Part shown: positions 1 through 64,000 of the stretch, piece by piece | Position numbering within the stretch: the stretch's first letter is position 1 | How the letters are laid out: each line of letters opens with the position of its first letter | DNA from: Nonomuraea sediminis | Lineage (GTDB): Bacteria > Actinomycetota > Actinomycetes > Streptosporangiales > Streptosporangiaceae | Assembly (NCBI RefSeq): GCF_018531495.1 | Contig: NZ_JAHDTI010000001.1 | Coordinates: 1,054,001-1,118,000 of the forward strand | Length of the DNA: 64,000 nucleotides | Direction of reading: 5' to 3' | The notes under the pieces: generated by a model | Databases searched by the model: none | What the model was told of the DNA's origin: nothing | The model's input: the letters and a program-made list of their open reading frames with translations, nothing else | Made by a program: the position numbers and the translations under genes

Positions 1-1844
1 GTCTCGAACATGGTGAACTCGCCGAAGTTGCGGGCAGTCTTGCCCGCGGCCTGGGCGCCGGTCCACAGGAAGCCGGTCCGCTGGTGACCCAGCGCGTCGT
101 CCTCTGTGTCGTAGCTGCGCTGGTACAACCCGGCGCTGGACTCGGTGTACTCCGGGTTGTCGGCCTGCATCAGCCAGTTGTGGCCCTCGGCGGAGTTGGT
201 GCCGATGTCGTAGGTGTTGTCGTAGAGGCCGAACTGGCGGGCCAGGGCGTGCTGGTTCGGCGTGACCTTCTGGCCGAACTGCGCCAGCGACGGGTCGCCG
301 TTGCCGCGCGGGTCGTCGCCGAACACCTGGTCGTAGGTGCGGTTCTCCTTGACCAGCAGGAAGACGTGCTTGATGGTCGAGGGGTCGCCCAGGCGCTTGG
401 GGACGGGTACGGCGTGCTGCTTGTTTCCCTCGGCCTGCTTGACGTCGTGCCTGCCCCAGCCGTTCTGGGTGAAGACCGTGGCCGTGGACCTGGCGATCAC
501 CTGGTCGGCCGGCAGCTTGAAGCGGAGCAGCGAGCCGGTGGAGTCGTGGGTGTTGTGGCCGGTGGCCGGGGTGGTGCCCGGTCCCTTGTCGATGGTGCGG
601 GTCGGGCCGCGCTCGCCGATGCCGCGGAGGTTGGTGACGATCACGTCGTCGCCGACGGTGGTCACCTCCTCCGGGTAGTAGTCCGTCGGGAGCAGGCCGA
701 TGTAGCTGACCGGCTCCTGCGGGCTGGTGTAGCGGTAGACGGCGACCGCGTTGGCCCGGCCGAGCGTGACCAGCAGGTGACCGTCCTTGGTCAGGGTCAC
801 GCCGTTGGGGGCGTAGCCGACCTTGGACTGCGGCCACGGCTGGGTGGCGATCGTCTGGACGACCTTGTCACTGGCGGTGTCGATGACCGAGACCTGGTCG
901 TCGAAGGTGTTGGTGACGAACAGGGCACCGCCGGCGGCGTGCAGCGCGGTCGGGTGGAGGCCCACGTCGATGGAGGCGACCGCGGCGGCCGGGTCGGCGA
1001 CGTTGATCACGCTCACGGTGCCGGTGGTCGTCGCTCCGGTGACCGGGTTGGCCGGCACCTGCGTGCCGTAGGAGTTCATGGTCGTCTCGCCGGGGTTGGC
1101 CGGCCGGCCGCCCTCGTTGCTGACGTACAGCTTGTCGCCGACCAGTGCCAGGCCGCGCGGCGCGGTGCCCACCGTCCAGCTCCGCTGGATCGCGCCGCTC
1201 GCCGCGTCCATGGCCACGACGCGGTTCTGGCCGTTGACGGCGGCGTACACGGTCTTACCGTCAGCAGAGAAGATCGCCTGGGCGGGCAGCGCCCGCTTGG
1301 CGCCCTGCGCGGCGATGGTGATGAACGTCGGCGCGCCGAGGGTCCCGTCGGCGTTGACCGGGAAGCGGTTGAAGCCGTTGATCTGCGGCAGCCACAGGGT
1401 CTTGCCGTCCGGGGAGTAGGCGGGGCCCTCCTGGCCGACGTTGTCGTTGGAGATGCGCACTCCGGCGGTGGCAGCGGTGCCCGCCTGCTGCAGCACCTTG
1501 TAGCTCTGCAGGTCGACGATGGTCAGCGCGATCGAGCGGTCGTTGGTGAGCGCCGCGAGGAAGCGGCCGTCCGGGCTGATGGTCGAGGCGAGCAGCTTGC
1601 CGTTCTCCACGAGCAGCCGGCTGCCGATCGACGCGATGGTCTGGTCGCTGGCGAGTTGCAGGCCGTTCTTGTACGTGGATCCGACCTGCTGGGAGTCGAA
1701 CACCTCGGTGGAGGCGTAGGCGATGCCGCCGCCGGTGACGGCGAGGGCCACGGTGCCCGCGACCGCCATGCGGACTCGGCGGCCGGAGCGCCACGCTAAT
1801 AAACGTCGGGAGTTCTTGGTGATGCGATTGCGCGTGACGTGCAC
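1..1844 (-). CDS. YncE-like beta-propeller / phosphoesterase (alkaline phosphatase superfamily) protein, 3' end missing
   Basis: The visible 614 codons start with a short Arg-rich stretch and one hydrophobic segment (about residues 26-44), an export signal or anchor. A repetitive beta-propeller region follows, with repeats such as LLASTISPDG, TVYAAVNGQNRVVAMD and VVQTIATQPWP. After about residue 440 the sequence changes to the phosphoesterase family, with KHVFLLVKENRTYDQVFGD and then NSAEGHNWL. This order matches bifunctional YncE-family/alkaline-phosphatase-family proteins of actinomycetes, usually about 900 residues, so roughly a third lies outside the window. The substrate is unknown. The GTG at 1844 is chosen because a GGGCGG box lies 7 nt upstream. 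The gene follows the ABC permease by 14 nt and may be co-transcribed with it. Confidence 0.82.
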   Translation of the reverse strand, partial: MHVTRNRITKNSRRLLAWRSGRRVRMAVAGTVALAVTGGGIAYASTEVFDSQQVGSTYKNGLQLASDQTIASIGSRLLVENGKLLASTISPDGRFLAALTNDRSIALTIVDLQSYKVLQQAGTAATAGVRISNDNVGQEGPAYSPDGKTLWLPQINGFNRFPVNADGTLGAPTFITIAAQGAKRALPAQAIFSADGKTVYAAVNGQNRVVAMDAASGAIQRSWTVGTAPRGLALVGDKLYVSNEGGRPANPGETTMNSYGTQVPANPVTGATTTGTVSVINVADPAAAVASIDVGLHPTALHAAGGALFVTNTFDDQVSVIDTASDKVVQTIATQPWPQSKVGYAPNGVTLTKDGHLLVTLGRANAVAVYRYTSPQEPVSYIGLLPTDYYPEEVTTVGDDVIVTNLRGIGERGPTRTIDKGPGTTPATGHNTHDSTGSLLRFKLPADQVIARSTATVFTQNGWGRHDVKQAEGNKQHAVPVPKRLGDPSTIKHVFLLVKENRTYDQVFGDDPRGNGDPSLAQFGQKVTPNQHALARQFGLYDNTYDIGTNSAEGHNWLMQADNPEYTESSAGLYQRSYDTEDDALGHQRTGFLWTGAQAAGKTARNFGEFTMFE

Positions 1845-1858
1845 GGATCATCCGCCCT

Positions 1859-3202
1859 TCAGCGTGCTCGTAGCAGGTCGAGGTTCACGTCGAACTGCCA
1901 CAGGGGGTTGGGCGCGTCCCCGGCTGGGGTGCGTACCTGGAAATAGCCGTTGACCTCCTTGGGGCCGTCGCCGTCGGCGATGTAGCGGCCGTCAGAGGTG
2001 ATGTCGAGCTGGTAGATGGCGCTGCCGAGGGCGGTGGCGCCGGGCAGATGCCAGGAGACCACGCACCGCCAGTCGTTGCCCGCGTCCTCGTCCAGGACCC
2101 GCGAGCCGCCCTTGTCACAGGAGGCCGACGCCTGCAGCTGCGCCTCGGTGACGTCGGGGCGGTGCAGCTCGCGCGTCTGCAGCCGGTAGAGGTGGGCGAA
2201 TGCCGTGGCGAGCGAGTCCTGCACCTTCGTCTTCTCGATCCCCGAGCCCGTGGCCGGGGTCGCCACGGCGATCACGCCGTAGGCGACCACGACCAGCGCG
2301 GCCACCGGCAGGACCCCCGCCAGGATGTTCCTGGCCGACCCGTCGTAGGTCAGGTCGGTGAAGTCGCGGCGCAGGAACAGCCGGTAGGCGAGCGCGGTGG
2401 CGGTGACCGTCCAGGCCAGGCTCACCAGCAGGCCGATGAGGAGGGGTCCTGTCTGCGCCGGGGAGGTGAAGAGCCCGCGCCAGGCCAGGAAGCCCTCGCT
2501 CGGCAGGGCCAGCCGTACGGCCGCCGGCAAGGGAAGCAGTTGCGCGAGCTGGAGCACCAAGGCCAGCAGCGCGGGCACCAGCAGGCCCATCGGGGAACGT
2601 CCCAGGACGATCGAGCCGAGGAGTCCGACCGCGGCGAAGGCGAGCGTGGGCGCCAGCGCGCAGGCCCAGGCGAGCAGGACCGTGCTTGCCGCGTCCGCCG
2701 GGAGGATGAGGTGGCCGTCCAGGCCGACAAGCTGCCCGTTGCCGACCGCGGCCAGGCCGCCGGCGATGCCCGAGGCGGTCAGCCCGGCCACCAGCAGCAG
2801 GATCACGGTGAGGCTGGCCAGGCTCTTGGCCACGAAGATCCGGCGCGGGGAGCGTACCGCCACCAGCAGGTGGCGCCACGTGCCGAGCCGGTCCTCCACC
2901 GCGAAGACGTCGCCGGCGACCAGCGAGGTCAGCAGCGGGAGCGCCCAGGTGCAGGAGAAGTCCAGCACGACCAGGGATCCGGCCCAGCCGGTCGCGTTCA
3001 TCCAGCGGCCGAAGACCGTGTCGGTGGGGAGCGAGCTCTGCAGGCTCACCACGGCCGCGAAGGCCGCCGGGCCGAGCCAGCAGACCGCGAGCAGCAGGCG
3101 GATCCGCCACTGGGACAGGAGTTTGACCAGTTCGAACCGGTAGCCGTTCAGGACGGGCGCGGGGCGGGCAGCGGCCCGGGGTTCGGCTAAGGCCGCGGTC
3201 AT
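1859..3202 (-). CDS. ABC-2 type transporter permease
   Basis: A 447-residue integral membrane protein. After a cytoplasmic N-terminus it has about six hydrophobic segments (for example residues 36-55, 125-150 and 175-200) and, at 285-310, a further helix (ILAGVLPVAALVVVAYGVIAVA). A C-terminal soluble domain of about 130 residues (from KTKVQDSLATAFAHLYR on) has two cysteines and probably lies outside the membrane. It pairs with the ATPase encoded just upstream, whose stop codon shares an ATGA overlap with this start. The exported substrate is unknown. Permeases of this class are poorly conserved, so the family call rests on topology and partner gene. Confidence 0.85.
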   Translation of the reverse strand: MTAALAEPRAAARPAPVLNGYRFELVKLLSQWRIRLLLAVCWLGPAAFAAVVSLQSSLPTDTVFGRWMNATGWAGSLVVLDFSCTWALPLLTSLVAGDVFAVEDRLGTWRHLLVAVRSPRRIFVAKSLASLTVILLLVAGLTASGIAGGLAAVGNGQLVGLDGHLILPADAASTVLLAWACALAPTLAFAAVGLLGSIVLGRSPMGLLVPALLALVLQLAQLLPLPAAVRLALPSEGFLAWRGLFTSPAQTGPLLIGLLVSLAWTVTATALAYRLFLRRDFTDLTYDGSARNILAGVLPVAALVVVAYGVIAVATPATGSGIEKTKVQDSLATAFAHLYRLQTRELHRPDVTEAQLQASASCDKGGSRVLDEDAGNDWRCVVSWHLPGATALGSAIYQLDITSDGRYIADGDGPKEVNGYFQVRTPAGDAPNPLWQFDVNLDLLRAR

Positions 3203-4170
3203 CGCGACTCCTCCTGACCGGTTTGTTGGGATAAGTCCGCAGGCTGTTCCGTCAGAGACAGGAAGGCGGCCTCAAGCGGCGGCACCACCGGTCCCAGTTC
3301 GCGGAGCGCCACCCCGGCCCCTACCAGCCGGACGACCAGCTCGTCCAGGGCGGGTGCCGGTCCATGCACGACGAGCTCGGCGTCCGTCCGGCGGCCGTCA
3401 GGGCCGGGCACCACGCGGAGCCCGGGCGTCTCCCCCGCCAGCCGCTTGGCGGCCTCGGGGTCGGTGGTGACCAGCCGGTAGTCCAGATCGCCGCTCTCCG
3501 CGGCCAGCTTGCTCACCGGCCCGGAGAACACGGCCCGCCCGGTGGCGAGGATCGTCACCTCCGAGCACAGCGCGGCCAGGTCGTCCATCCGGTGGCTGGA
3601 CAGGACCACCGCGGCCCCGTCCGCGGCCAGCTCGGTGATGACACGGTGCACGTGCCGCTTGCCGGCGGGGTCGAGGCCGTTGGCCGGTTCGTCCAGGACG
3701 AGCAGCCTCGGCCGGGTGAGCAGCGCGGCGGCCAGCCCGAGTCGCTGGCGCATGCCCAGCGAGAAGCCGCGGACCCGGTCGTCGGCGACGTCGGTGAGCC
3801 CTACCTGCTCCAGCGCCTCGCCCACGTCGACGGTGCTCACCGCGTCGTGGCGGCGCAGCGAGGCCAGGGCCGCGAGGTTCTGGCGGGCGGTGAGCGAGGG
3901 GTACAGCCCGGGTCCGTCCACGAAGCCCGCGACGCCGTCGGGTACGGCCGGCGTCCGCCCGACCGGCGTGCCCAGGATCTCCAGGCTGCCGTTGTCGGCG
4001 ACCGCCAGGCCCAGCAGCAGCCCCAGGAGCGTGGTCTTTCCCGCGCCATTGGGCCCGACCAGCCCGTGGACCTGCCCGCCCGCCACGTCCAGGTCGACGC
4101 CCTCCAGTGCCAGTACCTCACTGAAGGCCTTGGTGATCCCACGTGCCCGGACTGCGGGGGGAATCTCCAT
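3199..4170 (-). CDS. ABC transporter ATP-binding protein (ABC-2 exporter class)
   Basis: A 323-residue cytoplasmic ATPase with Walker A GPNGAGKTT, a degenerate ABC signature FSLGMRQRL, Walker B LLVLDEPANGLDP and the switch histidine in SSHRMDDL. The C-terminal 80 residues form the extra domain typical of DrrA/CcmA-like exporters. An upstream in-frame ATG at 4203 exists, but ATG 4170 (MEIPPAVRARG) has an AGGGAG ribosome-binding site 6 nt away and fits family length. It is the first gene of a two- or three-gene transcript with the permease and perhaps the phosphoesterase. Confidence 0.92.
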   Translation of the reverse strand: MEIPPAVRARGITKAFSEVLALEGVDLDVAGGQVHGLVGPNGAGKTTLLGLLLGLAVADNGSLEILGTPVGRTPAVPDGVAGFVDGPGLYPSLTARQNLAALASLRRHDAVSTVDVGEALEQVGLTDVADDRVRGFSLGMRQRLGLAAALLTRPRLLVLDEPANGLDPAGKRHVHRVITELAADGAAVVLSSHRMDDLAALCSEVTILATGRAVFSGPVSKLAAESGDLDYRLVTTDPEAAKRLAGETPGLRVVPGPDGRRTDAELVVHGPAPALDELVVRLVGAGVALRELGPVVPPLEAAFLSLTEQPADLSQQTGQEESR

Positions 4171-4366
4171 GTCGGTCTCCCTGCGCTTGATCCTCAGCCT
4201 CAAGAAACGTAAAGATCGCAGTTAACCTGAGTTTGACATCCAGCTAAACGTTGGGCAAAAACACCAGATCAACGCTTTTAGGTCAGCCGGGCAGCGCGAT
4301 GAGCGAGATCATTGACAGGGCCGGCGATGCTCAGCAGCGGCTGTGACCGGCGGCCGGCTCATGAGG
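4171..4366 (-). promoter_or_regulatory. Non-coding region with candidate promoter for the ABC exporter operon
   Basis: The stretch 4200-4285 is unusually AT-rich for this genome. On the minus strand TTGCCC (4253-4258) is separated by 17 nt from CAAACT (4230-4235), which would start transcription near 4223, about 50 nt before the ATPase. Nothing else is recognisable in the rest of the gap. Confidence 0.35.
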
Positions 4367-5197
4367 TCAGGGCCACCAGCCTCTGACGACCTCGACGCCC
4401 TCGCTCTCGAGCGCGTCGTGCCACACCGGGTCACGCAGCAGCCGCGTCTCCCAGATCCGCACGATGCCGTCCGGTCCGGTGATCGCGTCCGCACGAGACG
4501 GGTGAAGGAACAGCTCGCTCGTGCCCTCGGGGAGAGCCGCGAGCCGGCGGAGGTAATCCTCACGCAGGTGCTCGTAGGCACCGAGGTCGTGCGCGCCGCG
4601 CCGGTTGGTCGCGATCGTCTGCGGGATGGCCACGCCGAGTTCGTCGGCCAGGGCGACAGCCTGCTCGTGCGCCGCCGCGAGTGGCGCTGGGAGTGGCCCG
4701 CCGAAGTACGGCCGCGCGTCGCGGGGCAGCCGGAAGGCGAGGCGGTGGCGGGCACACCACTGGAGCGCCTCCGCGAGCCACGATCTGCCGTGCAGGCCGT
4801 ACAGGGTGCCGGAATGGGAGTCGGCCGCCGCAGGCATGAGGCCGTGCTCGTGCATCCACCGCAGTTGCGCGTCAGCCTCGCGCATGACGTCCGCGGTCTC
4901 GCCGCGGGCTCCGAGAACGAACGGATCGTCACTGAGCGTCCCGTCCGGATCGACGAGGCTCGCCGTACCGTCGAGAGGGCGCCAGCGCGGGAGCCCGCGC
5001 TCGCTCGTGAGCGTCACGTGCAGCCGCGGGACGACGCCGAGCGCCATGACCTGCTTCGCGGCCCGCTCCGCGGCCGGTGAGACGCAGATGAGCGTCGTCG
5101 CGCTGACGTGTCGCTCGGCGAGCAGGGCGAGGATGACCTCCGTCGATCCGGGTTCCCTGCCGAGATCGTCGGCTGTGATCACGAGGCGACGGGTCAT
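4367..5197 (-). CDS. ChbG/YdjC-like carbohydrate deacetylase
   Basis: A 276-residue cytoplasmic protein of the YdjC/ChbG family, metal-dependent deacetylases that remove N-acetyl groups from imported di- or oligosaccharides such as chitobiose. Landmarks are VITADDLG at the N-terminus (metal-binding DD), RLHVTL, DSHSGTLYGLHG in the middle and FLHPSRAD near the end. The start at ATG 5197 shares an ATGA overlap with the stop of the sugar symporter gene, so the two are translationally coupled. The pairing suggests the symporter brings in an acetylated sugar that this enzyme processes. The exact substrate cannot be read from sequence. Confidence 0.85.
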   Translation of the reverse strand: MTRRLVITADDLGREPGSTEVILALLAERHVSATTLICVSPAAERAAKQVMALGVVPRLHVTLTSERGLPRWRPLDGTASLVDPDGTLSDDPFVLGARGETADVMREADAQLRWMHEHGLMPAAADSHSGTLYGLHGRSWLAEALQWCARHRLAFRLPRDARPYFGGPLPAPLAAAHEQAVALADELGVAIPQTIATNRRGAHDLGAYEHLREDYLRRLAALPEGTSELFLHPSRADAITGPDGIVRIWETRLLRDPVWHDALESEGVEVVRGWWP

Positions 5198-6552
5198 CGG
5201 GGTCCCTCCGCCGGCTCCGGCTCGGCCGCCTCGGGCGGTGTTTCGATCGGGACCGAGATCAGTCGTGCCGCGACCGCGCCGATCGTCGTGAGCACGAACG
5301 GGTAGGCGCATAAGTACATCCGGAACGCGAGTCCTGGGTCGGCTCCGGGATCGTTGCCCGAGTTGTAGCCGAAGAAGACGCCCAGCGAGGTGAGCGCGAG
5401 TCCGGTCACGATCCCGTTGAGCCGGGTGAAGAAGCCGAACGCGGACAGGAAGAGCCCTTCGCGATGCTCCCCGTTACGCGCCGCGTCGGCGTCGAGCACC
5501 CGGGCGACGATGAGGTCGTTCGTCGCGAGCATCCCCGACCACCCGACCCCGACGAGCACCCCCGCGGCGATCGCGGTGATGAGGTCGGTGGCGAAGAACA
5601 GGGCCGCGAAGCTGACCGCGAGGAGCGGGAAGGCGAGCCGCCAGGCCCACAGGGCACCGCGGCGGGCGACCACGCGCGTCCACACCGCGAGGCCGCCCGC
5701 CGAGATGAGGATGACGATCCCCTGCAGGTAGAGGGCGTTCCCGACGGGGAGCCCGAGCGAGTAGCGGACGTACAACTGGATGCCCGCGAGCACGAGCGCC
5801 ATGGCTATCCCGTAGCAGGCGCCGGTGAGCCCGACCGTCCAGAACATCGGGTTGCGCACGATCGACCACACGCTCGGCAGCAGCGGCGGCCGCTCGCGCG
5901 TGGAGTAGCGGGGGTTCTCGCGCGCGCTGAGCGCCATGAACACGATCACGACGAGCGCGACCGCGCCATAGATGATCGCCGTGACCTGGAAGCCGTGGGT
6001 GGACTTCTCGGTGCCGAACACCTGCGTCGTGAGCAACGGGGTGACCGCGAGCGAGATCACCAGCGCCACCAGTTGGAAGCCCTGGCGCAGGCTGTTGGCG
6101 ACGGCGCGGTCGCGTTCCCGCGGGTACAGCTCGGGGAGCAGCGCGCCGTAGTTGGCGTTGAGCATCGAGTCGAACGCCTCGCACAGGATCGCGAACACCG
6201 CGAACCACAGCACGAGGCTCATCCCCCGCAGAGAGGCCGGCGCGGAGAAGAACGCGATCATGCAGGCCGTGAGCATCGGCGCGCCGACGAGCAGCCACGG
6301 CCGGCGTCGCCCGAACCGGGTCCTGGTCCGGTCGGACAGATGACCGAGCAGCGGGTTGTCGAGCGCGTCGATGACCGCGTAGATCACCATGACCACGCCG
6401 TAGGCGCGGACGTCGAGCCCGAGGATGTCGACGTAGAAGAGGATCATCGATCCCTTGATCATGTTGATCGGGATGGAGGTGCCGAACATCCCGACGGCGT
6501 AGCGCCACGCTGGGGTCCGCCCCTGGGCGGAGGCCGTGCCGGCCTGGGACAC
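5194..6552 (-). CDS. GPH-family (MelB-like) sugar:cation symporter
   Basis: A 452-residue, 12-helix transporter of the glycoside-pentoside-hexuronide family. Diagnostic sequences are MIKGSMILFYVDILGL, the short loop DNPLLGHLSDRTRTRFGRRR between helices 2 and 3, and LLPELYPRERDRA. It should take up a glycoside by cation symport. The GTG at 6552 is preferred over the upstream TTG at 6609 because GGAAAGGAC lies about 10 nt before it. It is the first gene of an operon with the deacetylase and is divergent from the PadR gene, whose product is the obvious candidate regulator. Confidence 0.87.
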   Translation of the reverse strand: MSQAGTASAQGRTPAWRYAVGMFGTSIPINMIKGSMILFYVDILGLDVRAYGVVMVIYAVIDALDNPLLGHLSDRTRTRFGRRRPWLLVGAPMLTACMIAFFSAPASLRGMSLVLWFAVFAILCEAFDSMLNANYGALLPELYPRERDRAVANSLRQGFQLVALVISLAVTPLLTTQVFGTEKSTHGFQVTAIIYGAVALVVIVFMALSARENPRYSTRERPPLLPSVWSIVRNPMFWTVGLTGACYGIAMALVLAGIQLYVRYSLGLPVGNALYLQGIVILISAGGLAVWTRVVARRGALWAWRLAFPLLAVSFAALFFATDLITAIAAGVLVGVGWSGMLATNDLIVARVLDADAARNGEHREGLFLSAFGFFTRLNGIVTGLALTSLGVFFGYNSGNDPGADPGLAFRMYLCAYPFVLTTIGAVAARLISVPIETPPEAAEPEPAEGPR

Positions 6553-6668
6553 GCGATCACCGTCCTTTCCGGTCCTGGTGATGCTGGTCCGCGATCCAGG
6601 ACACGTCAAGAGATCTTGGGAGAGTCAACCCAGAGGTATATGTCTGCCAGACGCATTAGGCTGACCGC
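6553..6668. promoter_or_regulatory. Divergent promoter region with a candidate PadR operator
   Basis: The region contains a perfect inverted repeat GTCTG-C-CAGAC at 6642-6652, plus a TTGGG...CCCA pair at 6616-6632. A TAGGCT hexamer at 6657-6662 lies exactly 6 nt before the PadR start, so the padR transcript is probably leaderless and the palindrome sits just upstream of its -10. On the minus strand TTGACT and TTGACG hexamers could serve the symporter operon. Confidence 0.5.
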
Positions 6669-7265
6669 ATGGCGGAAGACGATCAGCTGCCCGACCTGAC
6701 CCCCACGGCGTGGGCGATCCTGGGGTTCCTGTCGCTGAAGGCGCAGACCGGCTACGAGATCCTGCGCGCGGCCAAGCGCTCGATGGAGGCGTTCTGGGGC
6801 ATCAGCAACGGCCAGCTCTATCCCCAGTTGCACCACCTGGCCGAGCAGGGCCTGATCAGGCCCGCGGGCGAGGCCGAGGGGCCGCGCTCGCGACAGCGCT
6901 GGGAGATCACCGACGCCGGGCGGGCGGCGCTGCGTGCCTGGCTGGAGTCGCTGTCTGCGCCCGTGCAGATCCGCGACGAGAACCTGGTCAAGCTCTTCTT
7001 CGCCGGCGCGGCCAGCCCCGACCTGGTCGGCCGCCTGCTCGAGGAGCGCAAGCGGATCTTCACGCAGTTCGAGAAGGTGATCGACGCGGTGCTGCCGGGC
7101 GACCGGCTGCCCGAGGCCGAGGAGGCCGCCACGCTCGGCGCTCCCGAGCTGCTCTTCCGGTACGGCAAGCACTTCACCAAGACCACGATGCGCTGGATCG
7201 ACCAGGAGGAGGCCAGGATGCTGGAGGCGCTGCGGCCGGACGGCGACCGGGACGAGAACTCCTGA
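6669..7265 (+). CDS. PadR-family transcriptional regulator
   Basis: A 198-residue repressor-type protein. Residues 12-85 form the PadR winged helix (LTPTAWAILGFLSLKAQTGYE, SNGQLYPQLHHLAEQGLI, and the wing EGPRSRQRWEITDAG). The rest is a helical dimerisation/effector domain of the PadR-C4 type. It reads away from the sugar symporter/deacetylase operon with an inverted repeat between them. The family often responds to phenolics or drugs, so a sugar-linked role here is inference from position. No Shine-Dalgarno sequence precedes the start, which fits a leaderless mRNA. Confidence 0.93.
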   Translation: MAEDDQLPDLTPTAWAILGFLSLKAQTGYEILRAAKRSMEAFWGISNGQLYPQLHHLAEQGLIRPAGEAEGPRSRQRWEITDAGRAALRAWLESLSAPVQIRDENLVKLFFAGAASPDLVGRLLEERKRIFTQFEKVIDAVLPGDRLPEAEEAATLGAPELLFRYGKHFTKTTMRWIDQEEARMLEALRPDGDRDENS

Positions 7266-7267
7266 GC

Positions 7268-7367
7268 ATGGACGTCGACCTCCTCGCCCCGCTCATGCTC
7301 GCGCTCAACGCTGGTCGGCTTCGTGCTCGCGCTGCGCTCGCTGGCCCTGGTCTTCAGGCCCGGGTGA
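7268..7367 (+). pseudogene. Short hydrophobic ORF immediately after padR, apparently frameshifted
   Basis: From ATG 7268 the frame reads MDVDLLAPLMLALNAG. A shift of one base near 7310-7316 then gives GFVLALRSLALVFRPG and a TGA at 7365-7367. Joined, the two halves make a single hydrophobic helix of about 32 residues starting 2 nt after the PadR stop. Without the shift the frame becomes Arg-rich and ends at 7381-7383. It may be a broken small membrane protein, a sequencing indel or chance; no family is recognised. Confidence 0.3.
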
Positions 7368-7398
7368 GCCTTTCTTTCCGCTAGAATCCGTAAGAACT

Positions 7399-8529
7399 AT
7401 GACCAATCCGCGGACCGCCGACCCCATGCTGATGCGCCGCCTCAACGAGGTGGCGACCATGCGCGTCCTGCTCGGCCGGGGCGAGCTGACCATGAGCCGC
7501 ATCCTCGAGCTCACCGGGCTGTCCCGCTCCACCGGCGAGGCCGTGCTCGAGACGCTCATCGCCGACGGCTGGGTCCGCGAGGTGCCCCCCGAGCAGCGTC
7601 AGGGCGTCCTGGGCAGGCCGGCCCGCACGTTCAGGTTCCTGGCCGAGGCCCGCCAGGTCATGGCGGTCGAGATCGGCGCCCACCACGTCGCGGCCATGGT
7701 CGCCGACCTGGACGGCACCGTGCGCGAGACCCGCCGCCGGCGCACCACGCGCTCGGCCTCCCGCGCCGAGCGGCTCGAGGCGGTCAGGACCGTGATCGGC
7801 ACTCCCCCGCCGGGGCTGCTCGCGGTGGCCGTCGGCACGCCCGGCCTGGTCGGCGACGACGGCGCCATCCGGCTGTGCCGCGTGCTGCCGGAGTGGACGG
7901 GCCTGTCGCCGGCCGCCGAGCTGGGCGAGCTGTTCGACTGCCCGATCGCGGTGGAGAACGACGTCAACCTCTCCGCGCTGGCCGAGCGCTGGACCGGCGC
8001 CGCGGCCGGCGTGGACGACCTGGTCTGGGCGAGCCTCGGCCGTAGCACGGCGGCGGCGGTCGTGCTGCGCGGGCGGCTGCACCGCGGGGCCACGGGCGCG
8101 GCGGGCGAGCTGGGGTGGGTGCCCGAGCTGGGCTGGGCGCAGGTGCGCGACCATCCGCTCAGCTTCGCCGGGCTGACCGGGACGTCCCATGGCGAGCTGG
8201 CCGCCCGGCTCATCGACACGGCCAGGGCCGGGGACGCGGAGGCGCTGGCGGAGTTCGACCGCTTCGCCTCGCTCGCGGCGCCCGGGCTGAGCGCGATCGT
8301 GCTGGCCTACGACCCGCGCGCCCTCGTCCTTGGCGGGGCTCCCGCGGCGGCGCCCGACCTGTTCGTGCCCGCGCTGTCGCGGCACCTGGCGCCGCGCTGC
8401 CTCAGCATGCCGGAGCTGCACGCCTCGGCGCTCGGCGAGGAGGCCGCGATCACCGGCGCCCTCCGCCTCGCCCTCGACCGCGCCGAGGCCCGCCTCTACT
8501 CCACTGAGGAACGCCTCCTCCCCCGCTAG
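7399..8529 (+). CDS. ROK-family transcriptional regulator lacking the zinc motif
   Basis: A 376-residue protein with an N-terminal winged helix (about residues 8-75, ELTMSRILELTGLSRSTGEAV) and a C-terminal ROK sugar-kinase-like domain (VAVGTPGLVGDDG, VENDVNLSALAER, LVLGGAPAA). ROK repressors normally carry an ExGH zinc ligand followed by CxCGxxGCxE. Here the equivalent site reads AGELGWVPELGW with no cysteines, so zinc binding is lost. It probably controls a nearby sugar gene set in response to a sugar or sugar phosphate, but which one is unknown. A TAGAAT hexamer lies 11 nt upstream of the ATG. Confidence 0.88.
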   Translation: MTNPRTADPMLMRRLNEVATMRVLLGRGELTMSRILELTGLSRSTGEAVLETLIADGWVREVPPEQRQGVLGRPARTFRFLAEARQVMAVEIGAHHVAAMVADLDGTVRETRRRRTTRSASRAERLEAVRTVIGTPPPGLLAVAVGTPGLVGDDGAIRLCRVLPEWTGLSPAAELGELFDCPIAVENDVNLSALAERWTGAAAGVDDLVWASLGRSTAAAVVLRGRLHRGATGAAGELGWVPELGWAQVRDHPLSFAGLTGTSHGELAARLIDTARAGDAEALAEFDRFASLAAPGLSAIVLAYDPRALVLGGAPAAAPDLFVPALSRHLAPRCLSMPELHASALGEEAAITGALRLALDRAEARLYSTEERLLPR

Positions 8530-8544
8530 CCATACACCCTCTCT

Positions 8545-8634
8545 CTCCGGTACGGCGGGCCTCCGCGGCACGGCGGGCCTTTGCAGTACGGCGAGCCTCC
8601 GCGGCACGGCGGGCCTTTGCAGTACGGCGAGCCA
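8545..8634. repeat. Five tandem 18-bp units downstream of the ROK gene
   Basis: Five head-to-tail units with core TACGGCG[G/A]GCCT, alternating the 5' ends CCGCGG and TTGCAG, so the last four form two 36-bp repeats. The array starts 16 nt after the ROK stop. It is non-coding on the plus strand; on the minus strand one frame would give an Ala/Arg-rich repeat with no sign of being a gene. Confidence 0.8.
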
Positions 8635-8809
8635 CCGCGCTTCGGGATGCCTCAAGCGCCCGTCTTGCGTGGCTTGTCGGGGTTTTCTCGTGGGTGGGGC
8701 TGGCTTGTGGCGGCGCTTCGTGTGATCGGGCTGTCTGGGAGAGCCGGGTTGGCTACCATGTCCCAATCTTTGGCGACCTGGCCTGTGAACAGGAGTGGTG
8801 GGGAGAGTC
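8635..8809. other. Non-coding gap before the PIG-L gene
   Basis: Together with the tandem repeat this makes a 280-nt gap between the ROK and PIG-L genes. Apart from the repeat I see no gene, hairpin or convincing promoter. GGGGAG at 8799-8804 is the ribosome-binding site for the GTG at 8810. Confidence 0.5.
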
Positions 8810-9538
8810 GTGAGCGAAGAGCGTGCGCCGGAGCCGAGCGTCCTGGCCGTGCACGCGCACCCCGACGACGAGGCGCTGTGGACCGGCGGTCTGCTGGCCA
8901 CGCACGCCCGTGCCTCGGTGGTCACCTGCACCTGGGCGGCGGGCACCGAGCGCGTGGAGGAACTGGAGCGTTCCCTGGAGATCCTGGGCGCGGGCGAGCC
9001 CCGGCTGCTGGGTTACGCCGACATGAAGCCCGAGTCCGCCCCCGGGCGGCCGCGCTTCCGCGACGTGCCGTTCGACATGCTGGTCGAGCGGGTCGTCGAG
9101 CACATCCGCGACGTGAAGCCGGACATCGTGGCCACCTACGACGCCTACGGCGGCTACGGTCACCCCGACCACATCCTGGTCCACCGGGTCACGCTCGCCG
9201 CGGTGGAGGCCGCGGGCCACGACCAGCTCTACCGCTCCGCGGGCCCTGCCTGGCGCCCGTCGGCGCTCTACCTGGCGACGCTGCCCCGCACGTTCGTCGA
9301 GAGGATCTGGCAGGACGTCTTCGGCACCTCCCCGGACGGCCAGATACTCCCAGGCGTGCCCGACGCCCGCATCGGGGTGACGCTGGACATCCGGGAGGTG
9401 GGCGAGCGCAAGTGGGCGGCCGTCCAGGCGCACCGGTCGGAGATCGAGCGCGGCGGCAGCATGACGATGATCACCTCCCTGCCGGAGCATCTCAGGAACA
9501 ACCTGCTCACCACCGAGTGGTATCTGCGCCGCAACTAG
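8810..9538 (+). CDS. PIG-L family deacetylase (LmbE-like)
   Basis: A 242-residue zinc-dependent amidase of the LmbE/PIG-L superfamily, which also holds MshB and Mca of the mycothiol pathway. The zinc site is visible as AHPDDE near the N-terminus and HPDH in YGGYGHPDHILVH. The catalytic base is the first Asp of HPDD. Start choice: GTG 8810 has GGGGAG 5 nt upstream, better than GTG 8795 or 8798. The next gene belongs to a mycothiol-dependent family, so a role in mycothiol or its conjugates is possible, but PIG-L enzymes act on many N-acetylated sugars. Confidence 0.88.
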   Translation: MSEERAPEPSVLAVHAHPDDEALWTGGLLATHARASVVTCTWAAGTERVEELERSLEILGAGEPRLLGYADMKPESAPGRPRFRDVPFDMLVERVVEHIRDVKPDIVATYDAYGGYGHPDHILVHRVTLAAVEAAGHDQLYRSAGPAWRPSALYLATLPRTFVERIWQDVFGTSPDGQILPGVPDARIGVTLDIREVGERKWAAVQAHRSEIERGGSMTMITSLPEHLRNNLLTTEWYLRRN

Positions 9539-9565
9539 CAGAACAATATTCGGTACGCTGGGTGC

Positions 9566-10318
9566 GTGACGGATGTCTTCGATGACCTGGCTGCCGAGTA
9601 CCGGCAGCTGGATGCCGTGCTGGAGAAGCTGACCGACGAGCAGTGGGGCGCGCCCTCCGCCGCGAAGGGCTGGAGCGTGGCCGACGTCGTGCTCCACCTC
9701 GCCCAGAGCGAGGAGGTGATCGCCGCCCCCACAGGCGCCGCCGCAGGCGCCCCCGCCGGCGCGCCCTTCCTGCCCGCCGACTCGCCGACCAGCATGGACG
9801 AGCTGGCCGAGCAGATGGTGGCGGCCGAGCGGGGCCTGCCCCCGGCGGACCTGCTGGCACGCTGGCGCGAGGCCGCCATGGCCACCCCGGACACGCTGCG
9901 CGACCACCCGCCGGGCACCCGGCTGCCGTGGGTGCGGACGTCGCTGTCGCCGCGCACGCTGGCGACCACCCGCCTGGCCGAGCACTGGGCGCACGCCCTG
10001 GACATCACGGTGCCGCTGGGTATCGCCTACCCCGACACGGACCGGCTACGGCACATCGCCTGGCTGGCCCACCGCACGCTGCCGTACGCGTTCGCCCTCG
10101 CCGGGCTGCCCGACGTGCCGGTCTTCTGCGACCTTGACGCGCCCGGCGGCGGGCGCTGGACCCTCGGCGACCCTGGCTCGGCCGCCCGGATCACCGGCCC
10201 CGCCGCCGAGTTCTGCCGCGTCGGCGCGCGGCGGCTCGCCCCGGAGGACAGCTCGCTCGTCGCCGAGGGCCCCGGCGCCGCCGACGTCCTGCGGGTGGTG
10301 CGCAACTACGCCGCCTGA
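9566..10318 (+). CDS. Maleylpyruvate isomerase / mycothiol-dependent DinB-like family protein
   Basis: A 250-residue protein with the N-terminal DinB-like helical bundle of the mycothiol-dependent maleylpyruvate isomerase family (LDAVLEKLTDEQWGAPS, GWSVADVVLHLAQSEE). The metal-site histidines would be in LHLAQ and AEHWAHALDI. The actual substrate is unknown; family members act in mycothiol-dependent isomerisation or transfer. TACGCT at 9554-9559 is 6 nt before the GTG and there is no Shine-Dalgarno sequence, so the message is probably leaderless. It converges on the GntR-type gene across a strong terminator. Confidence 0.82.
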   Translation: MTDVFDDLAAEYRQLDAVLEKLTDEQWGAPSAAKGWSVADVVLHLAQSEEVIAAPTGAAAGAPAGAPFLPADSPTSMDELAEQMVAAERGLPPADLLARWREAAMATPDTLRDHPPGTRLPWVRTSLSPRTLATTRLAEHWAHALDITVPLGIAYPDTDRLRHIAWLAHRTLPYAFALAGLPDVPVFCDLDAPGGGRWTLGDPGSAARITGPAAEFCRVGARRLAPEDSSLVAEGPGAADVLRVVRNYAA

Positions 10319-10319
10319 G

Positions 10320-10343
10320 TTTTGCCATCCCACGATGGCAAAA
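10320..10343. terminator. Bidirectional intrinsic terminator
   Basis: A perfect 10-bp inverted repeat, TTTTGCCATC and GATGGCAAAA, around the loop CCAC. It starts 2 nt after one stop codon and ends 1 nt before the stop codon of the convergent gene. The A/T ends give each direction a short U tract. It is the clearest terminator in the window. Confidence 0.85.
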
Positions 10344-10344
10344 G

Positions 10345-11724
10345 TCACGGCAGCGGGAGCGACGTGATCGCACTGATCATGTCGGCCGCCCTGGTCACCG
10401 CCTCCTCAGGGAGGCGGCGGCGGGACAGCACGTCCTCGCACATCGCCTGCAGGCGGGCAGAGACCAGCGCGTAGACGGGGCTGGGCGGGCGCAGGACCGA
10501 GTGCTCGAGGCGTTCTCCCGTCTCGGCGTGGAAGGGTGAGACCTCGGCGATCCTGCGCAGCGCCGAGAGCCTGGGAGGCAGCTGGCCTGTCTCGAGGCAG
10601 TGCCGTACCAGCTGGTCGGGGGCCAGGACGGCCTGCAGCATGCGCATCGCCAGGTGCGGGTGGCGGGCCTGGCGCGGGATGGCGTAGGCCATCCCGCCGC
10701 ACAGGACCGCCGCGCGGCCGTGCGGGCCGCGCGGCATGGGCGCGAAGCCGAACTCCTCGCCGATGTGGTCGATCGGCTCGCCCGCCCATCCGGCCAGGTC
10801 GCTGGCCCCGACGCACAGGTCGGCCTCCCCGCGCGCGAGCAGCTCGACCGCGCGGTCGGAGCCGAAGCCGGTCACCTCGGGCAGGATGACGCCGTCGTCG
10901 AGCAGCGTGCGCAGGAAGCGCATCGTGCCCACGGCCGCGGGGCTGTCGAGCACGACGCTGTCCTGCGACATCACGGTGGCGCCGTTGGAGGCCAGGAAGG
11001 CCGCGAGCGCGTAGGTGGTGGTCTCGGCGGCGCGCAGCCCGCCGGGCATGACCAGCACGTGGCGGCCCGGCGGCCGGTCGAAGGCCAGGCGCTTGCCGAG
11101 CTCGTGCAGCTCCTCCCAGGTGCGCGGCGGCACGGGGACCCGGTCGCGGCGGTACCAGAGCCCGGCCACGTCGGAGGGCGCCTGGACGGCCATGACGGCG
11201 TCGCCGAAGCGGTGGGCCTTGGCGAAGGACGGCAGGAAGTCGGCGTCGTGCTCGTGCGAGACCCAGTCGGGATCCAGCTCGTTCAGCGGCCACAGGAACC
11301 CGGCGAACTCCGCGACCCACACCGAGTCGAGCACGACCAGGTCGGGCCCCTCCCCCGCGGCGATCGAGGACAGGAAGACCTCGTGCAGCTCGCCCAGCGA
11401 CGGCCTGACCACCTCGAGCGACAGGCTGTCGCCGGCGGCCTCGCGCATCACCGCCGCCCACGTCTCGTCGGCGCCCAGCACCCGCAGCGTGGGCCTGGCC
11501 TGCTCGAACGCCGGGTTGACGAAGGTGCCGCGGCGCCGGTGGCGGACGATGACGCCCTCCTCGGCCAGCTCGGCCAGTGCCCGCGTCACGGGGGTGCGGC
11601 TCAGGCCGTACCGCTCGCACAGCTCGTGCTCGGTGGGCAGGCGCCCGTCGAGCCCGTAGACCCCAGCGGCGATCTCTTCCCGCAGCCGAGCCTTCAGTTG
11701 CCGGTAGAGCGGAGTGGGCTCCAT
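10345..11724 (-). CDS. GntR-type regulator fused to an extracellular-solute-binding-protein domain
   Basis: A 459-residue protein without signal peptide. Residues 1-70 are a GntR winged helix (YRQLKARLREEIAAGVYG, LPTEHELCERYGLSRTPVTR, GTFVNP). Residues 78-459 resemble a sugar ABC substrate-binding protein: PDLVVLDSVWVAEFAG, GLWYRRDRVPVPPRTWEEL, FLASNGATVMSQD, GEADLCVGASDLAGW and FGFAPMPRGPHGRAAVLCGG. The SBP fold would thus act as a cytoplasmic ligand sensor. ATG 11724 has AAAGGAGCCCG upstream. Divergent from an Opp-type importer with linked glycosidases, it is very likely their regulator, sensing the imported sugar. The reading frame is continuous, so this is a true fusion. Confidence 0.88.
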   Translation of the reverse strand: MEPTPLYRQLKARLREEIAAGVYGLDGRLPTEHELCERYGLSRTPVTRALAELAEEGVIVRHRRRGTFVNPAFEQARPTLRVLGADETWAAVMREAAGDSLSLEVVRPSLGELHEVFLSSIAAGEGPDLVVLDSVWVAEFAGFLWPLNELDPDWVSHEHDADFLPSFAKAHRFGDAVMAVQAPSDVAGLWYRRDRVPVPPRTWEELHELGKRLAFDRPPGRHVLVMPGGLRAAETTTYALAAFLASNGATVMSQDSVVLDSPAAVGTMRFLRTLLDDGVILPEVTGFGSDRAVELLARGEADLCVGASDLAGWAGEPIDHIGEEFGFAPMPRGPHGRAAVLCGGMAYAIPRQARHPHLAMRMLQAVLAPDQLVRHCLETGQLPPRLSALRRIAEVSPFHAETGERLEHSVLRPPSPVYALVSARLQAMCEDVLSRRRLPEEAVTRAADMISAITSLPLP

Positions 11725-11802
11725 CGGGCTCCTTTCCGGTTGCCTCTTGATCCTAGAAGCATTTTGTCATTATTGTCACGGCACCTCCAGAGAGGAGCCC
11801 CC
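11725..11802. promoter_or_regulatory. Divergent control region with promoter and TTGTCA direct repeat
   Basis: On the plus strand TTGATC (11747-11752) and TATTGT (11771-11776) are 18 nt apart and make a good promoter for the transporter operon. A direct repeat TTGTCA-TTA-TTGTCA covers 11764-11778, overlapping the -10, and is a candidate site for the adjacent GntR-type protein. GAGAGGAG at 11790-11797 is the ribosome-binding site of the binding-protein gene. Confidence 0.55.
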
Positions 11803-13428
11803 ATGCGACTCAGCCGAGCGCTCACCGCCGCGCTTGTCCTCTCCCTCGCCGCCTGCAGCAGCGGCGGCAAGACCGGCGGAACAGGCCCGAGCAGCAGCAC
11901 AGGAAACGCAGGCACGACGCAGAAGCCCATGGTGATCGACGTCGGTTTCGGCGGCACCACGATCACCCGTAACTTCAGCCCGTTCAACATCCAGGCCACC
12001 CAGGGCATGAACGGGTACATCTACGAAAACCTGTGGACGTTCAACATCCTCAAGGGTGGCGAGTTCGTCCCCTGGCTGGCAACCAAGTACGACTGGTCCG
12101 CGGACGGCAAGAAGATCACGATTCACCTGGACCCGCGGGCGAACTGGAGCGACGGCACCAAGCTGACCAGCAAGGACGTCGTCTTCACGATGCAGTACGC
12201 CAAGGAGCACAAGAGCCAGACCAACGCGGGCTTCGAGTGGAAGACGGTCGGCGCCCCCGACGACCAGACGGTGGAGATCACCTTCGACGCGCCCGCGTTC
12301 ACGCGGATCGACCAGATCGGCGGGATCCGGCCGGTGCAGGAGAAGGTGTTCAAGGACAAGAACCCGGATGAGTTCACCAACCCCGACCCGGTCGGGACGG
12401 GCCCGTACAAGCTCACCCAGTTCACGCCCCAGCAGCTGACCTTCACGGCCCGCGACGACTACTGGAAGCAGCCGGTGCCGGTCAAGACGCTGAAGATGCC
12501 GATCATCGGCGGCACCGGCGCGCTGCCCCGCCTGCTGTCCGGCGAGATCGCCTGGAGCGGCGGCTCGATACCAAATGTGATGAAAAGCTACGTGGAGAAG
12601 GACCAGAACAACCACGCCTGGTACCCCACCTACGGCGCGCTGGTCCTGCACCTCAACGTGGAGAAGAAGCCGTTCGACAACGTGCACGTGCGTAAGGCCA
12701 TCTCGCTGGCGCTCAACCGGCAGGAGATCGCCGACGCCGGCAACCCCGGCCTGTTCCACCCGATCAACCTGACCGGCCTGGACCAGGACACGCAGAAGGA
12801 CTGGATCGCCCCCGAGTACGCCGCCCTGGTCCAGAAGGGCGCCGACGGGGAGGCGGCCAAGCAGGAGCTGGCCAAGGCGGGGCTCAAGCCGCAGGACGTC
12901 TCCTTCGACCTGCTGGAGAACGCCGAGTGGCAGGACGCCATCCAGCGCGACAAGATCATCGCCCAGCAGCTCGGCGACCTCGGCATGAAGGTCACCGTAC
13001 GCCCGCTGCCCGGCGCGCAGCTGACCACGATGAAGCAGAAGGGCGACTTCGAGGCGATCACCGGCGGCACCGTCTACGCCGGGCAGACGCCGTACACGTT
13101 CTACCGCTCGATCCTGGCCAGCGAGAAGATCGGCACCGAGTACAACTGGAGCCGGATCAAGAACACCGAGGTCGACGGCCTGATCGAGAAGATGGCCTCG
13201 ACCGGGGACCAGGCGCAGATCAAGCAGTACGTGTACCAGATCGAGAAGTTCATGATCGATGAGATGCCGCTGATCCCGATCGCCAACATCGGCGCCTCGA
13301 CCGAGTACAGCACCAAGGACTGGACGGGCTGGCCTGACGCCGCCAACCCGTACACGATCTCCGCGCCGTGGTCGGGCCCGCCCGACAACGTCTACACGCT
13401 GCTGTCGCTCAAGCCAGTCACGAAGTAG
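11803..13428 (+). CDS. ABC transporter substrate-binding lipoprotein, family 5 (Opp/Dpp type)
   Basis: A 541-residue precursor with lipoprotein signal ending LSLAAC (Cys18), then a Gly/Ser linker and a family-5 binding domain (GYIYENLWTFN, WSADGKKITIHLDPRANWSDG, GTGPYKL, VRKAISLALNRQEI). Family 5 proteins bind peptides or oligosaccharides; Thermotoga and archaeal members bind cello- and manno-oligosaccharides. With three glycosidase genes downstream and a GntR-SBP sensor upstream, an oligosaccharide ligand is the better inference here. First gene of an operon reaching to the fucosidase; 3 nt separate it from the first permease gene. Confidence 0.92.
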   Translation: MRLSRALTAALVLSLAACSSGGKTGGTGPSSSTGNAGTTQKPMVIDVGFGGTTITRNFSPFNIQATQGMNGYIYENLWTFNILKGGEFVPWLATKYDWSADGKKITIHLDPRANWSDGTKLTSKDVVFTMQYAKEHKSQTNAGFEWKTVGAPDDQTVEITFDAPAFTRIDQIGGIRPVQEKVFKDKNPDEFTNPDPVGTGPYKLTQFTPQQLTFTARDDYWKQPVPVKTLKMPIIGGTGALPRLLSGEIAWSGGSIPNVMKSYVEKDQNNHAWYPTYGALVLHLNVEKKPFDNVHVRKAISLALNRQEIADAGNPGLFHPINLTGLDQDTQKDWIAPEYAALVQKGADGEAAKQELAKAGLKPQDVSFDLLENAEWQDAIQRDKIIAQQLGDLGMKVTVRPLPGAQLTTMKQKGDFEAITGGTVYAGQTPYTFYRSILASEKIGTEYNWSRIKNTEVDGLIEKMASTGDQAQIKQYVYQIEKFMIDEMPLIPIANIGASTEYSTKDWTGWPDAANPYTISAPWSGPPDNVYTLLSLKPVTK

Positions 13429-13431
13429 CGC

Positions 13432-14421
13432 ATGTCACGCTTCCTCGTCCGCCGGGTCGCCTTCTACCTCGTCACCGGGTGGATCGCGATCACGCTCAAC
13501 TTCCTGCTCCCCCGGCTGATGCCGGGCGACCCGGCGGAGGCCCTGATCTCGCAGATGTCGCGCACGATGCCGCTCACGCCCGAGCAGGCAGCCGCCATCC
13601 GCCAGATGTTCGGCGGCACCCAGCGCCCGCTCTGGGACCAGTACCTGGAGTACCTGGGCAGGCTGGCCCGCCTCGACTTCGGCGTGTCCACCTCGTTCTA
13701 CCCGCAGCCGGTCTCCGAGGTGGTGGGCGGCGCGATCTGGTGGACGCTGATCCTCATCGGCACCACGACCGTGCTGGCGTTCCTCGTCGGCACCGGGCTC
13801 GGCATCGTCGTGGGCGGCAGGCCGGGCTCGCGGCTTGACTCGATCCTGACGCCGGTCTCGACGTTCCTGGGGTCGCTGCCGTACTTCTGGGTGGCGCTGC
13901 TGGCCGTCCTGGTGTTCAGCATGCGGCTGAAATGGTTCCCGATCAGCGGCGGCTGGGACGCCGACATCCCTGTCGGGTTCACGCCGGAGTTCATCGGCAG
14001 CGCCGTGCAGTTCGCGGTGCTGCCCGCGTGCACGATCCTGATCTCGTCGTTCAGCGGGTGGCTGTTCGGCATGCGGAACATGATGATCACGACGGCGGCC
14101 GAGGACTACGTGCTGCTCGGCACCGCCAAGGGGCTCAGGCCGCGCCGCGTGCTGTTCTCCTACGCCGCGCGCAACGCGATCCTGCCCAGCGTGGCCGGGT
14201 TCGCCACCTCGGTCGGCGCGGTGGTCGGCGGGTCGCTGCTCACCGAGGTCGTCTTCGTCTACCCGGGCGTCGGCACGCTGATGTTCAAGGCCGTCAGCAG
14301 CCTGGACTACCCCCTGATGCAGGCGCTGTTCCTGGTGATCTCGCTGTCGGTGCTGGCCGCCAACTTCATCGCGGACTCGGTGTACGGCCTGCTGGATCCC
14401 CGGGCCAGGGAGGTGCGATGA
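13432..14421 (+). CDS. ABC transporter permease, OppB/DppB type
   Basis: A 329-residue, six-helix permease. The N-terminus MSRFLVRRVAFYLVTGW and the cytoplasmic coupling loop EDYVLLGTAKGLRPRRVLF (EAA-type) are typical of DppB. FVYPGVGTLMFKAVSSLDYPLMQALFL is the C-terminal hallmark. It forms the membrane channel with the next gene product, whose start overlaps this stop as ATGA. Confidence 0.93.
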   Translation: MSRFLVRRVAFYLVTGWIAITLNFLLPRLMPGDPAEALISQMSRTMPLTPEQAAAIRQMFGGTQRPLWDQYLEYLGRLARLDFGVSTSFYPQPVSEVVGGAIWWTLILIGTTTVLAFLVGTGLGIVVGGRPGSRLDSILTPVSTFLGSLPYFWVALLAVLVFSMRLKWFPISGGWDADIPVGFTPEFIGSAVQFAVLPACTILISSFSGWLFGMRNMMITTAAEDYVLLGTAKGLRPRRVLFSYAARNAILPSVAGFATSVGAVVGGSLLTEVVFVYPGVGTLMFKAVSSLDYPLMQALFLVISLSVLAANFIADSVYGLLDPRAREVR

Positions 14422-15254
14422 GGCGCAACCGCAAGGTCGTCGCGGGCGTGGTGATCATCGCCTTCTTCGTGCTGATGGCCGTGGCCGGGCCGTTCCTGGT
14501 GGAGGCGTTCGGCCTGTCGGCGACGCGGATGGACACCGCCAACCCGCTGCTCGCGCCGTCGGCGCGGCATCCGCTGGGCACCACGATGATGGGCGAGGAC
14601 GTGCTGGCCCAGCTCGTGGTGGGCACCCGCACCTCGCTGCTGGTCGGCCTGGTCGCCGGCACGATCGCGGTGACGCTGTCGGTGCTGGTCGGCGTCACGG
14701 GCGCCTACCTGGGCGGCAAGGCGGACGCGGTGCTGACCACGCTCACCAACGTGTTCCTGGTCATGCCGGGGCTGCCGCTGCTGATCATCGTGGCCAGCTA
14801 CGTGCGCGGGCGCGGCGGCTGGCTGCTGGTGGCGCTCATCATCGGGCTGACGGCCTGGCCGTGGGGCGCCAGGCAGAAGCGCGCGCAGACGCTGTCGCTG
14901 CGCAGCCGCGACTTCGTGATGGCGGCCGAGCTGAGCGGCGAGAGCAAGTGGCGGATCATCGCCTTCGAGCTGATCCCCAACCTGCTGCCGCTGATCTCGA
15001 CCGGCTACCTGGGCGCGGTGATCGCCTCGATCTTCGCCGACGCCGGGCTGTCGTTCATCGGCCTGGGCAACATCAACATCACCAGCTGGGGCTCGATGCT
15101 GTACTGGAGCAACAACCAGCAGGCGCTGGTCCAGGGCGCGTGGTGGTGGTTCGTGCCGCCCGGCGCCTGCATCGCGCTGCTCGGTACCGCCGCCGGGCTG
15201 ATCAACTTCGGCATCGACGAACTCACCAACCCGCGGCTGAGGGTGGCGAAATGA
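14418..15254 (+). CDS. ABC transporter permease, OppC/DppC type
   Basis: A 278-residue permease with one N-terminal helix (VVAGVVIIAFFVLMAVAGPF), the conserved HPLGTTMMGEDVLAQLVVG segment and the coupling loop SRDFVMAAELSGESKWRII. It is the partner of the DppB-type permease. The start at ATG 14418 overlaps the previous stop, and its own stop overlaps the first ATPase start by ATGA, so the cluster is translationally coupled throughout. Confidence 0.93.
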   Translation: MRRNRKVVAGVVIIAFFVLMAVAGPFLVEAFGLSATRMDTANPLLAPSARHPLGTTMMGEDVLAQLVVGTRTSLLVGLVAGTIAVTLSVLVGVTGAYLGGKADAVLTTLTNVFLVMPGLPLLIIVASYVRGRGGWLLVALIIGLTAWPWGARQKRAQTLSLRSRDFVMAAELSGESKWRIIAFELIPNLLPLISTGYLGAVIASIFADAGLSFIGLGNINITSWGSMLYWSNNQQALVQGAWWWFVPPGACIALLGTAAGLINFGIDELTNPRLRVAK

Positions 15255-16201
15255 TCCTTGACGTCTCCGGACTGCGCGTGGAGTACCCCGGCGGGCTCGC
15301 CGCCGTCGACGGCGTGTCGTTCACACTCGATCGCGGCGAGATCCTCGGCGTGGCCGGCGAGAGCGGCTGCGGCAAGTCCACGCTCATCACCGCGCTGCTG
15401 CGCCTGACCAGGCCGCCCGCCAGGATCACGGCGGGCTCGATCCGCTACCGCGACACGGACCTGGTGGGGTTGTCAGAGGAGGAACTGCGGAAGCTGCGCT
15501 GGGAGCGCCTGGCCATCGTGCTGCAGAGCGCGATGAACGCGCTCAACCCCGTGCACCGGCTGGCCGCCCAGTTCGTCGACGTGATCCGCGAGCACCGCGG
15601 CGGCAGCCGTGCGCAGGCGCTCGAGCGGGCCGCGCAGCTGCTCGGGCTGGTCGGCATCCCCGCCGACCGGCTGCGGGCCTACCCGCACGAGATGTCCGGC
15701 GGGATGCGGCAGCGCGCCACGATCGCACTGGCGCTGGCCTGCGAGCCGGACCTGGTGGTCATGGACGAGCCGACGACCGCGGTCGACGTGGTCATGCAGC
15801 GGCAGATCCTCCGCCAGATCCTGCGGCTGCGCGCCGAACTCGGCTTCGCCGTCGTGTTCGTCACGCACGACCTCGGCCTGCTCATCGAGCTCGCCGACAG
15901 GATCGCGATCATGTACGGCGGGCGGTTCGTCGAGGTGGCGCCCGCCAAGGAGATCTACCACTCGCCCCGCCACCCCTACACGCGTGGGCTGCGCGACTCG
16001 TTCCCGCCGCTCCACGGGCCGCGGCGCGAGCTGCACGGCATCCCCGGCTCTCCCCCGGACCTGCGGCGGCCGCCGCCCGGGTGCGCGTTCGCGCCGCGCT
16101 GCCCCGCGGCCTTCGAGACCTGCTCGTCGCACGCGCCCGCCCTGACCGATCTCGGCGGCAGGCAGGTGGCCTGCTTCCTGCACCACGGAGTGTCCGCATG
16201 A
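15251..16201 (+). CDS. ABC transporter ATP-binding protein, OppD/DppD type
   Basis: A 316-residue ATPase with Walker [11 protein letters not shown], signature [16 protein letters not shown], Walker [14 protein letters not shown] and the switch His in FVTHDLG. The C-terminal Opp/Dpp extension contains a four-cysteine-type motif ([16 protein letters not shown]), which in this family ligates an Fe-S cluster or metal. It works as a heterodimer with the following ATPase, with which it shares an ATGA overlap. Confidence 0.93.
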
Positions 16202-17130
16202 CCGAACCAGTGCTCGAGGCGGTCGGCGTCAGCATGCGCTTCCCCGCCGGCCGTGGCCGCGCCGTACACGCCGTGGAGGAGGCCAGCCTGGCGCTGCACG
16301 CGGGACGGACCGTGGCGCTGGTCGGCGAGAGCGGCAGCGGCAAGACCACGCTGGCCAGGATCCTGGCCCGCTACTACCCGCCCACCTCGGGCGAGGTGAT
16401 CCTGCGCGGCTCCCCCGGCAGCTCCTACAAGCGGCAGGTGCAGCTGGTCTTCCAGGATCCGTTCGCCTCGCTGAACCCGGTCCACCGGGTCGGCTACATC
16501 CTGGGGCGGGTGCTCCGCATCCACGGCCACGCGCGCGGCAGGGCCGCGCTGCGCGGGCAGGCGGCCGAGCTGCTCGACCGGGTGAACCTGCCCGAGGAGG
16601 TGCTGGACAAGTTCCCGCACGAGCTGTCGGGCGGGCAGCGGCAGCGGGTGGTGATCGCCAGGGCGCTGGCCGTACGGCCGCGCGTCCTGCTCGGCGACGA
16701 GCCGGTGTCGATGCTGGACGTCTCGATCCGGCTGGACATCCTCAACCTGCTCGCCCGGCTGCGGGACGAGGACGGGCTGGCGATGCTGTACATCACGCAC
16801 GACATCGCGGGCGCGCGCTACTTCGCCGACGAGATCCGGGTGATGTACGCGGGCCAGATGATCGAGGGCGGTCCCGCCGAGGCGGTGACCTCCGATCCGC
16901 GGCACCCCTACACGCGGCTGCTGCTCGCCTCGGCCCCGGATCCCGACCGCACGGACTCCTTCGGCGAGGACGAGCCGGGCGAGCCGCCCAGCCTGATCGA
17001 TCCGCCGGGCGGGTGCCGGTTCCATCCGCGGTGCCCGGTGGCGATGGAGGTGTGCTCGCGACGCTTCCCGCCGCGCAGCGGGGGCGAGCACTGGACGCAC
17101 TGCTGGCTGTACGCGGAGGAGGACGCATGA
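16198..17130 (+). CDS. ABC transporter ATP-binding protein, OppF/DppF type
   Basis: A 310-residue ATPase with Walker [11 protein letters not shown], signature [16 protein letters not shown], Walker [15 protein letters not shown] and the C-terminal cysteine motif [16 protein letters not shown]. The residue before the Walker B aspartate is glycine (LLGDEP), as in some oligosaccharide-type DppF proteins. It completes the importer; ATGA overlap with the glycosidase gene downstream links sugar cleavage to uptake. Confidence 0.93.
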
Positions 17131-18068
17131 GGGAACTGGTCGCACGCTGCCTGATGGCCGGGATTCCCGGTACGTCGCTTCCGCCGGGGCTGCTCGACCA
17201 CTGCGCCGGTCTCATCCTGTTCACCAGGAATGTCGCGAGCGGTGATCAGGTGCGGGAGCTGACGTCGGCCGCGCGGGCCGCCCGGCCGGACGTGCTGATC
17301 GCGATCGACGCCGAGGGCGGGCCGGGAGGGCATCTCGCTGCCCTGGGCGCTCCCGAGGGCCTGGGCAACCGGGCGCTCGGCCGCGCGGACGACGTCTCCC
17401 TCACCCGGCGGGCCGGGGCCGAGATCGGGGCGGAGCTGGCCGGGCTCGGCATCAACGTGGACCTCGCGCCCTGCGCCGACCTGGACTCGCGCGCCGACAA
17501 CCCGATCATCGGGGCGCGCTCGTTCGGGGCCGATCCCGCGCTGGTGGCGCGGCACGTGCTCGCGTTCGTCTCCGGACTGGAGAGCCAGGGGGTCGCGGCC
17601 TGCGCCAAGCACTTCCCCGGGCACGGCGGCACCTCCGCCGACTCGCACCTGGAGCTGCCGGTGGCCGCGCTGACGCCCGAGGACCTGGTGCCGTTCAGGG
17701 CGGCCGCCGGCGCCGGGGTGCCGATGATGATGAGCGCCCACGTCACCTACCCGGCCCTCGACGCCGCTCCTGCCACGCTCAGCCCCGCGGTGCTCACCCG
17801 GCTCCTGCGGGACGACGTCGGGTTCGGCGGGGTGCTGGTGACGGACGCGCTGGAGATGCGGGCGATCAGCGACCGGCACGGGTTCGCCGAGGCCGCGGTG
17901 CTCGCGCTGGCGGCCGGGGCGGACCTGGTTCTCATCGCCGTCGGCGACGCCGACATCGCCGGGGTGAACGACGCGGTCGTGGCCGCCGTGGAGTCGGGGC
18001 GGCTGCCGCGGTCCCGGCTGGAGGAGGCCGCCGCCCGCGTCAGCGCCCTGGCCCGGCGTTACCCCTGA
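17127..18068 (+). CDS. Glycoside hydrolase family 3, NagZ-like beta-N-acetylhexosaminidase
   Basis: A 313-residue single-domain GH3 enzyme with the KHFPGHG motif in the middle and the nucleophile aspartate in [12 protein letters not shown]. The catalytic dyad segment [12 protein letters not shown] is present. Length and motif match NagZ-type beta-N-acetylglucosaminidases without the C-terminal domain of beta-glucosidases. No signal peptide is seen, so it acts on imported sugars or cell-wall fragments. It overlaps the importer ATPase gene by four bases, which argues that its substrate comes in through that transporter. Confidence 0.9.
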
Positions 18069-18112
18069 TCGCCCCGCGTTGGGCTTGCCGTACTTCACGA
18101 AAGGTTGTCTTC

Positions 18113-19300
18113 ATGCGTTTTGGCGTGAACTACACGCCGTCTCGGGGATGGTTCCATCACTGGCTCGACCTGGATCCGGCGTCCGTGCGGAAGGACTTCG
18201 ACCAGATCAGCGCCCTGGGGCTGGATCACGTCCGGATATTTCCGTTGTGGCCGCTGTTGCAGCCGCACAGGGGGCTGATCCGGCGAGCGGCGGTCGACGA
18301 CGTCCTGCGCGTCGTGGACGTGGCCGGGGAGGCCGGGCTCGACGTGCAGGTGGACCTGCTGCAGGGGCATCTGTCCAGCTTCGACTTCTATCCGGTGTGG
18401 GTGCGGACCTGGCACGAGCGGAACATCTTCACCGATCCCGACGTGGTGGCCGCCCAGGCGGAGCTGGTGCGCACGGTGGCGGCGGCGCTGGCCGACCGGC
18501 CCAACCTGCTCGGGCTCACGCTGGGCAACGAGCCCAACAACCTGGTCGCGCACAACCCGGTCACCGCCGACGAGGTGGACGCCTGGCTCGACACCCTGCT
18601 GGCGGCCTGCGCGGAGGCTGATCCCGGGCACCCCCACGTGCACTCCGCCTACGACGCCACCTGGTACACCGACGACCATCCGTTCACTCCGCGGGCCAGC
18701 GCCACGAAGGGGGCGCTGACCACCGTGCATCCGTGGGTGTTCTCCGGCGACTGCGCGCGGCGCTACGGGCCGCTGTCGGTGGAGACCACGCAGCTGGCGG
18801 CGTACGTCGTGGAGCTGGCCAAGGCCTACGCCGACGACCCTGGGCGCCAGGTGTGGGTGCAGGAGATCGGCGCCCCCGAGCCCCACATCCCGGCCGGGGA
18901 CGCGGCGGCCTTCGCCACGCGGGCGCTCCGCGCGCTCCTGGCCAGGCCGGGGCTGTGGGGCGTGACGTGGTGGTGCTCCCACGACGTGGACCGCGGGCTC
19001 ATGGACTTCCCCGAGCTCGAGTACACGCTCGGCCTGCTGACCAACGACGGCCGCCCCAAACCCGTCGCCCACGCCTACACCGCCGCCGCGCGCGAGGAGC
19101 GTGCCGTGGGCCTGGGCGGGGACGCGCTGGTCTTCGGGGGGGTCCGGTCGGAATCGGCGCCGGGCGGTAGCTTCTTCGAAGCCTGGATGGCGCGGGCGGC
19201 GGCCGCGGGGCACGGGCCCGCGATCGTGCTGGCCTCGCGGGTGGACGACGCGGCGCACCTGGCCGGGCGCGGCATCACGAACGTTCTGGAGCTCTCATGA
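18113..19300 (+). CDS. GH5-like (clan GH-A) glycoside hydrolase
   Basis: A 395-residue TIM-barrel enzyme without signal peptide. MRFGVNYTPSRGWF opens strand 1, the acid/base Glu is in LGLTLGNEPNN, and the nucleophile Glu is in VWVQEIGAPE. HPWVFSG and WWCSHDV are further clan GH-A signatures. It resembles GH5 mannanase/glucosidase-like proteins, but the subfamily and substrate are uncertain. AAAGG 9 nt before the ATG is the ribosome-binding site. It lies between NagZ and the fucosidase in the transporter operon, which makes hydrolysis of a mixed oligosaccharide plausible. Confidence 0.8.
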   Translation: MRFGVNYTPSRGWFHHWLDLDPASVRKDFDQISALGLDHVRIFPLWPLLQPHRGLIRRAAVDDVLRVVDVAGEAGLDVQVDLLQGHLSSFDFYPVWVRTWHERNIFTDPDVVAAQAELVRTVAAALADRPNLLGLTLGNEPNNLVAHNPVTADEVDAWLDTLLAACAEADPGHPHVHSAYDATWYTDDHPFTPRASATKGALTTVHPWVFSGDCARRYGPLSVETTQLAAYVVELAKAYADDPGRQVWVQEIGAPEPHIPAGDAAAFATRALRALLARPGLWGVTWWCSHDVDRGLMDFPELEYTLGLLTNDGRPKPVAHAYTAAAREERAVGLGGDALVFGGVRSESAPGGSFFEAWMARAAAAGHGPAIVLASRVDDAAHLAGRGITNVLELS

Positions 19301-20520
19301 CCATGCAGCCCTGGTTCCCCGACGCCAAGCTCGGGATCTTCGTCCACTGGGGGATCTACGCCGTCGACGGGATCGCCGAGTCGTGGTCGTTCTACAACGG
19401 GCAGATCAGCCACGAGGACTACATGAAGCAGATCCCGGGCTTCACCGCCTCGGCCTTCGACGCCTCCGCCTGGGCCTCCCTGTTCGCCGAGGCGGGGGCG
19501 CGCTACGCCGTACTGACGGCCAAGCACCACGACGGGTTCGCGCTGTGGCCGACGGCGCTGTCGTCGCTACGGACCGAGCGGGACCTGGTGGGCGAGTACA
19601 CGGCGGCGATGCGGGCGCAGGGGCTGCGGGCAGGGCTGTACTTCTCGCATCTGGACTGGTCGCATCCCGACTACGCGAGCGTGGGATCGGGTGACAACCG
19701 CTTCGCGTATCCGCCGCCAGGGCAGGAGGATCCTGAGCGGTGGGAGCGCTTCCTGGCCTTCCATCGAGGGCAGCTGGCGGAGCTGCAGGAGCGTTATGCG
19801 CCCGACCTGTTGTGGTTCGACGGCGACTGGGAGCGTTCGGCGGCCTTGTGGCGGATGGACGCGCTGCGGGAGGAGCTGCAGGGCCGCCAGCCGTCCGTGG
19901 TGATAAATGGCCGCATGCAGGGCTTCGGGGACTATGCCACTCCGGAGCAGGGCGTGCCCATCGATCCGCCCGCCGGGCCGTGGGAGCTGTGCCTGACGAT
20001 CAACGACTCGTGGGGGTGGCAGGAGAGCGACACCAACCACAAGTCGGTCAGGCAGCTCGTCCGCGTCTTCGCCGAGACGATCGGCGGCGGGGGCAACCTC
20101 CTGCTCGACGTCGGGCCGCGCGCCGACGGCAGCATCACCCCCGAGCAGCAGGTACGGCTGCGCGGCCTGGGATCCTGGATCCGCGCCCACGCTCCGGCCG
20201 TCTACGGCACGCTCCGCGGGCTGCCGCCCGGCCACTTCAACGGCGCCACCACGCTGTCTGCCGACCGGCGCCGCCTCTACCTGTTCGTCTTCGACCGCCC
20301 CAACGAGTACGTCGTCCTGCGCGGCGTGCGCAGCACGGTCACCGGCGTGCGGACGCTCGCGGGCAGGCCCCTTCACCACACCCGCTTCGGCGGCCTCGGG
20401 GAGGTGCCCGGCTGGGAGTACATCTACGTCGAGGACTCCGACCTGGACCCCCTCTGCACGGTCCTCGAGGTCGCCCTCGACTCCCCCCTCGAAACCTACC
20501 GAACCCACACCCGCGACTGA
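19297..20520 (+). CDS. Alpha-L-fucosidase, glycoside hydrolase family 29
   Basis: A 407-residue GH29 enzyme. The N-terminal barrel starts PWFPDAKLGIFVHWGIYAV, continues with YAVLTAKHHDGFALWPT and carries the nucleophile aspartate in LLWFDGDWE. NLLLDVGPRADGSI closes the barrel before a small beta domain. No signal peptide, so it should remove alpha-fucose from sugars after import. The ATGA overlap with the GH5-like gene makes it the last member of the operon. Its presence suggests a fucosylated, N-acetylhexosamine-containing glycan as the natural substrate. Confidence 0.93.
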   Translation: MTMQPWFPDAKLGIFVHWGIYAVDGIAESWSFYNGQISHEDYMKQIPGFTASAFDASAWASLFAEAGARYAVLTAKHHDGFALWPTALSSLRTERDLVGEYTAAMRAQGLRAGLYFSHLDWSHPDYASVGSGDNRFAYPPPGQEDPERWERFLAFHRGQLAELQERYAPDLLWFDGDWERSAALWRMDALREELQGRQPSVVINGRMQGFGDYATPEQGVPIDPPAGPWELCLTINDSWGWQESDTNHKSVRQLVRVFAETIGGGGNLLLDVGPRADGSITPEQQVRLRGLGSWIRAHAPAVYGTLRGLPPGHFNGATTLSADRRRLYLFVFDRPNEYVVLRGVRSTVTGVRTLAGRPLHHTRFGGLGEVPGWEYIYVEDSDLDPLCTVLEVALDSPLETYRTHTRD

Positions 20521-20552
20521 CCTCCCCCGCCGCCGGAGGGACCCTTCCGCCG

Positions 20553-20624
20553 CCCCGGGGCCACTCCGCCCCACCCTCCCCGGGGTCACTCCACTTCACC
20601 CTCCCGGGGTCACTCCACCCCACC
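20553..20624. repeat. Three tandem 21-26-bp GC-rich units
   Basis: Three imperfect units built on CCCGGGG[T/C]CACTCC followed by a CCCACC-like tail, between the end of the fucosidase operon and the convergent ArsR-type gene. The CCCCGGGG core is palindromic. No U-rich tail follows, so it is not a classical terminator. Confidence 0.65.
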
Positions 20625-20652
20625 TTGCAACCACCACCCGCATCCCTGGGGG

Positions 20653-21237
20653 TTATTGGTCGGTGACGCCGACTGGGAAGCAGTCGAAGTGGATGACCAC
20701 GTGTTCCGTGCTCGCGGGGGCGGAGCGTTTGTCGGAGACGGCGCGGTAGTGCTCGAGGATCTCGAAGACGTCGTCGCGCAGCTGCGTCGTCTCCTCGAGC
20801 GTGAGGCGTAGCGAGCGGCGGCCCAGGCTGCTGGCCAGCACCCACTCCTCGGGCGCGGTCGTGGACTCCTCCCGCCAGCGGCGCAGCTCGGCGCCCCGCT
20901 GCCGGAGCAGGTCGTCGAGCAGGAACTCGAACGCGGTCGAGGCCTCGGGATCGTCCTGCGGCGCGGGGCCGTAGGAGAAGCCGCCGGGGACGAGCCGCCA
21001 GTACTTCTCCTTGCCCTTGCCGAGCTCGGGAGCCACCTCGATCATGCCGTGCCTGGCCAGCTCGCGCAGGTGGTAGCTGGTCGCGCCGGTGTTCTGCCCG
21101 ACCATGCCGGCGAGCTTGGTGGCGGTGGACGGGCCGTGCTCGTCCAACAGCTCGTACAGGCGCAGCCGCAGCGGGTGGGCGAACGACTTCAGCGCGCCCT
21201 GATCCAGAGTTCGCGCGGAAAAGGTCTTGCCTGCCAT
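20653..21237 (-). CDS. ArsR-like winged-helix transcriptional regulator
   Basis: A 194-residue regulator. Residues 10-85 hold the ArsR/HTH_20 fold (ALKSFAHPLRLRLYELLDEHG, NTGATSYHLRELARHGMI). The C-terminal half is helical and Arg/Glu rich and has no metal-binding cysteine box. ATG 21237 is chosen because AGGTG lies 8 nt upstream; the GTG at 21246 has none. It is divergent from an MFS exporter with several palindromes between them, a layout typical of a repressor controlling itself and an efflux pump. The ligand is unknown. Confidence 0.9.
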   Translation of the reverse strand: MAGKTFSARTLDQGALKSFAHPLRLRLYELLDEHGPSTATKLAGMVGQNTGATSYHLRELARHGMIEVAPELGKGKEKYWRLVPGGFSYGPAPQDDPEASTAFEFLLDDLLRQRGAELRRWREESTTAPEEWVLASSLGRRSLRLTLEETTQLRDDVFEILEHYRAVSDKRSAPASTEHVVIHFDCFPVGVTDQ

Positions 21238-21303
21238 AGTGTGCACACCTATCTTTGCAAAGAAATCTATGCACAGATTCCCTTACACACTATCGGAGCT
21301 CTG
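21235..21303. promoter_or_regulatory. Palindrome-rich divergent operator region
   Basis: It contains a perfect 10-bp palindrome GTGTGCACAC (21239-21248), a perfect 12-bp palindrome TCTTTGCAAAGA (21252-21263), AATCT-N6-AGATT (21264-21279) and long-range arms ATAGTGTG (21236-21243) and CACACTAT (21286-21293). These are candidate binding sites for the ArsR-like protein. GGAG at 21295-21298 serves the MFS start. Confidence 0.6.
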
Positions 21304-22674
21304 ATGACCCCGCCATCGCCCCGCCCGCACTCCCCGGCCCCCAAGCGTGACCGGTCGTCGACGAACCCCCCAGTCGGCGAACGCGACGGAGCGTCGAAGC
21401 GCCAGGAGCCCGCGTTCGACAGGAGGGGGCTTTCGTTTCTGTTGGGGTCGACGGGGGTGTCGAACCTGGCCGATGGGGTGCTCAAGGTGGGGGCGCCGCT
21501 GCTGGCCGTGAGCCTGACGCGCTCCCCTGTCGAGGTGTCGGTCATCGGGACGGCGACCACGCTGCCGTGGCTGCTCCTGGCCCTGCCGGCCGGCGCCGTC
21601 GCCGACCGCATGGACAGGCGGCGGGTCATGGTCGTGGCCAACGTCCTGCGCACCGGTGTGCTGCTGGGAATCGCCACGATCCTGCTGCTCGGCGTGCGGA
21701 ACCTGTGGGTGCTGGCCGCGGCGGTGCTGCTCGCGGGCGTGGCGGAGGTGTTCGCCGACACGTGCGCGCAGGCGGTGCTGCCGATGACGGTGCCACGTGA
21801 CCGGCTCGCCTGGGCGAACGGCCGCATCGTCGGCCTGCAGACCGTCGGCAACGACTTCCTCGGCGCGCCGCTCGCGGGCCTGCTCGTCGCCGCACTCCCC
21901 GCCGCGATCCTCGGCGCCCCGGCCATCCTGTACGGCGCCGCCGCCCTCCTCCTGGCGGGCATGCCGGGCCGCTACCGCTCCGCCCAGGGCAGGACCGCGG
22001 GCTCGGGCTCGGGCTCAGGCTCGGGCTGGAGGAAGGAGATCGGGGAGGCGATGCGGTTCCTGTGGGGGCACCGCTTCCTCAGGACGCTGGCGGTCTCGGC
22101 GGGGCTGCTGAACCTGTCCAGCGCCGCCTACTTCGCCGTGTTCGTGCTGTGGGCCGTGGGCGACGGGTCCGCGATCGGCATCCCGTCCAGCAGGTACGGC
22201 CTGGTGATGTCCGCGCTGGCCGCCGGAGCGCTGGTGGGGTCGCTGGTCTCCGCGAGGGTGACCGTACTGCTCGGCGAGGGCAGGACGCTCGTGGGTACGT
22301 GGCTGGCCAATGCCCTGCTGCTGCTCGTGCCGGTGATCGCGCCGGTGGAGTGGGCGCTGTACCCGACCGCGGTGTTGCTGGGCGTGTTCGGGGCGGCGGC
22401 CAACGTCCTGGTGATCTCCACCCGCCAGCGTCTGATCCCCGACGCGCTGCTCGGCCGGGTGAACTCCGTCTACCGCCTGATCGGCATGGGCGGCATGCCG
22501 CTGGGCGCGGCGCTCGGCGGGCTCGTGGGCGAGCTGGGGCTACAGATCGTCTTCTACGGGTCTGTCGGGGTCAGCTTGATCGCCGTGGGACTGGTCTGGC
22601 GCGCATTGACAGATCAAATTTCCGGGCCTCTGACCAGCGCACCCACAATTTCAGGCATATCCAGATCACGTTAA
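21304..22674 (+). CDS. MFS transporter, MFS_3 / EntS-like exporter
   Basis: A 456-residue, 12-helix major facilitator. A hydrophilic N-terminal tail of about 45 residues precedes helix 1 (LLGSTGVSNLADGVLKVGAP). The motif A region reads AVADRMDRRRVMVVANVLR. AVLPMTVPRDRLAWANGR and GRVNSVYRLIGMGGMPLGA are typical of the MFS_3 group, which exports siderophores, macrolides and other small molecules. The central loop contains a Gly-Ser run encoded by a hexamer repeat at 22000-22026. It is divergent from the ArsR-like gene and probably derepressed by the exported compound. Confidence 0.9.
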   Translation: MTPPSPRPHSPAPKRDRSSTNPPVGERDGASKRQEPAFDRRGLSFLLGSTGVSNLADGVLKVGAPLLAVSLTRSPVEVSVIGTATTLPWLLLALPAGAVADRMDRRRVMVVANVLRTGVLLGIATILLLGVRNLWVLAAAVLLAGVAEVFADTCAQAVLPMTVPRDRLAWANGRIVGLQTVGNDFLGAPLAGLLVAALPAAILGAPAILYGAAALLLAGMPGRYRSAQGRTAGSGSGSGSGWRKEIGEAMRFLWGHRFLRTLAVSAGLLNLSSAAYFAVFVLWAVGDGSAIGIPSSRYGLVMSALAAGALVGSLVSARVTVLLGEGRTLVGTWLANALLLLVPVIAPVEWALYPTAVLLGVFGAAANVLVISTRQRLIPDALLGRVNSVYRLIGMGGMPLGAALGGLVGELGLQIVFYGSVGVSLIAVGLVWRALTDQISGPLTSAPTISGISRSR

Positions 22675-22731
22675 GTGCCCTATCCCCTGCACTGAGATGA
22701 CATGATTTACCCCGAGCAATGAGGGGATGGC

Positions 22732-23538
22732 ATGCGGGAGATCGGCGGACGGTACCTCCTGAACGAGGAGGCCGGTCGTGGGGGTATGGGCGTCGTGTGG
22801 CGGGCGTTCGATCAGCTGCTTCACCGTCAGGTGGCACTCAAGGAGCTGACTCTGTCCGGTGAGGCCGAGATGGTGCGCAGGCGGGTGCTCAGGGAGGCCA
22901 GGATGGCCGCCGGACTGACGCATCCCAACATCGTCACGGTGCACGACCTCATAGAGGAGAGCGGCAAGCTCTGGATCATCATGGAGTACCTGGAGGGGCT
23001 CTCCCTGCACCAGTTGCTCTCGCAGGTCGGCACGCTCCCCGCGCAGTCGGTCGCCGCGATCGGCCAGCACCTGCTCGCCGCGCTGCGCACCGCCCACAAG
23101 GCCGGCGTGTTACATCGCGACATCAAGCCGGCCAACGTGATGCTGACCGGTGACCGGGTGGTGCTCACCGACTTCGGCATCGCCACCGCCGAGGGCGACA
23201 TCCGCATGACCACCTCGCGCAGGCTGCGCGGCACCCCGGCGTTCATGGCCCCGGAGAGGCTGTACGGCGGGCCTGCCAGCAAGGAGGCCGACATGTGGTC
23301 CTTCGGGGCCACCCTGTACAGCGCGGTCGAGGGGCAGCCGCCGTACCCGGGCCAGGACGCGGCGACCGTGCTCGGCATGGCGCGCAGCGGCACCTTCCCG
23401 ACGCCGCGCCGGGCAGGCATCCTGCGCCCGCTCATCGAAGGCCTGCTCCACCACGACCCGGTGCGGCGCTACACGCCGGAGCAGACCGCCGGCCTGCTCG
23501 CCGGGATGCGGGCCAGCAACTACCCGGCCGCCATCTGA
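22732..23538 (+). CDS. Short soluble Ser/Thr protein kinase
   Basis: A 268-residue Hanks-type kinase that ends with the catalytic domain. The glycine loop is GRGGMGVVW (15-23), the ATP-anchoring lysine is K37 in VALKEL, the catalytic loop is HRDIKPAN (128-135) and DFG is at 147-149; APERLYGGPASKEADMWSFG gives the APE-like and DMWSFG elements. Actinomycete kinases usually add a transmembrane helix and sensor domain. None is present, so it should act in the cytoplasm and be recruited by a partner. GAGGGG precedes the ATG. Targets are unknown. Confidence 0.92.
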   Translation: MREIGGRYLLNEEAGRGGMGVVWRAFDQLLHRQVALKELTLSGEAEMVRRRVLREARMAAGLTHPNIVTVHDLIEESGKLWIIMEYLEGLSLHQLLSQVGTLPAQSVAAIGQHLLAALRTAHKAGVLHRDIKPANVMLTGDRVVLTDFGIATAEGDIRMTTSRRLRGTPAFMAPERLYGGPASKEADMWSFGATLYSAVEGQPPYPGQDAATVLGMARSGTFPTPRRAGILRPLIEGLLHHDPVRRYTPEQTAGLLAGMRASNYPAAI

Positions 23539-23623
23539 GGCCTTCAGGTTCCTTCAGCTCGGTTTCAGGCGCACCTGGCGAGCCTGTCGGGGGCACAGTC
23601 CCTGACTCTCGAGGAGCCCTGCG

Positions 23624-24418
23624 ATGAAGAACCCCATGCTCGCCGCCCTGGTCGCGGCGGCGGCGCTGCTGTCCACGGCCACGCCCGCGTACGCCGAGCC
23701 CACGCCGTGGCCGGCCCCCACCCATGCCGAGCCGGCGATCCTCGGGGTTTCGGTGAGCCCGAACCCGGTGGTGCTGCGACCGGGCGAGTCCAGGACCGTC
23801 ACGGTCACGGTGAACGGCAGGGACCTGCGCGAGGTGCGGATCTCGATCGGATCCGGCAGGTACGCGCCGCTGAGCGGCGGCTGGAGCGCGTCCACCACGG
23901 TCGGCTGGGACGACCCCGAGGGCACCTGGCCCGTGCACGTGTCGGCGACGGGCGCCGACGGCAGGCAGTACACGGCGGACTCCTCGTTCACCGTGCGCCA
24001 CGAGGGCTACCGGAACCCGGGCCCGCGGGCGACGCGGATCGCCGGTTTCGACGCGAGCCCCGAACCCGTGCGCAAGGGCCGCAAGCTGACGCTCACCGGC
24101 GAGCTGCAGGTCGCGCAGTGCTACGGCGACAGCGACCACGTCTGGGACGGCTCGGGCAGGACCCGCGGCGACGACGACTACTGCCGGGACGACTCCTGGA
24201 ACGACTGGCAACGCCTGGGCGGCCGGGAGATCGGCGTCTACTTCCTGCCGAAGGGCTCGCACCGCTGGCAGTACGTCGACACGATCGAGACCGACGACGA
24301 CGGCTCCTTCGCCACCCAGGTCCGCGCCTACCGGTCCGGCACCTGGGGCGTCCGCTCCGGCGCCACCGGCGGCCTGGGCTCGTCCGAGGCCTACGACTAC
24401 GTGCGCGTCAAGCGCTGA
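23624..24418 (+). CDS. Secreted protein with Ig-like N-terminal domain, function unknown
   Basis: A 264-residue precursor with a signal peptide ending STATPAYA (about residue 24). The first mature domain has the beta-sandwich pattern VSPNPVVLRPGESRTVTVTV. The second (from FDASPEPVRKGRKLTLTGEL) contains a Trp/Asp-rich segment with two cysteines that could form a disulfide. I do not recognise a family beyond Ig-like folds. GAGGAG lies 10 nt before the ATG. It converges on the NACHT gene and the two reading frames overlap by 11 bases at their ends. Confidence 0.75.
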   Translation: MKNPMLAALVAAAALLSTATPAYAEPTPWPAPTHAEPAILGVSVSPNPVVLRPGESRTVTVTVNGRDLREVRISIGSGRYAPLSGGWSASTTVGWDDPEGTWPVHVSATGADGRQYTADSSFTVRHEGYRNPGPRATRIAGFDASPEPVRKGRKLTLTGELQVAQCYGDSDHVWDGSGRTRGDDDYCRDDSWNDWQRLGGREIGVYFLPKGSHRWQYVDTIETDDDGSFATQVRAYRSGTWGVRSGATGGLGSSEAYDYVRVKR

Positions 24419-27400
24419 CGCGCCGGGCCACCATGGCGATCACGGCCACGGCCAGGGCGGCCACCGCGAGGCCGCCGAAGGTGAGCCACGGCGCGAGCTC
24501 CCGCCCCAGCTCGTAGCCGACCGGCATGCTTCCGAAGACCGCGGCCGCCACCACAGCGGCCGCGAGCAGCGGGGACGAGCCGCGCGCGGCCGTGGCCGCC
24601 AGCAGCGCGGCCAGGCCAAGCACGACCAGCCCGATGACGGACCTGGAAGGGCTGGAGGCCGGGCCTTCAGCGAGGCCGCTCGGGCTCACCCTGGACATCA
24701 GCTCGTGGCCCACGGTGCCGTCGATGCGCTCCCCGAGCTGCAGGAGGGCGGCCACCCCCGCGAGCACGGCCACGGAGGCGGCGGCCTGGGCGCGCGCGAC
24801 GGCACGCGCGGGCCCCAGGAGCGCGAGCAGCGAGGCGGGAACCGCCACGGCGGCCACCGGAACGATCAGCGCCCCCGGCGGTTCGAAGCCGGGGAGCGCC
24901 ACGGCCACCACTTTGATCACCAGGTAGGCCGCGGCGGCGGCCACGGCCGGATGCCGATGCCAGGCGGCCACGACGACCGCCCCGCACGCGAGCACCGCGG
25001 TCCACGGCGCCCGCGACCCGGCCGGGATCAGCAGCGCACATCCCAGGACCGCGGCGCCGGCCACCAGAGCGCCGCCGCTCCCGCGCGCCCACCCCCGCAC
25101 CGCCCGACCTGCCAGGGCCGGGAGAGCGCAGCAGAGGAGCGCCAGGACCACGACCACGGGCGGCCACGGCACATCGGTGACGGGCACCGCGCACACCACC
25201 GCGGCGATCGAGGCCACCCCCGCGAAGGTCACCAACGGCCCGCCGGGGAAGTCGGCGAAGGCGGCGGGCACGTAGGCCAGGGTCGGCACGCGCCGCCGCC
25301 ACCGCAGCAGGACCACGGCCGCCAAGGCCGCACCACCCAGGACCCAGCAGGGCGCCAGGATCCACGGGACGTCGTCGGCATAGTGGTGGACGAGCACGAG
25401 CCACACCGGCGGCCCGGCGAAACAGGTGGCGGCCACGGCCGCGGCGATCCGATCCCTTCGCAGCAGGGCGACCACCACGAGCGCCACGGCCAGCGCGGTG
25501 CCCGCCCACACGGCGAATCCCTCCCACGCCGCGGGCACCAGCGTCAGTCCCGTGTCCACCGGATCCTGGGGCCGCGCCCCGGCCAACGCCGCCAGGGGGA
25601 GCGCCGCGAGCGTCAGAGGCCCGCCGTACAGGAAGGACAAGGAGGTGGCGGCCAGCAGCCGCGCGGTGCCCGACCACCACGCCAGGGCCAGCCCGGCCGC
25701 CAGGCACGCCACCAGCGGCCAGGTGGGGGACGCCTCGCCCATGGCCAGGGCGCCCGCGATCAGGACCGGCACGGCGAACCCGAGGGCGGCCCGCGTGAAC
25801 AGCGCCGGGAGCAGCAGCGGGACGGCCAGCAGGAGGAACTCCCAGACCGACCGCGCGTGCGGGGCCACGAGCATGGCCGACATCGATCTCGAGCCGAGCA
25901 GCCCGGCGAGCAACCTGCCGATCACGACGAGCAGCACGGCCATCAGCAGGCCCAGCACGACCTGGGCGGTGTCCCGGCCGACGACGCGCACGACAGCGGA
26001 GTCGGGCCAGGTGTCGATCGTGTTCCGCGCCCGCACCAGCAGCACGACGACGCCGACCCCGAGCCAGATCGCGCCGAACACGACCCAGCCAGGCCTCATG
26101 AACGCGCCGGTGGTGACCGCCGCCGCGGCCACCAGGAGCAGCACGCGTCCCATCCGGTCCGAGGCGAAACGGAACGCGCGGTCGAGGGCCGCGCCTCGTG
26201 CGGCACGGCGTTCCGCGGCCAGCTCCCGTTCCTCGGCGTAGGCGGCGACGAGGTAGTCCATCACGTGGGCGTGGCGGAACTCGTAGACGGCGCCCGTCTG
26301 GCGCAGCACGCCCCGCCGGTAGGCGTCGTCCAGGAAGGCGGGCACCGCCCACGGCAGCCGCCCGGACAGCGGCAGCCAGAGCCTGGCCAGCACCAGCCAC
26401 CTCCCCCACGGGCTGCACACGACAACGGCCGCGACCACCACCAGGACGCCAAGAACCGCGCTGTCCCAGAACGGCCCGCTGTTCACAACCGCGTCGATCA
26501 CGCCGAACTCGAGCCCGAAGATCACCGAGCCCATCGCCATCACCATCAGCGTGCCCTTGCGGTGGGCGGCGAGCACCGACAGCGGCGTGGCCGTGGCCCC
26601 TCGTACCAGCACGCGGTCGAGGTCCGCCGAGGCCAGCCCGAGTCCGAGGAACGCGGCGAACCCGAAGGCCAGCCACGACCGGCTCAGCAGCCCGAACCCG
26701 GCGCCGAAGGCCACCGCCAGCACGTTCCTGCGCGTGCGGTCCGGCACGCGCGCCGCCAGGTCCCACCAGGCCACCACCCGGCCGTGGCAGGCCAGGTAGC
26801 CCAGCCACGAGCGCGCCCGCCGGTATCCCCACCGGGCTCCCCTGGTGCCGTAGACGGCCGGCAGGAACGCGCCGAACAGGTGCCTGCGCACGTCCTCGGC
26901 CGTGGCGAAGCCCTCGAGCTCGGCGGGGTCGCGGTCGCGGCCGTCGCTGTAGACGGTCCTGGCCAGCGTCACCAGCAGCGGCGTGTCGAGGGCGGCGGCC
27001 AGCGGCCCGTCCGGGCGGGCGCGCATCCGCTCGAGCACCGGCTCCCACGCCCCGGCCTTCCCGGTCCTGGGCAGGTATCCGGCCAGGTCCTCCATGTCGA
27101 GGGCGGCGAGCTCGATGCCGGCCGCCCAGCTGACCGGCCTGGCCTCGGCCACGGCCGCCAGGTACTCCTCGGGCCGCGTGGTCAGCAGCAGCGGCGTCGT
27201 GGTCTCGTTCAGCGCCTCGAGCGCCGGTAGCCGCCGTTCCTCGGCCAGCTCGTCGAACCCGTCGAGCACCGGCAGCACCGTCCCGCCCGCCACCAGCTCG
27301 GTCGCCTGCCCCGCCAGCCGCGGGTAGTCGCGTGCCAGCTGCCCGGCCATCCAGTCCTCCAACGGCTGCTCGACCGGGTCCCACTGCGCGATGCCGAACA

Positions 27401-27935
27401 GGACCGGGACCCGCCCGCCCGGCTCGCGGCCGTCCAGCAGGTCGAGCACCAGCCGCAGCGCCAGGATCGTCTTGCCGGCGCCCGCCTTGCCGAACACCAC
27501 CAGCCGCCCCGACGGGATCCCGCCGTAGACGGCCGCGACCTCCTCCAGCCGCCCCGCCAGCTCCAGCGCCGGCGCCCGGTGGCCGGGCAGCGTCCGTGTC
27601 ACGTTCAGCGGGTGGTCGACCAGCTGCGCGCCGGCGGGCCGCCACGTGATCTGCAGCGGGAACGGGTCGTGCACCCGCCGCTGGATCTCCTCCCTGCGCC
27701 ACTGCGTCCCCACCGCTCGGGCCAGCGCCTCGGCCGCGTCCTCCCGCCGCGCCGCCGGCCTCCTGCCGACGGTCTCGGCCAGCAGCACGAGTACGGCCAG
27801 CACCCCCACGCCGGCCCAGACCCATCCCCGTAACCAGGGCTCGATCTGGACCGACCCGGTGGCAAGGTTGCCGGCGAGCCCGAGCAGGATCGCCGGCAAC
27901 GCCAGCACGGTCGCCAACGCCGGCCGCCGTCGCAC
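24408..27935 (-). CDS. Large membrane NACHT-domain NTPase
   Basis: A 1175-residue protein. Two N-terminal hydrophobic segments (about 7-24 and 36-53) are followed by a NACHT STAND-class NTPase: Walker A GKAGAGKT (149-156), Walker B LPVLDGFDEL (221-230, the NACHT form DGxDE) and the sensor TTRPEEYLAA. From about residue 370 to the end it is mostly hydrophobic, with well over ten membrane segments broken by a charged stretch (RHAHVMDYLVAAYAEERELAAERRA, about 550-575) that ends the STAND helical domain. No leucine-rich or TPR sensor repeats are seen. NACHT proteins include antiphage systems, but this membrane-tail architecture has no assigned role. The GTG start follows a GGGGGGAGGGG tract. Confidence 0.88.
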   Translation of the reverse strand: MRRRPALATVLALPAILLGLAGNLATGSVQIEPWLRGWVWAGVGVLAVLVLLAETVGRRPAARREDAAEALARAVGTQWRREEIQRRVHDPFPLQITWRPAGAQLVDHPLNVTRTLPGHRAPALELAGRLEEVAAVYGGIPSGRLVVFGKAGAGKTILALRLVLDLLDGREPGGRVPVLFGIAQWDPVEQPLEDWMAGQLARDYPRLAGQATELVAGGTVLPVLDGFDELAEERRLPALEALNETTTPLLLTTRPEEYLAAVAEARPVSWAAGIELAALDMEDLAGYLPRTGKAGAWEPVLERMRARPDGPLAAALDTPLLVTLARTVYSDGRDRDPAELEGFATAEDVRRHLFGAFLPAVYGTRGARWGYRRARSWLGYLACHGRVVAWWDLAARVPDRTRRNVLAVAFGAGFGLLSRSWLAFGFAAFLGLGLASADLDRVLVRGATATPLSVLAAHRKGTLMVMAMGSVIFGLEFGVIDAVVNSGPFWDSAVLGVLVVVAAVVVCSPWGRWLVLARLWLPLSGRLPWAVPAFLDDAYRRGVLRQTGAVYEFRHAHVMDYLVAAYAEERELAAERRAARGAALDRAFRFASDRMGRVLLLVAAAAVTTGAFMRPGWVVFGAIWLGVGVVVLLVRARNTIDTWPDSAVVRVVGRDTAQVVLGLLMAVLLVVIGRLLAGLLGSRSMSAMLVAPHARSVWEFLLLAVPLLLPALFTRAALGFAVPVLIAGALAMGEASPTWPLVACLAAGLALAWWSGTARLLAATSLSFLYGGPLTLAALPLAALAGARPQDPVDTGLTLVPAAWEGFAVWAGTALAVALVVVALLRRDRIAAAVAATCFAGPPVWLVLVHHYADDVPWILAPCWVLGGAALAAVVLLRWRRRVPTLAYVPAAFADFPGGPLVTFAGVASIAAVVCAVPVTDVPWPPVVVVLALLCCALPALAGRAVRGWARGSGGALVAGAAVLGCALLIPAGSRAPWTAVLACGAVVVAAWHRHPAVAAAAAYLVIKVVAVALPGFEPPGALIVPVAAVAVPASLLALLGPARAVARAQAAASVAVLAGVAALLQLGERIDGTVGHELMSRVSPSGLAEGPASSPSRSVIGLVVLGLAALLAATAARGSSPLLAAAVVAAAVFGSMPVGYELGRELAPWLTFGGLAVAALAVAVIAMVARRVSA

Positions 27936-27999
27936 CGCCCCTCCCCCCGGTCGCTCACCGGTTGGATCGCCCGGCCCCGCCGCTCCTGTTACACCCCTC

Positions 28000-29352
28000 T
28001 CACCGAGACACGCCTACGGCCGGCCGTAGCGTGAGCGTGACGAGGAGGCCCACGGCGGCGAAGGCCACCCCCGCGGCGAAGCCGGCCGGGAAGCCGCCCA
28101 CCACGATGGCGCTGGTGACGACGGCGGTGCCGATCGCGCCGCCGAGCTGGAAGGCGGCCGTGTTGATGCCGGAGGCCACGCCCGCCTCCGACTCCCGCAC
28201 GCCCGACAGCGCCGCCGACGCCAGCGCCACCGTCCCGCCGCCGAGGCCAGGGCCGAACAGCAGCAGCCCGGGGAAGATGTCGGCGAAGTAGCCGCCGCCC
28301 GGCGACGCCCCGGTCAGCAGCAGCGCACCGGCCCCCAGCAGCACCATGCAGGCGGAGGCGACCACGGCCAGGCTGGTCCTGCGCAGCGCCGCCTGCGCGA
28401 TCGCGGCGCCCGCCACGGCGCCCAGGGTGAGGACGGCCGTGCCGTACCCGAAGACCAGCGGCGAGAAGCGCAGCACGTCCTGCGCGTATCCGGAGACGGT
28501 GACGGACGTACCCCACGCGGTCATGCCCACCAGCAGCATCGCGAGGTTGCCGCCGACGAACAGCCGGGAGCGGAAGATCCGCAGCGGCACGAGCGGGGCG
28601 GCGGCCCGCCGTTCGGCCAGCACGAACACCGCCATCAGCAGGACGGCACCACCCGCCATACCCGCGGACCAGCCGTCGGCGGGCGCCCGCACGATCGCGG
28701 CGATCAGCAGCATCAGGGACGCGGTGACGGTGACCGCGCCGACGGGGTCGTAGCGGCGCTCGCGCACGGCCTCACGGCTCTCCACCAGCAGGACGGGTCC
28801 GAGCGCCAGCAGCACGGCGGCCACGGGCACGTTCAGGTAGAAGATCCACTCCCATCCGGGTCCGCCGGTCAGCGCCCCGCCGATCAGCAGCGCCGCGGTC
28901 GCGCCGAGCCCGCCGGTGCCCGACCACACGGCCAGCGCCCGGTCACGCGGGGCCCCTTCGGGGAACATCGTCATCAGGATGGACAGCGCCGTCGGCGCCA
29001 TCAGCGCCGCGGACATCCCCTGCACCACCCGCGCGGCCACCAGCACCCAGCCGGCCCACGCCAGCCCGCACACCAGCGAGGACACCAGGAACAGCGTGGT
29101 GCCTGCCATGAACATCCTGCGCCGCCCCAGCAGGTCGGCCAGCCGCCCGCCGAGCAGCAGCAGCCCGCCGAAGGTCAGCAGGTAGGCGCTCAGCACCCAC
29201 TGCCCGGGGCCCGGGTCGAGCCCGAGGTCCCGCTCGATCGACGGCAGGGCCAGGATCACGATCTGGGCGTCCAGGACGACCATGAAGTTCGCGGTGCACA
29301 GCAGCGCGAGCGCAGGCCAGGGGGAACGTACCTTCGTACGCGTCGTCGTCAT
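28000..29352 (-). CDS. MFS transporter, DHA2 (EmrB/QacA) drug-exporter family
   Basis: A 450-residue membrane protein. Helix 1 carries ANFMVVLDAQIVILALPSIE with the D residue typical of DHA2, motif A is GGRLADLLGRRRMFM, and the helix 5 region GWEWIFYLNVPVA is diagnostic. Members export drugs, dyes or secondary metabolites. It starts 48 nt after the acyltransferase stop on the same strand and has no adjacent regulator. With 450 residues it lies at the short end for DHA2 proteins, and the 13th-14th helices may be missing. Confidence 0.9.
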   Translation of the reverse strand: MTTTRTKVRSPWPALALLCTANFMVVLDAQIVILALPSIERDLGLDPGPGQWVLSAYLLTFGGLLLLGGRLADLLGRRRMFMAGTTLFLVSSLVCGLAWAGWVLVAARVVQGMSAALMAPTALSILMTMFPEGAPRDRALAVWSGTGGLGATAALLIGGALTGGPGWEWIFYLNVPVAAVLLALGPVLLVESREAVRERRYDPVGAVTVTASLMLLIAAIVRAPADGWSAGMAGGAVLLMAVFVLAERRAAAPLVPLRIFRSRLFVGGNLAMLLVGMTAWGTSVTVSGYAQDVLRFSPLVFGYGTAVLTLGAVAGAAIAQAALRRTSLAVVASACMVLLGAGALLLTGASPGGGYFADIFPGLLLFGPGLGGGTVALASAALSGVRESEAGVASGINTAAFQLGGAIGTAVVTSAIVVGGFPAGFAAGVAFAAVGLLVTLTLRPAVGVSR

Positions 29353-29408
29353 GCGTGGTTAGACCAGGCGCGCCCCCGAAACTCGTCGCTCCACGCCGAC
29401 GGGGCGGG

Positions 29409-30155
29409 TCAGGAGGACTTGGCGCGGGCTTCGGCTTCGGCCTGGTCCAGGGCGGCGGCCTCCTCTGGGGTCGGGGCGGTGCCGCCGAGGTGGGCGGGTT
29501 GCCACCAGACGCCCGGCGGGATCTCGGGGTAGGTGCGCTGCGCCCTGTCGACGAGGGCGGACATGCTGGAGTGGAGGTCGGCGACGTGCTGGTTGACGTC
29601 CTCGCCGCGCTTGGGGTGGAACGGCTCGCCGACCAGGATGGTGATGGGCACGTGGCGCAGCCCGAGCTGCTTGGGGCGGCCCTTGGTCCAGATGCGCTGG
29701 CTGCCCCACAGCGCGACGGGGATGACCGGCGTCTTGGTGGCCATCGCCATGCGGATCGCGCCGTTCTTGATGTCCTTGACGGTGAACGACCGGCTGATCG
29801 TGGCCTCGGCGAAGACGCCGACGACCTCGCCCGCCTTCAGCATGCGCAGCGCCGTGGCGTAGGAGCCGGCGCCCGCGCCCCGGTCGACCGGGATGTGGTG
29901 CATGCCCCGCATCAGCGGCCCTGAGATGCGGTGGGTGAAGACGGCCTCCTTGGCCATGAAGCGGACCAGGCGCTTGGAGGGCACCGCGGCGAAACCGGCG
30001 AAGATGAAGTCGAGGTAGCTGATGTGGTTGCTGACCAGGACCGCGCCCCCGCTGGTCGGGATGTTGGAGGTGCCCTCCAGGTGGAAGCGGTAATCCAGCA
30101 CGCGGAAGAGGGTCCGCGCGGCGGCGATCACCGGCGGGTACACGATCTCAGCCAT
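29409..30155 (-). CDS. PlsC-type 1-acylglycerol-3-phosphate acyltransferase
   Basis: A 248-residue phospholipid acyltransferase of the PlsC family. The catalytic HX4D box is NHISYLD, the glycerol-phosphate motif is VFAEATISRS and the substrate pocket motif VIPVALWG follows. It would acylate lysophosphatidic acid or a related acceptor at the membrane. ATG 30155 is chosen over the upstream in-frame start at 30233. A TACGGT hexamer sits 6 nt before it (plus coordinates 30162-30167), inside the end of the P450 gene, so it may have its own leaderless transcript. Confidence 0.9.
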   Translation of the reverse strand: MAEIVYPPVIAAARTLFRVLDYRFHLEGTSNIPTSGGAVLVSNHISYLDFIFAGFAAVPSKRLVRFMAKEAVFTHRISGPLMRGMHHIPVDRGAGAGSYATALRMLKAGEVVGVFAEATISRSFTVKDIKNGAIRMAMATKTPVIPVALWGSQRIWTKGRPKQLGLRHVPITILVGEPFHPKRGEDVNQHVADLHSSMSALVDRAQRTYPEIPPGVWWQPAHLGGTAPTPEEAAALDQAEAEARAKSS

Positions 30156-31332
30156 GCCCGAACCGTAGCGCAGGTGACACCGTGGTCGGGAGCGCGAGCA
30201 TGCCCCTGACGTTGCCGTGGGCGGTCCTGACAATGCCGGAGGGGTCGATGGTGTAGTCGGGATCGACCATGGCGGTCAGCTCTTCCAGCGCGATCCGCGC
30301 CTCCAGCCGGGCCAGCGGCCCGCCCAGGCAGTAGTGCCGCCCCGCCCCGAAACTCAGCGTCCGCGACGTGTCCCGCGACAGGTCGTAGGTGTCGGGAGAG
30401 TCGAACACCGCCGCGTCCCGGTTGGCGGACCCGATCAGCAGCCACATCTTCGCCCCGGCGGGGACCCGCTCGCCGTACAGGGTGACGGAGGAGGTCAGGC
30501 GGCGCGCGAGGCCGTGCGCGGGGGTGTCGTAGCGCAGCGTCTCCTCCACCCAGGGCAGGATCGCCCCGCCGAAGGCGGCGGCGCGCTGGTCGGGGTTGCG
30601 CCAGGCCCAGTACCAGGCGGCGCCGAGCAGGTGCGTGGTCGTCTCCGCGCCCGCGCCGATCAGCAGGAACAGGAACGGGATGATCTCCTCGTCGCTCAGC
30701 CCGTCGTCGGCGACGAGCACCGAGACGAGGTCGTCGCGGGGCGCCCTGCGGCGTTCGGCGACGATCGAGGCGTAGTACTCGCCCAGTGACAGGATGTTCG
30801 TCAGCCCGTCCTCGGTCATGCGCCCTGAGGGGTCGTGGCTGAGCACGCTGTCGGAGCGGCGGCGGATCTCGGCCCTGTCGGACGGCGGCACTCCCATGAG
30901 CTCGGAGATCACGTCCAGCGGCAGCCTGGCGGAGAACTCGCGGGCGAAGTCGAACGTCCCCTTCTCCACCGCCCTGGTGAGGTGCTCGCGCGCGATCCGC
31001 CTGATCATCGGCTCGAGCGCGGCGACCCGGCGCGGCGTGAAGCCGCGCGAGATGATCGCGCGCATGCGCGTGTGGTCGGGCGGGTCCATCGCGACGAACG
31101 ACAGGTATGTGCGCGCCCGCGGGCTCCACGCGCCGGGGTCGAGCATGGGGCCGTGGTCGCTGGAGTACAGGGCGGCGTCCGGCAGCGCGGCGGCCACGTC
31201 GGCGTGCCGTGACAGCGCCCAGAAGTCCAGGTCGGGGTTGTGGTAAAGGGGCGCCTCGCGCCGCATCCTGGCGTAGACGGGGTAGGGATCCTCGTTGACG
31301 GCGGGATCGTAGGGACTGTAGGCAAGCTTCAC
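30148..31332 (-). CDS. Cytochrome P450
   Basis: A 394-residue soluble bacterial P450. Visible landmarks: [21 protein letters not shown] at the N-terminus, [20 protein letters not shown] (C helix), the I-helix oxygen-activation motif [21 protein letters not shown] (ExxR), and the heme-binding loop [17 protein letters not shown] with the cysteine ligand. The redox partner is not encoded nearby. GTG 31332 fits the family N-terminus; a long artificial upstream extension of the frame was rejected. A TTGATG-17-CATTCT promoter ends 6 nt before the GTG, so the message should be leaderless. It overlaps the acyltransferase start by 8 bases. Confidence 0.92.
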
Positions 31333-31367
31333 ACAACGAGAATGGATCCGATGAAGAAGCTCATCAA
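31295..31367. promoter_or_regulatory. Interlocked divergent promoters of P450 and dhaKLM
   Basis: For the P450: TTGATG at 31362-31367 and CATTCT at 31339-31344 on the minus strand, 17 nt apart. For dhaK: TTGACG at 31295-31300 and TAGGCA at 31319-31324 on the plus strand, 18 nt apart. Each promoter lies partly inside the coding sequence of the other gene. Confidence 0.45.
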
Positions 31368-32330
31368 CACCGCAGAGACCGTGGTCGAGGATGCGCTGAA
31401 GGGCTTGGCCGCGGCCCACCCCTCCCTCAGAGTGCGCGATCAGGTGGTCTACCGGGCCTCCGGCCCTGTTTCCGGGAAGGTCGGGCTGGTCTCGGGGGGC
31501 GGCTCGGGTCACGAGCCGCTGCACGCCGGTTTCGTCGGGTACGGCATGCTCGACGCGGCCTGCCCGGGCGAGATCTTCACCTCCCCGGTTCCCGACCAGA
31601 TCATCGCGGCCACCGAGGCGGTCGGCGGCGGCGCCGGGGTGCTGCACGTGGTCAAGAACTACACCGGCGACGTGCTCAACTTCGAGATGGCCGCCGAGCT
31701 GTGCGAGGGCGTCGAGGTGGCCAGCGTGCTGGTCGACGACGACGTGGCGGTCGAGGACTCGCTCTACACGGCGGGCCGCAGGGGCACGGGCGCGACCCTG
31801 TTCGTGGAGAAGATCGCCGGGGCGCTGGCCGAGCAGGGCGCGCCGCTGGCCGAGGTGGCGGGCGTGGCCACCGAGGTGAACGCGCGCAGCCGCTCCTTCG
31901 GCATCGCGCTGACCTCGGGCACCACCCCCGCCGCCGGCAAGCCCACCTTCGACCTGCCGGACGACCAGGTGGAGCTGGGCATCGGCATCCACGGCGAGCC
32001 GGGACGCAGCCGCGTGCCCGCCGCACCGGCCCGCGACCTGGCCGCGGTGGCGATGGACGCCGTCCACGGCGACCAGCCGCTGGCCGGAGACCTGCTGGTG
32101 CTGGTCAACGGCATGGGCGGCACGCCGCTCATCGAGCTGTACGTGGTGTTCGCCGAGGTGGAGGCCTACATCAGGGGCAAGGGGGCGCGGATCGCCCGCT
32201 CGCTCGTCGGCAACTACGTGACGAGCCTGGACATGCAGGGCTTCTCGGTCACGGTCTGCCGGCTGGACGACGCGCTCACCCGGCTGTGGGACGCGCCGGT
32301 CGAGACGCCCGGGCTGCGCTGGGGGCGCTG

Positions 32331-32331
<1 letters not shown>
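31351..32331 (+). CDS. dhaK: Dihydroxyacetone kinase subunit DhaK
   Basis: A 326-residue subunit that binds dihydroxyacetone covalently through a histidine, here in GIGIHGEPG. Other family marks are [39 protein letters not shown] and [11 protein letters not shown]. The full set of DhaK, DhaL and DhaM genes follows, so phosphoryl transfer runs from the PTS through DhaM and DhaL-ADP to dihydroxyacetone. ATG 31351 (MKKLIN) matches the family N-terminus; ATG 31342 is possible. The TGATG overlap couples it to dhaL. Confidence 0.95.
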
Positions 32332-32938
<607 letters not shown>

Positions 32939-32945
<7 letters not shown>

Positions 32946-33316
32946 GGCTGGTGCTGATCTCGCACAGCGCGGGCCTGGCGGCCGAGGCCGCGGCGCTGGC
33001 CCGCGGCATCGCCGGGAGCGAGGTGCCGGTGGCCGCGGCGGGCGGCACGGAGGACGGCGGGCTGGGCACCAGCGTCGATCTGATCGAGCGGGCCGTGGCC
33101 GCGGTCGACCAGGGCGACGGCGTGCTGCTCATCCCCGACCTGGGCAGCTCGGTGCTGACGGCGCGGCTGCTTGAACAGCCGGGCGCGGTGGTGCTGGCCG
33201 ACGTGCCGTTCGTGGAGGGCGCGATCGCGGCGGCGGTGACGGCGGGCGCGGGCGCCGGGCTGGCCGAGGTGCTGGCCGCGGCCGAGGAGGCCCGCGCCTA
33301 CCGCAAGCTTCAATGA
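32939..33316 (+). CDS. dhaM: PTS-dependent dihydroxyacetone kinase phosphotransferase subunit DhaM (EIIA domain)
   Basis: A 125-residue EIIA-man-like domain. The phosphorylated histidine is His9 in VLISHSAG; LLIPDLGSS and VVLADVPFVEGA are family motifs. Unlike E. coli DhaM it has no fused HPr or EI-like domains, so it must take phosphate from the general PTS proteins, which are not in this window. GTG 32939 overlaps dhaL. The gene converges on the ThDP enzyme, with a 7-base overlap at the stop codons. Confidence 0.92.
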
Positions 33317-34968
33317 CCCTTGAAGGCCTCCTCCAGCCACCACGACCCGCGGTCCCTGGTGACCTTGGCGTGCACGAGCAGGGCCCGGTCGCGCGGGCCT
33401 GACACCCACGCGGCCACGCCGGCCAGGTCGCCGGGCTCGGTCACGGTGATGGCGGCCAGGCCGTACCCGCGGGCGATGGAGGCGAAGTCGGTCGGCGGGA
33501 ACGTCACCGTCTCCATGGGCTGCCCGGTGAAGTGGTGGACCTCGGCGCCGTAGGCCTCGTCGTCGTAGACGACGATCACCATCGGCAGGCCGAGCCTGGC
33601 CACGGTCTCCAGCTCCGAGATGCCCATCAGCGCGCCGCCGTCGCCGAGCGCGGCCACGGGCATCCGGTCGGGCCGCGCAAGCGCCGCGCCGATCGCGGTG
33701 GCCAGGCCGAGCCCGATCGACTGGAAGGCCTGGGTGAAGCAGAATCCCTGCTCGTCGGGGACGTCCATGAAGGCGGCCGGATATCCCATGAAGTTTCCCG
33801 AGTCGATGCTGAGGATGCGCTCCGCCGGGAGCGCGTCGTCCAGCCCGATGGTCAGGGTCCGCGGGTCGATGCGTCCTTCATGGCTGTCGTCCTGGTACGG
33901 CACGGCCCGCCACCGCCCCTCGGCGGCGATCCGCTTGGCCACCTCGGGCGAGCGGTAGCCGGGTCCCTGCTCGAGCAGCCCGGTGACGCGCAGCTCGTCC
34001 AGGATCCCGGCCGCCTGGCGGGCGACCACGGCGGTGTCGCCGGTCACGCCCAGCCGGATCGGACGGTGCGCGCCCAGGGCGTCCTGGTCCAGGTCGACCT
34101 GGACCAGCCGGGTCTCCGGGCCGATCAGCGTGCCGTGCCGGGTGGTCCACATGTTCAGCGCGCAGCCCCACCCGACGAGCACGTCGGCGGCGGTGATCAG
34201 CTCGGCGGCCAGCGGCGTGGCGAACCCGCCGCTCACGTCCAGGTCCCACGGGCTGCCGCGGAACAGCCCGCGCGCCACGGCGGAGGTGGCCAGCAGCGCC
34301 CCCGCCCGGTCGGCCAGCTCCTCCAGCTCCCGCCGCGCGTGCCTGGCGCCGCGCCCCGCGATGAACACCGGCCGCTCCGCCCCGGCCAGCAGCCTGGCCA
34401 GCTCGGCGATCCCGTCCGTCGCGGAAGGACCCGGCGCCCGTTCCTCGGCCGCCCTGGTCAGGTCGGAGATCTCCGCGTCGCCGGGCGTGTCCTGCGCCTG
34501 TACGGCCAGCGGCAGGTTGAGCAGCACCGCGCGCCGCTCCCGCCAGGCGGTGCCGAAGGCGTCGACGGTGTCCCGCACCGCCGACTCGGCCGTCCGCACC
34601 CGCATGGGCACCGCGCCGACGGCCCTGGCCAGGGCGTCCTGGTCGATGTGGAAGTTGGACAGCGGCTCGGTGACCTCCCCGGCCAGCACGATGAGCGGGG
34701 TCCGGCTCTTGGCGGCCTCGGTGAGGCCGGTCATCGCGTTCGTCAGCCCCGGACCCTGGTGGACCGAGACGACACCCACCCGGCCGCTCATCCGGGCGTA
34801 GGCGTCGGCCATGGTCGTCGCGCCGCCCTCGTGCCTGGCCGCGACGAACCGCACGCCGTACCGGCGCAGCGCGTTGGTGACGTGGAAGTTGCCGCTGCCG
34901 ACCACGCCGAAGGCGGTGTCGACGCCCAGCGAGGCCAGCGCCCGCCCGACCGCCTCGGCGACGATCAT
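33310..34968 (-). CDS. Thiamine-diphosphate-dependent enzyme, acetolactate synthase-like
   Basis: A 552-residue ThDP enzyme with the three usual domains: N-terminal PYR (FGVVGSGNFHVTNALRRYG, catalytic Glu in RHEGGATTMADAYAR), central FAD/TH3-like (PVFIAGRGARHA) and C-terminal PP (ALGDGGALMGISELETVARLG). The cofactor motif's usual asparagine is replaced, since VVYDDEAYGAE has Asp where family members have Asn. Substrate unknown: it could be a carboligase, a decarboxylase or an IolD-like hydrolase. It shares an ATGA overlap with the cyclase gene and is the last gene of the sugar operon. Confidence 0.85.
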   Translation of the reverse strand: MIVAEAVGRALASLGVDTAFGVVGSGNFHVTNALRRYGVRFVAARHEGGATTMADAYARMSGRVGVVSVHQGPGLTNAMTGLTEAAKSRTPLIVLAGEVTEPLSNFHIDQDALARAVGAVPMRVRTAESAVRDTVDAFGTAWRERRAVLLNLPLAVQAQDTPGDAEISDLTRAAEERAPGPSATDGIAELARLLAGAERPVFIAGRGARHARRELEELADRAGALLATSAVARGLFRGSPWDLDVSGGFATPLAAELITAADVLVGWGCALNMWTTRHGTLIGPETRLVQVDLDQDALGAHRPIRLGVTGDTAVVARQAAGILDELRVTGLLEQGPGYRSPEVAKRIAAEGRWRAVPYQDDSHEGRIDPRTLTIGLDDALPAERILSIDSGNFMGYPAAFMDVPDEQGFCFTQAFQSIGLGLATAIGAALARPDRMPVAALGDGGALMGISELETVARLGLPMVIVVYDDEAYGAEVHHFTGQPMETVTFPPTDFASIARGYGLAAITVTEPGDLAGVAAWVSGPRDRALLVHAKVTRDRGSWWLEEAFKGH

Positions 34969-35738
34969 CGCTCGACCAGAGCCAGCACCCGGACGGGCGA
35001 ACCGGAGCCTCCCAGGATGGGCAGCGGCGGCGCGATCACCACCGCGCCCGTGATCGGCAGGCGGTCGAGGTTGCGCAGCTGGGTCAGGCCGTACTTGCCC
35101 GCGCCGAGCAGGAAGGAGTGGCAGGGGAAGGCCGGGTCGAAGGAGTGCGCGGCGCCCGCGTCGGTGCCGACGGTCTCCACGCCCACGCCCAGGATCGGCG
35201 TCTCCTCTGCCAGCCGGCGCGCGCACTCGACCGAGATACCCGGGGTGTGCGGTCCTGTCTCGTTGGCGTTGATGAAGGAGGCCTGGTCGGCGGCCCTGGC
35301 GTCCCAGCCGGTGCGGTACAGCAGCCAGCCGCCCTCGGGCAGCGGCCCGTTGGCCTGCTCCCACTCGCGCACGTGGGAGATCTGCAGCAGGAAGTCGGGG
35401 TCCTTGGAGGCCTCGGCGGAGAAGTCGAGCACCACGGCGGGGGCGAGCAGGCTGCTCGCGGGCACCTGGGAGACGTCCTGGCCGTCGCGTCCCGTCACCC
35501 AGTGGATCGGGGCGTCGAAGTGCGTGCCAGAGTGTTCGCCCGTATGGATATCGTTCCAGTACCAGGCGGGACCGCGGTCGTCGTAGCGGCTGATCTCCTC
35601 CAGTCGGAAGGGAATCGTGTTGCCGAACGGCTCGGGCAACTGGAGGATCGGCGTGTCCTGCGACAGGGGCGCGGTGAGGTCGACCACCTCGACGGCGCCG
35701 CTGCGCATGCTCTCCATCAGGCTCCGCAAGACCGACAT
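34965..35738 (-). CDS. Cyclase-family metal-dependent hydrolase (kynurenine formamidase fold)
   Basis: A 257-residue protein of the cyclase/KynB-like family. The zinc- or manganese-binding motif HSGTHFDAPIHW is intact, and VVDLTAPLSQDTPILQLP opens the fold. Family members hydrolyse formylkynurenine, isatin or related cyclic amides and lactones. In this sugar operon a lactonase- or dehydratase-like step is possible, but that is inference. GAGGAGG lies 5 nt before the ATG. The gap to the permease gene upstream is only 38 nt. Confidence 0.85.
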   Translation of the reverse strand: MSVLRSLMESMRSGAVEVVDLTAPLSQDTPILQLPEPFGNTIPFRLEEISRYDDRGPAWYWNDIHTGEHSGTHFDAPIHWVTGRDGQDVSQVPASSLLAPAVVLDFSAEASKDPDFLLQISHVREWEQANGPLPEGGWLLYRTGWDARAADQASFINANETGPHTPGISVECARRLAEETPILGVGVETVGTDAGAAHSFDPAFPCHSFLLGAGKYGLTQLRNLDRLPITGAVVIAPPLPILGGSGSPVRVLALVER

Positions 35739-35776
35739 GGCATCCTCCTCGATGTGGGCTGCCTGAATCGTACGGC

Positions 35777-36589
35777 TCAGCCCTTCAGCCCGCTGAAACT
35801 CATGGTGGCCACGAAGTGCCGCTGCGCCAGCACGAACGCCAGCACCAGCGGCAGCACGGCGACCACGTTGCCCGCCATCAGCGCCGACCATTCGGTGTGC
35901 CTGGCGCCCGCGAAGGTGGCCAGGCCGAGCTGCAGCGTGTAGCTGTCCTCTGAGGAGATCGCGATCAGCGGCCAGATGAGGTCGTTCCACGCCCCGAGCA
36001 GGGTGAAGACGACCAGGGTCGCCAGCGCGGGCCTGGCCAGCGGCAGCACGACGCGGAAGAAGACGCCGAGCCGGCCGCAGCCGTCGATGGTGGCGGCCTC
36101 CTCCAGCTCCTTGGGCAGCGACAGGAAGAACTGCCGCATCAGGAACACGCCGAAGGCGGAGGCCAGCCACGGCACGAACGCGGCGCCCAGCGTGTCGATC
36201 AGCCCCAGGTTCCTGAACAGCAGGAACGTCGGGATCATCAGCACCTGGGTGGGGATCATGATGGTGGCCATGACCGCGATGAAGGCGACACCGCGCCCGC
36301 GGAACGTCAGCCGGGCGAAGCCGTACCCGGCCAGCGAGCACAGCACCAGGTGCCCGAGCACGGCGGCGCCGGCCACGATGACCGTGTTGCCCAGCCAGCG
36401 CGGGTAGTCGTCCTCGGTGAAGATGCGGGCGAACCCGGCCAGGGTGAAGTGCTCGGGCCACAGCCTGGGCGGGTAGCGGTTGATGTCGGCGTCCGGCATG
36501 AACGCGGTGAGCGCCATCCACACCAGCGGCGCGGCGAACAGCAGCGCGATCGGCATCAGGAACAGGTGGGCCAGCCAGCGCCGCTTCAC
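35777..36589 (-). CDS. Sugar ABC transporter permease, MalG type (CUT1)
   Basis: A 270-residue, six-helix permease. The coupling loop is LPKELEEAATIDGCGRLGVFFRVVLPLARPALAT, the EAA motif of carbohydrate importers, and the C-terminus ends FVATMSFSGLKG as in MalG proteins. GTG 36589 is preceded by GAGGGGATCGAA and overlaps the MalF stop. A shared MsmK/MsiK-like ATPase encoded elsewhere must energise the importer, since no ATPase gene is in the cluster. Confidence 0.93.
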   Translation of the reverse strand: MKRRWLAHLFLMPIALLFAAPLVWMALTAFMPDADINRYPPRLWPEHFTLAGFARIFTEDDYPRWLGNTVIVAGAAVLGHLVLCSLAGYGFARLTFRGRGVAFIAVMATIMIPTQVLMIPTFLLFRNLGLIDTLGAAFVPWLASAFGVFLMRQFFLSLPKELEEAATIDGCGRLGVFFRVVLPLARPALATLVVFTLLGAWNDLIWPLIAISSEDSYTLQLGLATFAGARHTEWSALMAGNVVAVLPLVLAFVLAQRHFVATMSFSGLKG

Positions 36590-37494
36590 TTCGATCCCCT
36601 CCACAGCGTCAGCCCCGACACGGCCAGCGTGACGGCGAACAGGGCGTAGGCGACGGCCGCGCCGTACCCGGAATGGAAGAGCTGGAAGGCCTGCCGGTAC
36701 AGGTAGAACACGATGACCGTGGTGGAGTCGAGCGGCTGGCCCTTGGTCGTGGTGTAGACGAGGTCGAACAGCTGCAGCGCGGTGACGACCTGCCAGATGG
36801 TCAGGAAGACCGTGGCGGGCCGCAGCTGGGGCAGCACGACGTGGCGCAGCACGTGCCTGCCGGTGCCGCCGTCGACCCTGGCGGCCTCGACCAGCTCGCG
36901 CGGGATGTCCTGGAGCGCGGCCAGGTAGACCACGGCGGGCATGCCGACCCCGCCCCACAGCGAGATGACGACCAGCGTGATCATCGCCTGGTCCGGGTCC
37001 TGCAGGAACCCCATGCCGGGCAGCCCGATCGCCTTGAGCCCGGCGTTGACGATGCCGAAGTCGGGGTCGAAGACGAAGTTGGCCAGGATGCCGGTGGCCG
37101 CGGCGGAGACCACGTAGGGCACGAAGATGCAGGTCCGGTAGAACCCGATGAGGCGGATCCGCAGGTTGAGCGCCAACGCCAGCGCCAGGCCGAGTATCAC
37201 CGAGCCGGGCACGAACAGCACCGTGTACACCAGCGTGTGCAGGGTGGCCTTGCCCAGTTCGGCGTCGCCGAACATGTCCCGGTAGTTCTGCAGGCCGACG
37301 TACTCGCCGCCGGTGATGAGGTCCCCGTCCCGCAGCGACAGCAGCAGCGCCCACACCGCGGGGAACAGCCCCAGCCCCACGATCACCAGGGAGGCAGGCA
37401 GCACGAACCCCCACCCGGTCAGCTCGGGGACCCACCGCCGCCTGCGGATCCCCCTGACGCCGGAGCCGACCGTGACCCGCGCCAGGGCGGTCAT
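36586..37494 (-). CDS. Sugar ABC transporter permease, MalF type (CUT1)
   Basis: A 302-residue permease with helix 1 at about residues 28-50 (GWGFVLPASLVIVGLGLFPA), the periplasmic loop GLQNYRDMFGD and the EAA loop IPRELVEAARVDGGTGRHVLRHVVLPQLRPAT. It is the partner of the MalG-type protein. Coupled by ATGA to the binding-protein gene and by GTGA to malG. Confidence 0.93.
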   Translation of the reverse strand: MTALARVTVGSGVRGIRRRRWVPELTGWGFVLPASLVIVGLGLFPAVWALLLSLRDGDLITGGEYVGLQNYRDMFGDAELGKATLHTLVYTVLFVPGSVILGLALALALNLRIRLIGFYRTCIFVPYVVSAAATGILANFVFDPDFGIVNAGLKAIGLPGMGFLQDPDQAMITLVVISLWGGVGMPAVVYLAALQDIPRELVEAARVDGGTGRHVLRHVVLPQLRPATVFLTIWQVVTALQLFDLVYTTTKGQPLDSTTVIVFYLYRQAFQLFHSGYGAAVAYALFAVTLAVSGLTLWRGSK

Positions 37495-38753
37495 CGCGCC
37501 CGCCCCAGGACCGTGTCGGCGTCGGCGGCGGCCTTCGTCAGCGCCTGCGCGGCGGGCGTGCTGCCCTGCAGCGCCTCGGCGATGGCGTTGCCCACCTTCT
37601 CGGAGAACTCCGGGTAGGAGGGCAGCTGCGGCCGGGCCTGTTTGGCGTTGTCGAGGTTCGCGGTGAAGACGTCCACGGACGGGAACTTCTTGGTGAAGGC
37701 CTGGTAGGCGGGCAGCGCCAGCGTGGCCTTGCGCAGCGGCAGGTTGCCCAGCTCGAGCGTCCACCTGGCGTCCTGCTCCGGCCTGGTGAGCCAGGTCAGG
37801 AAGTCGGCCGCGGCCTTGGCCCGCCGGGAGCCGTTGTTGAACACGACCCAGTTGTCGGGGCCCGCGATCGTCTCGTGGTTGCCGTTGTAGCCGGGCAGCA
37901 CCTGCACGCCGTAGTCGACCTTGTGGTCGATGATGTCGAGCAGGGCCCACGGCCCGGCGATGACCATGGCCACCTTGCCGCTCTGGAACAGCGGCAGGAA
38001 CTTCTCGCCGTTCTGGTCGAGGTAGACCGACTTGTCCTGGTGGGCCATCTGGGCCCACAGGTCGAGCGCCTGGGCGGTCTGCGGGGTGTTGAACGCCGAC
38101 TTCTTGCCGTCGGGGGTGACGATGGCGCCGCCCTGTTGCCACAGCATGGGCCAGAAGCGCCACACCGTGTCCTCCGAGCCGGTCACCGGGTAGGCCGTGC
38201 CGTACACGCCGCCGCGGGTCAGTGTGCGGGCGGCGGCGCGGAAGTCGTCCCAGGTCCAGTTCTGGTCCGGGTACTTCACGCCGGCGGCGTCGAAGAGCTT
38301 CTTGTTGTAGATGACGGCGAGGTTGTCGACGACGGCGGGCACGCCGACGACCTTGCCGCCCACTTCCGAGACCGCCCGCTCGGACGGCCAGAAGTCGTCC
38401 CAGCCGAACGAGGGCGCCTTCACCGTGGAGGTGAGGTCGTAGACCTGCGGGTTCTTGGCCAGGTGCGGCATCCAGGTGCCGTACATGTAGGCGATGTCGG
38501 GCGCCTTGCCGCCGGCCAGGGCGGCCTGCACCTTCTGCAGCATGTCGTCCACGTTCGTGGTGCCGACCGCGGGCACGACCTTCACCCCTGGATGGGTCTT
38601 GTTGTAGTCGGCCGCCAGCTGCTCGACGACCTTGGCCTGGGATTCGACCTGGCCGTGCCACCAGGTCAACTCCACCGGGCCGTCCGCCTTCTCGGCGGAG
38701 CCGCACCCGGCCAGCAGGACGGACACCAGTATCAGCGCGGACAATCGTTTCAT
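37491..38753 (-). CDS. Sugar ABC transporter substrate-binding lipoprotein (family 1, CUT1)
   Basis: A 420-residue precursor with lipoprotein signal ILVSVLLAGC (Cys17). The mature protein begins the SBP_bac_1 fold with ELTWWHGQVESQAKVVEQL and contains PDIAYMYGTWMP, VIYNKKLFDAAGV and VAMVIAGPWALLD, typical of oligosaccharide binders. Together with the GH4, PfkB and GH114 genes it should bind galactosides or galactosamine oligomers, by inference. ATGA overlaps on both sides. Confidence 0.92.
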   Translation of the reverse strand: MKRLSALILVSVLLAGCGSAEKADGPVELTWWHGQVESQAKVVEQLAADYNKTHPGVKVVPAVGTTNVDDMLQKVQAALAGGKAPDIAYMYGTWMPHLAKNPQVYDLTSTVKAPSFGWDDFWPSERAVSEVGGKVVGVPAVVDNLAVIYNKKLFDAAGVKYPDQNWTWDDFRAAARTLTRGGVYGTAYPVTGSEDTVWRFWPMLWQQGGAIVTPDGKKSAFNTPQTAQALDLWAQMAHQDKSVYLDQNGEKFLPLFQSGKVAMVIAGPWALLDIIDHKVDYGVQVLPGYNGNHETIAGPDNWVVFNNGSRRAKAAADFLTWLTRPEQDARWTLELGNLPLRKATLALPAYQAFTKKFPSVDVFTANLDNAKQARPQLPSYPEFSEKVGNAIAEALQGSTPAAQALTKAAADADTVLGRAR

Positions 38754-40033
38754 CGGACACCTCGCAACGGCTCGGGCAGCAGGTCGCCGTGCGCGGCCGT
38801 CAGTTCCTCGCACAGCTGCCAGATCTGCTCCACGGTGAGGGTGGCGGCGGCGTTCGGGTCGGCCATCACGGCGTGCCGCACGTGCTCGGGCCTTCCCTCG
38901 AGCGCCGCCCTGACGGTCAGCTCGTTGACGTTGACGTAGGCGCGGTTGAGCGCGGCGCACTGGGCGGGCAGGTCGCCGACGGCGACCGGCCGCACGCCGA
39001 GCGCGTCGGCCACGCACGGCACCTCGACCACGCAGCCCTCCGGCAGGTTGCCGATCAGGCCGCGGTTGACGACGTTGCCGTAGACGACCCGGCGCGTGCC
39101 GGTGGCGAGGCTGTGGATGATCTGCGGGGCGTACTCCATCGTGCCCTCCACCGGGATCGGCCTGCCGGCCCGCAGCGCGTCCCTGGTCGCCTGGTAGCGG
39201 CGCACGTTGTCCTCGCTGATCTCCAGGTAGGCGCCGACGGGGATGCGCAGCCGCTCGATCTCGGCCGGGTCGTGCAGGTACCACGGCACGTACTCGGCGG
39301 AGTGCTCGCTGGTCTCCGTCGGGTAGTAGCCCAGCCGCCGGTACATGTCGACCCGCACCCGCCGCAGCAGCCCCGGGTCGCGTTCGACGGCCTCGTCCAG
39401 GCGCGGGTAGAGGTCCTCGCCGCCGGCCTGCAGGCGCAGCATCCACGACTGGTGGTTGACGCCCGCCGCCAGGTAGGACACCTCGTCGTACGGCACGCCG
39501 ACCAGCTCGGCCAGGTCGTGCGCCGTCCAGTAGATGGAGTGGCACAGCCCGACGACGTTGCGGACCGGGGTGGCCGCGTTGAGGTACCAGACGTTCATGG
39601 CCATCGGGTTGGTGTAGTTGAGCAGCCAGGCGTCGGGGCACACGTCCGCGATGTCGCGCCCGATGGCGTCCAGGACGGGGAAGGTGCGCAGCGCGCGGAA
39701 GATCCCGCCGACGCCGATCGTGTCGCCGATGGTCTGCCGCAGGCCGTGGCGGGCGGGGATCGCGAAGTCGACGCGGGTGGCGTCGATCATGCCGACCTGG
39801 ATCATGTTGATCACGAAGTCGGCGCCCTCGAGCGACCTGCGCCGGTCGAGGTGTGCCTCGATCTTCACGTCCCGCCCTTGGGCGATCTGTCTCGCGGCGC
39901 CCCGCGCGGTCTCCAGCCGCTCGGGGTGGATGTCGTGCAGGGAGACCTCCAGCTCGTCGAGCATCCCGACCAGGTCGGCCAGCAGGCCCTGGGTGAACTC
40001 GACGCTGCCCGCGCCCAGGAAGGTGACCTTCAC
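38750..40033 (-). CDS. Glycoside hydrolase family 4 (MelA-like alpha-galactosidase group)
   Basis: A 427-residue NAD- and metal-dependent glycosidase. The Rossmann motif is FLGAGSVEFTQGL, NYTNPMAMNVW binds substrate, and the metal ligands are Cys and His in GLCHS and GVNHQSW. The sequence type resembles bacterial MelA (alpha-galactosidase) more than 6-phospho-glucosidases. GH4 works by C3 oxidation and elimination, so the anomeric preference cannot be decided by eye. GTG 40033 has GGGAGGAG 4-6 nt upstream; GTGA overlap with the kinase gene. Confidence 0.9.
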   Translation of the reverse strand: MKVTFLGAGSVEFTQGLLADLVGMLDELEVSLHDIHPERLETARGAARQIAQGRDVKIEAHLDRRRSLEGADFVINMIQVGMIDATRVDFAIPARHGLRQTIGDTIGVGGIFRALRTFPVLDAIGRDIADVCPDAWLLNYTNPMAMNVWYLNAATPVRNVVGLCHSIYWTAHDLAELVGVPYDEVSYLAAGVNHQSWMLRLQAGGEDLYPRLDEAVERDPGLLRRVRVDMYRRLGYYPTETSEHSAEYVPWYLHDPAEIERLRIPVGAYLEISEDNVRRYQATRDALRAGRPIPVEGTMEYAPQIIHSLATGTRRVVYGNVVNRGLIGNLPEGCVVEVPCVADALGVRPVAVGDLPAQCAALNRAYVNVNELTVRAALEGRPEHVRHAVMADPNAAATLTVEQIWQLCEELTAAHGDLLPEPLRGVR

Positions 40034-40929
40034 AGCTCCTCCCAGGCGGGCTGGGCGGCCGTGCCGCCGGCCGCGCGGGTGGACAGGCCGCCGCAGCGCA
40101 CCGCCACCCGCAGGCACTCGGCCAGGGGCAGCCCGCGCAGCCGCGCCGCGACGAACCCGGCGTTGAAGCTGTCGCCGGCCCCCACGGCGTCGACGGCCTG
40201 CACCGGGATCGGGCCCTGCCGGACGACGTCCCCGCCGTCCCAGGCCAGGGCTCCGCGCTCGCCGTCCTTGACGACGACGAGCGTGCCCGTCTTGCCGAGC
40301 AGCGCGGCCGCCTCCTCGAGGGAGCCGCCGGTCCGCGACAGCGCCCGCGCTTCGGCCGCGTTGGGCAGGAAGACGTCGGTGACGCGCAGCACCTCGGTCA
40401 GGTCGGGCCACTGCCCCGCCGGGTCGTCGTTGGTGTCCAGCGAGGTCGTCGCCCCCGCCCGCTTTACGTCGGCGAACAGCTCCGGCAGCCCGGCCGCCAG
40501 CCGCGGCTGCAGGAAGTACGACGACACGTGCACGTGCCGCGCCAGCCCGCGCGGCACGTCGCCGGCGCCCAGGTACGGCAGGCAGCCGGGAGCCGTGAGG
40601 ATGGCCCGGTCGGGCCCGTCGGCCAGCACGACGGTCATCGCCGTGGGCTCGGGCCCGATCGTGCAGCGGGAGACGTCCACGCCGCGCGAGATCAGCTCCT
40701 CCAGCACGAACCGCCCGGCGGCGTCGTCGCCCACCAGCCCGGCGAAGGCGGTGCGCAGGCCGAGGCGGGCGGCGCCGCACGCGGTGATCGCCCCGGAGCC
40801 GCCCAGCACCAGGGCCCCGGAGGAGACGAGGTGTTCCCGCTGGCCGTACGCCAACCCCCTGGGCGCCCCCGAGAGCACCACGTCGGGGTTGGCGTCGCCG
40901 ACGACCAGCAGGTCGAACTCAGACCCCAC
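40030..40929 (-). CDS. PfkB-family carbohydrate kinase
   Basis: A 299-residue ribokinase-like sugar kinase. The N-terminal PfkB signature region is GGSGAITACGAARLGLRTAFAG and the catalytic base is the Asp of VDAVGAGDSFNAGF. Ribokinase, tagatose-6-phosphate kinase and N-acetylgalactosamine kinase-like members occur. Its place after GH114 and before GH4 suggests phosphorylation of the released sugar. GTG 40929 overlaps the end of the GH114 gene by 11 bases and has a weak ribosome-binding site, consistent with coupling. Confidence 0.9.
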   Translation of the reverse strand: MGSEFDLLVVGDANPDVVLSGAPRGLAYGQREHLVSSGALVLGGSGAITACGAARLGLRTAFAGLVGDDAAGRFVLEELISRGVDVSRCTIGPEPTAMTVVLADGPDRAILTAPGCLPYLGAGDVPRGLARHVHVSSYFLQPRLAAGLPELFADVKRAGATTSLDTNDDPAGQWPDLTEVLRVTDVFLPNAAEARALSRTGGSLEEAAALLGKTGTLVVVKDGERGALAWDGGDVVRQGPIPVQAVDAVGAGDSFNAGFVAARLRGLPLAECLRVAVRCGGLSTRAAGGTAAQPAWEEL

Positions 40930-41779
40930 GGCAGGGGACGCGGTAGGCGTCGAGCTCGAGCTTCTTCTTCAGCGAGTTGAAGCTCTGCGCGTTGGACTTG
41001 GCGCAGAACTTCGAGGTGGCCAGGCTGTACTCGACCTGGAACACGGCCTTGCCCGCGCTGACGAACTGGTCGTAGCCGTAGTCGCCGTTCTGCGCGGTGG
41101 TGCACTCCTTGTACTGCCAGCACTGCTCGTTGAGCGCGAAGTCGTAGTAGGGCAGCAGCTGGGGGATCTGCTGCGGGTCGTTCTTCAGCGCGATCGACAT
41201 GCCCCGCCGGTGTGCCTCGTTGGCGAGCCAGGCGTTGTAGGCGAGCTGGTCGGCGGCCTTGAGCGGGAAGCCGGTGTCGTTGGTGTAGCCGTCGACGTTG
41301 TCCGGCTCGACCGCGTCGAATCCGGCCGCCTTGCACATGTCCAGGCGGGCCTTCATGATGTCGCCGAGCTTGCCGGTGTACTGCCTGATGTCCAGCCACT
41401 TCTCACCCGGCCAGCCGTCCAGGGGCTTGCCGAGCACGCTCGAGGGGAACTGGCCGGCGTCGGGCCGCCAGTCCTCGAACGAGCCGGCGCTGATGTAGCA
41501 GACGACCTTGCGGCCGGGCTTGTCGGCCTTGAGCGCCTTGACGATCGCGCCGTCCTTGGCGGCGAAGCCGTCGATGTCGTACATCTGCACGTCGGGGAAC
41601 GGCTTGCCGGGCAGCGACGACAGCTGCCACTGCCAGCTGGTGTTCAGCGCCGGCTTCCAGCAGCCGTCACAGGCGGCGGGGGCGGGCAGGGCGCGGGCCT
41701 GGGCAGGGGTGGAGACGAGAGCAGTGGAGACGAGAGCGGTGGCGGCGAGAACGGTCGCCGCGAGTACCGGGGGACGCAT
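40919..41779 (-). CDS. Secreted GH114 endo-alpha-1,4-polygalactosaminidase
   Basis: A 286-residue precursor with a signal peptide (ATVLAATALVSTALVSTPAQARA, cleavage near residue 30) that itself contains a short internal duplication. The GH114 barrel follows: YDIDGFAAKDGAIVKALKA, VVCYISAGSFEDWRPD, GFDAVEPDNVDGYTNDTGFPL (conserved acidic residues), GMSIALKND and NEQCWQYKEC. Family members cut alpha-1,4-linked galactosamine polymers such as fungal galactosaminogalactan. GAGGAG is 5 nt before the ATG. It opens an eight-gene operon that ends with the ThDP enzyme. Confidence 0.9.
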   Translation of the reverse strand: MRPPVLAATVLAATALVSTALVSTPAQARALPAPAACDGCWKPALNTSWQWQLSSLPGKPFPDVQMYDIDGFAAKDGAIVKALKADKPGRKVVCYISAGSFEDWRPDAGQFPSSVLGKPLDGWPGEKWLDIRQYTGKLGDIMKARLDMCKAAGFDAVEPDNVDGYTNDTGFPLKAADQLAYNAWLANEAHRRGMSIALKNDPQQIPQLLPYYDFALNEQCWQYKECTTAQNGDYGYDQFVSAGKAVFQVEYSLATSKFCAKSNAQSFNSLKKKLELDAYRVPCRGV

Positions 41780-41931
41780 GGTCACTCCTCGCGAACAGGG
41801 TTCGGGATTTGTGGCGACATGCGCGCTGTTCCGCACTCTCCTGTGATGCGTCCTCGCCACGGACGCCGGAGTGGCGTGGCCCATACCCGTAGGACTCGCG
41901 CCAGCACGCGGTCTGCGTGCCTCCTCTCTTC

Positions 41932-41989
41932 TTGCGGCATAGGATTGCGCGTTCCTGTGCGAAATTCAAGAGTTTCGCGCACGGACCTC
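41932..41989 (-). promoter_or_regulatory. Candidate promoter/operator of the GH114 operon
   Basis: On the minus strand TTGAAT (41964-41969) is 19 nt from TCCTAT (41939-41944), giving a start near 41932. An inverted repeat GCGAAA...TTTCGC (41959-41964 and 41973-41978) with an 8-nt spacer covers the -35. This is a likely repressor site, but no cognate regulator lies next to it. The 150-nt leader up to 41779 shows no other feature. Confidence 0.4.
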
Positions 41990-42550
41990 TCAGGATCTTG
42001 TCCAGTCGGCGCAACCCATGGTCTGGAAGCCCTTGTCCGTCGGCAGGATCGTCACCGTGGCGGGCCCCTTGGGCATGTCGGCCGCGATGACGTCGGCCGG
42101 GTTCGGCGAGGTGCTCCTGAGCCTGGCCCAGAAGCACGCCGGCTGGCCCGGCGCGGGTCCCGCGGTGCGGTAGGTGCCCGGCTGGATGTCCCTGCCCACG
42201 ACGAGCGTGCGTCCGGCCGACAGGGACAGCCCCGTCGCGGGAGGCGTCCCGGCCCCGGTCGGCACGGTCCCCGTCGGCACGGTCTGGGTGGGGGGCGTGA
42301 TGAGGCCCGGCGGTGAGGTCCCGGAGAGCGGCGGAGTGGTGGCGGGAGTGGAGGCCTGCGGCGGCGCGGTGCCCTCCACGGTCACGGTGACCGTGGGGGC
42401 ATGGGTGGGGGCGGTGGGTCCCTGGTCGAGTCCCATGCCGATGAACAGCCCGAAGAGCAGGCCGACGATCCCGGCCAGCCCGGACGCGAGCAGGATCAGC
42501 GTCGGACTGCTCGTCGCCCGGGGGAACTCCGGCGGTGGTGGCCCGTACAT
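41990..42550 (-). CDS. Single-pass membrane protein with Pro/Thr-rich stalk, function unknown
   Basis: A 186-residue protein: a short cytoplasmic N-terminus with PPPPEFP, one membrane helix (about 18-41, LILLASGLAGIVGLLFGLFIG), a Thr/Pro-rich stalk of about 60 residues and a small C-terminal domain (LVVGRDIQPGTYRTAG...CFWARL...MGCADW) with two cysteines likely to form a disulfide. The QPGTYRT pattern recurs in actinomycete surface proteins of unknown role. ATG 42550 is used; the GTG one codon upstream is equally possible. It lies upstream of the GH114 operon on the same strand but behind a separate promoter. Confidence 0.78.
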   Translation of the reverse strand: MYGPPPPEFPRATSSPTLILLASGLAGIVGLLFGLFIGMGLDQGPTAPTHAPTVTVTVEGTAPPQASTPATTPPLSGTSPPGLITPPTQTVPTGTVPTGAGTPPATGLSLSAGRTLVVGRDIQPGTYRTAGPAPGQPACFWARLRSTSPNPADVIAADMPKGPATVTILPTDKGFQTMGCADWTRS

Positions 42551-42575
42551 CACGGGCTCAAGGGTGCCACCCGTG

Positions 42576-43004
42576 TCAACGGTGCAGGTAGTCCACCAGG
42601 GACGCCTTCTCCGTCTCCAGTTCCTCGATCGCGCTCTTGACCACGTCGCCGATGCTCACGATGCCGACCAGCCGGCCGTCCTCCACCACGGGCATGTGCC
42701 GGAACCGGTGGGTGGTCATGGTCCGGCGCAGTTCCTCCACGTTGTCGTGCGGTCCGACGGTGCGGACCTCCGAGGTCATGATCGTGGAGACCGGCTGGTC
42801 CAGGATGCCGGCGCCCCTGTCGTGCAGGCGGCGCACGACGTCGCGCTCCGACACGATGCCGGTGATCGTCGCTCCGTCGACGGACACGACCACGGCTCCG
42901 ATGTTGTGCTCTGCGAGCTTGGCCAGCAGTTCCCTGACGGTGGAATCCGGGGTCACAGTCGTGACGGCGTTACCCTTGTTGCGCAGGATCGTCCCGATGA
43001 GCAT
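42576..43004 (-). CDS. CBS-domain pair protein
   Basis: A 142-residue protein made only of two CBS motifs (about residues 5-60 and 72-130): ITGIVSERDVVRRLHD and LVGIVSIGDVVKSAIEELE. CBS pairs bind adenosine nucleotides and usually sense energy state or redox for a partner. No catalytic domain is attached. ATG 43004 is preferred because GAGGTG lies 6 nt upstream; two in-frame GTG codons precede it. Confidence 0.9.
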   Translation of the reverse strand: MLIGTILRNKGNAVTTVTPDSTVRELLAKLAEHNIGAVVVSVDGATITGIVSERDVVRRLHDRGAGILDQPVSTIMTSEVRTVGPHDNVEELRRTMTTHRFRHMPVVEDGRLVGIVSIGDVVKSAIEELETEKASLVDYLHR

Positions 43005-43200
43005 GTGCACCACCTCGGCTCTCAGTTAGCTAGGGACATTCCCCCGAGCGAGCCCCGGTTAAGCGCCCTTCTCTCCTACTCTTCAGGCAAGCAAGGCCGT
43101 AGGGACGCCGTCAAGGACTGTCGTAGGCTGCATGCCGGACACCATCCCTTTAATATGTGAAATACCACCCACTCACCCTGTCCGCGCGAGGGATCCCGAC

Positions 43201-44544
43201 ATGAGCGAGCAGCTGAACACCGGAAGCCACGACCTGCCCATCACCGAGGAGCTGGCCGCGTTCATGCGGACAGGCTGGGCCGACACCCGGCGCACCGACC
43301 TGTCGCCGCTGCCGATCGCGCCGTGGGCGGCCAAGCGCCGGGCGGCGCTGGCCTCGCGCTTCCCCGGCGAGCGGCTGGTGATCCCGGCGGGCGGGCTCAA
43401 GGTCCGCAGCAACGACAGCGACTACCGCTTCCGCCCGCACAGCGCCTACTCCTATCTGACCGGGGCGGGCGAGCCCGGCGACGTGCTGGTGATCGAGCCG
43501 TCGGGCGAGGCCGTGCTGTACCTGCGGCCGCGCTCGCCGCGCGAGGAGGGGCAGGAGTTCTACCGCGACCGCCGCTTCGGCGAGTTCTGGGTGGGGCGCA
43601 GGCCGGACCTGGCCGAGGCGGCACAGCTGTACGGGCTGGAGTGCGCGCACATCGACGAGCTCGACCCGCGCGGCAGGTCGCTGGACGACCCCGAGGTGGA
43701 GTCGTTCCTGTCGGAGATGCGCCTGGTCAAGGACGAGTGGGAGCTCGGCGAGCTGCAGGGGGCGGTGGACGCCACGGTCCGCGGGTTCGAGGACGTGACG
43801 CGCGCGATCCCTCAGGCGCTGGGGCACCGGCGCGGCGAGCGCTACCTGGAGGGCGTGTTCGGGCTGCGCTCGCGGCTCGAGGGCGACGCGGTCGGCTACG
43901 ACAGCATCGTGGCCTCCGGCGCGCACGCCTGCGTGCTGCACTGGATCCGCAACGACGGACGGCTGAACAGGGACGAGCTGCTGCTGCTCGACGCGGGGGT
44001 GGAGGCCGAGACGCTCTACACGGCCGACGTCACCAGGACGCTGCCGCTGTCGGGCCGCTTCTCGCCCGTGCAGCGGCAGGTCTACGAGCTGGTGTACGAG
44101 GCGCAGGAGGCGGCCATCGCCACGCTGCGGCCCGGCGTCCGCTTCCGCGAGTTCCACCAGGCGGCGATGCGGGTGATCACGGCGGGGCTGGTCGAGTGGG
44201 GGCTGCTGAAGGGGTCGATCGACTCGCTCATGGAGTCGGGCCTGTACCGGCGCTACACGGTCTGCTCCAGCGGCCACATGCTGGGCATGGACGTGCACGA
44301 CTGCGCCAAGGCGCGCGCCTCGCAGTACCTGGACGGCGTGCTGGAGGAGGGCCAGGTGCTGACCGTCGAGCCGGGCCTGTACCTGCAGTCCGACGACCTG
44401 ACGCTGCCGGAGGAGTTCCGCGGCATCGGCGTGCGCATCGAGGATGACCTGGTCATCACGGCCGACGGCGCCAGGATGATGTCGGCGGGCCTGCCCCGCC
44501 ACCCGGACGAGGTCGAGTCCTGGATGGCGGGACTGCTCGGCTAG
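43201..44544 (+). CDS. pepP: Aminopeptidase P family (Xaa-Pro aminopeptidase), M24B
   Basis: A 447-residue metallopeptidase with an N-terminal AMP_N domain (PWAAKRRAALASRFPGERLVI, SDYRFRPHSAYSYLTG) and a C-terminal pita-bread domain. Metal ligands are visible in LLLLDAGVE, YTADVTRTLP, SSGHMLGMDVHD, LTVEPGLY and GIGVRIEDD. It removes N-terminal residues before proline in the cytoplasm. The ATG at 43201 has GAGGG 8 nt upstream; a longer frame from 43132 is unsupported. It converges on the PhyH-like gene, the two stop codons sharing the palindrome CTAG. Confidence 0.93.
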   Translation: MSEQLNTGSHDLPITEELAAFMRTGWADTRRTDLSPLPIAPWAAKRRAALASRFPGERLVIPAGGLKVRSNDSDYRFRPHSAYSYLTGAGEPGDVLVIEPSGEAVLYLRPRSPREEGQEFYRDRRFGEFWVGRRPDLAEAAQLYGLECAHIDELDPRGRSLDDPEVESFLSEMRLVKDEWELGELQGAVDATVRGFEDVTRAIPQALGHRRGERYLEGVFGLRSRLEGDAVGYDSIVASGAHACVLHWIRNDGRLNRDELLLLDAGVEAETLYTADVTRTLPLSGRFSPVQRQVYELVYEAQEAAIATLRPGVRFREFHQAAMRVITAGLVEWGLLKGSIDSLMESGLYRRYTVCSSGHMLGMDVHDCAKARASQYLDGVLEEGQVLTVEPGLYLQSDDLTLPEEFRGIGVRIEDDLVITADGARMMSAGLPRHPDEVESWMAGLLG

Positions 44545-45365
44545 CGGTCGCCGGGTTCGGCGGGGACCGGGTCGCCGACGCGGACTGGCGCGACCGGGCG
44601 CAGGACGCGGCGGCGGCGCTCCGGGAGGGAGTCCAGCCACGCCTCGTCGTAGACGTAGCCGTAGCGGCTGGCCGCCCAGATGGGGCCGTAGCGGTAGATG
44701 AGCACGCGGCGCTCGCCCGGGTTGGTCCTGGTCGAGCCGCCGTGCATCAGCCCGTCCACGAACAGCAGCGCGTCCCCGGCGTTCAGGTGGACGGGCACGG
44801 CGCCGGGGAGGTCGTCCATGCGGTCTCCCCGCGCGTAGTCGCCCGCCAGCGGGTGCGGGAGGTTCGACTTGTGCGAGCCGGGGACCACCATGGTCGCGCC
44901 GTCCCCCGCGCCGATCGCGGTCAGCGCGAGGATCACGTTGACCTGCCCGCAGCGGAACGCGCCGTGCGAGAGGCCGTAGCGCCCGCGCAGCGCGGTGCGG
45001 TAGCCGCCGGAGTGCACCGGGTGGTGCCCGCCCGACTCCCTGATGGAGGCGATGCTCTCGTCGATGAACACGCCGGGCAGGTAGCTGTCCTCCTCCCCGG
45101 CGAAGTGCCTGACCAGCGGGAACCAGCTCGGGTGGTCGATCAGCTCGGCGAACGGCTCGCCCGCGGCCACGGCTTGGTGCAGCTCGTAGCCGGTGTCGCC
45201 GGTGTAGTCCTTGCGCTGCGCTCCCCGGTACCACTGGCCGCGCGCCAGGTCGCGGGGGAAGGCGTCGAATTCGGCGTTGAGCCGGGCCAGCAGGTCCCGG
45301 CCGACGGCCTGCCGCAGGATCAGGTAGCCGTTGAGGTCGAACATGAAGTCGTCGAGATCGCTCAT
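44541..45365 (-). CDS. Phytanoyl-CoA dioxygenase (PhyH)-like protein with atypical metal site
   Basis: A 274-residue cupin-fold protein of the Fe(II)/2-oxoglutarate PhyH superfamily. The distal histidine H208 is in DGLMHGGSTRTNPGERR, which also supplies the 2-oxoglutarate-binding arginine. At the proximal site the usual HxD is read as HGA (residues 134-136, in LSHGAFRCGQVN). GDGATMVVPGSHKS is family-typical. Without the Asp it may be a halogenase-like enzyme, bind metal differently or be inactive. Divergent from an AraC regulator that probably controls it. Confidence 0.82.
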   Translation of the reverse strand: MSDLDDFMFDLNGYLILRQAVGRDLLARLNAEFDAFPRDLARGQWYRGAQRKDYTGDTGYELHQAVAAGEPFAELIDHPSWFPLVRHFAGEEDSYLPGVFIDESIASIRESGGHHPVHSGGYRTALRGRYGLSHGAFRCGQVNVILALTAIGAGDGATMVVPGSHKSNLPHPLAGDYARGDRMDDLPGAVPVHLNAGDALLFVDGLMHGGSTRTNPGERRVLIYRYGPIWAASRYGYVYDEAWLDSLPERRRRVLRPVAPVRVGDPVPAEPGDR

Positions 45366-45420
45366 GCCCACGAGTCTCACGGCGCTCCCCCTGCCCCGGC
45401 ATCCCGCGCGAGGGGCCGCC

Positions 45421-46263
45421 ATGTCGCCGATCCTCAAGGTCTCTATCGTCGTGGGCGTGCCCCATGTCGCCATGCACGGACTGCTCGCCGGCCGCGGCGG
45501 CGCCGACCCGATGCCGCGCCCGCACCTGCACCCCGAGCTGGAGCTGAACCTCGTCCTGTCCGGCACGGTCAGCTACGCGATGCCCTTGGGCACGCTCACG
45601 CTGCCCCGGCGCCGCCTGGTCGTGTTCTGGGGCGGGTACCCGCACCGCCTGCTCGCCGACGGCGGGGCAGACTTCCTGTGGGCCACGATGCCGCTGAGCA
45701 CCGTGATCGGCGAGCACGCCCTGCGCGCCGCCCTGGACCGCCTCGTCCGCGGCGAGCTGCTGTACGGCAGGCCGTCCGAGGCCCCGCACGACCGGTTCCT
45801 GCTGTCCCGGTGGATCGAGAACCTGTCGGGAACCCCCGATCCCACGGTGTCCGAGGTGTGCAGGTTCGAGATGTACGCCAGGCTGGCCCGGCTGGCGCAC
45901 GAGGCCGGCCCCGCCGCGGGTGCGACGCCGATGCCGGCCCGCGCGGCCGAGCAGCTGCTCGTCGTGGCCGCCACGCGCTACACCGAGGATCTGTCCGTGG
46001 CGGAGATCGCGCGGGCCGCCGGGGTCCATCCGGTCTACGCGGCGCACACCTTCAAGCAGGTCTTCGGGATGCCGCTGTGGGAGTACGTCACCCGGCTGCG
46101 CGTGGCGCACGCCCGGCGGCTGCTGGCCGGCACCGGCTGGGGCGTCGACCGCATCGCCCACGCCAGCGGCTTCCAGACCCGCTCGGCCTTCTACCGCGCC
46201 TTCCGCAAGGAGCACGACGCGCCTCCCACGTCCTACCGCCTCGGACCGCCTGCGGCGGAGTAG
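45421..46263 (+). CDS. AraC-family transcriptional regulator
   Basis: A 280-residue regulator with an N-terminal cupin sensor (HLHPELELNLVLSGTVSYAM) and two C-terminal HTH motifs (LSVAEIARAAGVHPVYAAHTFKQVFG and WGVDRIAHASGFQTRSAFYRAFRKEH). It is divergent from the PhyH-like gene with 55 nt between, so it is probably an activator of that gene; sugar or small-acid ligands are usual for this class. GAGGGG lies 5 nt before ATG 45421. It is also upstream of the mce operon, but 230 nt separate them and that operon has its own promoter. Confidence 0.92.
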   Translation: MSPILKVSIVVGVPHVAMHGLLAGRGGADPMPRPHLHPELELNLVLSGTVSYAMPLGTLTLPRRRLVVFWGGYPHRLLADGGADFLWATMPLSTVIGEHALRAALDRLVRGELLYGRPSEAPHDRFLLSRWIENLSGTPDPTVSEVCRFEMYARLARLAHEAGPAAGATPMPARAAEQLLVVAATRYTEDLSVAEIARAAGVHPVYAAHTFKQVFGMPLWEYVTRLRVAHARRLLAGTGWGVDRIAHASGFQTRSAFYRAFRKEHDAPPTSYRLGPPAAE

Positions 46264-46399
46264 CAGCGTCAGCCCAGGACGGCGGGCGGCTTGCCGTACC
46301 TGTCAGAAAACCGCACATCTCATAGTGATTACGTTTCGTGGTTGCGTGACAACAGGTGACCTGCGTCTCATACCTTTTCCTCAAATTCCATCCGAAGCA

Positions 46400-46429
46400 T
46401 CGACTTACTGGACAACCCGTCAGTAAGGT
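46400..46429 (+). promoter_or_regulatory. Promoter of the mce operon with embedded inverted repeat
   Basis: TCGACT (46400-46405) and TAAGGT (46424-46429) are 18 nt apart. The inverted repeat CTTACTG...CAGTAAG (46404-46410 and 46421-46427) fills the spacer, the normal place for a TetR-type repressor site. A second pair of arms, ATACCTT (46370-46376) and AAGGTAT (46425-46431), may extend the site. The gap 46264-46399 otherwise shows nothing. Confidence 0.5.
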
Positions 46430-46465
46430 ATCGAATCCGTAGTCGGCCGGTTCCATGAGGTGGTC

Positions 46466-46498
46466 ATGACGGCAACAAGCACGCGGGCGGGGTGCTGA
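46466..46498 (+). CDS. Ten-codon leader ORF coupled to the first YrbE gene
   Basis: ATG 46466 is preceded by GAGGTGGTC, one of the better ribosome-binding sites in this operon. The frame encodes MTATSTRAGC and stops at TGA 46496-46498, sharing one base with the YrbE start (TGATG). It could be a leader peptide that couples translation to the operon, or the surviving start of a gene that was deleted here. It is too short for family assignment. Confidence 0.4.
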   Translation: MTATSTRAGC

Positions 46499-47289
46499 TG
46501 GCCCTGTCCGGATACGTCGGCCGCAAGGCCGGGTCCGTGCTGGGCCAGGTGGGTGACCTGTTCGTCATCGTCCTTGAGGGATTGCGCCGCAGCTGGGATG
46601 TCAGGAGCTGGTTCTGGGAGTTCGTCGACCAGTGCTGGTTCCTGGCGCGCGTCACCAGCGTCCCCGTGCTGCTGGTCTCGCTCCCGCTGGGCGCGACCGT
46701 GGCGCTGCAGGTGGGCGAGCTGGCCTGGCAGCTGGGCGCGGCCTCGGCGACCGGCAGCGCGGTGTTCGTGGGACTGATCCGCGAGGTGGCGCCGCTGGCC
46801 TCGGCGGTGCTGATCGCCGGCGCCGGCGGCAGCGCGATGACCTCCGACGTGGGCGCCAGGCACATCCGCGACGAGCTGGCCGCCATGGAGGTGATGTCGG
46901 TCAACCCGATCCACCGCCTGGTGACGCCGCGTATGTGGGCCGCCAGCACGATCGCCGTGTGCCTGTGCCCGCTGGTCATCCTGTCGGGCGCCGCGGGCGG
47001 CTACTTCTTCAACGTGGTCGTGCAGGGCGTCACGCCCGGCGCGTACTTCGACGGCGCGCTGTCGCTGGTGGTGGCCTCCGACCTGTACGTCACGCTGCTC
47101 AAGGCGTGGATCTTCGGCTTCATCGCCGCGGCCGTGGCCTGCTACAAGGGCATGACCTGCGAGACCAGCCCCGTCGGGGTGGGCCGCGCGGTCAACCAGG
47201 CGACGGTGATCACGTTCATGCTGGTCTTCGCCTTCAACTACGTGATCTCCGCCGTGTACTTCCTCGCCTATCCGCCCAGGTCGCTGTGA
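46498..47289 (+). CDS. yrbEA: YrbEA / MlaE-family permease of the Mce system
   Basis: A 263-residue membrane protein of the MlaE/YrbE family. Hallmarks are LIREVAPLASAVLIAGAGGSAMTSDVGARHIRDELAAMEVMSVNP, the conserved cytoplasmic coupling region, and five or so membrane helices. With the second YrbE it forms the inner-membrane channel for lipid or sterol import delivered by the Mce proteins. Starts at ATG 46498 overlapping the leader ORF stop. The ATPase (MceG) that should power it is not in this window. Confidence 0.93.
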   Translation: MALSGYVGRKAGSVLGQVGDLFVIVLEGLRRSWDVRSWFWEFVDQCWFLARVTSVPVLLVSLPLGATVALQVGELAWQLGAASATGSAVFVGLIREVAPLASAVLIAGAGGSAMTSDVGARHIRDELAAMEVMSVNPIHRLVTPRMWAASTIAVCLCPLVILSGAAGGYFFNVVVQGVTPGAYFDGALSLVVASDLYVTLLKAWIFGFIAAAVACYKGMTCETSPVGVGRAVNQATVITFMLVFAFNYVISAVYFLAYPPRSL

Positions 47290-48143
47290 TGGTCACGCGT
47301 ACGGCAGGCCTCAGGATCGCCGGCTCGGGCCGGGAGCTGGCGGAGCGGTTCGCCAGGCTCGCCAACTGGCCCCTGTTCGTGTGGAAGGTGCTGTTCTACT
47401 CCGTCCGCGACATCGTGCTCAGGCTGAAGTACACCAAGGTCGTGCTCCGGCAGGTCAGCGACGTGGTGATCGGCGTCGGCGCCACGATCATCGGCGGCGG
47501 CATGATCTTCGTGGTGTTCACGATGGCCTTCGTCGTGGGCGCCACGGTGGGCCTGCAGGGCTACCAGGGGCTGCAGGCCATCGGCGCGGAGTCGTTCATG
47601 GGCCTGGTCGGCAGTTTCGCCAACGTCCGCGAGATCACCCCGATCATCGCGGCCACCGCGCTGGCGGCCCAGGTGGGCTCGGCCTTCACCGCGGAGCTCG
47701 GCGCGATGCGGATCTCGGAGGAGATCGACGCGCTCGAGGTGATGGGCATCAACGCCTTCACCTACCTGATCTGCACCCGGGTGGTGGCCGCGCTGCTGGC
47801 GCTGATGCCGATCTACCTGATCGCGCTGTTCGCCAGCTTCTTCGCCACCCGGCTGATGAGCACGGTGCTGTTCGGGCTGGCGCCCGGCGTCTACGACTAC
47901 TACTTCTACCTGTACTTACCTGTGACGGACATCATCTACAGCGTCGCCAAGGTGGGCGTGTTCGCCTTCGCCGTCATCGTCATCCACTGCTACCACGGCT
48001 TCTACGCCTCCGGCGGGCCGGTGGGCGTCGGGGTTGCCGCGGGCCGCGCGATCCGGCAGTCGATCGTCACGATCGTCCTGCTCAACCTGCTCCTGTCGTA
48101 CCTGTTCTGGGGTGGCGGCGGCAGCGTGAAGCTGACGGGGTGA
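47289..48143 (+). CDS. yrbEB: YrbEB / MlaE-family permease of the Mce system
   Basis: A 284-residue MlaE-family permease with ITPIIAATALAAQVGSAFTAELGAMRISEEIDALEVMGIN as the coupling motif and a C-terminal SGGPVGVGVAAGRAIRQS segment. It is the heterodimer partner of the previous gene product. The start overlaps the previous stop as TGATG. Only 4 nt separate its stop from the first mce gene. Confidence 0.94.
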   Translation: MVTRTAGLRIAGSGRELAERFARLANWPLFVWKVLFYSVRDIVLRLKYTKVVLRQVSDVVIGVGATIIGGGMIFVVFTMAFVVGATVGLQGYQGLQAIGAESFMGLVGSFANVREITPIIAATALAAQVGSAFTAELGAMRISEEIDALEVMGINAFTYLICTRVVAALLALMPIYLIALFASFFATRLMSTVLFGLAPGVYDYYFYLYLPVTDIIYSVAKVGVFAFAVIVIHCYHGFYASGGPVGVGVAAGRAIRQSIVTIVLLNLLLSYLFWGGGGSVKLTG

Positions 48144-48147
48144 GCCG

Positions 48148-49167
48148 ATGGGTCGTTTCGAGCTCCCCCTGCTCACCCGGGTCGCCATCTCGCTGGTCGT
48201 GCTGCTGGTGTTCGCCGGTGCCACGTTCTTCATCGTCCGCAGCGCGCAGGAGTTGCGCGGCACCAGCATCGCCGCGGTGTTCGGCCGGGCGGGGCAGGGC
48301 ATGGACACGCACTCCCCCGTCAAGATCCGCGGCATCACCGTCGGCAACGTGTCGAAGGTGTCGCTGGACGGCAAGGGCAAGGCCGTGGTCACCATGCTGG
48401 TGCAGCCCGGCGTGAAGGTGCCGCAGTCGACCGTCGCCTCCATCGAGCCGACCTCGGTGTTCGGCCCCAAGTTCATCGATCTCAAGCTCGGCTCCGGCGA
48501 GTCGACCGGCCCGTTCCTGGGGAACGGCGCGGTCATCACCAGCACCGAGGACCCGCTCGACCTGTCCGACACGCTCGGCGACGCCTACCGCGGGCTGAAC
48601 GCGGTCGACCCGCGCGAGGTCACCGTCATCGTGCACACCCTGGCCCAGGGCCTGGACGGCAAGGGTGGCCAGCTGCGCGAGCTGATCGACGACGCCGGCA
48701 CCGTGATCGGCGTCGCGCACCGGCAGCGCCAGCGGGCCAGGCAGTTCCTGCACGACGCGGCCGCCCTGTCCACCGCGCTGCAGGACAAGGGCGACGACAT
48801 CGTCTCGATCTCCTCCGACGTCAACGTCATCACCCCCGACCTGCTCAAGCGGGCCGACAAGGTGCGGGCGCTGCTGGCCTACCTCACCTCGATCGCCGAC
48901 CAGGGCACTGTGGGGCTGCAGCACCACCGGCAGGACCTGCGGGCCGGCGTGCACTCCGGCGAGCGGGTGGCCGCGCTCATCTACGCCCAGCTCGGCCTGG
49001 CCGGCGACGGCGTGCGCGGCTACAACAAGCTGGTCACCCTGCTCAACAAGCTCATCGAGGCCAAGGGCCCGGGTGACACCCGCCAGCTGCAAATCGAGGC
49101 GTTCGTCGCCACGGACGTGTGCGAGCTGATCGTCGGCTCGTGCGGGCCGACCACGGGGAGGGACTGA
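48148..49167 (+). CDS. mceA: Mce-family protein MceA
   Basis: A 339-residue protein with an N-terminal anchor (VAISLVVLLVFAGATFFIV), the Mce/MlaD beta-barrel domain (VKIRGITVGNVSKVSLDGKGKAVVTML, SVFGPKFIDLKLG) and a long helical region. In mycobacteria the six Mce proteins form a tunnel from membrane to outer envelope for hydrophobic substrates. First of six consecutive mce genes here. Its two C-terminal Cys residues (VCELIVGSCGP) may form a disulfide. Confidence 0.92.
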   Translation: MGRFELPLLTRVAISLVVLLVFAGATFFIVRSAQELRGTSIAAVFGRAGQGMDTHSPVKIRGITVGNVSKVSLDGKGKAVVTMLVQPGVKVPQSTVASIEPTSVFGPKFIDLKLGSGESTGPFLGNGAVITSTEDPLDLSDTLGDAYRGLNAVDPREVTVIVHTLAQGLDGKGGQLRELIDDAGTVIGVAHRQRQRARQFLHDAAALSTALQDKGDDIVSISSDVNVITPDLLKRADKVRALLAYLTSIADQGTVGLQHHRQDLRAGVHSGERVAALIYAQLGLAGDGVRGYNKLVTLLNKLIEAKGPGDTRQLQIEAFVATDVCELIVGSCGPTTGRD

Positions 49168-49169
49168 CC

Positions 49170-50228
49170 GTGGCCGTCTCCAGGGTACGCAGGATCCGCC
49201 GGTGGACGCTCGTCCGCTTCGTGATCTTCCTCGCCGCCACGCTCGGCCTGGTCGCGCTGATCATCGTGCAGATCGCCCGCATCAACACCGGCGGCGGGTA
49301 CGAGCTCATCGCGACCTTCGACGACGTGTCGGGCCTGCACGAGGGCGACCAGGTCAAGATCGCCGGAGCGCCGGTCGGCCAGGTGAACACCATCAAGGTG
49401 GTCAACGGCCGCGCCGAGGTCACCATGCAGGTGCAGGACGCGGTGAAGGTGCCCTCCGACACCGAGGCCGCCATCCGCTGGCGCAACGCGGTGGGCCTGC
49501 GCGTGGTCTACCTCATCCCCGGCACCGCCCAGGACAGGCTGGGCCCGGGCGCCCGCATCGCGCGTACCTCCTCGGTGGTCGACATCGGCCAGCTCGTCAG
49601 CGACCTCGGCCCGCTGACCAGGAGCCTGGACCCCGACCAGATCAACCAGCTGCTGACGGCCGCCGCCAAGGCCCTGCACGGCAACGACAAGAACATCCCG
49701 AGGCTGCTCGACAACGTCAACGACATCACCGGCACGATCAACGAGCGCAAGCAGACGATCCAGAAGCTGCTGAAGGACTACGGGACGGTGACAGGCGTGG
49801 TCGCCGCCCGCGACAAGCAGATCGAGCAGCTCGTCGACAACCTGGTCACGCTGTCGGAGGCGTTCAACGCCAACCGCAAGCTCATCGACGACTCGATCGT
49901 CGAGCTCACCACCACCTTCCACACCTCCAACGAGGTGATCGGCAAGAACGCCGACGAGCTCGGCGCGCTGGTCGAGCGGCTGGCGGGGCTGACCGGTGGC
50001 ATCCGCAGGCACGTGGACGAGATCCAGAAGGTGGTCGACGCGTTCCCGCCGTCGCTGGCCCGCGGCTACACCACCGTCAACCGCGGCCACTACTTCGTCA
50101 CCGCGGTGCCCTGCGTGGCGCTGGGCGAGGCGCCGTGCCCGTACCCGATGAGCACGCCGCCGCCGCTGCGCGGCAACACCAGGGTCCAGAGCACGAAGGA
50201 CCTGCAGAAGCTCATGGTGGGTGAGTGA
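49170..50228 (+). CDS. mceB: Mce-family protein MceB
   Basis: A 352-residue Mce protein: N-terminal anchor (FVIFLAATLGLVALIIVQIA), MlaD domain (YELIATFDDVSGLHEGDQVKIAGAPVGQVNTIK) and a helical/coiled-coil tail with repeated DNVNDITGTINERKQTIQ-like segments. GTG 49170 has GGGGAGGGA upstream and sits 2 nt after the mceA stop. TGATG overlap with mceC. Confidence 0.92.
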   Translation: MAVSRVRRIRRWTLVRFVIFLAATLGLVALIIVQIARINTGGGYELIATFDDVSGLHEGDQVKIAGAPVGQVNTIKVVNGRAEVTMQVQDAVKVPSDTEAAIRWRNAVGLRVVYLIPGTAQDRLGPGARIARTSSVVDIGQLVSDLGPLTRSLDPDQINQLLTAAAKALHGNDKNIPRLLDNVNDITGTINERKQTIQKLLKDYGTVTGVVAARDKQIEQLVDNLVTLSEAFNANRKLIDDSIVELTTTFHTSNEVIGKNADELGALVERLAGLTGGIRRHVDEIQKVVDAFPPSLARGYTTVNRGHYFVTAVPCVALGEAPCPYPMSTPPPLRGNTRVQSTKDLQKLMVGE

Positions 50229-51253
50229 TGGCGCTGAAGTCCTTCCGCGACCGCAACAAGATCGTCGTCGGCCTGGTGTCGATGGCGGTGCTCGCCACGG
50301 TCCTGGTGGGCACGTTCCTGGTCGGCAACCTGGGCCTGCTGGAGGGCGGCTACTACATGTCGGGCACGTTCGTCGACTCGGGCGGCCTGCGCACCGGCAA
50401 CGACGTCCGGGTGGCAGGGGTGAAGGTCGGCAAGGTCACCGAGGTGCGCCCCGACTACGACCACGGCCAAGTCATCGTCATCTGGAAGGTCGACTCCGAC
50501 GTACGGCTCGGCCGCCAGACGAGGGCGGACATCTCCCTGTCCAACCTGCTCGGCGGCCGCTACGTCAAGCTGACCGGGCCCGTGTCCGCCCCTTACGTCG
50601 ACCAGTTGCCCGAGAGCCGGCGGCGGATCCCTGTCGAGCGGACCGGGGTGCCCACGCTCATCAACGACGCCATCAACGACGCCACCCACCTGGTGCAGAA
50701 GCTGGACAAGAAGCAGATCGACAACCTGCTCACCGAGCTCGGCAAGATCGACACCAGCAAGCGCGGGCGCATCACCAAGCTGCTGAAGAACATCGGCGAC
50801 CTGTCCGACACCATCAGCAAGAGCGAACCCGACCTGCAGCGTCTCCTCGACAACGGCTCCAAGATCATGAAGACGCTGGAGAAGAAGGACAAGCAGATCG
50901 GCCGGCTCATCGACGCGATCTCGGCGATGCTCAACGAGCTCAAGCTCCGCCGCAACGAGCTGCGCCAGTTGCTCGGCGACGGCAGCGACCTGGTGCAGAG
51001 CACCACCCGGCTGATCAACGAGCACGAGAAGTCGCTGGTGCAGGTGCTGGACGACAACCGGGCCATCACCACCCGGCTCAGCACCGGGACCAAGCAGCTG
51101 AACTCGCTGCTCGGATGGGCGGGCCCGACGTTCTACGGGCTGTCCACCATGGGCGGCGAGGGCCCGTGGCTCGAGGCCATAGCCACGGGCCTCGGCCCCA
51201 TCAACCCGGAGGTGCTGGCCGCCATCGCCAAGGACAGGAAGAACGACCGATGA
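50228..51253 (+). CDS. mceC: Mce-family protein MceC
   Basis: A 341-residue Mce protein with anchor (IVVGLVSMAVLATVLVGTFLV), the MlaD domain (GGLRTGNDVRVAGVKVGKVTEV, ISLSNLLGGRYVKLTG) and a long predicted coiled coil rich in Lys, Asp and Leu (residues about 160-290). The end is Pro/Gly-rich (GWAGPTFYGLSTMGGEGPW). Overlaps both neighbours by 1-4 bases. Confidence 0.92.
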   Translation: MALKSFRDRNKIVVGLVSMAVLATVLVGTFLVGNLGLLEGGYYMSGTFVDSGGLRTGNDVRVAGVKVGKVTEVRPDYDHGQVIVIWKVDSDVRLGRQTRADISLSNLLGGRYVKLTGPVSAPYVDQLPESRRRIPVERTGVPTLINDAINDATHLVQKLDKKQIDNLLTELGKIDTSKRGRITKLLKNIGDLSDTISKSEPDLQRLLDNGSKIMKTLEKKDKQIGRLIDAISAMLNELKLRRNELRQLLGDGSDLVQSTTRLINEHEKSLVQVLDDNRAITTRLSTGTKQLNSLLGWAGPTFYGLSTMGGEGPWLEAIATGLGPINPEVLAAIAKDRKNDR

Positions 51254-52290
51254 CCGGGACCCGGCGATTGCTCGCGACGTGCGTGGCGGTCATGCTCCTC
51301 GTGGCCACCGGCGGCTGCTCGTTCGTGGGGCGGGAGCCATACCATCTGGTGGCGATCTTCTCCAAGGCGCCGTCGCTGTACGAGCAGGCGCGCGTCAAGG
51401 TCATGGGGATGGACGCCGGATACGTGGAACGGATCCGGATCGAGGGCGACAAGGTGCGGGTGGACCTGTCGGTCAACCCGGAGGTGCCGCTGCCGTCCGA
51501 CGTGAAGGCCGTGGTGGCGCCGCAGAACACCCTCGGCGAACGCAACGTGGTGCTCTACCCGCCGTGGAAGCCGGGCAACCAGAAGCTCGCCAACGGCGCG
51601 ACGATCCCGCTGGAGCGGACCGACCTGCCGGTGGAGATCGACGACGCGCTCGACGCGTTCACCAAGCTGACCGACGCGCTGGACGCCAAGAAGCTGGGCA
51701 AGGTCGCGAGCAACATCGCCGACAGCGTCGACGGCCGCGGCAAGACGATCAACAACGCGATCGCCGACACGGCCAAGCTCACCGACACCCTGTCCAAGCA
51801 GGACCAGCAGCTCATCGACCTGGCCAAGGGCCTGAACAGGATCGCCACCAGCCTGAACAACCGCCAGGGCCAGGTGACCGAGGCCATCGACTCCTTCTCC
51901 CAGGCCAGCGCCATCCTGGCCGAGGAGCGGCAGCGCATCCGCGGCTTCATCTCCGGCATGGCCACCTTCGTCCAGCGCGGCGACATCATCATCGAGGAGT
52001 ACTCCGAGCGGCTGCCGCAGGCCGCCAACACGCTGGCCGAGCTGGTGCTGACGGTGCGGGCCAACAGCGAGCACGCGGCCCAGGCGATCAAGGGCGCCGC
52101 CGACTTCGCCGACGTGATCGTCTCCTCCTGGGACAAGAAGCAGCACGTGCTGAAGATCAGAGTGGTGCTCAACGCGATGACCAGGGCGTGGCTGACCCCG
52201 CTGTTCCAGTCGCTGAACCTGGGCAAGGTGCCGTGCCTGCCCGGCGGCCTGAGCAACTGCCCCTTCCAGAACAAGCAGGGGGCACGATGA
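51250..52290 (+). CDS. mceD: Mce-family lipoprotein MceD
   Basis: A 346-residue Mce protein whose N-terminus is a lipoprotein signal (VAVMLLVATGGC, Cys23) rather than a plain anchor. The MlaD domain is VKVMGMDAGYVERIRIEGDKVRVDL and NTLGERNVVLYP. A helical region and a C-terminal hydrophobic patch follow, with two Cys residues (KVPCLPGGLSNCPF). ATGA overlap with mceC and with mceE. Confidence 0.92.
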   Translation: MTGTRRLLATCVAVMLLVATGGCSFVGREPYHLVAIFSKAPSLYEQARVKVMGMDAGYVERIRIEGDKVRVDLSVNPEVPLPSDVKAVVAPQNTLGERNVVLYPPWKPGNQKLANGATIPLERTDLPVEIDDALDAFTKLTDALDAKKLGKVASNIADSVDGRGKTINNAIADTAKLTDTLSKQDQQLIDLAKGLNRIATSLNNRQGQVTEAIDSFSQASAILAEERQRIRGFISGMATFVQRGDIIIEEYSERLPQAANTLAELVLTVRANSEHAAQAIKGAADFADVIVSSWDKKQHVLKIRVVLNAMTRAWLTPLFQSLNLGKVPCLPGGLSNCPFQNKQGAR

Positions 52291-53318
52291 AGGCCCGCCT
52301 CGTGTCCGGGATCCTGGCGCTGAGCATCACCACGTCCTGCTCGCTCCAGACGCTCGGCTCGACCACCGGCGACCTGACGCTCAACGCCACCTTCGACGAC
52401 GTGCAGAGCCTGGTGGCCGGGCACAGCGTGCAGATCTCCGACGTGCGGGTGGGCACCGTCACCGGTATCCAGCTGCAGGGCTACCAGGCCAAGGTGACGA
52501 TGTCGATCGAGTCGGACCACCCGGTGCCGGTCGGCAGCACGGCCACGGTGGCCAAGACCTCGGTGCTCGGCGAGAACTACGTCGAGCTGACGCCGCCGCC
52601 GGGCAGGGACCTGTCGAGCGGGCCGTTCCTCACCAGCGGCGCCACGATCACCGAGACGTCCGTGGAGCCCGACATCGAGCAGGTCACCGAGAAGGCGGGC
52701 CCGCTCATCGAGGCGCTCGGCGCGCAGGACATCAACGCGCTGCTCGACGCGAGCTCCAAGGCGATCGGCGGCAAGGGCGAGGACCTCAACACGCTCATCA
52801 AGCAGACGGCCGAGGTCACCGACGCCTACTCCGCCGCCCGCAAGGACATGGCCACCACCATCGACGCCATCGCCAAGCTGGGCGACCAGCTGGCCAAGGG
52901 CGACAAGGAGCTGGACAGGCTGCCGGGCTCGCTGGCCGACGTGACCGCCCGCCTGGCGCACGGCCGTAAGCACATCAAGAAGGCGATCATCGCGCTGACG
53001 AACCTGGCCAAGGAGGCCAACCTCACCGTCTACCCGCGGCACGCGGCCAGGCTGCGCAAGCTGCTGCGCGAGATCGACGCGATCGCCGCGGCCATGCTGC
53101 GCGGCAAGGAGGACCTCAAGCGGCTGGTGTCCGGCATCCAGGAGTTCCTGGACTCGCCGCCCATCACGGTCAACGGGCAGGTGCTCATCTACCTGTGGCT
53201 GAAGGGCCTGCTGCTGCCCAAGCACAGCGGTCTGCTGCCGAACAGCCCCAAGCTCGACACCGGCCCGCTGCCCAACCAGCTCAAGGACTTCCGCCTGCTG
53301 TGGGAGCCGCCGAAATGA
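52287..53318 (+). CDS. mceE: Mce-family lipoprotein MceE
   Basis: A 343-residue Mce protein with a lipoprotein signal (GILALSITTSC, Cys18), in the position where mycobacterial operons also carry a lipoprotein (LprK). MlaD domain: HSVQISDVRVGTVTGIQLQGYQ and SVLGENYVELTPP. Helical tail with DINALLDASSKAIGGKGEDLN. The operon therefore has two adjacent lipid-anchored Mce subunits, D and E. Confidence 0.92.
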   Translation: MKARLVSGILALSITTSCSLQTLGSTTGDLTLNATFDDVQSLVAGHSVQISDVRVGTVTGIQLQGYQAKVTMSIESDHPVPVGSTATVAKTSVLGENYVELTPPPGRDLSSGPFLTSGATITETSVEPDIEQVTEKAGPLIEALGAQDINALLDASSKAIGGKGEDLNTLIKQTAEVTDAYSAARKDMATTIDAIAKLGDQLAKGDKELDRLPGSLADVTARLAHGRKHIKKAIIALTNLAKEANLTVYPRHAARLRKLLREIDAIAAAMLRGKEDLKRLVSGIQEFLDSPPITVNGQVLIYLWLKGLLLPKHSGLLPNSPKLDTGPLPNQLKDFRLLWEPPK

Positions 53319-54667
53319 GACCCAGAATCTGGCTGAACCTCGGGTTCTTCGTCGTGCTCGGGATCGTGATGACAGTCTGGGCGTTCAGCACGATCATCAA
53401 GCTCGACGCGATCACCAAGCCCTACCGGATCTCGGCCGAGTTCATCTCCTCCCCCGGCCTGATCCGCGGCTTCGACGTCGCCTACCTGGGCGTCCGCGTC
53501 GGCAGGATCGGAGACGTACGGCTGGCCCCCGGCAAGATCGTGGTCGGGCTGGACATCGACAAGGAGATCCGCCTGCCCAAGGGCACCACCGCCGAGGTCC
53601 GCAGGAAGTCGGCGATCGGCGAGCCCTACGTGGAGCTGTCGCCGCCCAAGACCGGGGCGGGCGGGCAGTCACTGGCCGCGGGTGAGGTGATCCCGCTGAC
53701 CAAGACGAACGTGCCGCTGGACTACAAGAAGCTCTTCCAGGGCGTGGGGAAGCTGCTCAACGCCGTCCCGCCCAAGGACGCCAAGACCATCACACACGAG
53801 CTGTCGGTGGCGCTGGAGGGCCGCGCACCGTCGATCAGGTCGATCATCGACGACGCGCACGACATCACGGGCACGCTGGCCGACAACTCCCAGCTGCTCG
53901 ACGACCTGTCGGTGCAGCTCACCCAGCTCACCCACACCCTGGCGGGCAGGAAGGATGAGCTGGCCTCGGGCATCACCGACACCGCCACGCTCACGGCGGC
54001 GCTGCGCGAGTCGCGGGCCGACCTGAACACCTTCCTGGACCAGGGACCGACCGTGTTCGGGCAGCTCGACCAGGCCATCAAGAAGTCAAGGCCGGGCTTC
54101 TCCTGCCTGCTGACGGCGCTGGGGACCCCGCACAAGCCCCTCTTCTCCCCCGAGACGGCGAAGAACGTCAACCACCTGCTGGCCATCGTGCCCACCGCGC
54201 TGAGCCTGGCCGACGACATCAAGGACGTGCGGCCCGACGGCAGCGTCTACGGGCGCAGCTCCTTCATCTTCAGCGTCCCCGGCGCGCCCAAGCCCGCCGA
54301 GGAGTACGAGAACACGCTCGGCCAGCCGCGCATGGAGAAGCTGCGCTCGTGCCCGCCGCACGCCCCGGTGGACAAGACCGATCCCGCCGCCGTGGACGAC
54401 GTGGCGCACGACGCGGCCAGGCCGTACCAGGACGATTCGACCGACCAGAACACCCAGCAGCAGGCCAGCGCCAAGCCGGAGCCGAGCAGGAAAGCCGAGG
54501 GCTCGCGTCCGACCGCGACCATGGCGGCCAAGGAGGCCGCCTCCCACACGCCGCTGAACACCGTGCCGCTGATTGTCGCGATATTCCTCGCGATCGCGGC
54601 ATGCGGTGGCATCGTGGGCTGGATCGCGGTGGGCCGGGCCGCTCGCCGCCGTGAGGAGAACGGATGA
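53315..54667 (+). CDS. mceF: Mce-family protein MceF with C-terminal membrane helix
   Basis: A 450-residue Mce protein, about 100 residues longer than its neighbours. N-terminal anchor (WLNLGFFVVLGIVMTVWAF), MlaD domain (GFDVAYLGVRVGRIGDVRLAPGK, SAIGEPYVELSPP), helical region, then a low-complexity Asp/Gln/Pro/Ala-rich stretch (about 370-420) and a second membrane helix near the end (VPLIVAIFLAIAACGGIVGWIAV) with RRREENG after it. The two ends are thus both membrane-anchored, unusual for Mce proteins. Confidence 0.9.
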   Translation: MRPRIWLNLGFFVVLGIVMTVWAFSTIIKLDAITKPYRISAEFISSPGLIRGFDVAYLGVRVGRIGDVRLAPGKIVVGLDIDKEIRLPKGTTAEVRRKSAIGEPYVELSPPKTGAGGQSLAAGEVIPLTKTNVPLDYKKLFQGVGKLLNAVPPKDAKTITHELSVALEGRAPSIRSIIDDAHDITGTLADNSQLLDDLSVQLTQLTHTLAGRKDELASGITDTATLTAALRESRADLNTFLDQGPTVFGQLDQAIKKSRPGFSCLLTALGTPHKPLFSPETAKNVNHLLAIVPTALSLADDIKDVRPDGSVYGRSSFIFSVPGAPKPAEEYENTLGQPRMEKLRSCPPHAPVDKTDPAAVDDVAHDAARPYQDDSTDQNTQQQASAKPEPSRKAEGSRPTATMAAKEAASHTPLNTVPLIVAIFLAIAACGGIVGWIAVGRAARRREENG

Positions 54668-55467
54668 CCACGAAGCAGGATCTCGCCGAGACCGTCGCCG
54701 AGGAGGTCGAGACCCCGGCCCCCAGGAGGGTCGTCCGCAAGAAGTGGACGGCCGCCAAGCCCGCCCCGGCAGAGACCCCGGCCGCCGAGCCCGCCCCGGC
54801 AGAGACCCCGGCCGCCGAGGACGACCAGGCAGAGCCTAGCGACGAGACCGCGACCGGCACCGACAAGGCGGAAGCCGGGACGGCCGTGCGGGGTGGGCCG
54901 CGGAAGTCGTGGGTGTGGATGGTCGGGGCGGCCACCGTCCTGGTGGTGCTCGCGCTGGCCGCCACGACCGCGATCCAGTGGGTGTCCGCCGACCGGGCGC
55001 GCGAGTCGCTGGCGCAGCTGGAGACCGACAGGGCGCTGCGCCTGGAGGTGTCCAGGGCCGCCCACTCCTTCGGCCAGACGCTGCTGAGCTACGACTACCA
55101 GGACCTGCAGAAGACCAGGACGGCCCTGACCGCCATGGCGACGGGCGACTTCCTGGCCACCTACGACGAGGCGTTCGGCGGGGCGATGGCCCAGGTCATC
55201 GTCAAGCTGAAGGCCGTCTCCCAGGCCAACGTGCGCGAGGTCTACCTGGCCGACGCCGACGAGGGCTCCGCGCACGCCATCGTGGTGGTCGACCAGCAGG
55301 TCAAGACGTCGGAGGCGATCCGCTCGGTCAAGGACTCGCATCTGAAGATCACCCTGGTCAAGCAGCAGGGCGTGTGGAAGATCCAGGACGTCACGGTGCT
55401 CGGCGCGGCCAAGGAGGACCAGTACAACCTGGACGGCAGCAAGCCGACCGACCAGAAGAAGAAGTAA
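54664..55467 (+). CDS. Mce-associated membrane protein
   Basis: A 267-residue protein: a cytoplasmic acidic, Pro/Ala-rich N-terminus with two copies of PAPAETPAAE (a 30-bp DNA repeat at 54760-54819), one membrane helix (about 85-107, VWMVGAATVLVVLALAATTAIQW) and an external NTF2-like domain (LLSYDYQDLQKTRTALTAMATGDFLATYDEAF). This is the architecture of the Mas/Mam proteins that follow mycobacterial mce operons and stabilise the complex. ATGA overlap with mceF. Confidence 0.88.
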   Translation: MTTKQDLAETVAEEVETPAPRRVVRKKWTAAKPAPAETPAAEPAPAETPAAEDDQAEPSDETATGTDKAEAGTAVRGGPRKSWVWMVGAATVLVVLALAATTAIQWVSADRARESLAQLETDRALRLEVSRAAHSFGQTLLSYDYQDLQKTRTALTAMATGDFLATYDEAFGGAMAQVIVKLKAVSQANVREVYLADADEGSAHAIVVVDQQVKTSEAIRSVKDSHLKITLVKQQGVWKIQDVTVLGAAKEDQYNLDGSKPTDQKKK

Positions 55468-55477
55468 CCTCACCCGC

Positions 55478-56089
55478 ATGGGTGAAGCGGTGGCGATGGG
55501 CGGCAGGCCGCAGGAGGTCCGCGCGCCCGAGGCGTGGCTGACCGAGGTGGAGCGGGAGCGCGCGGCCCGGTTCAGGTTCGAGGCCGACCGGCTGTCGTTC
55601 GTCGCCGCTCACCTGCTGGTACGGCTGTGCGCGGCCGACCTCCTCGGCACCGACCCCGCGGGGCTCACCCTGCTGCAGCACTGCGACGTGCACGGGCCGG
55701 GGCACGGCCGGCCGTACCTGGCGGAGGAGCCGCTGATCGGCGTGAGCCTGAGCCACACGCGCGGCTACGTGTGCGCGGCCGCCGGGCCCGGCCGGGTCGG
55801 GGTGGACGCCGAGCGCGTGCCTGAGGGGCCGCTGGACGAGGCGCTGGCCGGGCGGGCGCTGACGGCGGGCGAACGGGCCCGGGTGACGGGCAACCGCGAG
55901 CTGATCCGCCTGTGGGCGCGCAAGGAGGCGCTGATCAAGCGCGGCGAGCTGACGCTGGACGCGATGGGCGCGCGGGAGCCCGACTGGGACGGGCTCCACC
56001 TGGTGGAGTGGGAGGAGCAGCCGGACATCGTGGTGACCGCAATCACTGACGTCCCGATAGGGAGGCGACCCATCCCGCGGATAGGCTGA
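55478..56089 (+). CDS. 4'-phosphopantetheinyl transferase superfamily protein
   Basis: A 203-residue Sfp/AcpS-like enzyme that would load phosphopantetheine from CoA onto carrier proteins. The Mg/CoA motif is GVDAERV and the second motif is WARKEALIK, both intact; LSFVAAHLLVRLCAADLLG is the N-terminal half-domain. No carrier protein or NRPS/PKS gene is in the window. It starts 10 nt after the mce-associated gene and may be co-transcribed with it, though it is not a usual mce partner. Confidence 0.87.
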   Translation: MGEAVAMGGRPQEVRAPEAWLTEVERERAARFRFEADRLSFVAAHLLVRLCAADLLGTDPAGLTLLQHCDVHGPGHGRPYLAEEPLIGVSLSHTRGYVCAAAGPGRVGVDAERVPEGPLDEALAGRALTAGERARVTGNRELIRLWARKEALIKRGELTLDAMGAREPDWDGLHLVEWEEQPDIVVTAITDVPIGRRPIPRIG

Positions 56090-56094
56090 ATGGC

Positions 56095-56271
56095 ATGTTC
56101 TACCGCAAACCCCTCGAAGAGCGCATTGCCGACCGGATGGCGACGCGTAGGCCCCTCGAGGAAGGCAAGACGTTCGAGCACGGGCCGGCGAAGTTCGTGT
56201 TCGTCTTCCTCATCGTCTTCGTCGTGCTCATGCACGTGGTCGGGCTCGCGATCGTGATGCACTTCAGCTAG
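56095..56271 (+). CDS. 58-residue single-pass membrane protein
   Basis: ATG 56095 opens a 59-codon frame: charged N-terminus MFYRKPLEERIADRMATRR, then a membrane helix (about 33-56, KFVFVFLIVFVVLMHVVGLA) ending in IVMHFS. A TAGGCT hexamer at 56082-56087 is 7 nt upstream, so the message is probably leaderless. The last 8 bases overlap the convergent CDF gene. Codon positions show normal GC-third bias, supporting a real gene. Function unknown. Confidence 0.65.
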   Translation: MFYRKPLEERIADRMATRRPLEEGKTFEHGPAKFVFVFLIVFVVLMHVVGLAIVMHFS

Positions 56272-57184
56272 CCCGGCGCCGGGTCGGCGTCGGGTCCAGG
56301 AACACCTGGGTGATCCCGGGGATGTGCTCGCGCAGCCGCCGGTCGATCTCATCACAGGCGATCTCCACCCCCGCGACGGTGGCCTCGTCGCAGAAGTCGA
56401 CCTTGGCGGCCACCAGCAGGCTGCCTGGGCCCAGATACATCGTCAGCAGTTCGACGACGTCGTCCACCTCGGGCTGCGCGAGCAGCAGCGCGCGGATCTC
56501 CGTCACCCGCTGCGGCGGCGCGGCCTGCCCGATCAGCAGCGAGGCGTTGGCGGCGATGAGGCTGAGCGCGATCGCCAGCAGGAGCAGACCGATCGCGATG
56601 GAGGCGCCGCCGTCCCACACGGCCGAGCCGGTCAGCTGCGAGCCGAGCAGCCCGATGGCCGCCAGGATCAGGCCGATCAGGGCGGCGCTGTCCTCGAGCA
56701 GGACCGCCTTGAGCGCGGTGTCGGAGGTGCGCATGGCCAGCTGGACCGGGCCGACGCCGTGCCTGCCCGCCTCGGCGCGCAGTTGCGACAGGCCCTTGAG
56801 GAAGGAGACCCCCTCCATCACGAACGAGACGGCCAGCACGACGTAGGAGAGCCTGAGGTCCTCCAGCTGCTCGCCGTGGATGATCGTGTGCCAGCCGTGG
56901 GTGATGGAGAACCCAGCGCCGCCGACCAGCGTCGCCACGGCCGCGGTCATCGCCCACAGGAATCCCGCGGAGCCGTGCCCGAAGGGGTGGCGGCGGTCGG
57001 CGGGTTTGCCCGCTCGCCGTACCGACACGAGCAGGAGCAACTCCGTCACGGTGTCGGCCGCGGAGTGCGCCGCCTCCGATAGCATTGCGGCGGATCCGCT
57101 GATGAGGCCCGCCACGAGTTTGGCCAGGGCGATGGCCAGGTTCGCGGCCCCTGCCACCACAACAGTGCCCAGACTCTCACCCAT
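56264..57184 (-). CDS. Cation diffusion facilitator family transporter (ZnT9-like subgroup)
   Basis: A 306-residue CDF protein with six helices and a short C-terminal cytoplasmic domain (PQRVTEIRALLLAQPEVDDVVELLTM). Helix 2 has the metal motif MLSEAAHSAADTVTE; helix 5 has VLLEDSAALIGLIL, where most CDF proteins have HxxxD, so it resembles the SLC30A9/ZnT9 subgroup. Zinc, manganese or another divalent metal is the likely substrate. Divergent from MarR. Confidence 0.9.
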   Translation of the reverse strand: MGESLGTVVVAGAANLAIALAKLVAGLISGSAAMLSEAAHSAADTVTELLLLVSVRRAGKPADRRHPFGHGSAGFLWAMTAAVATLVGGAGFSITHGWHTIIHGEQLEDLRLSYVVLAVSFVMEGVSFLKGLSQLRAEAGRHGVGPVQLAMRTSDTALKAVLLEDSAALIGLILAAIGLLGSQLTGSAVWDGGASIAIGLLLLAIALSLIAANASLLIGQAAPPQRVTEIRALLLAQPEVDDVVELLTMYLGPGSLLVAAKVDFCDEATVAGVEIACDEIDRRLREHIPGITQVFLDPTPTRRRAS

Positions 57185-57218
57185 ATCGGATCACTCTACG
57201 TGCGCTAGATTGGGGATC

Positions 57219-57677
57219 ATGAGCGCGCCTCGCTGGCTATCACCCGCTGAGCAGCGTGCCTGGCGTACCCACCTCGCCCTGCACAAGCTCCTCATGCACC
57301 GGCTCGACCGCGAGCTGCAGGAGCATGCCCTGTCGCTCAACGACTACGAGATCCTGGTCAACCTGTCGGAGAGCCCCGATCGGCGGATGCGGATGAGCGA
57401 TCTGGCCGACGCCACGATCCAGTCGCGCAGCCGCCTGTCGCACCAGATCTCCCGGATGGAGGCCAAGGGCCTGGTGGCCAGGGAAGACTGCCACGACGAC
57501 CGGCGCGGCACCTTCGCGGTGCTGACCGAGCAGGGCTGGGAGACGATCCGCAGGGTCGCGCCCGACCACGTGGTCAGCGTACGCGAGCACTTCATCGACC
57601 GGCTGACCGACGACCAGCTCGAGGCGATCGAGACGGCCTACGAGCCGATCGTGGAGCACCTGAAGAAGTTGCGCTGA
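57219..57677 (+). CDS. MarR-family transcriptional regulator
   Basis: A 152-residue winged-helix regulator: LNDYEILVNLSESPDRRMRMSDLADATIQSRSRLSHQISRMEAKGLV is the DNA-binding core and REDCHDDRRGTFAVLTEQG the wing. TAGATT at 57206-57211 lies 7 nt before the ATG, so the mRNA is probably leaderless. It lies between the CDF gene (divergent) and the LprG-like gene (same direction); ATATCGG occurs in front of both. Confidence 0.92.
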   Translation: MSAPRWLSPAEQRAWRTHLALHKLLMHRLDRELQEHALSLNDYEILVNLSESPDRRMRMSDLADATIQSRSRLSHQISRMEAKGLVAREDCHDDRRGTFAVLTEQGWETIRRVAPDHVVSVREHFIDRLTDDQLEAIETAYEPIVEHLKKLR

Positions 57678-57684
57678 CACCTAA

Positions 57685-57694
57685 CCGATATCGG
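57685..57694. promoter_or_regulatory. CCGATATCGG palindrome upstream of the LprG-like gene
   Basis: A perfect 10-bp palindrome between the MarR stop and the LprG-like start. Its half ATATCGG recurs at 57183-57189 at the CDF start, next to the MarR promoter. TACGAT at 57726-57731 is 6 nt before the LprG-like ATG. Confidence 0.4.
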
Positions 57695-57737
57695 CTTCGG
57701 CTCACGGCGGTGTCCGGGCGCTCGCTACGATCCGGGC

Positions 57738-58379
57738 ATGCTGCGTAAAGCGCTGATCGTCTTGCTGTTCTCGCTCCTGACGGCCTGCTCGGGCGGGGGC
57801 TCGGAGCTCCCCGACGGGCCTGGTCTGATGCAGAAGTCCGCCGAGGCGATGAAGGCGGTCAAGTCGGCCAGCTTCTCCATCGCCACCGACGGCAAGCCCA
57901 AGGTGCCCGTGAAGAAGGCCGACGGCAGGCTCACCGCCAAGGGCGACGCCGACGGCACGATCACCATCGACGTGCTGGGCAACCTGCAGGAGATCACCTT
58001 CGCCGTGGTGGGCGACACCGTGCACTTCAAGGGCCCGACCGGCGGCTTCCAGAAGATGACCAGGAAGGACCTGGCCCAGCTCTACGACCCGTCGCTGATC
58101 CTCGACCCGGCCAAGGGCATCGCGCACCTGCTGTCCACGGCCACCGACCCGCGCGTCGAGGCCGAGGAGAGCGGCGCCTACCGGGTGGCGGCCACGTTCC
58201 CCGGACAGGTGATCGGCACGCTGGTGCCGGGCCTCACCCAGGGCGTCAACGGCCAGGTCTGGGTGGACAAGGCCTCGAGCAGGCTGACCAAGGTGAAGCT
58301 GCCGCTGCCGGACGGCACGGTGACCGTCACGTTCTCCGACTACGACGCGGCTGTCACGATCACTCCCCCGGCCGGATGA
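57738..58379 (+). CDS. LppX/LprG-family lipoprotein
   Basis: A 213-residue precursor with signal ending LLFSLLTAC (Cys17) and the LppX_LprAFG beta-sheet fold (ASFSIATDGKPKVPVKKADGRL, VNGQVWVDKASSRLTKVKLP). Mycobacterial LprG has a hydrophobic pocket that carries triacylated glycolipids and triglycerides across the envelope, working with the MFS pump P55. Here the next gene is an MFS protein coupled by ATGA, the same arrangement. Probably leaderless. Confidence 0.88.
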   Translation: MLRKALIVLLFSLLTACSGGGSELPDGPGLMQKSAEAMKAVKSASFSIATDGKPKVPVKKADGRLTAKGDADGTITIDVLGNLQEITFAVVGDTVHFKGPTGGFQKMTRKDLAQLYDPSLILDPAKGIAHLLSTATDPRVEAEESGAYRVAATFPGQVIGTLVPGLTQGVNGQVWVDKASSRLTKVKLPLPDGTVTVTFSDYDAAVTITPPAG

Positions 58380-59896
58380 GACGCGCGGCCCTGGGCGTCG
58401 GCGGCGCGGTGGTGCTGCTGGCCGCGCTCGACGCGTACGTGGTGGTCACCGTCCTGATCGACATCGCGCAGGAGGTGGGCGTCCCGCTGAACCACCTGGA
58501 GCGGGCCACGCCGGTGGTGACCGGGTTCCTGCTGGGCTACATCGCCGCGATGCCGTTACTCGGCCAGCTGTCCGACAGGTACGGCCGGCGTCCCCTGATC
58601 CACGCCTGCCTGGCCGCCTTCGCCGCCGGGTCCGTGCTGACGGCGCTGGCCTTCGGCGAGACGACGGTGGTGGCCGGGCGGACCGTCCAGGGCATCGCCG
58701 GCGGGGCGCTGCTGCCGATCACGATGGCGCTGATCGGCGACCTGTGGGAGGTGCGTGACCGGCCGGTGGCACTGGGCGCGGTCGGGGCGGCCCAGGAGCT
58801 GGGCAGCGCGCTCGGCCCGCTCTACGGCGGGGTGCTCGCGCTCATCCCGGCGTTCTCGGTGCTCGGGGTGGAACTGGGCGGCTGGCACGCCATCTTCTGG
58901 CTGAACGTCCCGCTCTCCGCACTGGCGGCGGTGGCCATCCACCGCACGGTCCCGGCCCGTTCGGGTGCCGCCCCGGCGGCGCGGGTCGACACGGTGGGCG
59001 GGCTGCTGCTCGCACTGGCGCTCGGGCTGCTGGTCGTCGGCCTCTACAACCCCGACCCGGCCAAGGCGGCGCTGCCGCCGTGGGGCTTGCCGCTGATCGG
59101 CGCCGGGGTCGTGGCGGCCGCGGTGTTCGTGTGGTGGGAGGTCAGGGCGCCGGTGCGGCTGCTCGACCTCACCGGCGTGCGCAAGGGCCCGCTGCTGGCG
59201 GCGCTGGGCGTCAGCTTCCTGTCGGGCGCCGCGCTGCTGATCACCATGGTGTTCGTCCAGTTCGCCGCGCAGACGCTGCTCGACCTGGAAACACTGCCCG
59301 CGGCGCTGGTCCTGGCGCGCTTCCTGCTCGCGCTGCCGATCGGCGCCGTGCTCGGCGGGGCGCTGGCGCGGCGGCTCGGCGACCGGATCGTGGCGGTGGC
59401 CGGGCTGCTGGTGGCCACCGCCGGATACGCGCTGATGAGCCGGTGGCCGCTGGACCTGGCCGGCGCCGGGTTCGTGGTGGACGCCGACCTGATCGTGGCC
59501 GGGCTCGGGCTCGGCCTGGTCATCGCTCCGATCTCGGCCGCGGTGCTGCGGCTGACGCCGCCCGCGCAGCACGGGGTCGCCTCGGCCGGTGTGGTGGTGG
59601 CCAGGATGATGGGCATGCTGATCGGCATCGCCGCGGTCTCGGCGTGGGGCTTCCACCGCTTCCAGGCGCTGACGGCCCACCTGGACACGCCGCTCCCCTT
59701 CGGGGTCGACGCGGTCACCTACGCCAGACGGCTGGCCGAGTACACGGCCAAGGTGAACGCCGCCCTGCACGCCGAGTACACCGAGATGTTCCTGGTGACG
59801 GCGTTCATCTGCCTGGCCGGGGCGGCGGTGGCGCTCCTGGTGCCGGGGCGCCACCCCCGCCCGTCAGAGTTCGCTCCCGAGCTCTCGTCAGGGTGA
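58376..59896 (+). CDS. MFS transporter, P55-like (partner of LprG)
   Basis: A 506-residue, probably 14-helix major facilitator. Helix 1 has LAALDAYVVVTVLIDIAQEVG, motif A is GQLSDRYGRRPLIH, and GWHAIFWLNVPLSAL follows helix 4-5. The coupling with the LprG-like gene, and the extended loop with two extra helices near the middle, match Rv1410c/P55, which exports triacylglycerides. Its stop overlaps the convergent AspRS gene by 9 bases. Confidence 0.88.
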   Translation: MRRAALGVGGAVVLLAALDAYVVVTVLIDIAQEVGVPLNHLERATPVVTGFLLGYIAAMPLLGQLSDRYGRRPLIHACLAAFAAGSVLTALAFGETTVVAGRTVQGIAGGALLPITMALIGDLWEVRDRPVALGAVGAAQELGSALGPLYGGVLALIPAFSVLGVELGGWHAIFWLNVPLSALAAVAIHRTVPARSGAAPAARVDTVGGLLLALALGLLVVGLYNPDPAKAALPPWGLPLIGAGVVAAAVFVWWEVRAPVRLLDLTGVRKGPLLAALGVSFLSGAALLITMVFVQFAAQTLLDLETLPAALVLARFLLALPIGAVLGGALARRLGDRIVAVAGLLVATAGYALMSRWPLDLAGAGFVVDADLIVAGLGLGLVIAPISAAVLRLTPPAQHGVASAGVVVARMMGMLIGIAAVSAWGFHRFQALTAHLDTPLPFGVDAVTYARRLAEYTAKVNAALHAEYTEMFLVTAFICLAGAAVALLVPGRHPRPSEFAPELSSG

Positions 59897-61117
59897 CAGG
59901 CGGTGCAGGTCACGCGGGAAGAGGGTGGCCTGGCGGATGTTGGGCGCGCCGGTCAGGCGGGCGGCCCAGCGTTCCAGACCCAGGGCGAAGCCGCCGTGGG
60001 GCGGCATGCCGTACGCGAAGGCCTGCAGGTAGCCCTCGTAGGGGCCCGTCTGACCGCCGAGCGCCCGCACGTAGTCCTCGTGGCGGTGCAGGCGCTGGCC
60101 GCCCGTGACCAGCTCCAGGCCGCGGAAGAGCAGGTCGAAGCTGTTGGAGTACTCGGGGCGGCCGGGCTCGGGATGGGTGTAGAAGGGGCGCTTGGCCATC
60201 GGGTAGCCGGTCACGAACAGGAACTCCGTGCCGTGCTCGCGCAGCGCCCACTCCGACAGCTCCCGCTCCCGCGCGGGTGACAGGTCGGGCTCGTCGCTGA
60301 CCTCGGAGAAGTGCACGGCGGGGACCTCCCGCGGCACCTCGGGCAGCAGGCCGGCGGCGGCGGGCACGCGTTCCCTGGTCGACTCGACCATGCCGGCGAC
60401 GGCCTCGCGCAGCACCGCCATGACGTCGCGGTGGTCGCGGACGAAGCCCAGCTCGGCGTCCAGGCTGGTGTACTGCGCCAGGTGTCGGGCGGTGTCGTGC
60501 GGCTCGGCGCGGAAGACAGGGCCGACCTCGTAGACGCGCTCGAACACGCCGACCAGCTGCTGCTTGAAGAACTGCGGCGACTGGGCCAGGTAGGCAGGAC
60601 GGCCGAAGTAGTCGATGCCGAAGACGTTCGCGCCCGACTCCGTGGCCGACTCGACGATCTTCGGGGTGTGGATCTCGGTGAAGCCCAGCCCGTCGAGCGC
60701 CCCGCGGAAGCCGGCGACGCTCGCCGCGGAGATCTCGTGCGCCAGGCGCAGGCTCGGGTGCCTGAGCGCCACGGGCGCGTGGTCGAGGATCGTGGGCAGC
60801 GTCGCGGGGACGCCCGGCCTGTAGAGGTCGAACGGCGGGGCCTTCACGGGCTCCGAGAGCACCTCGAGCTCGGGGTCTGACAGCTCGAACCCGCCGGGGG
60901 CCTGCGGGTTCGAGGTCACGGTGCCGGTGACCTGGACGACGGTCTCCTCCCCCGGCATTTCCCGATTTTTCGCGACAACCTGGGCGAGGCCAGATCTGTC
61001 CCTGATGACGAGGAAGTTCACGGATTTCAGCAGCCGGCGGCGATGGACCCAACCGGCGATCGTCACTCGCTGGCCGGCGTGCTCCGAGAGCTCCGCCGAC
61101 AGTACACGAGAGATCAT
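59888..61117 (-). CDS. aspS: Aspartyl-tRNA synthetase, short archaeal/non-discriminating type
   Basis: A 409-residue class IIb synthetase: N-terminal OB-fold anticodon-binding domain (RVTIAGWVHRRRLLKSVNFLVIRD), motif 2 VYEVGPVFRAEPHDTARH and motif 3 GFALGLERWAARLTG. It lacks the GAD insertion domain of the roughly 590-residue bacterial AspRS, so it is the archaeal-type enzyme that often charges both tRNA-Asp and tRNA-Asn. A normal bacterial AspRS is expected elsewhere. GAGGAG is 6 nt before ATG 61117. The 5' leader carries a T-box. Confidence 0.92.
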   Translation of the reverse strand: MISRVLSAELSEHAGQRVTIAGWVHRRRLLKSVNFLVIRDRSGLAQVVAKNREMPGEETVVQVTGTVTSNPQAPGGFELSDPELEVLSEPVKAPPFDLYRPGVPATLPTILDHAPVALRHPSLRLAHEISAASVAGFRGALDGLGFTEIHTPKIVESATESGANVFGIDYFGRPAYLAQSPQFFKQQLVGVFERVYEVGPVFRAEPHDTARHLAQYTSLDAELGFVRDHRDVMAVLREAVAGMVESTRERVPAAAGLLPEVPREVPAVHFSEVSDEPDLSPARERELSEWALREHGTEFLFVTGYPMAKRPFYTHPEPGRPEYSNSFDLLFRGLELVTGGQRLHRHEDYVRALGGQTGPYEGYLQAFAYGMPPHGGFALGLERWAARLTGAPNIRQATLFPRDLHRLSP

Positions 61118-61139
61118 TACAGCTCCTCACGGAAGTGCA

Positions 61140-61381
61140 TGACCCCTTGGGAGTGCGGGGGAGAAGGGAACTCCCGGTGCCACCGCACTTTCGCCGCCCG
61201 CGATCGTGGCGGCCTCTACGACCCGATGACGGGGGTCAGACCGGCGGGGCATTTCCTCCCCGCGGCTCGGGAGTGTCTTCGTCGCGGACCGCTGGACCGC
61301 CTTCCCAGCTTCCGGCGGCTCTCTCCGACCAGCGTTCTCCGCGCCTACTCGTCTCCGTCGGCGCCTGTCCCGCCGATGATA
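61140..61381 (-). promoter_or_regulatory. T-box riboswitch (tRNA-Asp) in the aspS leader, with candidate -10
   Basis: Read on the minus strand. Stem I: CGCGGA pairs UCCGCG, CGCUGG pairs CCAGCG, and CCGCC pairs GGCGG with AGAGAGCC between. The specifier loop has AGUA opposite GAA-GAC-A, the loop-E arrangement, so the specifier is GAC (Asp) at 61275-61277. Antiterminator: AGUGCGG (61183-61189) pairs CCGCACU (61152-61158), GGGAG pairs CUCCC, and the 7-nt bulge UGGCACC sits between. UGGC (61179-61182) complements the GCCA end of tRNA-Asp. No U run follows, so control is probably translational through the GAGGAG site. TATCAT at 61376-61381 is the candidate -10. Confidence 0.85.
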
Positions 61382-61418
61382 TCTCCCCCACCGATCTCCC
61401 TCCCACCCCTTTTCCCGC

Positions 61419-61680
61419 CGCTCTTCCTCAGGACCGTCCATACGGCATCTCCCCTGTCGCTCTTCCTCAGGGGCGTCCGTCCGACATCCCCACCGCTCTT
61501 CCTCAGGCGCCTGTACGGGCGTCTCCCCCACCGCTCTTGCCCAGGCGCCTGTACGGGCGTCTCCCCCACCGCTCTTCCTCAGGCGCCCGTACAGCGTCTC
61601 TCCCACCGCTCTTCCTCAGGCGCCCGTACAGCGTCTCTCCCACCGCTCTTCCTCGGAGGCGTCTGTACGGCAAGCCGCCC
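61419..61680. repeat. Seven degenerate tandem units of 35-40 bp upstream of aspS
   Basis: CGCTCTTCCTCAGG or a close variant recurs at 61419, 61459, 61494, 61532, 61570, 61607 and 61644, spaced 40, 35, 38, 38, 37 and 37 nt. Between the cores lie GGCGCC[T/C]GTAC and GCGTCTC[C/T]CCCAC blocks. Not a CRISPR array: the intervening blocks are repeated too. Confidence 0.75.
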
Positions 61681-61961
61681 CACCCGCTTCTCGCCGCACC
61701 CGCCTCCGTCTGTCGCTTCCACGGCACTCAGGTGATGCGGGCCGGCCACCGTTACGGCCGCATTGTCGGCCGCCCGCGTGGGCGCGGGCGCGCAGGTCAC
61801 CGGGGACGGGATCGGCCCGCACATCGACCTGCCGGACGAGGATTCCCTACCTGCGTGCGTGCTCCTCAAGGACCGGAGGTCGTGTCGAGCTCGCCTACGC
61901 TCCCGTCGTGTCGCCGTCCCGCTCGACCCGCCGACTCGGAACCCGCGGGGGCCGTTCATAG
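61681..61961. other. No supportable gene
   Basis: Short open frames exist on both strands (for example 61763-61969 plus), but none has a convincing start, codon bias over its whole length, or family motif. A decayed gene cannot be excluded. Confidence 0.5.
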
Positions 61962-61980
61962 ATGAGTAGGGGTTACTCAT
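61962..61980. promoter_or_regulatory. Perfect inverted repeat ATGAGTA-GGGGT-TACTCAT
   Basis: Seven-base arms around a 5-nt spacer, 35 nt upstream of the membrane-protein start at 62015. Size and symmetry match a TetR/MarR-class operator. No regulator gene adjoins it in the window. Confidence 0.55.
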
Positions 61981-62014
61981 GTACGGAGGGGCAGGACGGG
62001 TTCACGATGGGCGC

Positions 62015-62458
62015 ATGCGAAGAGTTCTCGTCTGGTTCACGATTCTGCAACTCGTCCTGGTGATCCTGCAGTTCTACCTCGCCACGTTCGGCGCGTTCCA
62101 GATGCCGCGCCCCACCACCCCCGAAGGCGCGGCCATCGGATGGCACGCGATGAACGGGATCATCGCCATCCCGGCCGCGTCGCTGCTGACCACGATCGTG
62201 GCGGCGATCGCCAAGGCGCCCGGCAAGCTGATCGGGCTGTGCGCGGCGCCGCTGGTGCTGGTGGCGATCCAGATCTTCGTGGTGTTCCCGCTGGCCGAGG
62301 TGGCCGGGGCAACCGAAGAGCGGACGACCACCGCCAGCCTGTTCGTGTTCGGCTTCCACGCCATCGTGGGGCTCGGGCTGCTCGGGGCGGCCATCGCCGC
62401 CTACCGGGGCGCCAAGCAGCACGCGGCCGCGACCGCCCAGGCCGTCGACGCGGTGTGA
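62015..62458 (+). CDS. Four-helix membrane protein, function unknown
   Basis: A 147-residue protein with hydrophobic segments at about 3-22 (VLVWFTILQLVLVILQFYLA), 45-65, 70-92 and 108-132. The loop GAFQMPRPTTPEGAAIGWHAMNG is conserved-looking, and such DUF6220-like proteins often sit beside copper or redox genes. An earlier in-frame ATG at 61979 lies inside the palindrome and lacks a ribosome-binding site; ATG 62015 also has only a weak one. GTGA overlap couples it to the multicopper oxidase gene. Confidence 0.75.
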   Translation: MRRVLVWFTILQLVLVILQFYLATFGAFQMPRPTTPEGAAIGWHAMNGIIAIPAASLLTTIVAAIAKAPGKLIGLCAAPLVLVAIQIFVVFPLAEVAGATEERTTTASLFVFGFHAIVGLGLLGAAIAAYRGAKQHAAATAQAVDAV

Positions 62459-64000
62459 GCACGGCCGCGCTCCTCGCGCTCGACCGCCTCCTGGCAATCC
62501 TCACAGCCGTAACCTGGTTCGCCACCACCGCCTCCCACCTCCCCACCCCACCAAAGAAAAGCGCCACCGCCCCGCAGCACGTCACGTCGCCTGAGGGGAG
62601 CGTTGGGGTGGGGAGTGGGCGCCTGGGCACGGGTGGGGTCGCGGGCGCCCGTGGTCACGTTGCCGTGGTCGTCTTCGGGGCGGCGTTGGTGGTGACGGGG
62701 TTGCGGGTGGTGGTGGCGGTTGTGCTGGTGGGGCGTGGGTGGTGGTTCGGCGGGGAGAAGGTGCTGATCGCGCTTCCGCTGCTGGTGCCGCCCGCCGTGG
62801 GCGCGGGGGTGGCCACGGTGCTGCGCCGGCCCGTCGCGGCGGCCGTCTGCAGGCTGACCGCCTGTTACGCGGCCGTGGCCGGGGTGGTGGTCGTGCTGGC
62901 CGTGGGTTATCCGCCCGCGCCGTACCTGTCGGGGGTGCTCGTCGCCGGGGTGGCGCTCGGGGCGGCGGCGACGTGGTCGATGCTGACGAGGAAGGGCCCG
63001 CCGGGGCGGGCGTGGCGGATCGCTGGGGTCTCGGTCGCCGCGCTCGCCCTGGCCTGGACCGGCCTGAGCATGTGGAACGCCCGCCCCACGGAGATCCGCC
63101 TCGCGACCGGCCCAACGGACCTCACGACCCTCCGACCGGCCGACGCCACCCGACAACCGGCCACCACTCGGCAACCGACCGACGCCGGACCATCGGCCAT
63201 CACCCGGCAACCGACCGACGCCGGACAACCGACCACCACCCGACAACCGACCGACGCCGGACAACCGGTCATCACCCGGCAACCAGCCGACGCGGGGCGG
63301 CCGGACGAGGCGGGGCAGGGGACGGTGCGTGGGAGTGGGCAGAGGCGGTTCACGCTCACCGCGGAGAAGGCCGTGATCACGCTGGCCTCGGGGAAGCGGG
63401 TCGAGGCGCTGACGTTCAACGGCAGCTCACCAGGACCGGCGATCCGGGTGCGCCAGGGCGATCTGGTCGAGGTGCGGCTGCGCAACCACCTGACCGACAG
63501 GGGCGTCACCCTGCACTGGCACGGCTACCGCGTCCCGAACGCCGACGACGGCGTGCCCGGCCTGACCCAGGACGCGGTCGAGCCAGGCGGCGAGTTCGTC
63601 TACCGCTTCCGGGCCGCCGAGCCGGGCAGCTACTGGTACCACACCCACGAGACCCCGAACGAGGGCCTGCGCCAGGGCCTGTTCGGCACGTTCACGGTAG
63701 ATCCCGCCGCCCCGCAGGGCCTGGACGAGCCCGTAGCCCTGCACACCTACGGCGGCACCCTGACGGTCACCACGGACGGACCCCCTGCCGACGGCCTCGC
63801 CAGGCAGGTCGTGGCCCCGGGCACCAAGGTCAGGCTGCGCGTGGTCAACACCGACAACGGCCCGCACACGGTGGGCGTCAGCGGCACGCCGTACACCGTC
63901 GAAGCCGTCGACGGGGTGGACGTGACGGGGCCGCCGACCACCGAGCGGGCCCAGCTCGCCGCGGGCGGGCGCTACGACCTGGCCTTCACCATGCCGGACC
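62455..64000 (+). CDS. Multicopper oxidase with membrane N-terminus, 3' end missing
   Basis: GTG 62455 opens a frame still running at 64000 (515 codons). The first about 210 residues contain several hydrophobic segments (AVVVFGAALVVTGLRVVVAVVL, VLIALPLLVPPAVGAGV, LTACYAAVAGVVVVLAVG and others). A 12-residue tandem repeat follows, then the cupredoxin domains: FNGSSPGPAIRVRQGDLVEV, copper ligands in TLHWHGYRVPNADDGVPGLTQ and SYWYHTHETPNEG. The C-terminal HCH copper cluster would lie beyond the window. The oxidase domain probably faces outward and may serve in copper resistance or phenol oxidation. Confidence 0.88.
   Translation, partial: MSTAALLALDRLLAILTAVTWFATTASHLPTPPKKSATAPQHVTSPEGSVGVGSGRLGTGGVAGARGHVAVVVFGAALVVTGLRVVVAVVLVGRGWWFGGEKVLIALPLLVPPAVGAGVATVLRRPVAAAVCRLTACYAAVAGVVVVLAVGYPPAPYLSGVLVAGVALGAAATWSMLTRKGPPGRAWRIAGVSVAALALAWTGLSMWNARPTEIRLATGPTDLTTLRPADATRQPATTRQPTDAGPSAITRQPTDAGQPTTTRQPTDAGQPVITRQPADAGRPDEAGQGTVRGSGQRRFTLTAEKAVITLASGKRVEALTFNGSSPGPAIRVRQGDLVEVRLRNHLTDRGVTLHWHGYRVPNADDGVPGLTQDAVEPGGEFVYRFRAAEPGSYWYHTHETPNEGLRQGLFGTFTVDPAAPQGLDEPVALHTYGGTLTVTTDGPPADGLARQVVAPGTKVRLRVVNTDNGPHTVGVSGTPYTVEAVDGVDVTGPPTTERAQLAAGGRYDLAFTMPD
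63130..63309 (+). repeat. 36-bp in-frame repeat in the multicopper oxidase linker
   Basis: Four units of 36 bp from 63166 encode TRQPTDAG followed by four variable residues (PSAI, QPTT, QPVI; the last unit reads TRQPADAGRPDE). A more degenerate unit precedes them at 63130-63165. It forms a flexible, Pro/Thr-rich spacer between the membrane part and the oxidase. Confidence 0.85.

Follow-up and report, generated by a model that had tools for sequence, protein, structure and literature searches.

The leader of aspS2, which encodes an archaeal-type aspartyl-tRNA synthetase (AspRS) in Nonomuraea sediminis, is very probably a T-box riboswitch that senses tRNA-Asp and controls the translation of this gene. 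It occupies about 61377-61118 on the minus strand of the window, that is, of the whole 64,000-nucleotide stretch that was analysed, in a genome of 12.09 Mb and 43 contigs. The initial annotation had folded a T-box by hand in this region, and all the parts it named were recovered, on the minus strand and within 61140-61381 (Table 1). The Rfam model RF00230, whose use had been proposed as a check, aligns over its complete length (model 1-219) to 61370-61152(-) with 64.0 bits and an E-value of 2.2e-13 in a 1-kb stretch, or 6.3e-13 genome-wide; the score stays below the gathering score of 93. Under stricter filters, T-boxes at E <= 0.001 were detected in 153 of 200 genomes of the same family, and none of the 200 exceeded the gathering score, which suggests that a sub-threshold score is general for these T-boxes. 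At E <= 0.001, the genome hosting the window contains one further T-box only, located before ileS on contig C20.

The gene product had been described as an archaeal-type AspRS of non-discriminating type, and comparisons with models, structures and relatives agree with this. It scores 488.8 bits against NCBIfam NF003483 (aspartate--tRNA(Asn) ligase), over the cut-off of 353 and thus an assignment at the equivalog level, and 320 against the related model TIGR00458, under its cut-off of 368.4; the nearest PDB structure is the Thermus thermophilus AspRS2 1n9w (E 1e-107). The closest named matches, at no more than 82%, come from Nonomuraea, where the tree also places the window protein. In the alignment to the Thermococcus enzyme 3nel, Trp26 is replaced by His and Lys85 by Pro, which we take to be the non-discriminating pattern of AspRS at these two positions. 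His26 is found in 133 and Pro85 in 134 of 154 aligned rows (151 from loci and window plus three references, one short row having been dropped); the rows without the pair are L012, which has Tyr and Pro, 13 enzymes of a second type discussed below, in which both residues are absent, six more distant enzymes and 3nel itself. The aspS2 product is probably a non-discriminating AspRS, which would charge both tRNA-Asp and tRNA-Asn. Thermus AspRS2, the closest solved relative, carries the same two residues and groups with the type of the window enzyme (type 1) in the tree, by a long-branch join that was flagged as possibly false; the actinobacterial clade is distinct.

Table 1. Features of the aspS2 leader and gene in the window
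Feature	Position	Strand	Basis or remark
-10-like hexamer TATCAT, just 5' of stem I	61376..61381	-	by eye, weak
Stem I, long form: base GGAG/CUCC, AGUA loop E, AGAGAG bulge region, distal loop	61270..61356	-	Rfam alignment; covarying helices
AGUA loop E	61349-61346	-	
AGAGAG bulge region of stem I	61324-61319	-	
GAA-GAC	61280-61275	-	specifier loop
Specifier codon GAC (Asp), after GAA, before A61274	61275..61277	-	GAAGAC conservation
Stem II, GCGGGG AGGAAAUG CCCCGC	61244..61263	-	sequence, alignment; missing in some relatives
Stem IIA/B pseudoknot, CGG/CCG crossing GACC (61237-61234)/GGUC (61223-61220)	61220..61243	-	IIB covariation; IIA by eye
Stem III	61193..61214	-	covarying columns 197-203/233-239
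Antisequestrator: A1 AGUGCGG/CCGCACU, A2 GGGAG/CUCCC, loop UUCCCUU	61152..61189	-	covariation
T-box bulge UGGCACC	61176..61182	-	UGGC complementary to GCCA end of tRNA-Asp
Helix P: CCCUU (61168-61164, antisequestrator loop) with AAGGG (61148-61144)	61144..61168	-	covariation
Anti-Shine-Dalgarno (ASD) CACUCC, within/after A1 3' strand	61150..61155	-	ASD:SD energies
Shine-Dalgarno (SD) region, GAGGAG 61128-61123, also in local hairpin UUCC-GUGA-GGAG	61118..61139	-	
aspS2, archaeal-type (AspRS2) aspartyl-tRNA synthetase, 409 aa, ATG at 61117	59888..61117	-	NCBIfam NF003483, 1n9w

The architecture of the leader is conserved among relatives. Of 211 stretches encoding relatives of the enzyme the best 80 were taken, all actinobacterial by title and including Nonomuraea, Streptosporangium, Sphaerisporangium, Kutzneria and Amycolatopsis; the pattern AGUA + GAAGAC + GGUGGNAC lies upstream of the gene in 78 of these 80 named loci, so that specifier and bulge are indeed kept in orthologous leaders, as the initial annotation had required. 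Two groups of type-1 loci from the same family show the pattern in 30/30 and 21/22 cases, the named and the family sets possibly overlapping in species and not being independent. AGAGAG occurs in all 78 named T-box loci, and AGUA, AGAGAG and GAAGAC are invariant in 56 aligned leaders, in which the distal-loop GCUG is nearly so. The ultrashort stem I of class II is absent from the window and from the same 78 named loci, where stem I is long. The two exceptions to the pattern, both from Catellatospora (L082 and L085), retain by eye the bulge, the antisequestrator and helix P (as CCCAAA/UUUGGG); also by eye, their stem I is apparently ultrashort, perhaps with GAC just before GCCC. Shorter leaders were found in L042, L063, L163, L171, L172 and L173, with stem II absent from L063 and L163 in the Rfam alignment, and RF00230 gave no match at E <= 0.01 for L042, L176, L082, L085 and L189. 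The position of the -10-like hexamer reads TACGAT, TACGAT, TACGCT, TAGCCT and TATCCT in five other leaders, and a sigma-70 scan of the window leader returned no promoter.

Covariation supports the helices drawn by hand, among them the three paired segments of stem I and the two helices that enclose the UGGCACC bulge. In 56 leaders, the three helices of stem I, IIB, stem III, A1, A2 and P covary (a scan without shuffle control); in IIB (columns 171-174/183-186), the outer pair appears as AU, GC and GU and holds 20 double-change cells. For A1 and A2, 55 non-redundant 3' parts were compared with controls: 99.7% of cells are paired, and the double-change cells number 53, compared with 15.7 +- 2.8 after shuffling and 0-6 after sliding; they fall in 5 of 12 pairs, a spread that 45/500 shuffles reached. 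Helix P, counted with one extra outer pair in 55 sequences, is paired in 90.9% of cells (86.2 in shuffles) and has 13 double-change cells (4.9 +- 1.8 in shuffles), nine of which are UA to GC at one pair; its outer pair fails in 25/55 sequences, and in one of five measures, that of further pair types, it does no better than shuffles (175/500). A chance resemblance to a T-box was ruled out by the covariation together with the conservation.

As to the tRNA that is sensed, the tRNA-Asp of the same genome has anticodon GUC and the 3' end GGACC-G, CCA not being encoded; its discriminator G bears out the proposed complementarity of UGGC to a GCCA tail. The tRNA-Asn likewise has discriminator G and ends G-CCA. 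UGGC thus fits both tRNAs, and it is the specifier GAC that decides for tRNA-Asp. A riboswitch for tRNA-Asn would suit an enzyme that carries non-discriminating residues and is predicted to feed Asn-tRNA formation, and the shared GCCA end would allow it. It would also parallel Clostridium acetobutylicum, where a two-codon T-box before the AspRS2/GatCAB operon is said, in work by Saad in 2012 and 2013, to sense tRNA-Asn and tRNA-Glu. That T-box, too, stands ahead of an extra non-discriminating AspRS; however, it belongs to a gat operon, whereas in N. sediminis the specifier is for tRNA-Asp and gatB is on another contig. Since an Asn specifier needs A as its first base, while GAC, not AAC, is present in 78 of the 80 named loci and in 58/65 fetched family loci (30/30, 21/22 and 7/13 of type 2), the other 9 loci lying wholly outside the pattern, tRNA-Asn sensing is very improbable.

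At the last position of UGGN, 69 of the 78 named T-box loci have C and 9 have U, and in N. sediminis itself UGGC of aspS2 contrasts with UGGU of the ileS T-box. The discriminator of tRNA-Asp is G in this genome and in ten others, six of which have a UGGU leader (the genomes of L057, L069, L073 and L079, these being four of the nine named loci, and G009 and G189); one second tRNA-Asp copy (L235, G597) was misread by the fit, but has the same 3' end. Because G was found in all 11 genomes checked, a G-U pair must be tolerated with the UGGU leaders.

With regard to the expression platform, no terminator-like site with a T tract was detected in 61050-61480 of the window, and by eye no U-rich sequence follows helix P in the aligned leaders. 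In several leaders CACUCC, with which the 3' strand of A1 ends, is the complement of GGAGUG at the Shine-Dalgarno (SD), and the two segments change together: they read CACCUCC/GGAGGUG in L041 and L042, and CACCUCCG/CGGAGGUG in L063. The mean energy of the duplex between this anti-Shine-Dalgarno (ASD) and the SD of the same sequence is -9.91, against -9.26 +- 0.18 when shuffled (1/5000; 54 of 55 rows, L147 being left out since it has no ATG start by the rule used), and for the 39 leaders that remain when the window and L007-L039 are set aside it is -10.43, against -9.55 +- 0.26 (0/5000), relatedness being uncorrected in both sets. In the window the match is weak and interrupted, at -8.3 kcal/mol. 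The lack of a U-tract terminator and the complementarity of the antisequestrator 3' strand to the SD make translational control of aspS2 likely.

The same data bear on transcription attenuation by a tRNA-Asp T-box, in which the terminator would be formed by helix P or by a longer, competing hairpin. This would accord with the long canonical stem I, which is typical of transcriptional T-boxes in the relevant parts of PMC7583486 and PMC7778990, and with the prediction of a longer alternative hairpin as the fold of 64-76-nt prefixes of the window leader. The 3' arm of that hairpin (GCACUU), however, is by eye unconserved in other leaders, and neither the missing T tract, nor the lack of U-richness after P, nor the ASD:SD match within sequences is in keeping with attenuation, which is accordingly unlikely. 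A long stem I would not by itself be new in a translational T-box, since a few already have one, as stated in a portion of PMC7583486 that also conveys Sherwood 2015.

A local fold of the SD region at <= -3 kcal/mol is predicted in 49/54 leaders, so that this hairpin may suffice to close the SD, or the SD may be closed in more than one way. Were access to the SD set solely by this hairpin, the T-box could be degenerate and functionless, a reading that the type-1 locus L189 (G105), with aspS2 but no recognisable T-box, would also favour. It is nevertheless very improbable, given the compensatory changes in the helices and the invariance of AGUA, AGAGAG and GAAGAC in 56 leaders; moreover, the local fold is missing in L083 and L084 and weak in L041 and L042 (-2.7 and -1.5), yet ASD:SD pairing is strong in these four (-12.2 to -17.7). 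Two smaller elements were discarded by eye: a tiny ORF from AUG 61140-61138 that overlaps the aspS2 start is not conserved, many relatives having AUCAC or GUCGC there, and a GUGC/GCAC hairpin masking UGGC in the window is broken in L054 and L164, whose A1 has changed.

Translational control by tRNA-Asp would proceed as follows. Uncharged tRNA-Asp would pair through its anticodon with GAC and through its GCCA end with UGGC, stabilising A1/A2; the stabilised helices would occupy CACUCC, leaving the SD uncovered, and ribosomes would load on aspS2. The 3' end of charged tRNA-Asp could not dock, so that A1/A2 would open and the loop CCCUU would pair with AAGGG; CACUCC, then free in the P loop, would pair with GGAG as an H-type pseudoknot and close the start. 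Helix P is assigned to this OFF state because it hardly coexists with A2. Nearest-neighbour folding without pseudoknots favours the antisequestrator over the OFF state: the leader without tRNA has its minimum at -27.8 kcal/mol in an antisequestrator-like fold, and antisequestrator plus local SD hairpin reaches -24.8 versus -11.3 for P plus the same hairpin. We infer from the leader that aspS2 is induced by uncharged tRNA-Asp.

Within the family, 68/200 genomes have a protein match to aspS2 at E <= 1e-30, 55 of type 1 (at least 64% identity) and 13 of type 2 (40-44%). Type-1 loci were fetched for 52 of the 55 genomes, and a T-box precedes the gene in 51, the exception being L189 (G105). In the other three genomes, G158 has a T-box with a partial gene, G079 an Rfam match beside its partial gene, and G070 (L176) a T-box leader fused to the middle of the aspS2 coding sequence, a decayed remnant which suggests that aspS2 can be lost. 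In a phylum-wide draw, 8/396 genomes gave a match at E <= 1e-40, and it was close in 2, the host genome included; by comparison with the family figure, aspS2 is mainly a gene of this family, with scattered occurrences outside it.

Type 2 is 36-43% identical to type 1 and forms a separate branch in a quick tree (SH-aLRT support 98 for 13 rows, 100 with four more distant rows). The T-box with GAC is present in 7/13 fetched type-2 loci (L161, L163, L164, L166, L171, L172 and L173) and absent in 6; the seven T-box-bearing rows form one branch (support 82), the rest being its sister and basal rows. Among 37 type-1 and 7 type-2 rows, mean leader identity is 77.0% between types versus 77.9% within type 1, whereas the corresponding protein values are 40.0% and 72.2%. 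Leaders so similar before proteins so different would be explained by an exchange of the T-box between genes, for which type 1 as donor and type 2 as recipient is the simplest case. The leader tree mixes the two types, and its starred branches force at most one change; the AU test allows the type-2 leaders to be monophyletic (p 0.26), and a single capture would be compatible. The first codons of L164, of type 2, match type-1 genes of Streptomycetaceae such as L040. In G116, G140 and G156, a type-2 aspS without T-box shares its contig with the bacterial aspS, from which it is separated by no more than ~2 kb.

The initial annotation had called aspS2 a second enzyme, which is correct for N. sediminis and does not extend to all its relatives. 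The genome encodes four PF00152 proteins, aspS2 among them: a 599-aa frame matched by TIGR00459 is the bacterial AspRS, the 1069-aa and 522-aa frames appear to be LysX- and LysS-like, and none of the four looks, on inspection, like an AsnRS; gatB is present. The bacterial AspRS accompanies aspS2 in 60/65 genomes (48/52 of type 1 and 12/13 of type 2), the search covering every genome with a match except G070, G079 and G171 (65 of 68). TIGR00459 found nothing in G105 (93% complete), G126 (77%), G167 (67%), G129 (99%) and G191 (99%); in G105 (L189), the T-box is missing as well. G129 (L115, L210) and G191 (L187, L209) come from the same genus, and TIGR00459 does match in six further members of it. 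In these two drafts aspS2 is the only AspRS found, no AsnRS was found and gatB is present; the sole PF00152 protein of G129 is aspS2, and G191 has two more, in frames of 343 and 765 aa. Barring assembly gaps (170 and 160 contigs), aspS2 is thus very likely the sole AspRS in both and, with no AsnRS found and gatB present, probably serves tRNA-Asp and tRNA-Asn.

A tandem repeat of 38 bp in 6.8 copies (window 61414-61671) lies immediately upstream of the leader; at this position the window has, by eye, neither the der-like nor the cmk-like gene, unlike 33 and 31 of the best 80 of 211 loci. In those loci, the upstream neighbours common to more than five are these two and one unnamed gene (17), and the downstream ones are MFS-transporter-like (27), lipoprotein-like (16) and MarR-like (21) genes (flanks of at most 3 kb, gene names by eye); the shared neighbours are nearly all in Nonomuraea. 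A biosynthetic cluster beside aspS2 as support for a resistance role was dropped, as only the above neighbours are shared in these flanks.

Compared with canonical RF00230 members, the aspS2 leader agrees in its stem I, with the specifier, AGUA loop E, distal loop and AG-bulge region, in stem II, the IIA/B element and stem III, and in a UGGN bulge within an antiterminator-like element; it differs in scoring under the gathering score, in having no terminator that could be found, in an added helix that joins AAGGG to the antisequestrator loop, and often in the base 3' of the specifier. In known T-boxes, according to the pertinent part of PMC7583486, a conserved purine directly follows the specifier; in the named loci this base is A in 44 (and in the window) and C in 34 of 78. 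The translational ileS T-boxes of actinobacteria, as far as described in the relevant sections of Seliverstov 2005 (PMC1262725), resemble the aspS2 leader in being from the same phylum and having no terminator, and an A1 3' strand complementary to the SD is common to both (by eye for ileS). The ileS T-box of N. sediminis (L180, C20; downstream gene TIGR00392, 830.9 bits, cut-off 621.4) has an AUC specifier (by eye), a short stem I and UGGU, as opposed to GAC, a long stem I and UGGC before aspS2, and by eye no CCCUU/AAGGG helix is seen in it.

Sections of PMC2494555 count 32 T-boxes in 12/19 actinobacterial genomes, 18 of them in Symbiobacterium, and PMC4206432, in the part concerned, reports on one group of 18 genomes in which five, all from Deinococcus-Thermus, encode a second AspRS. 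For typical actinobacteria only ileS T-boxes are named in the relevant portions of PMC4206432, PMC1262725, PMC2494555, PMC7583486 and PMC7778990, and no aspartate T-box was found for them in the literature searched; as far as this literature goes, the aspS2 T-box is new in gene and specificity for its phylum. TBDB, which according to part of PMC7778990 scanned actinobacterial reference genomes, may list these leaders.

Taken together, a non-discriminating AspRS would supplement the bacterial enzyme, and in some species replace it, when the charging of tRNA-Asp falls. Since a single step leads from a central metabolite to aspartate, a regulator responding to tRNA-Asp charging points to conditions in which AspRS fails. 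Possible, though doubtful, is a broader view in which the tRNA-Asp T-box and AspRS2 form an exchangeable inducible spare that brings the charging of both tRNA-Asp and tRNA-Asn back when the bacterial enzyme is inhibited, for example by a natural antibiotic of the microcin C kind that is directed at AspRS; the second, distantly related AspRS would have recruited the switch to the same end, and in a few species the spare would have displaced the original. Induction of aspS2 by an AspRS inhibitor is plausible, and resistance to such inhibitors becomes a directly testable idea. An aspartate-specific, probably translational T-box is thereby added to a phylum otherwise described, in the parts of the literature covered, with ileS T-boxes only. 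The same leader on two AspRS lineages that are 40% identical points to a T-box moving as a unit between genes, and the extra covarying helix P offers a defined target for the study of translational T-box switching, here in a switch linked to an auxiliary AspRS that apparently can become the only one.
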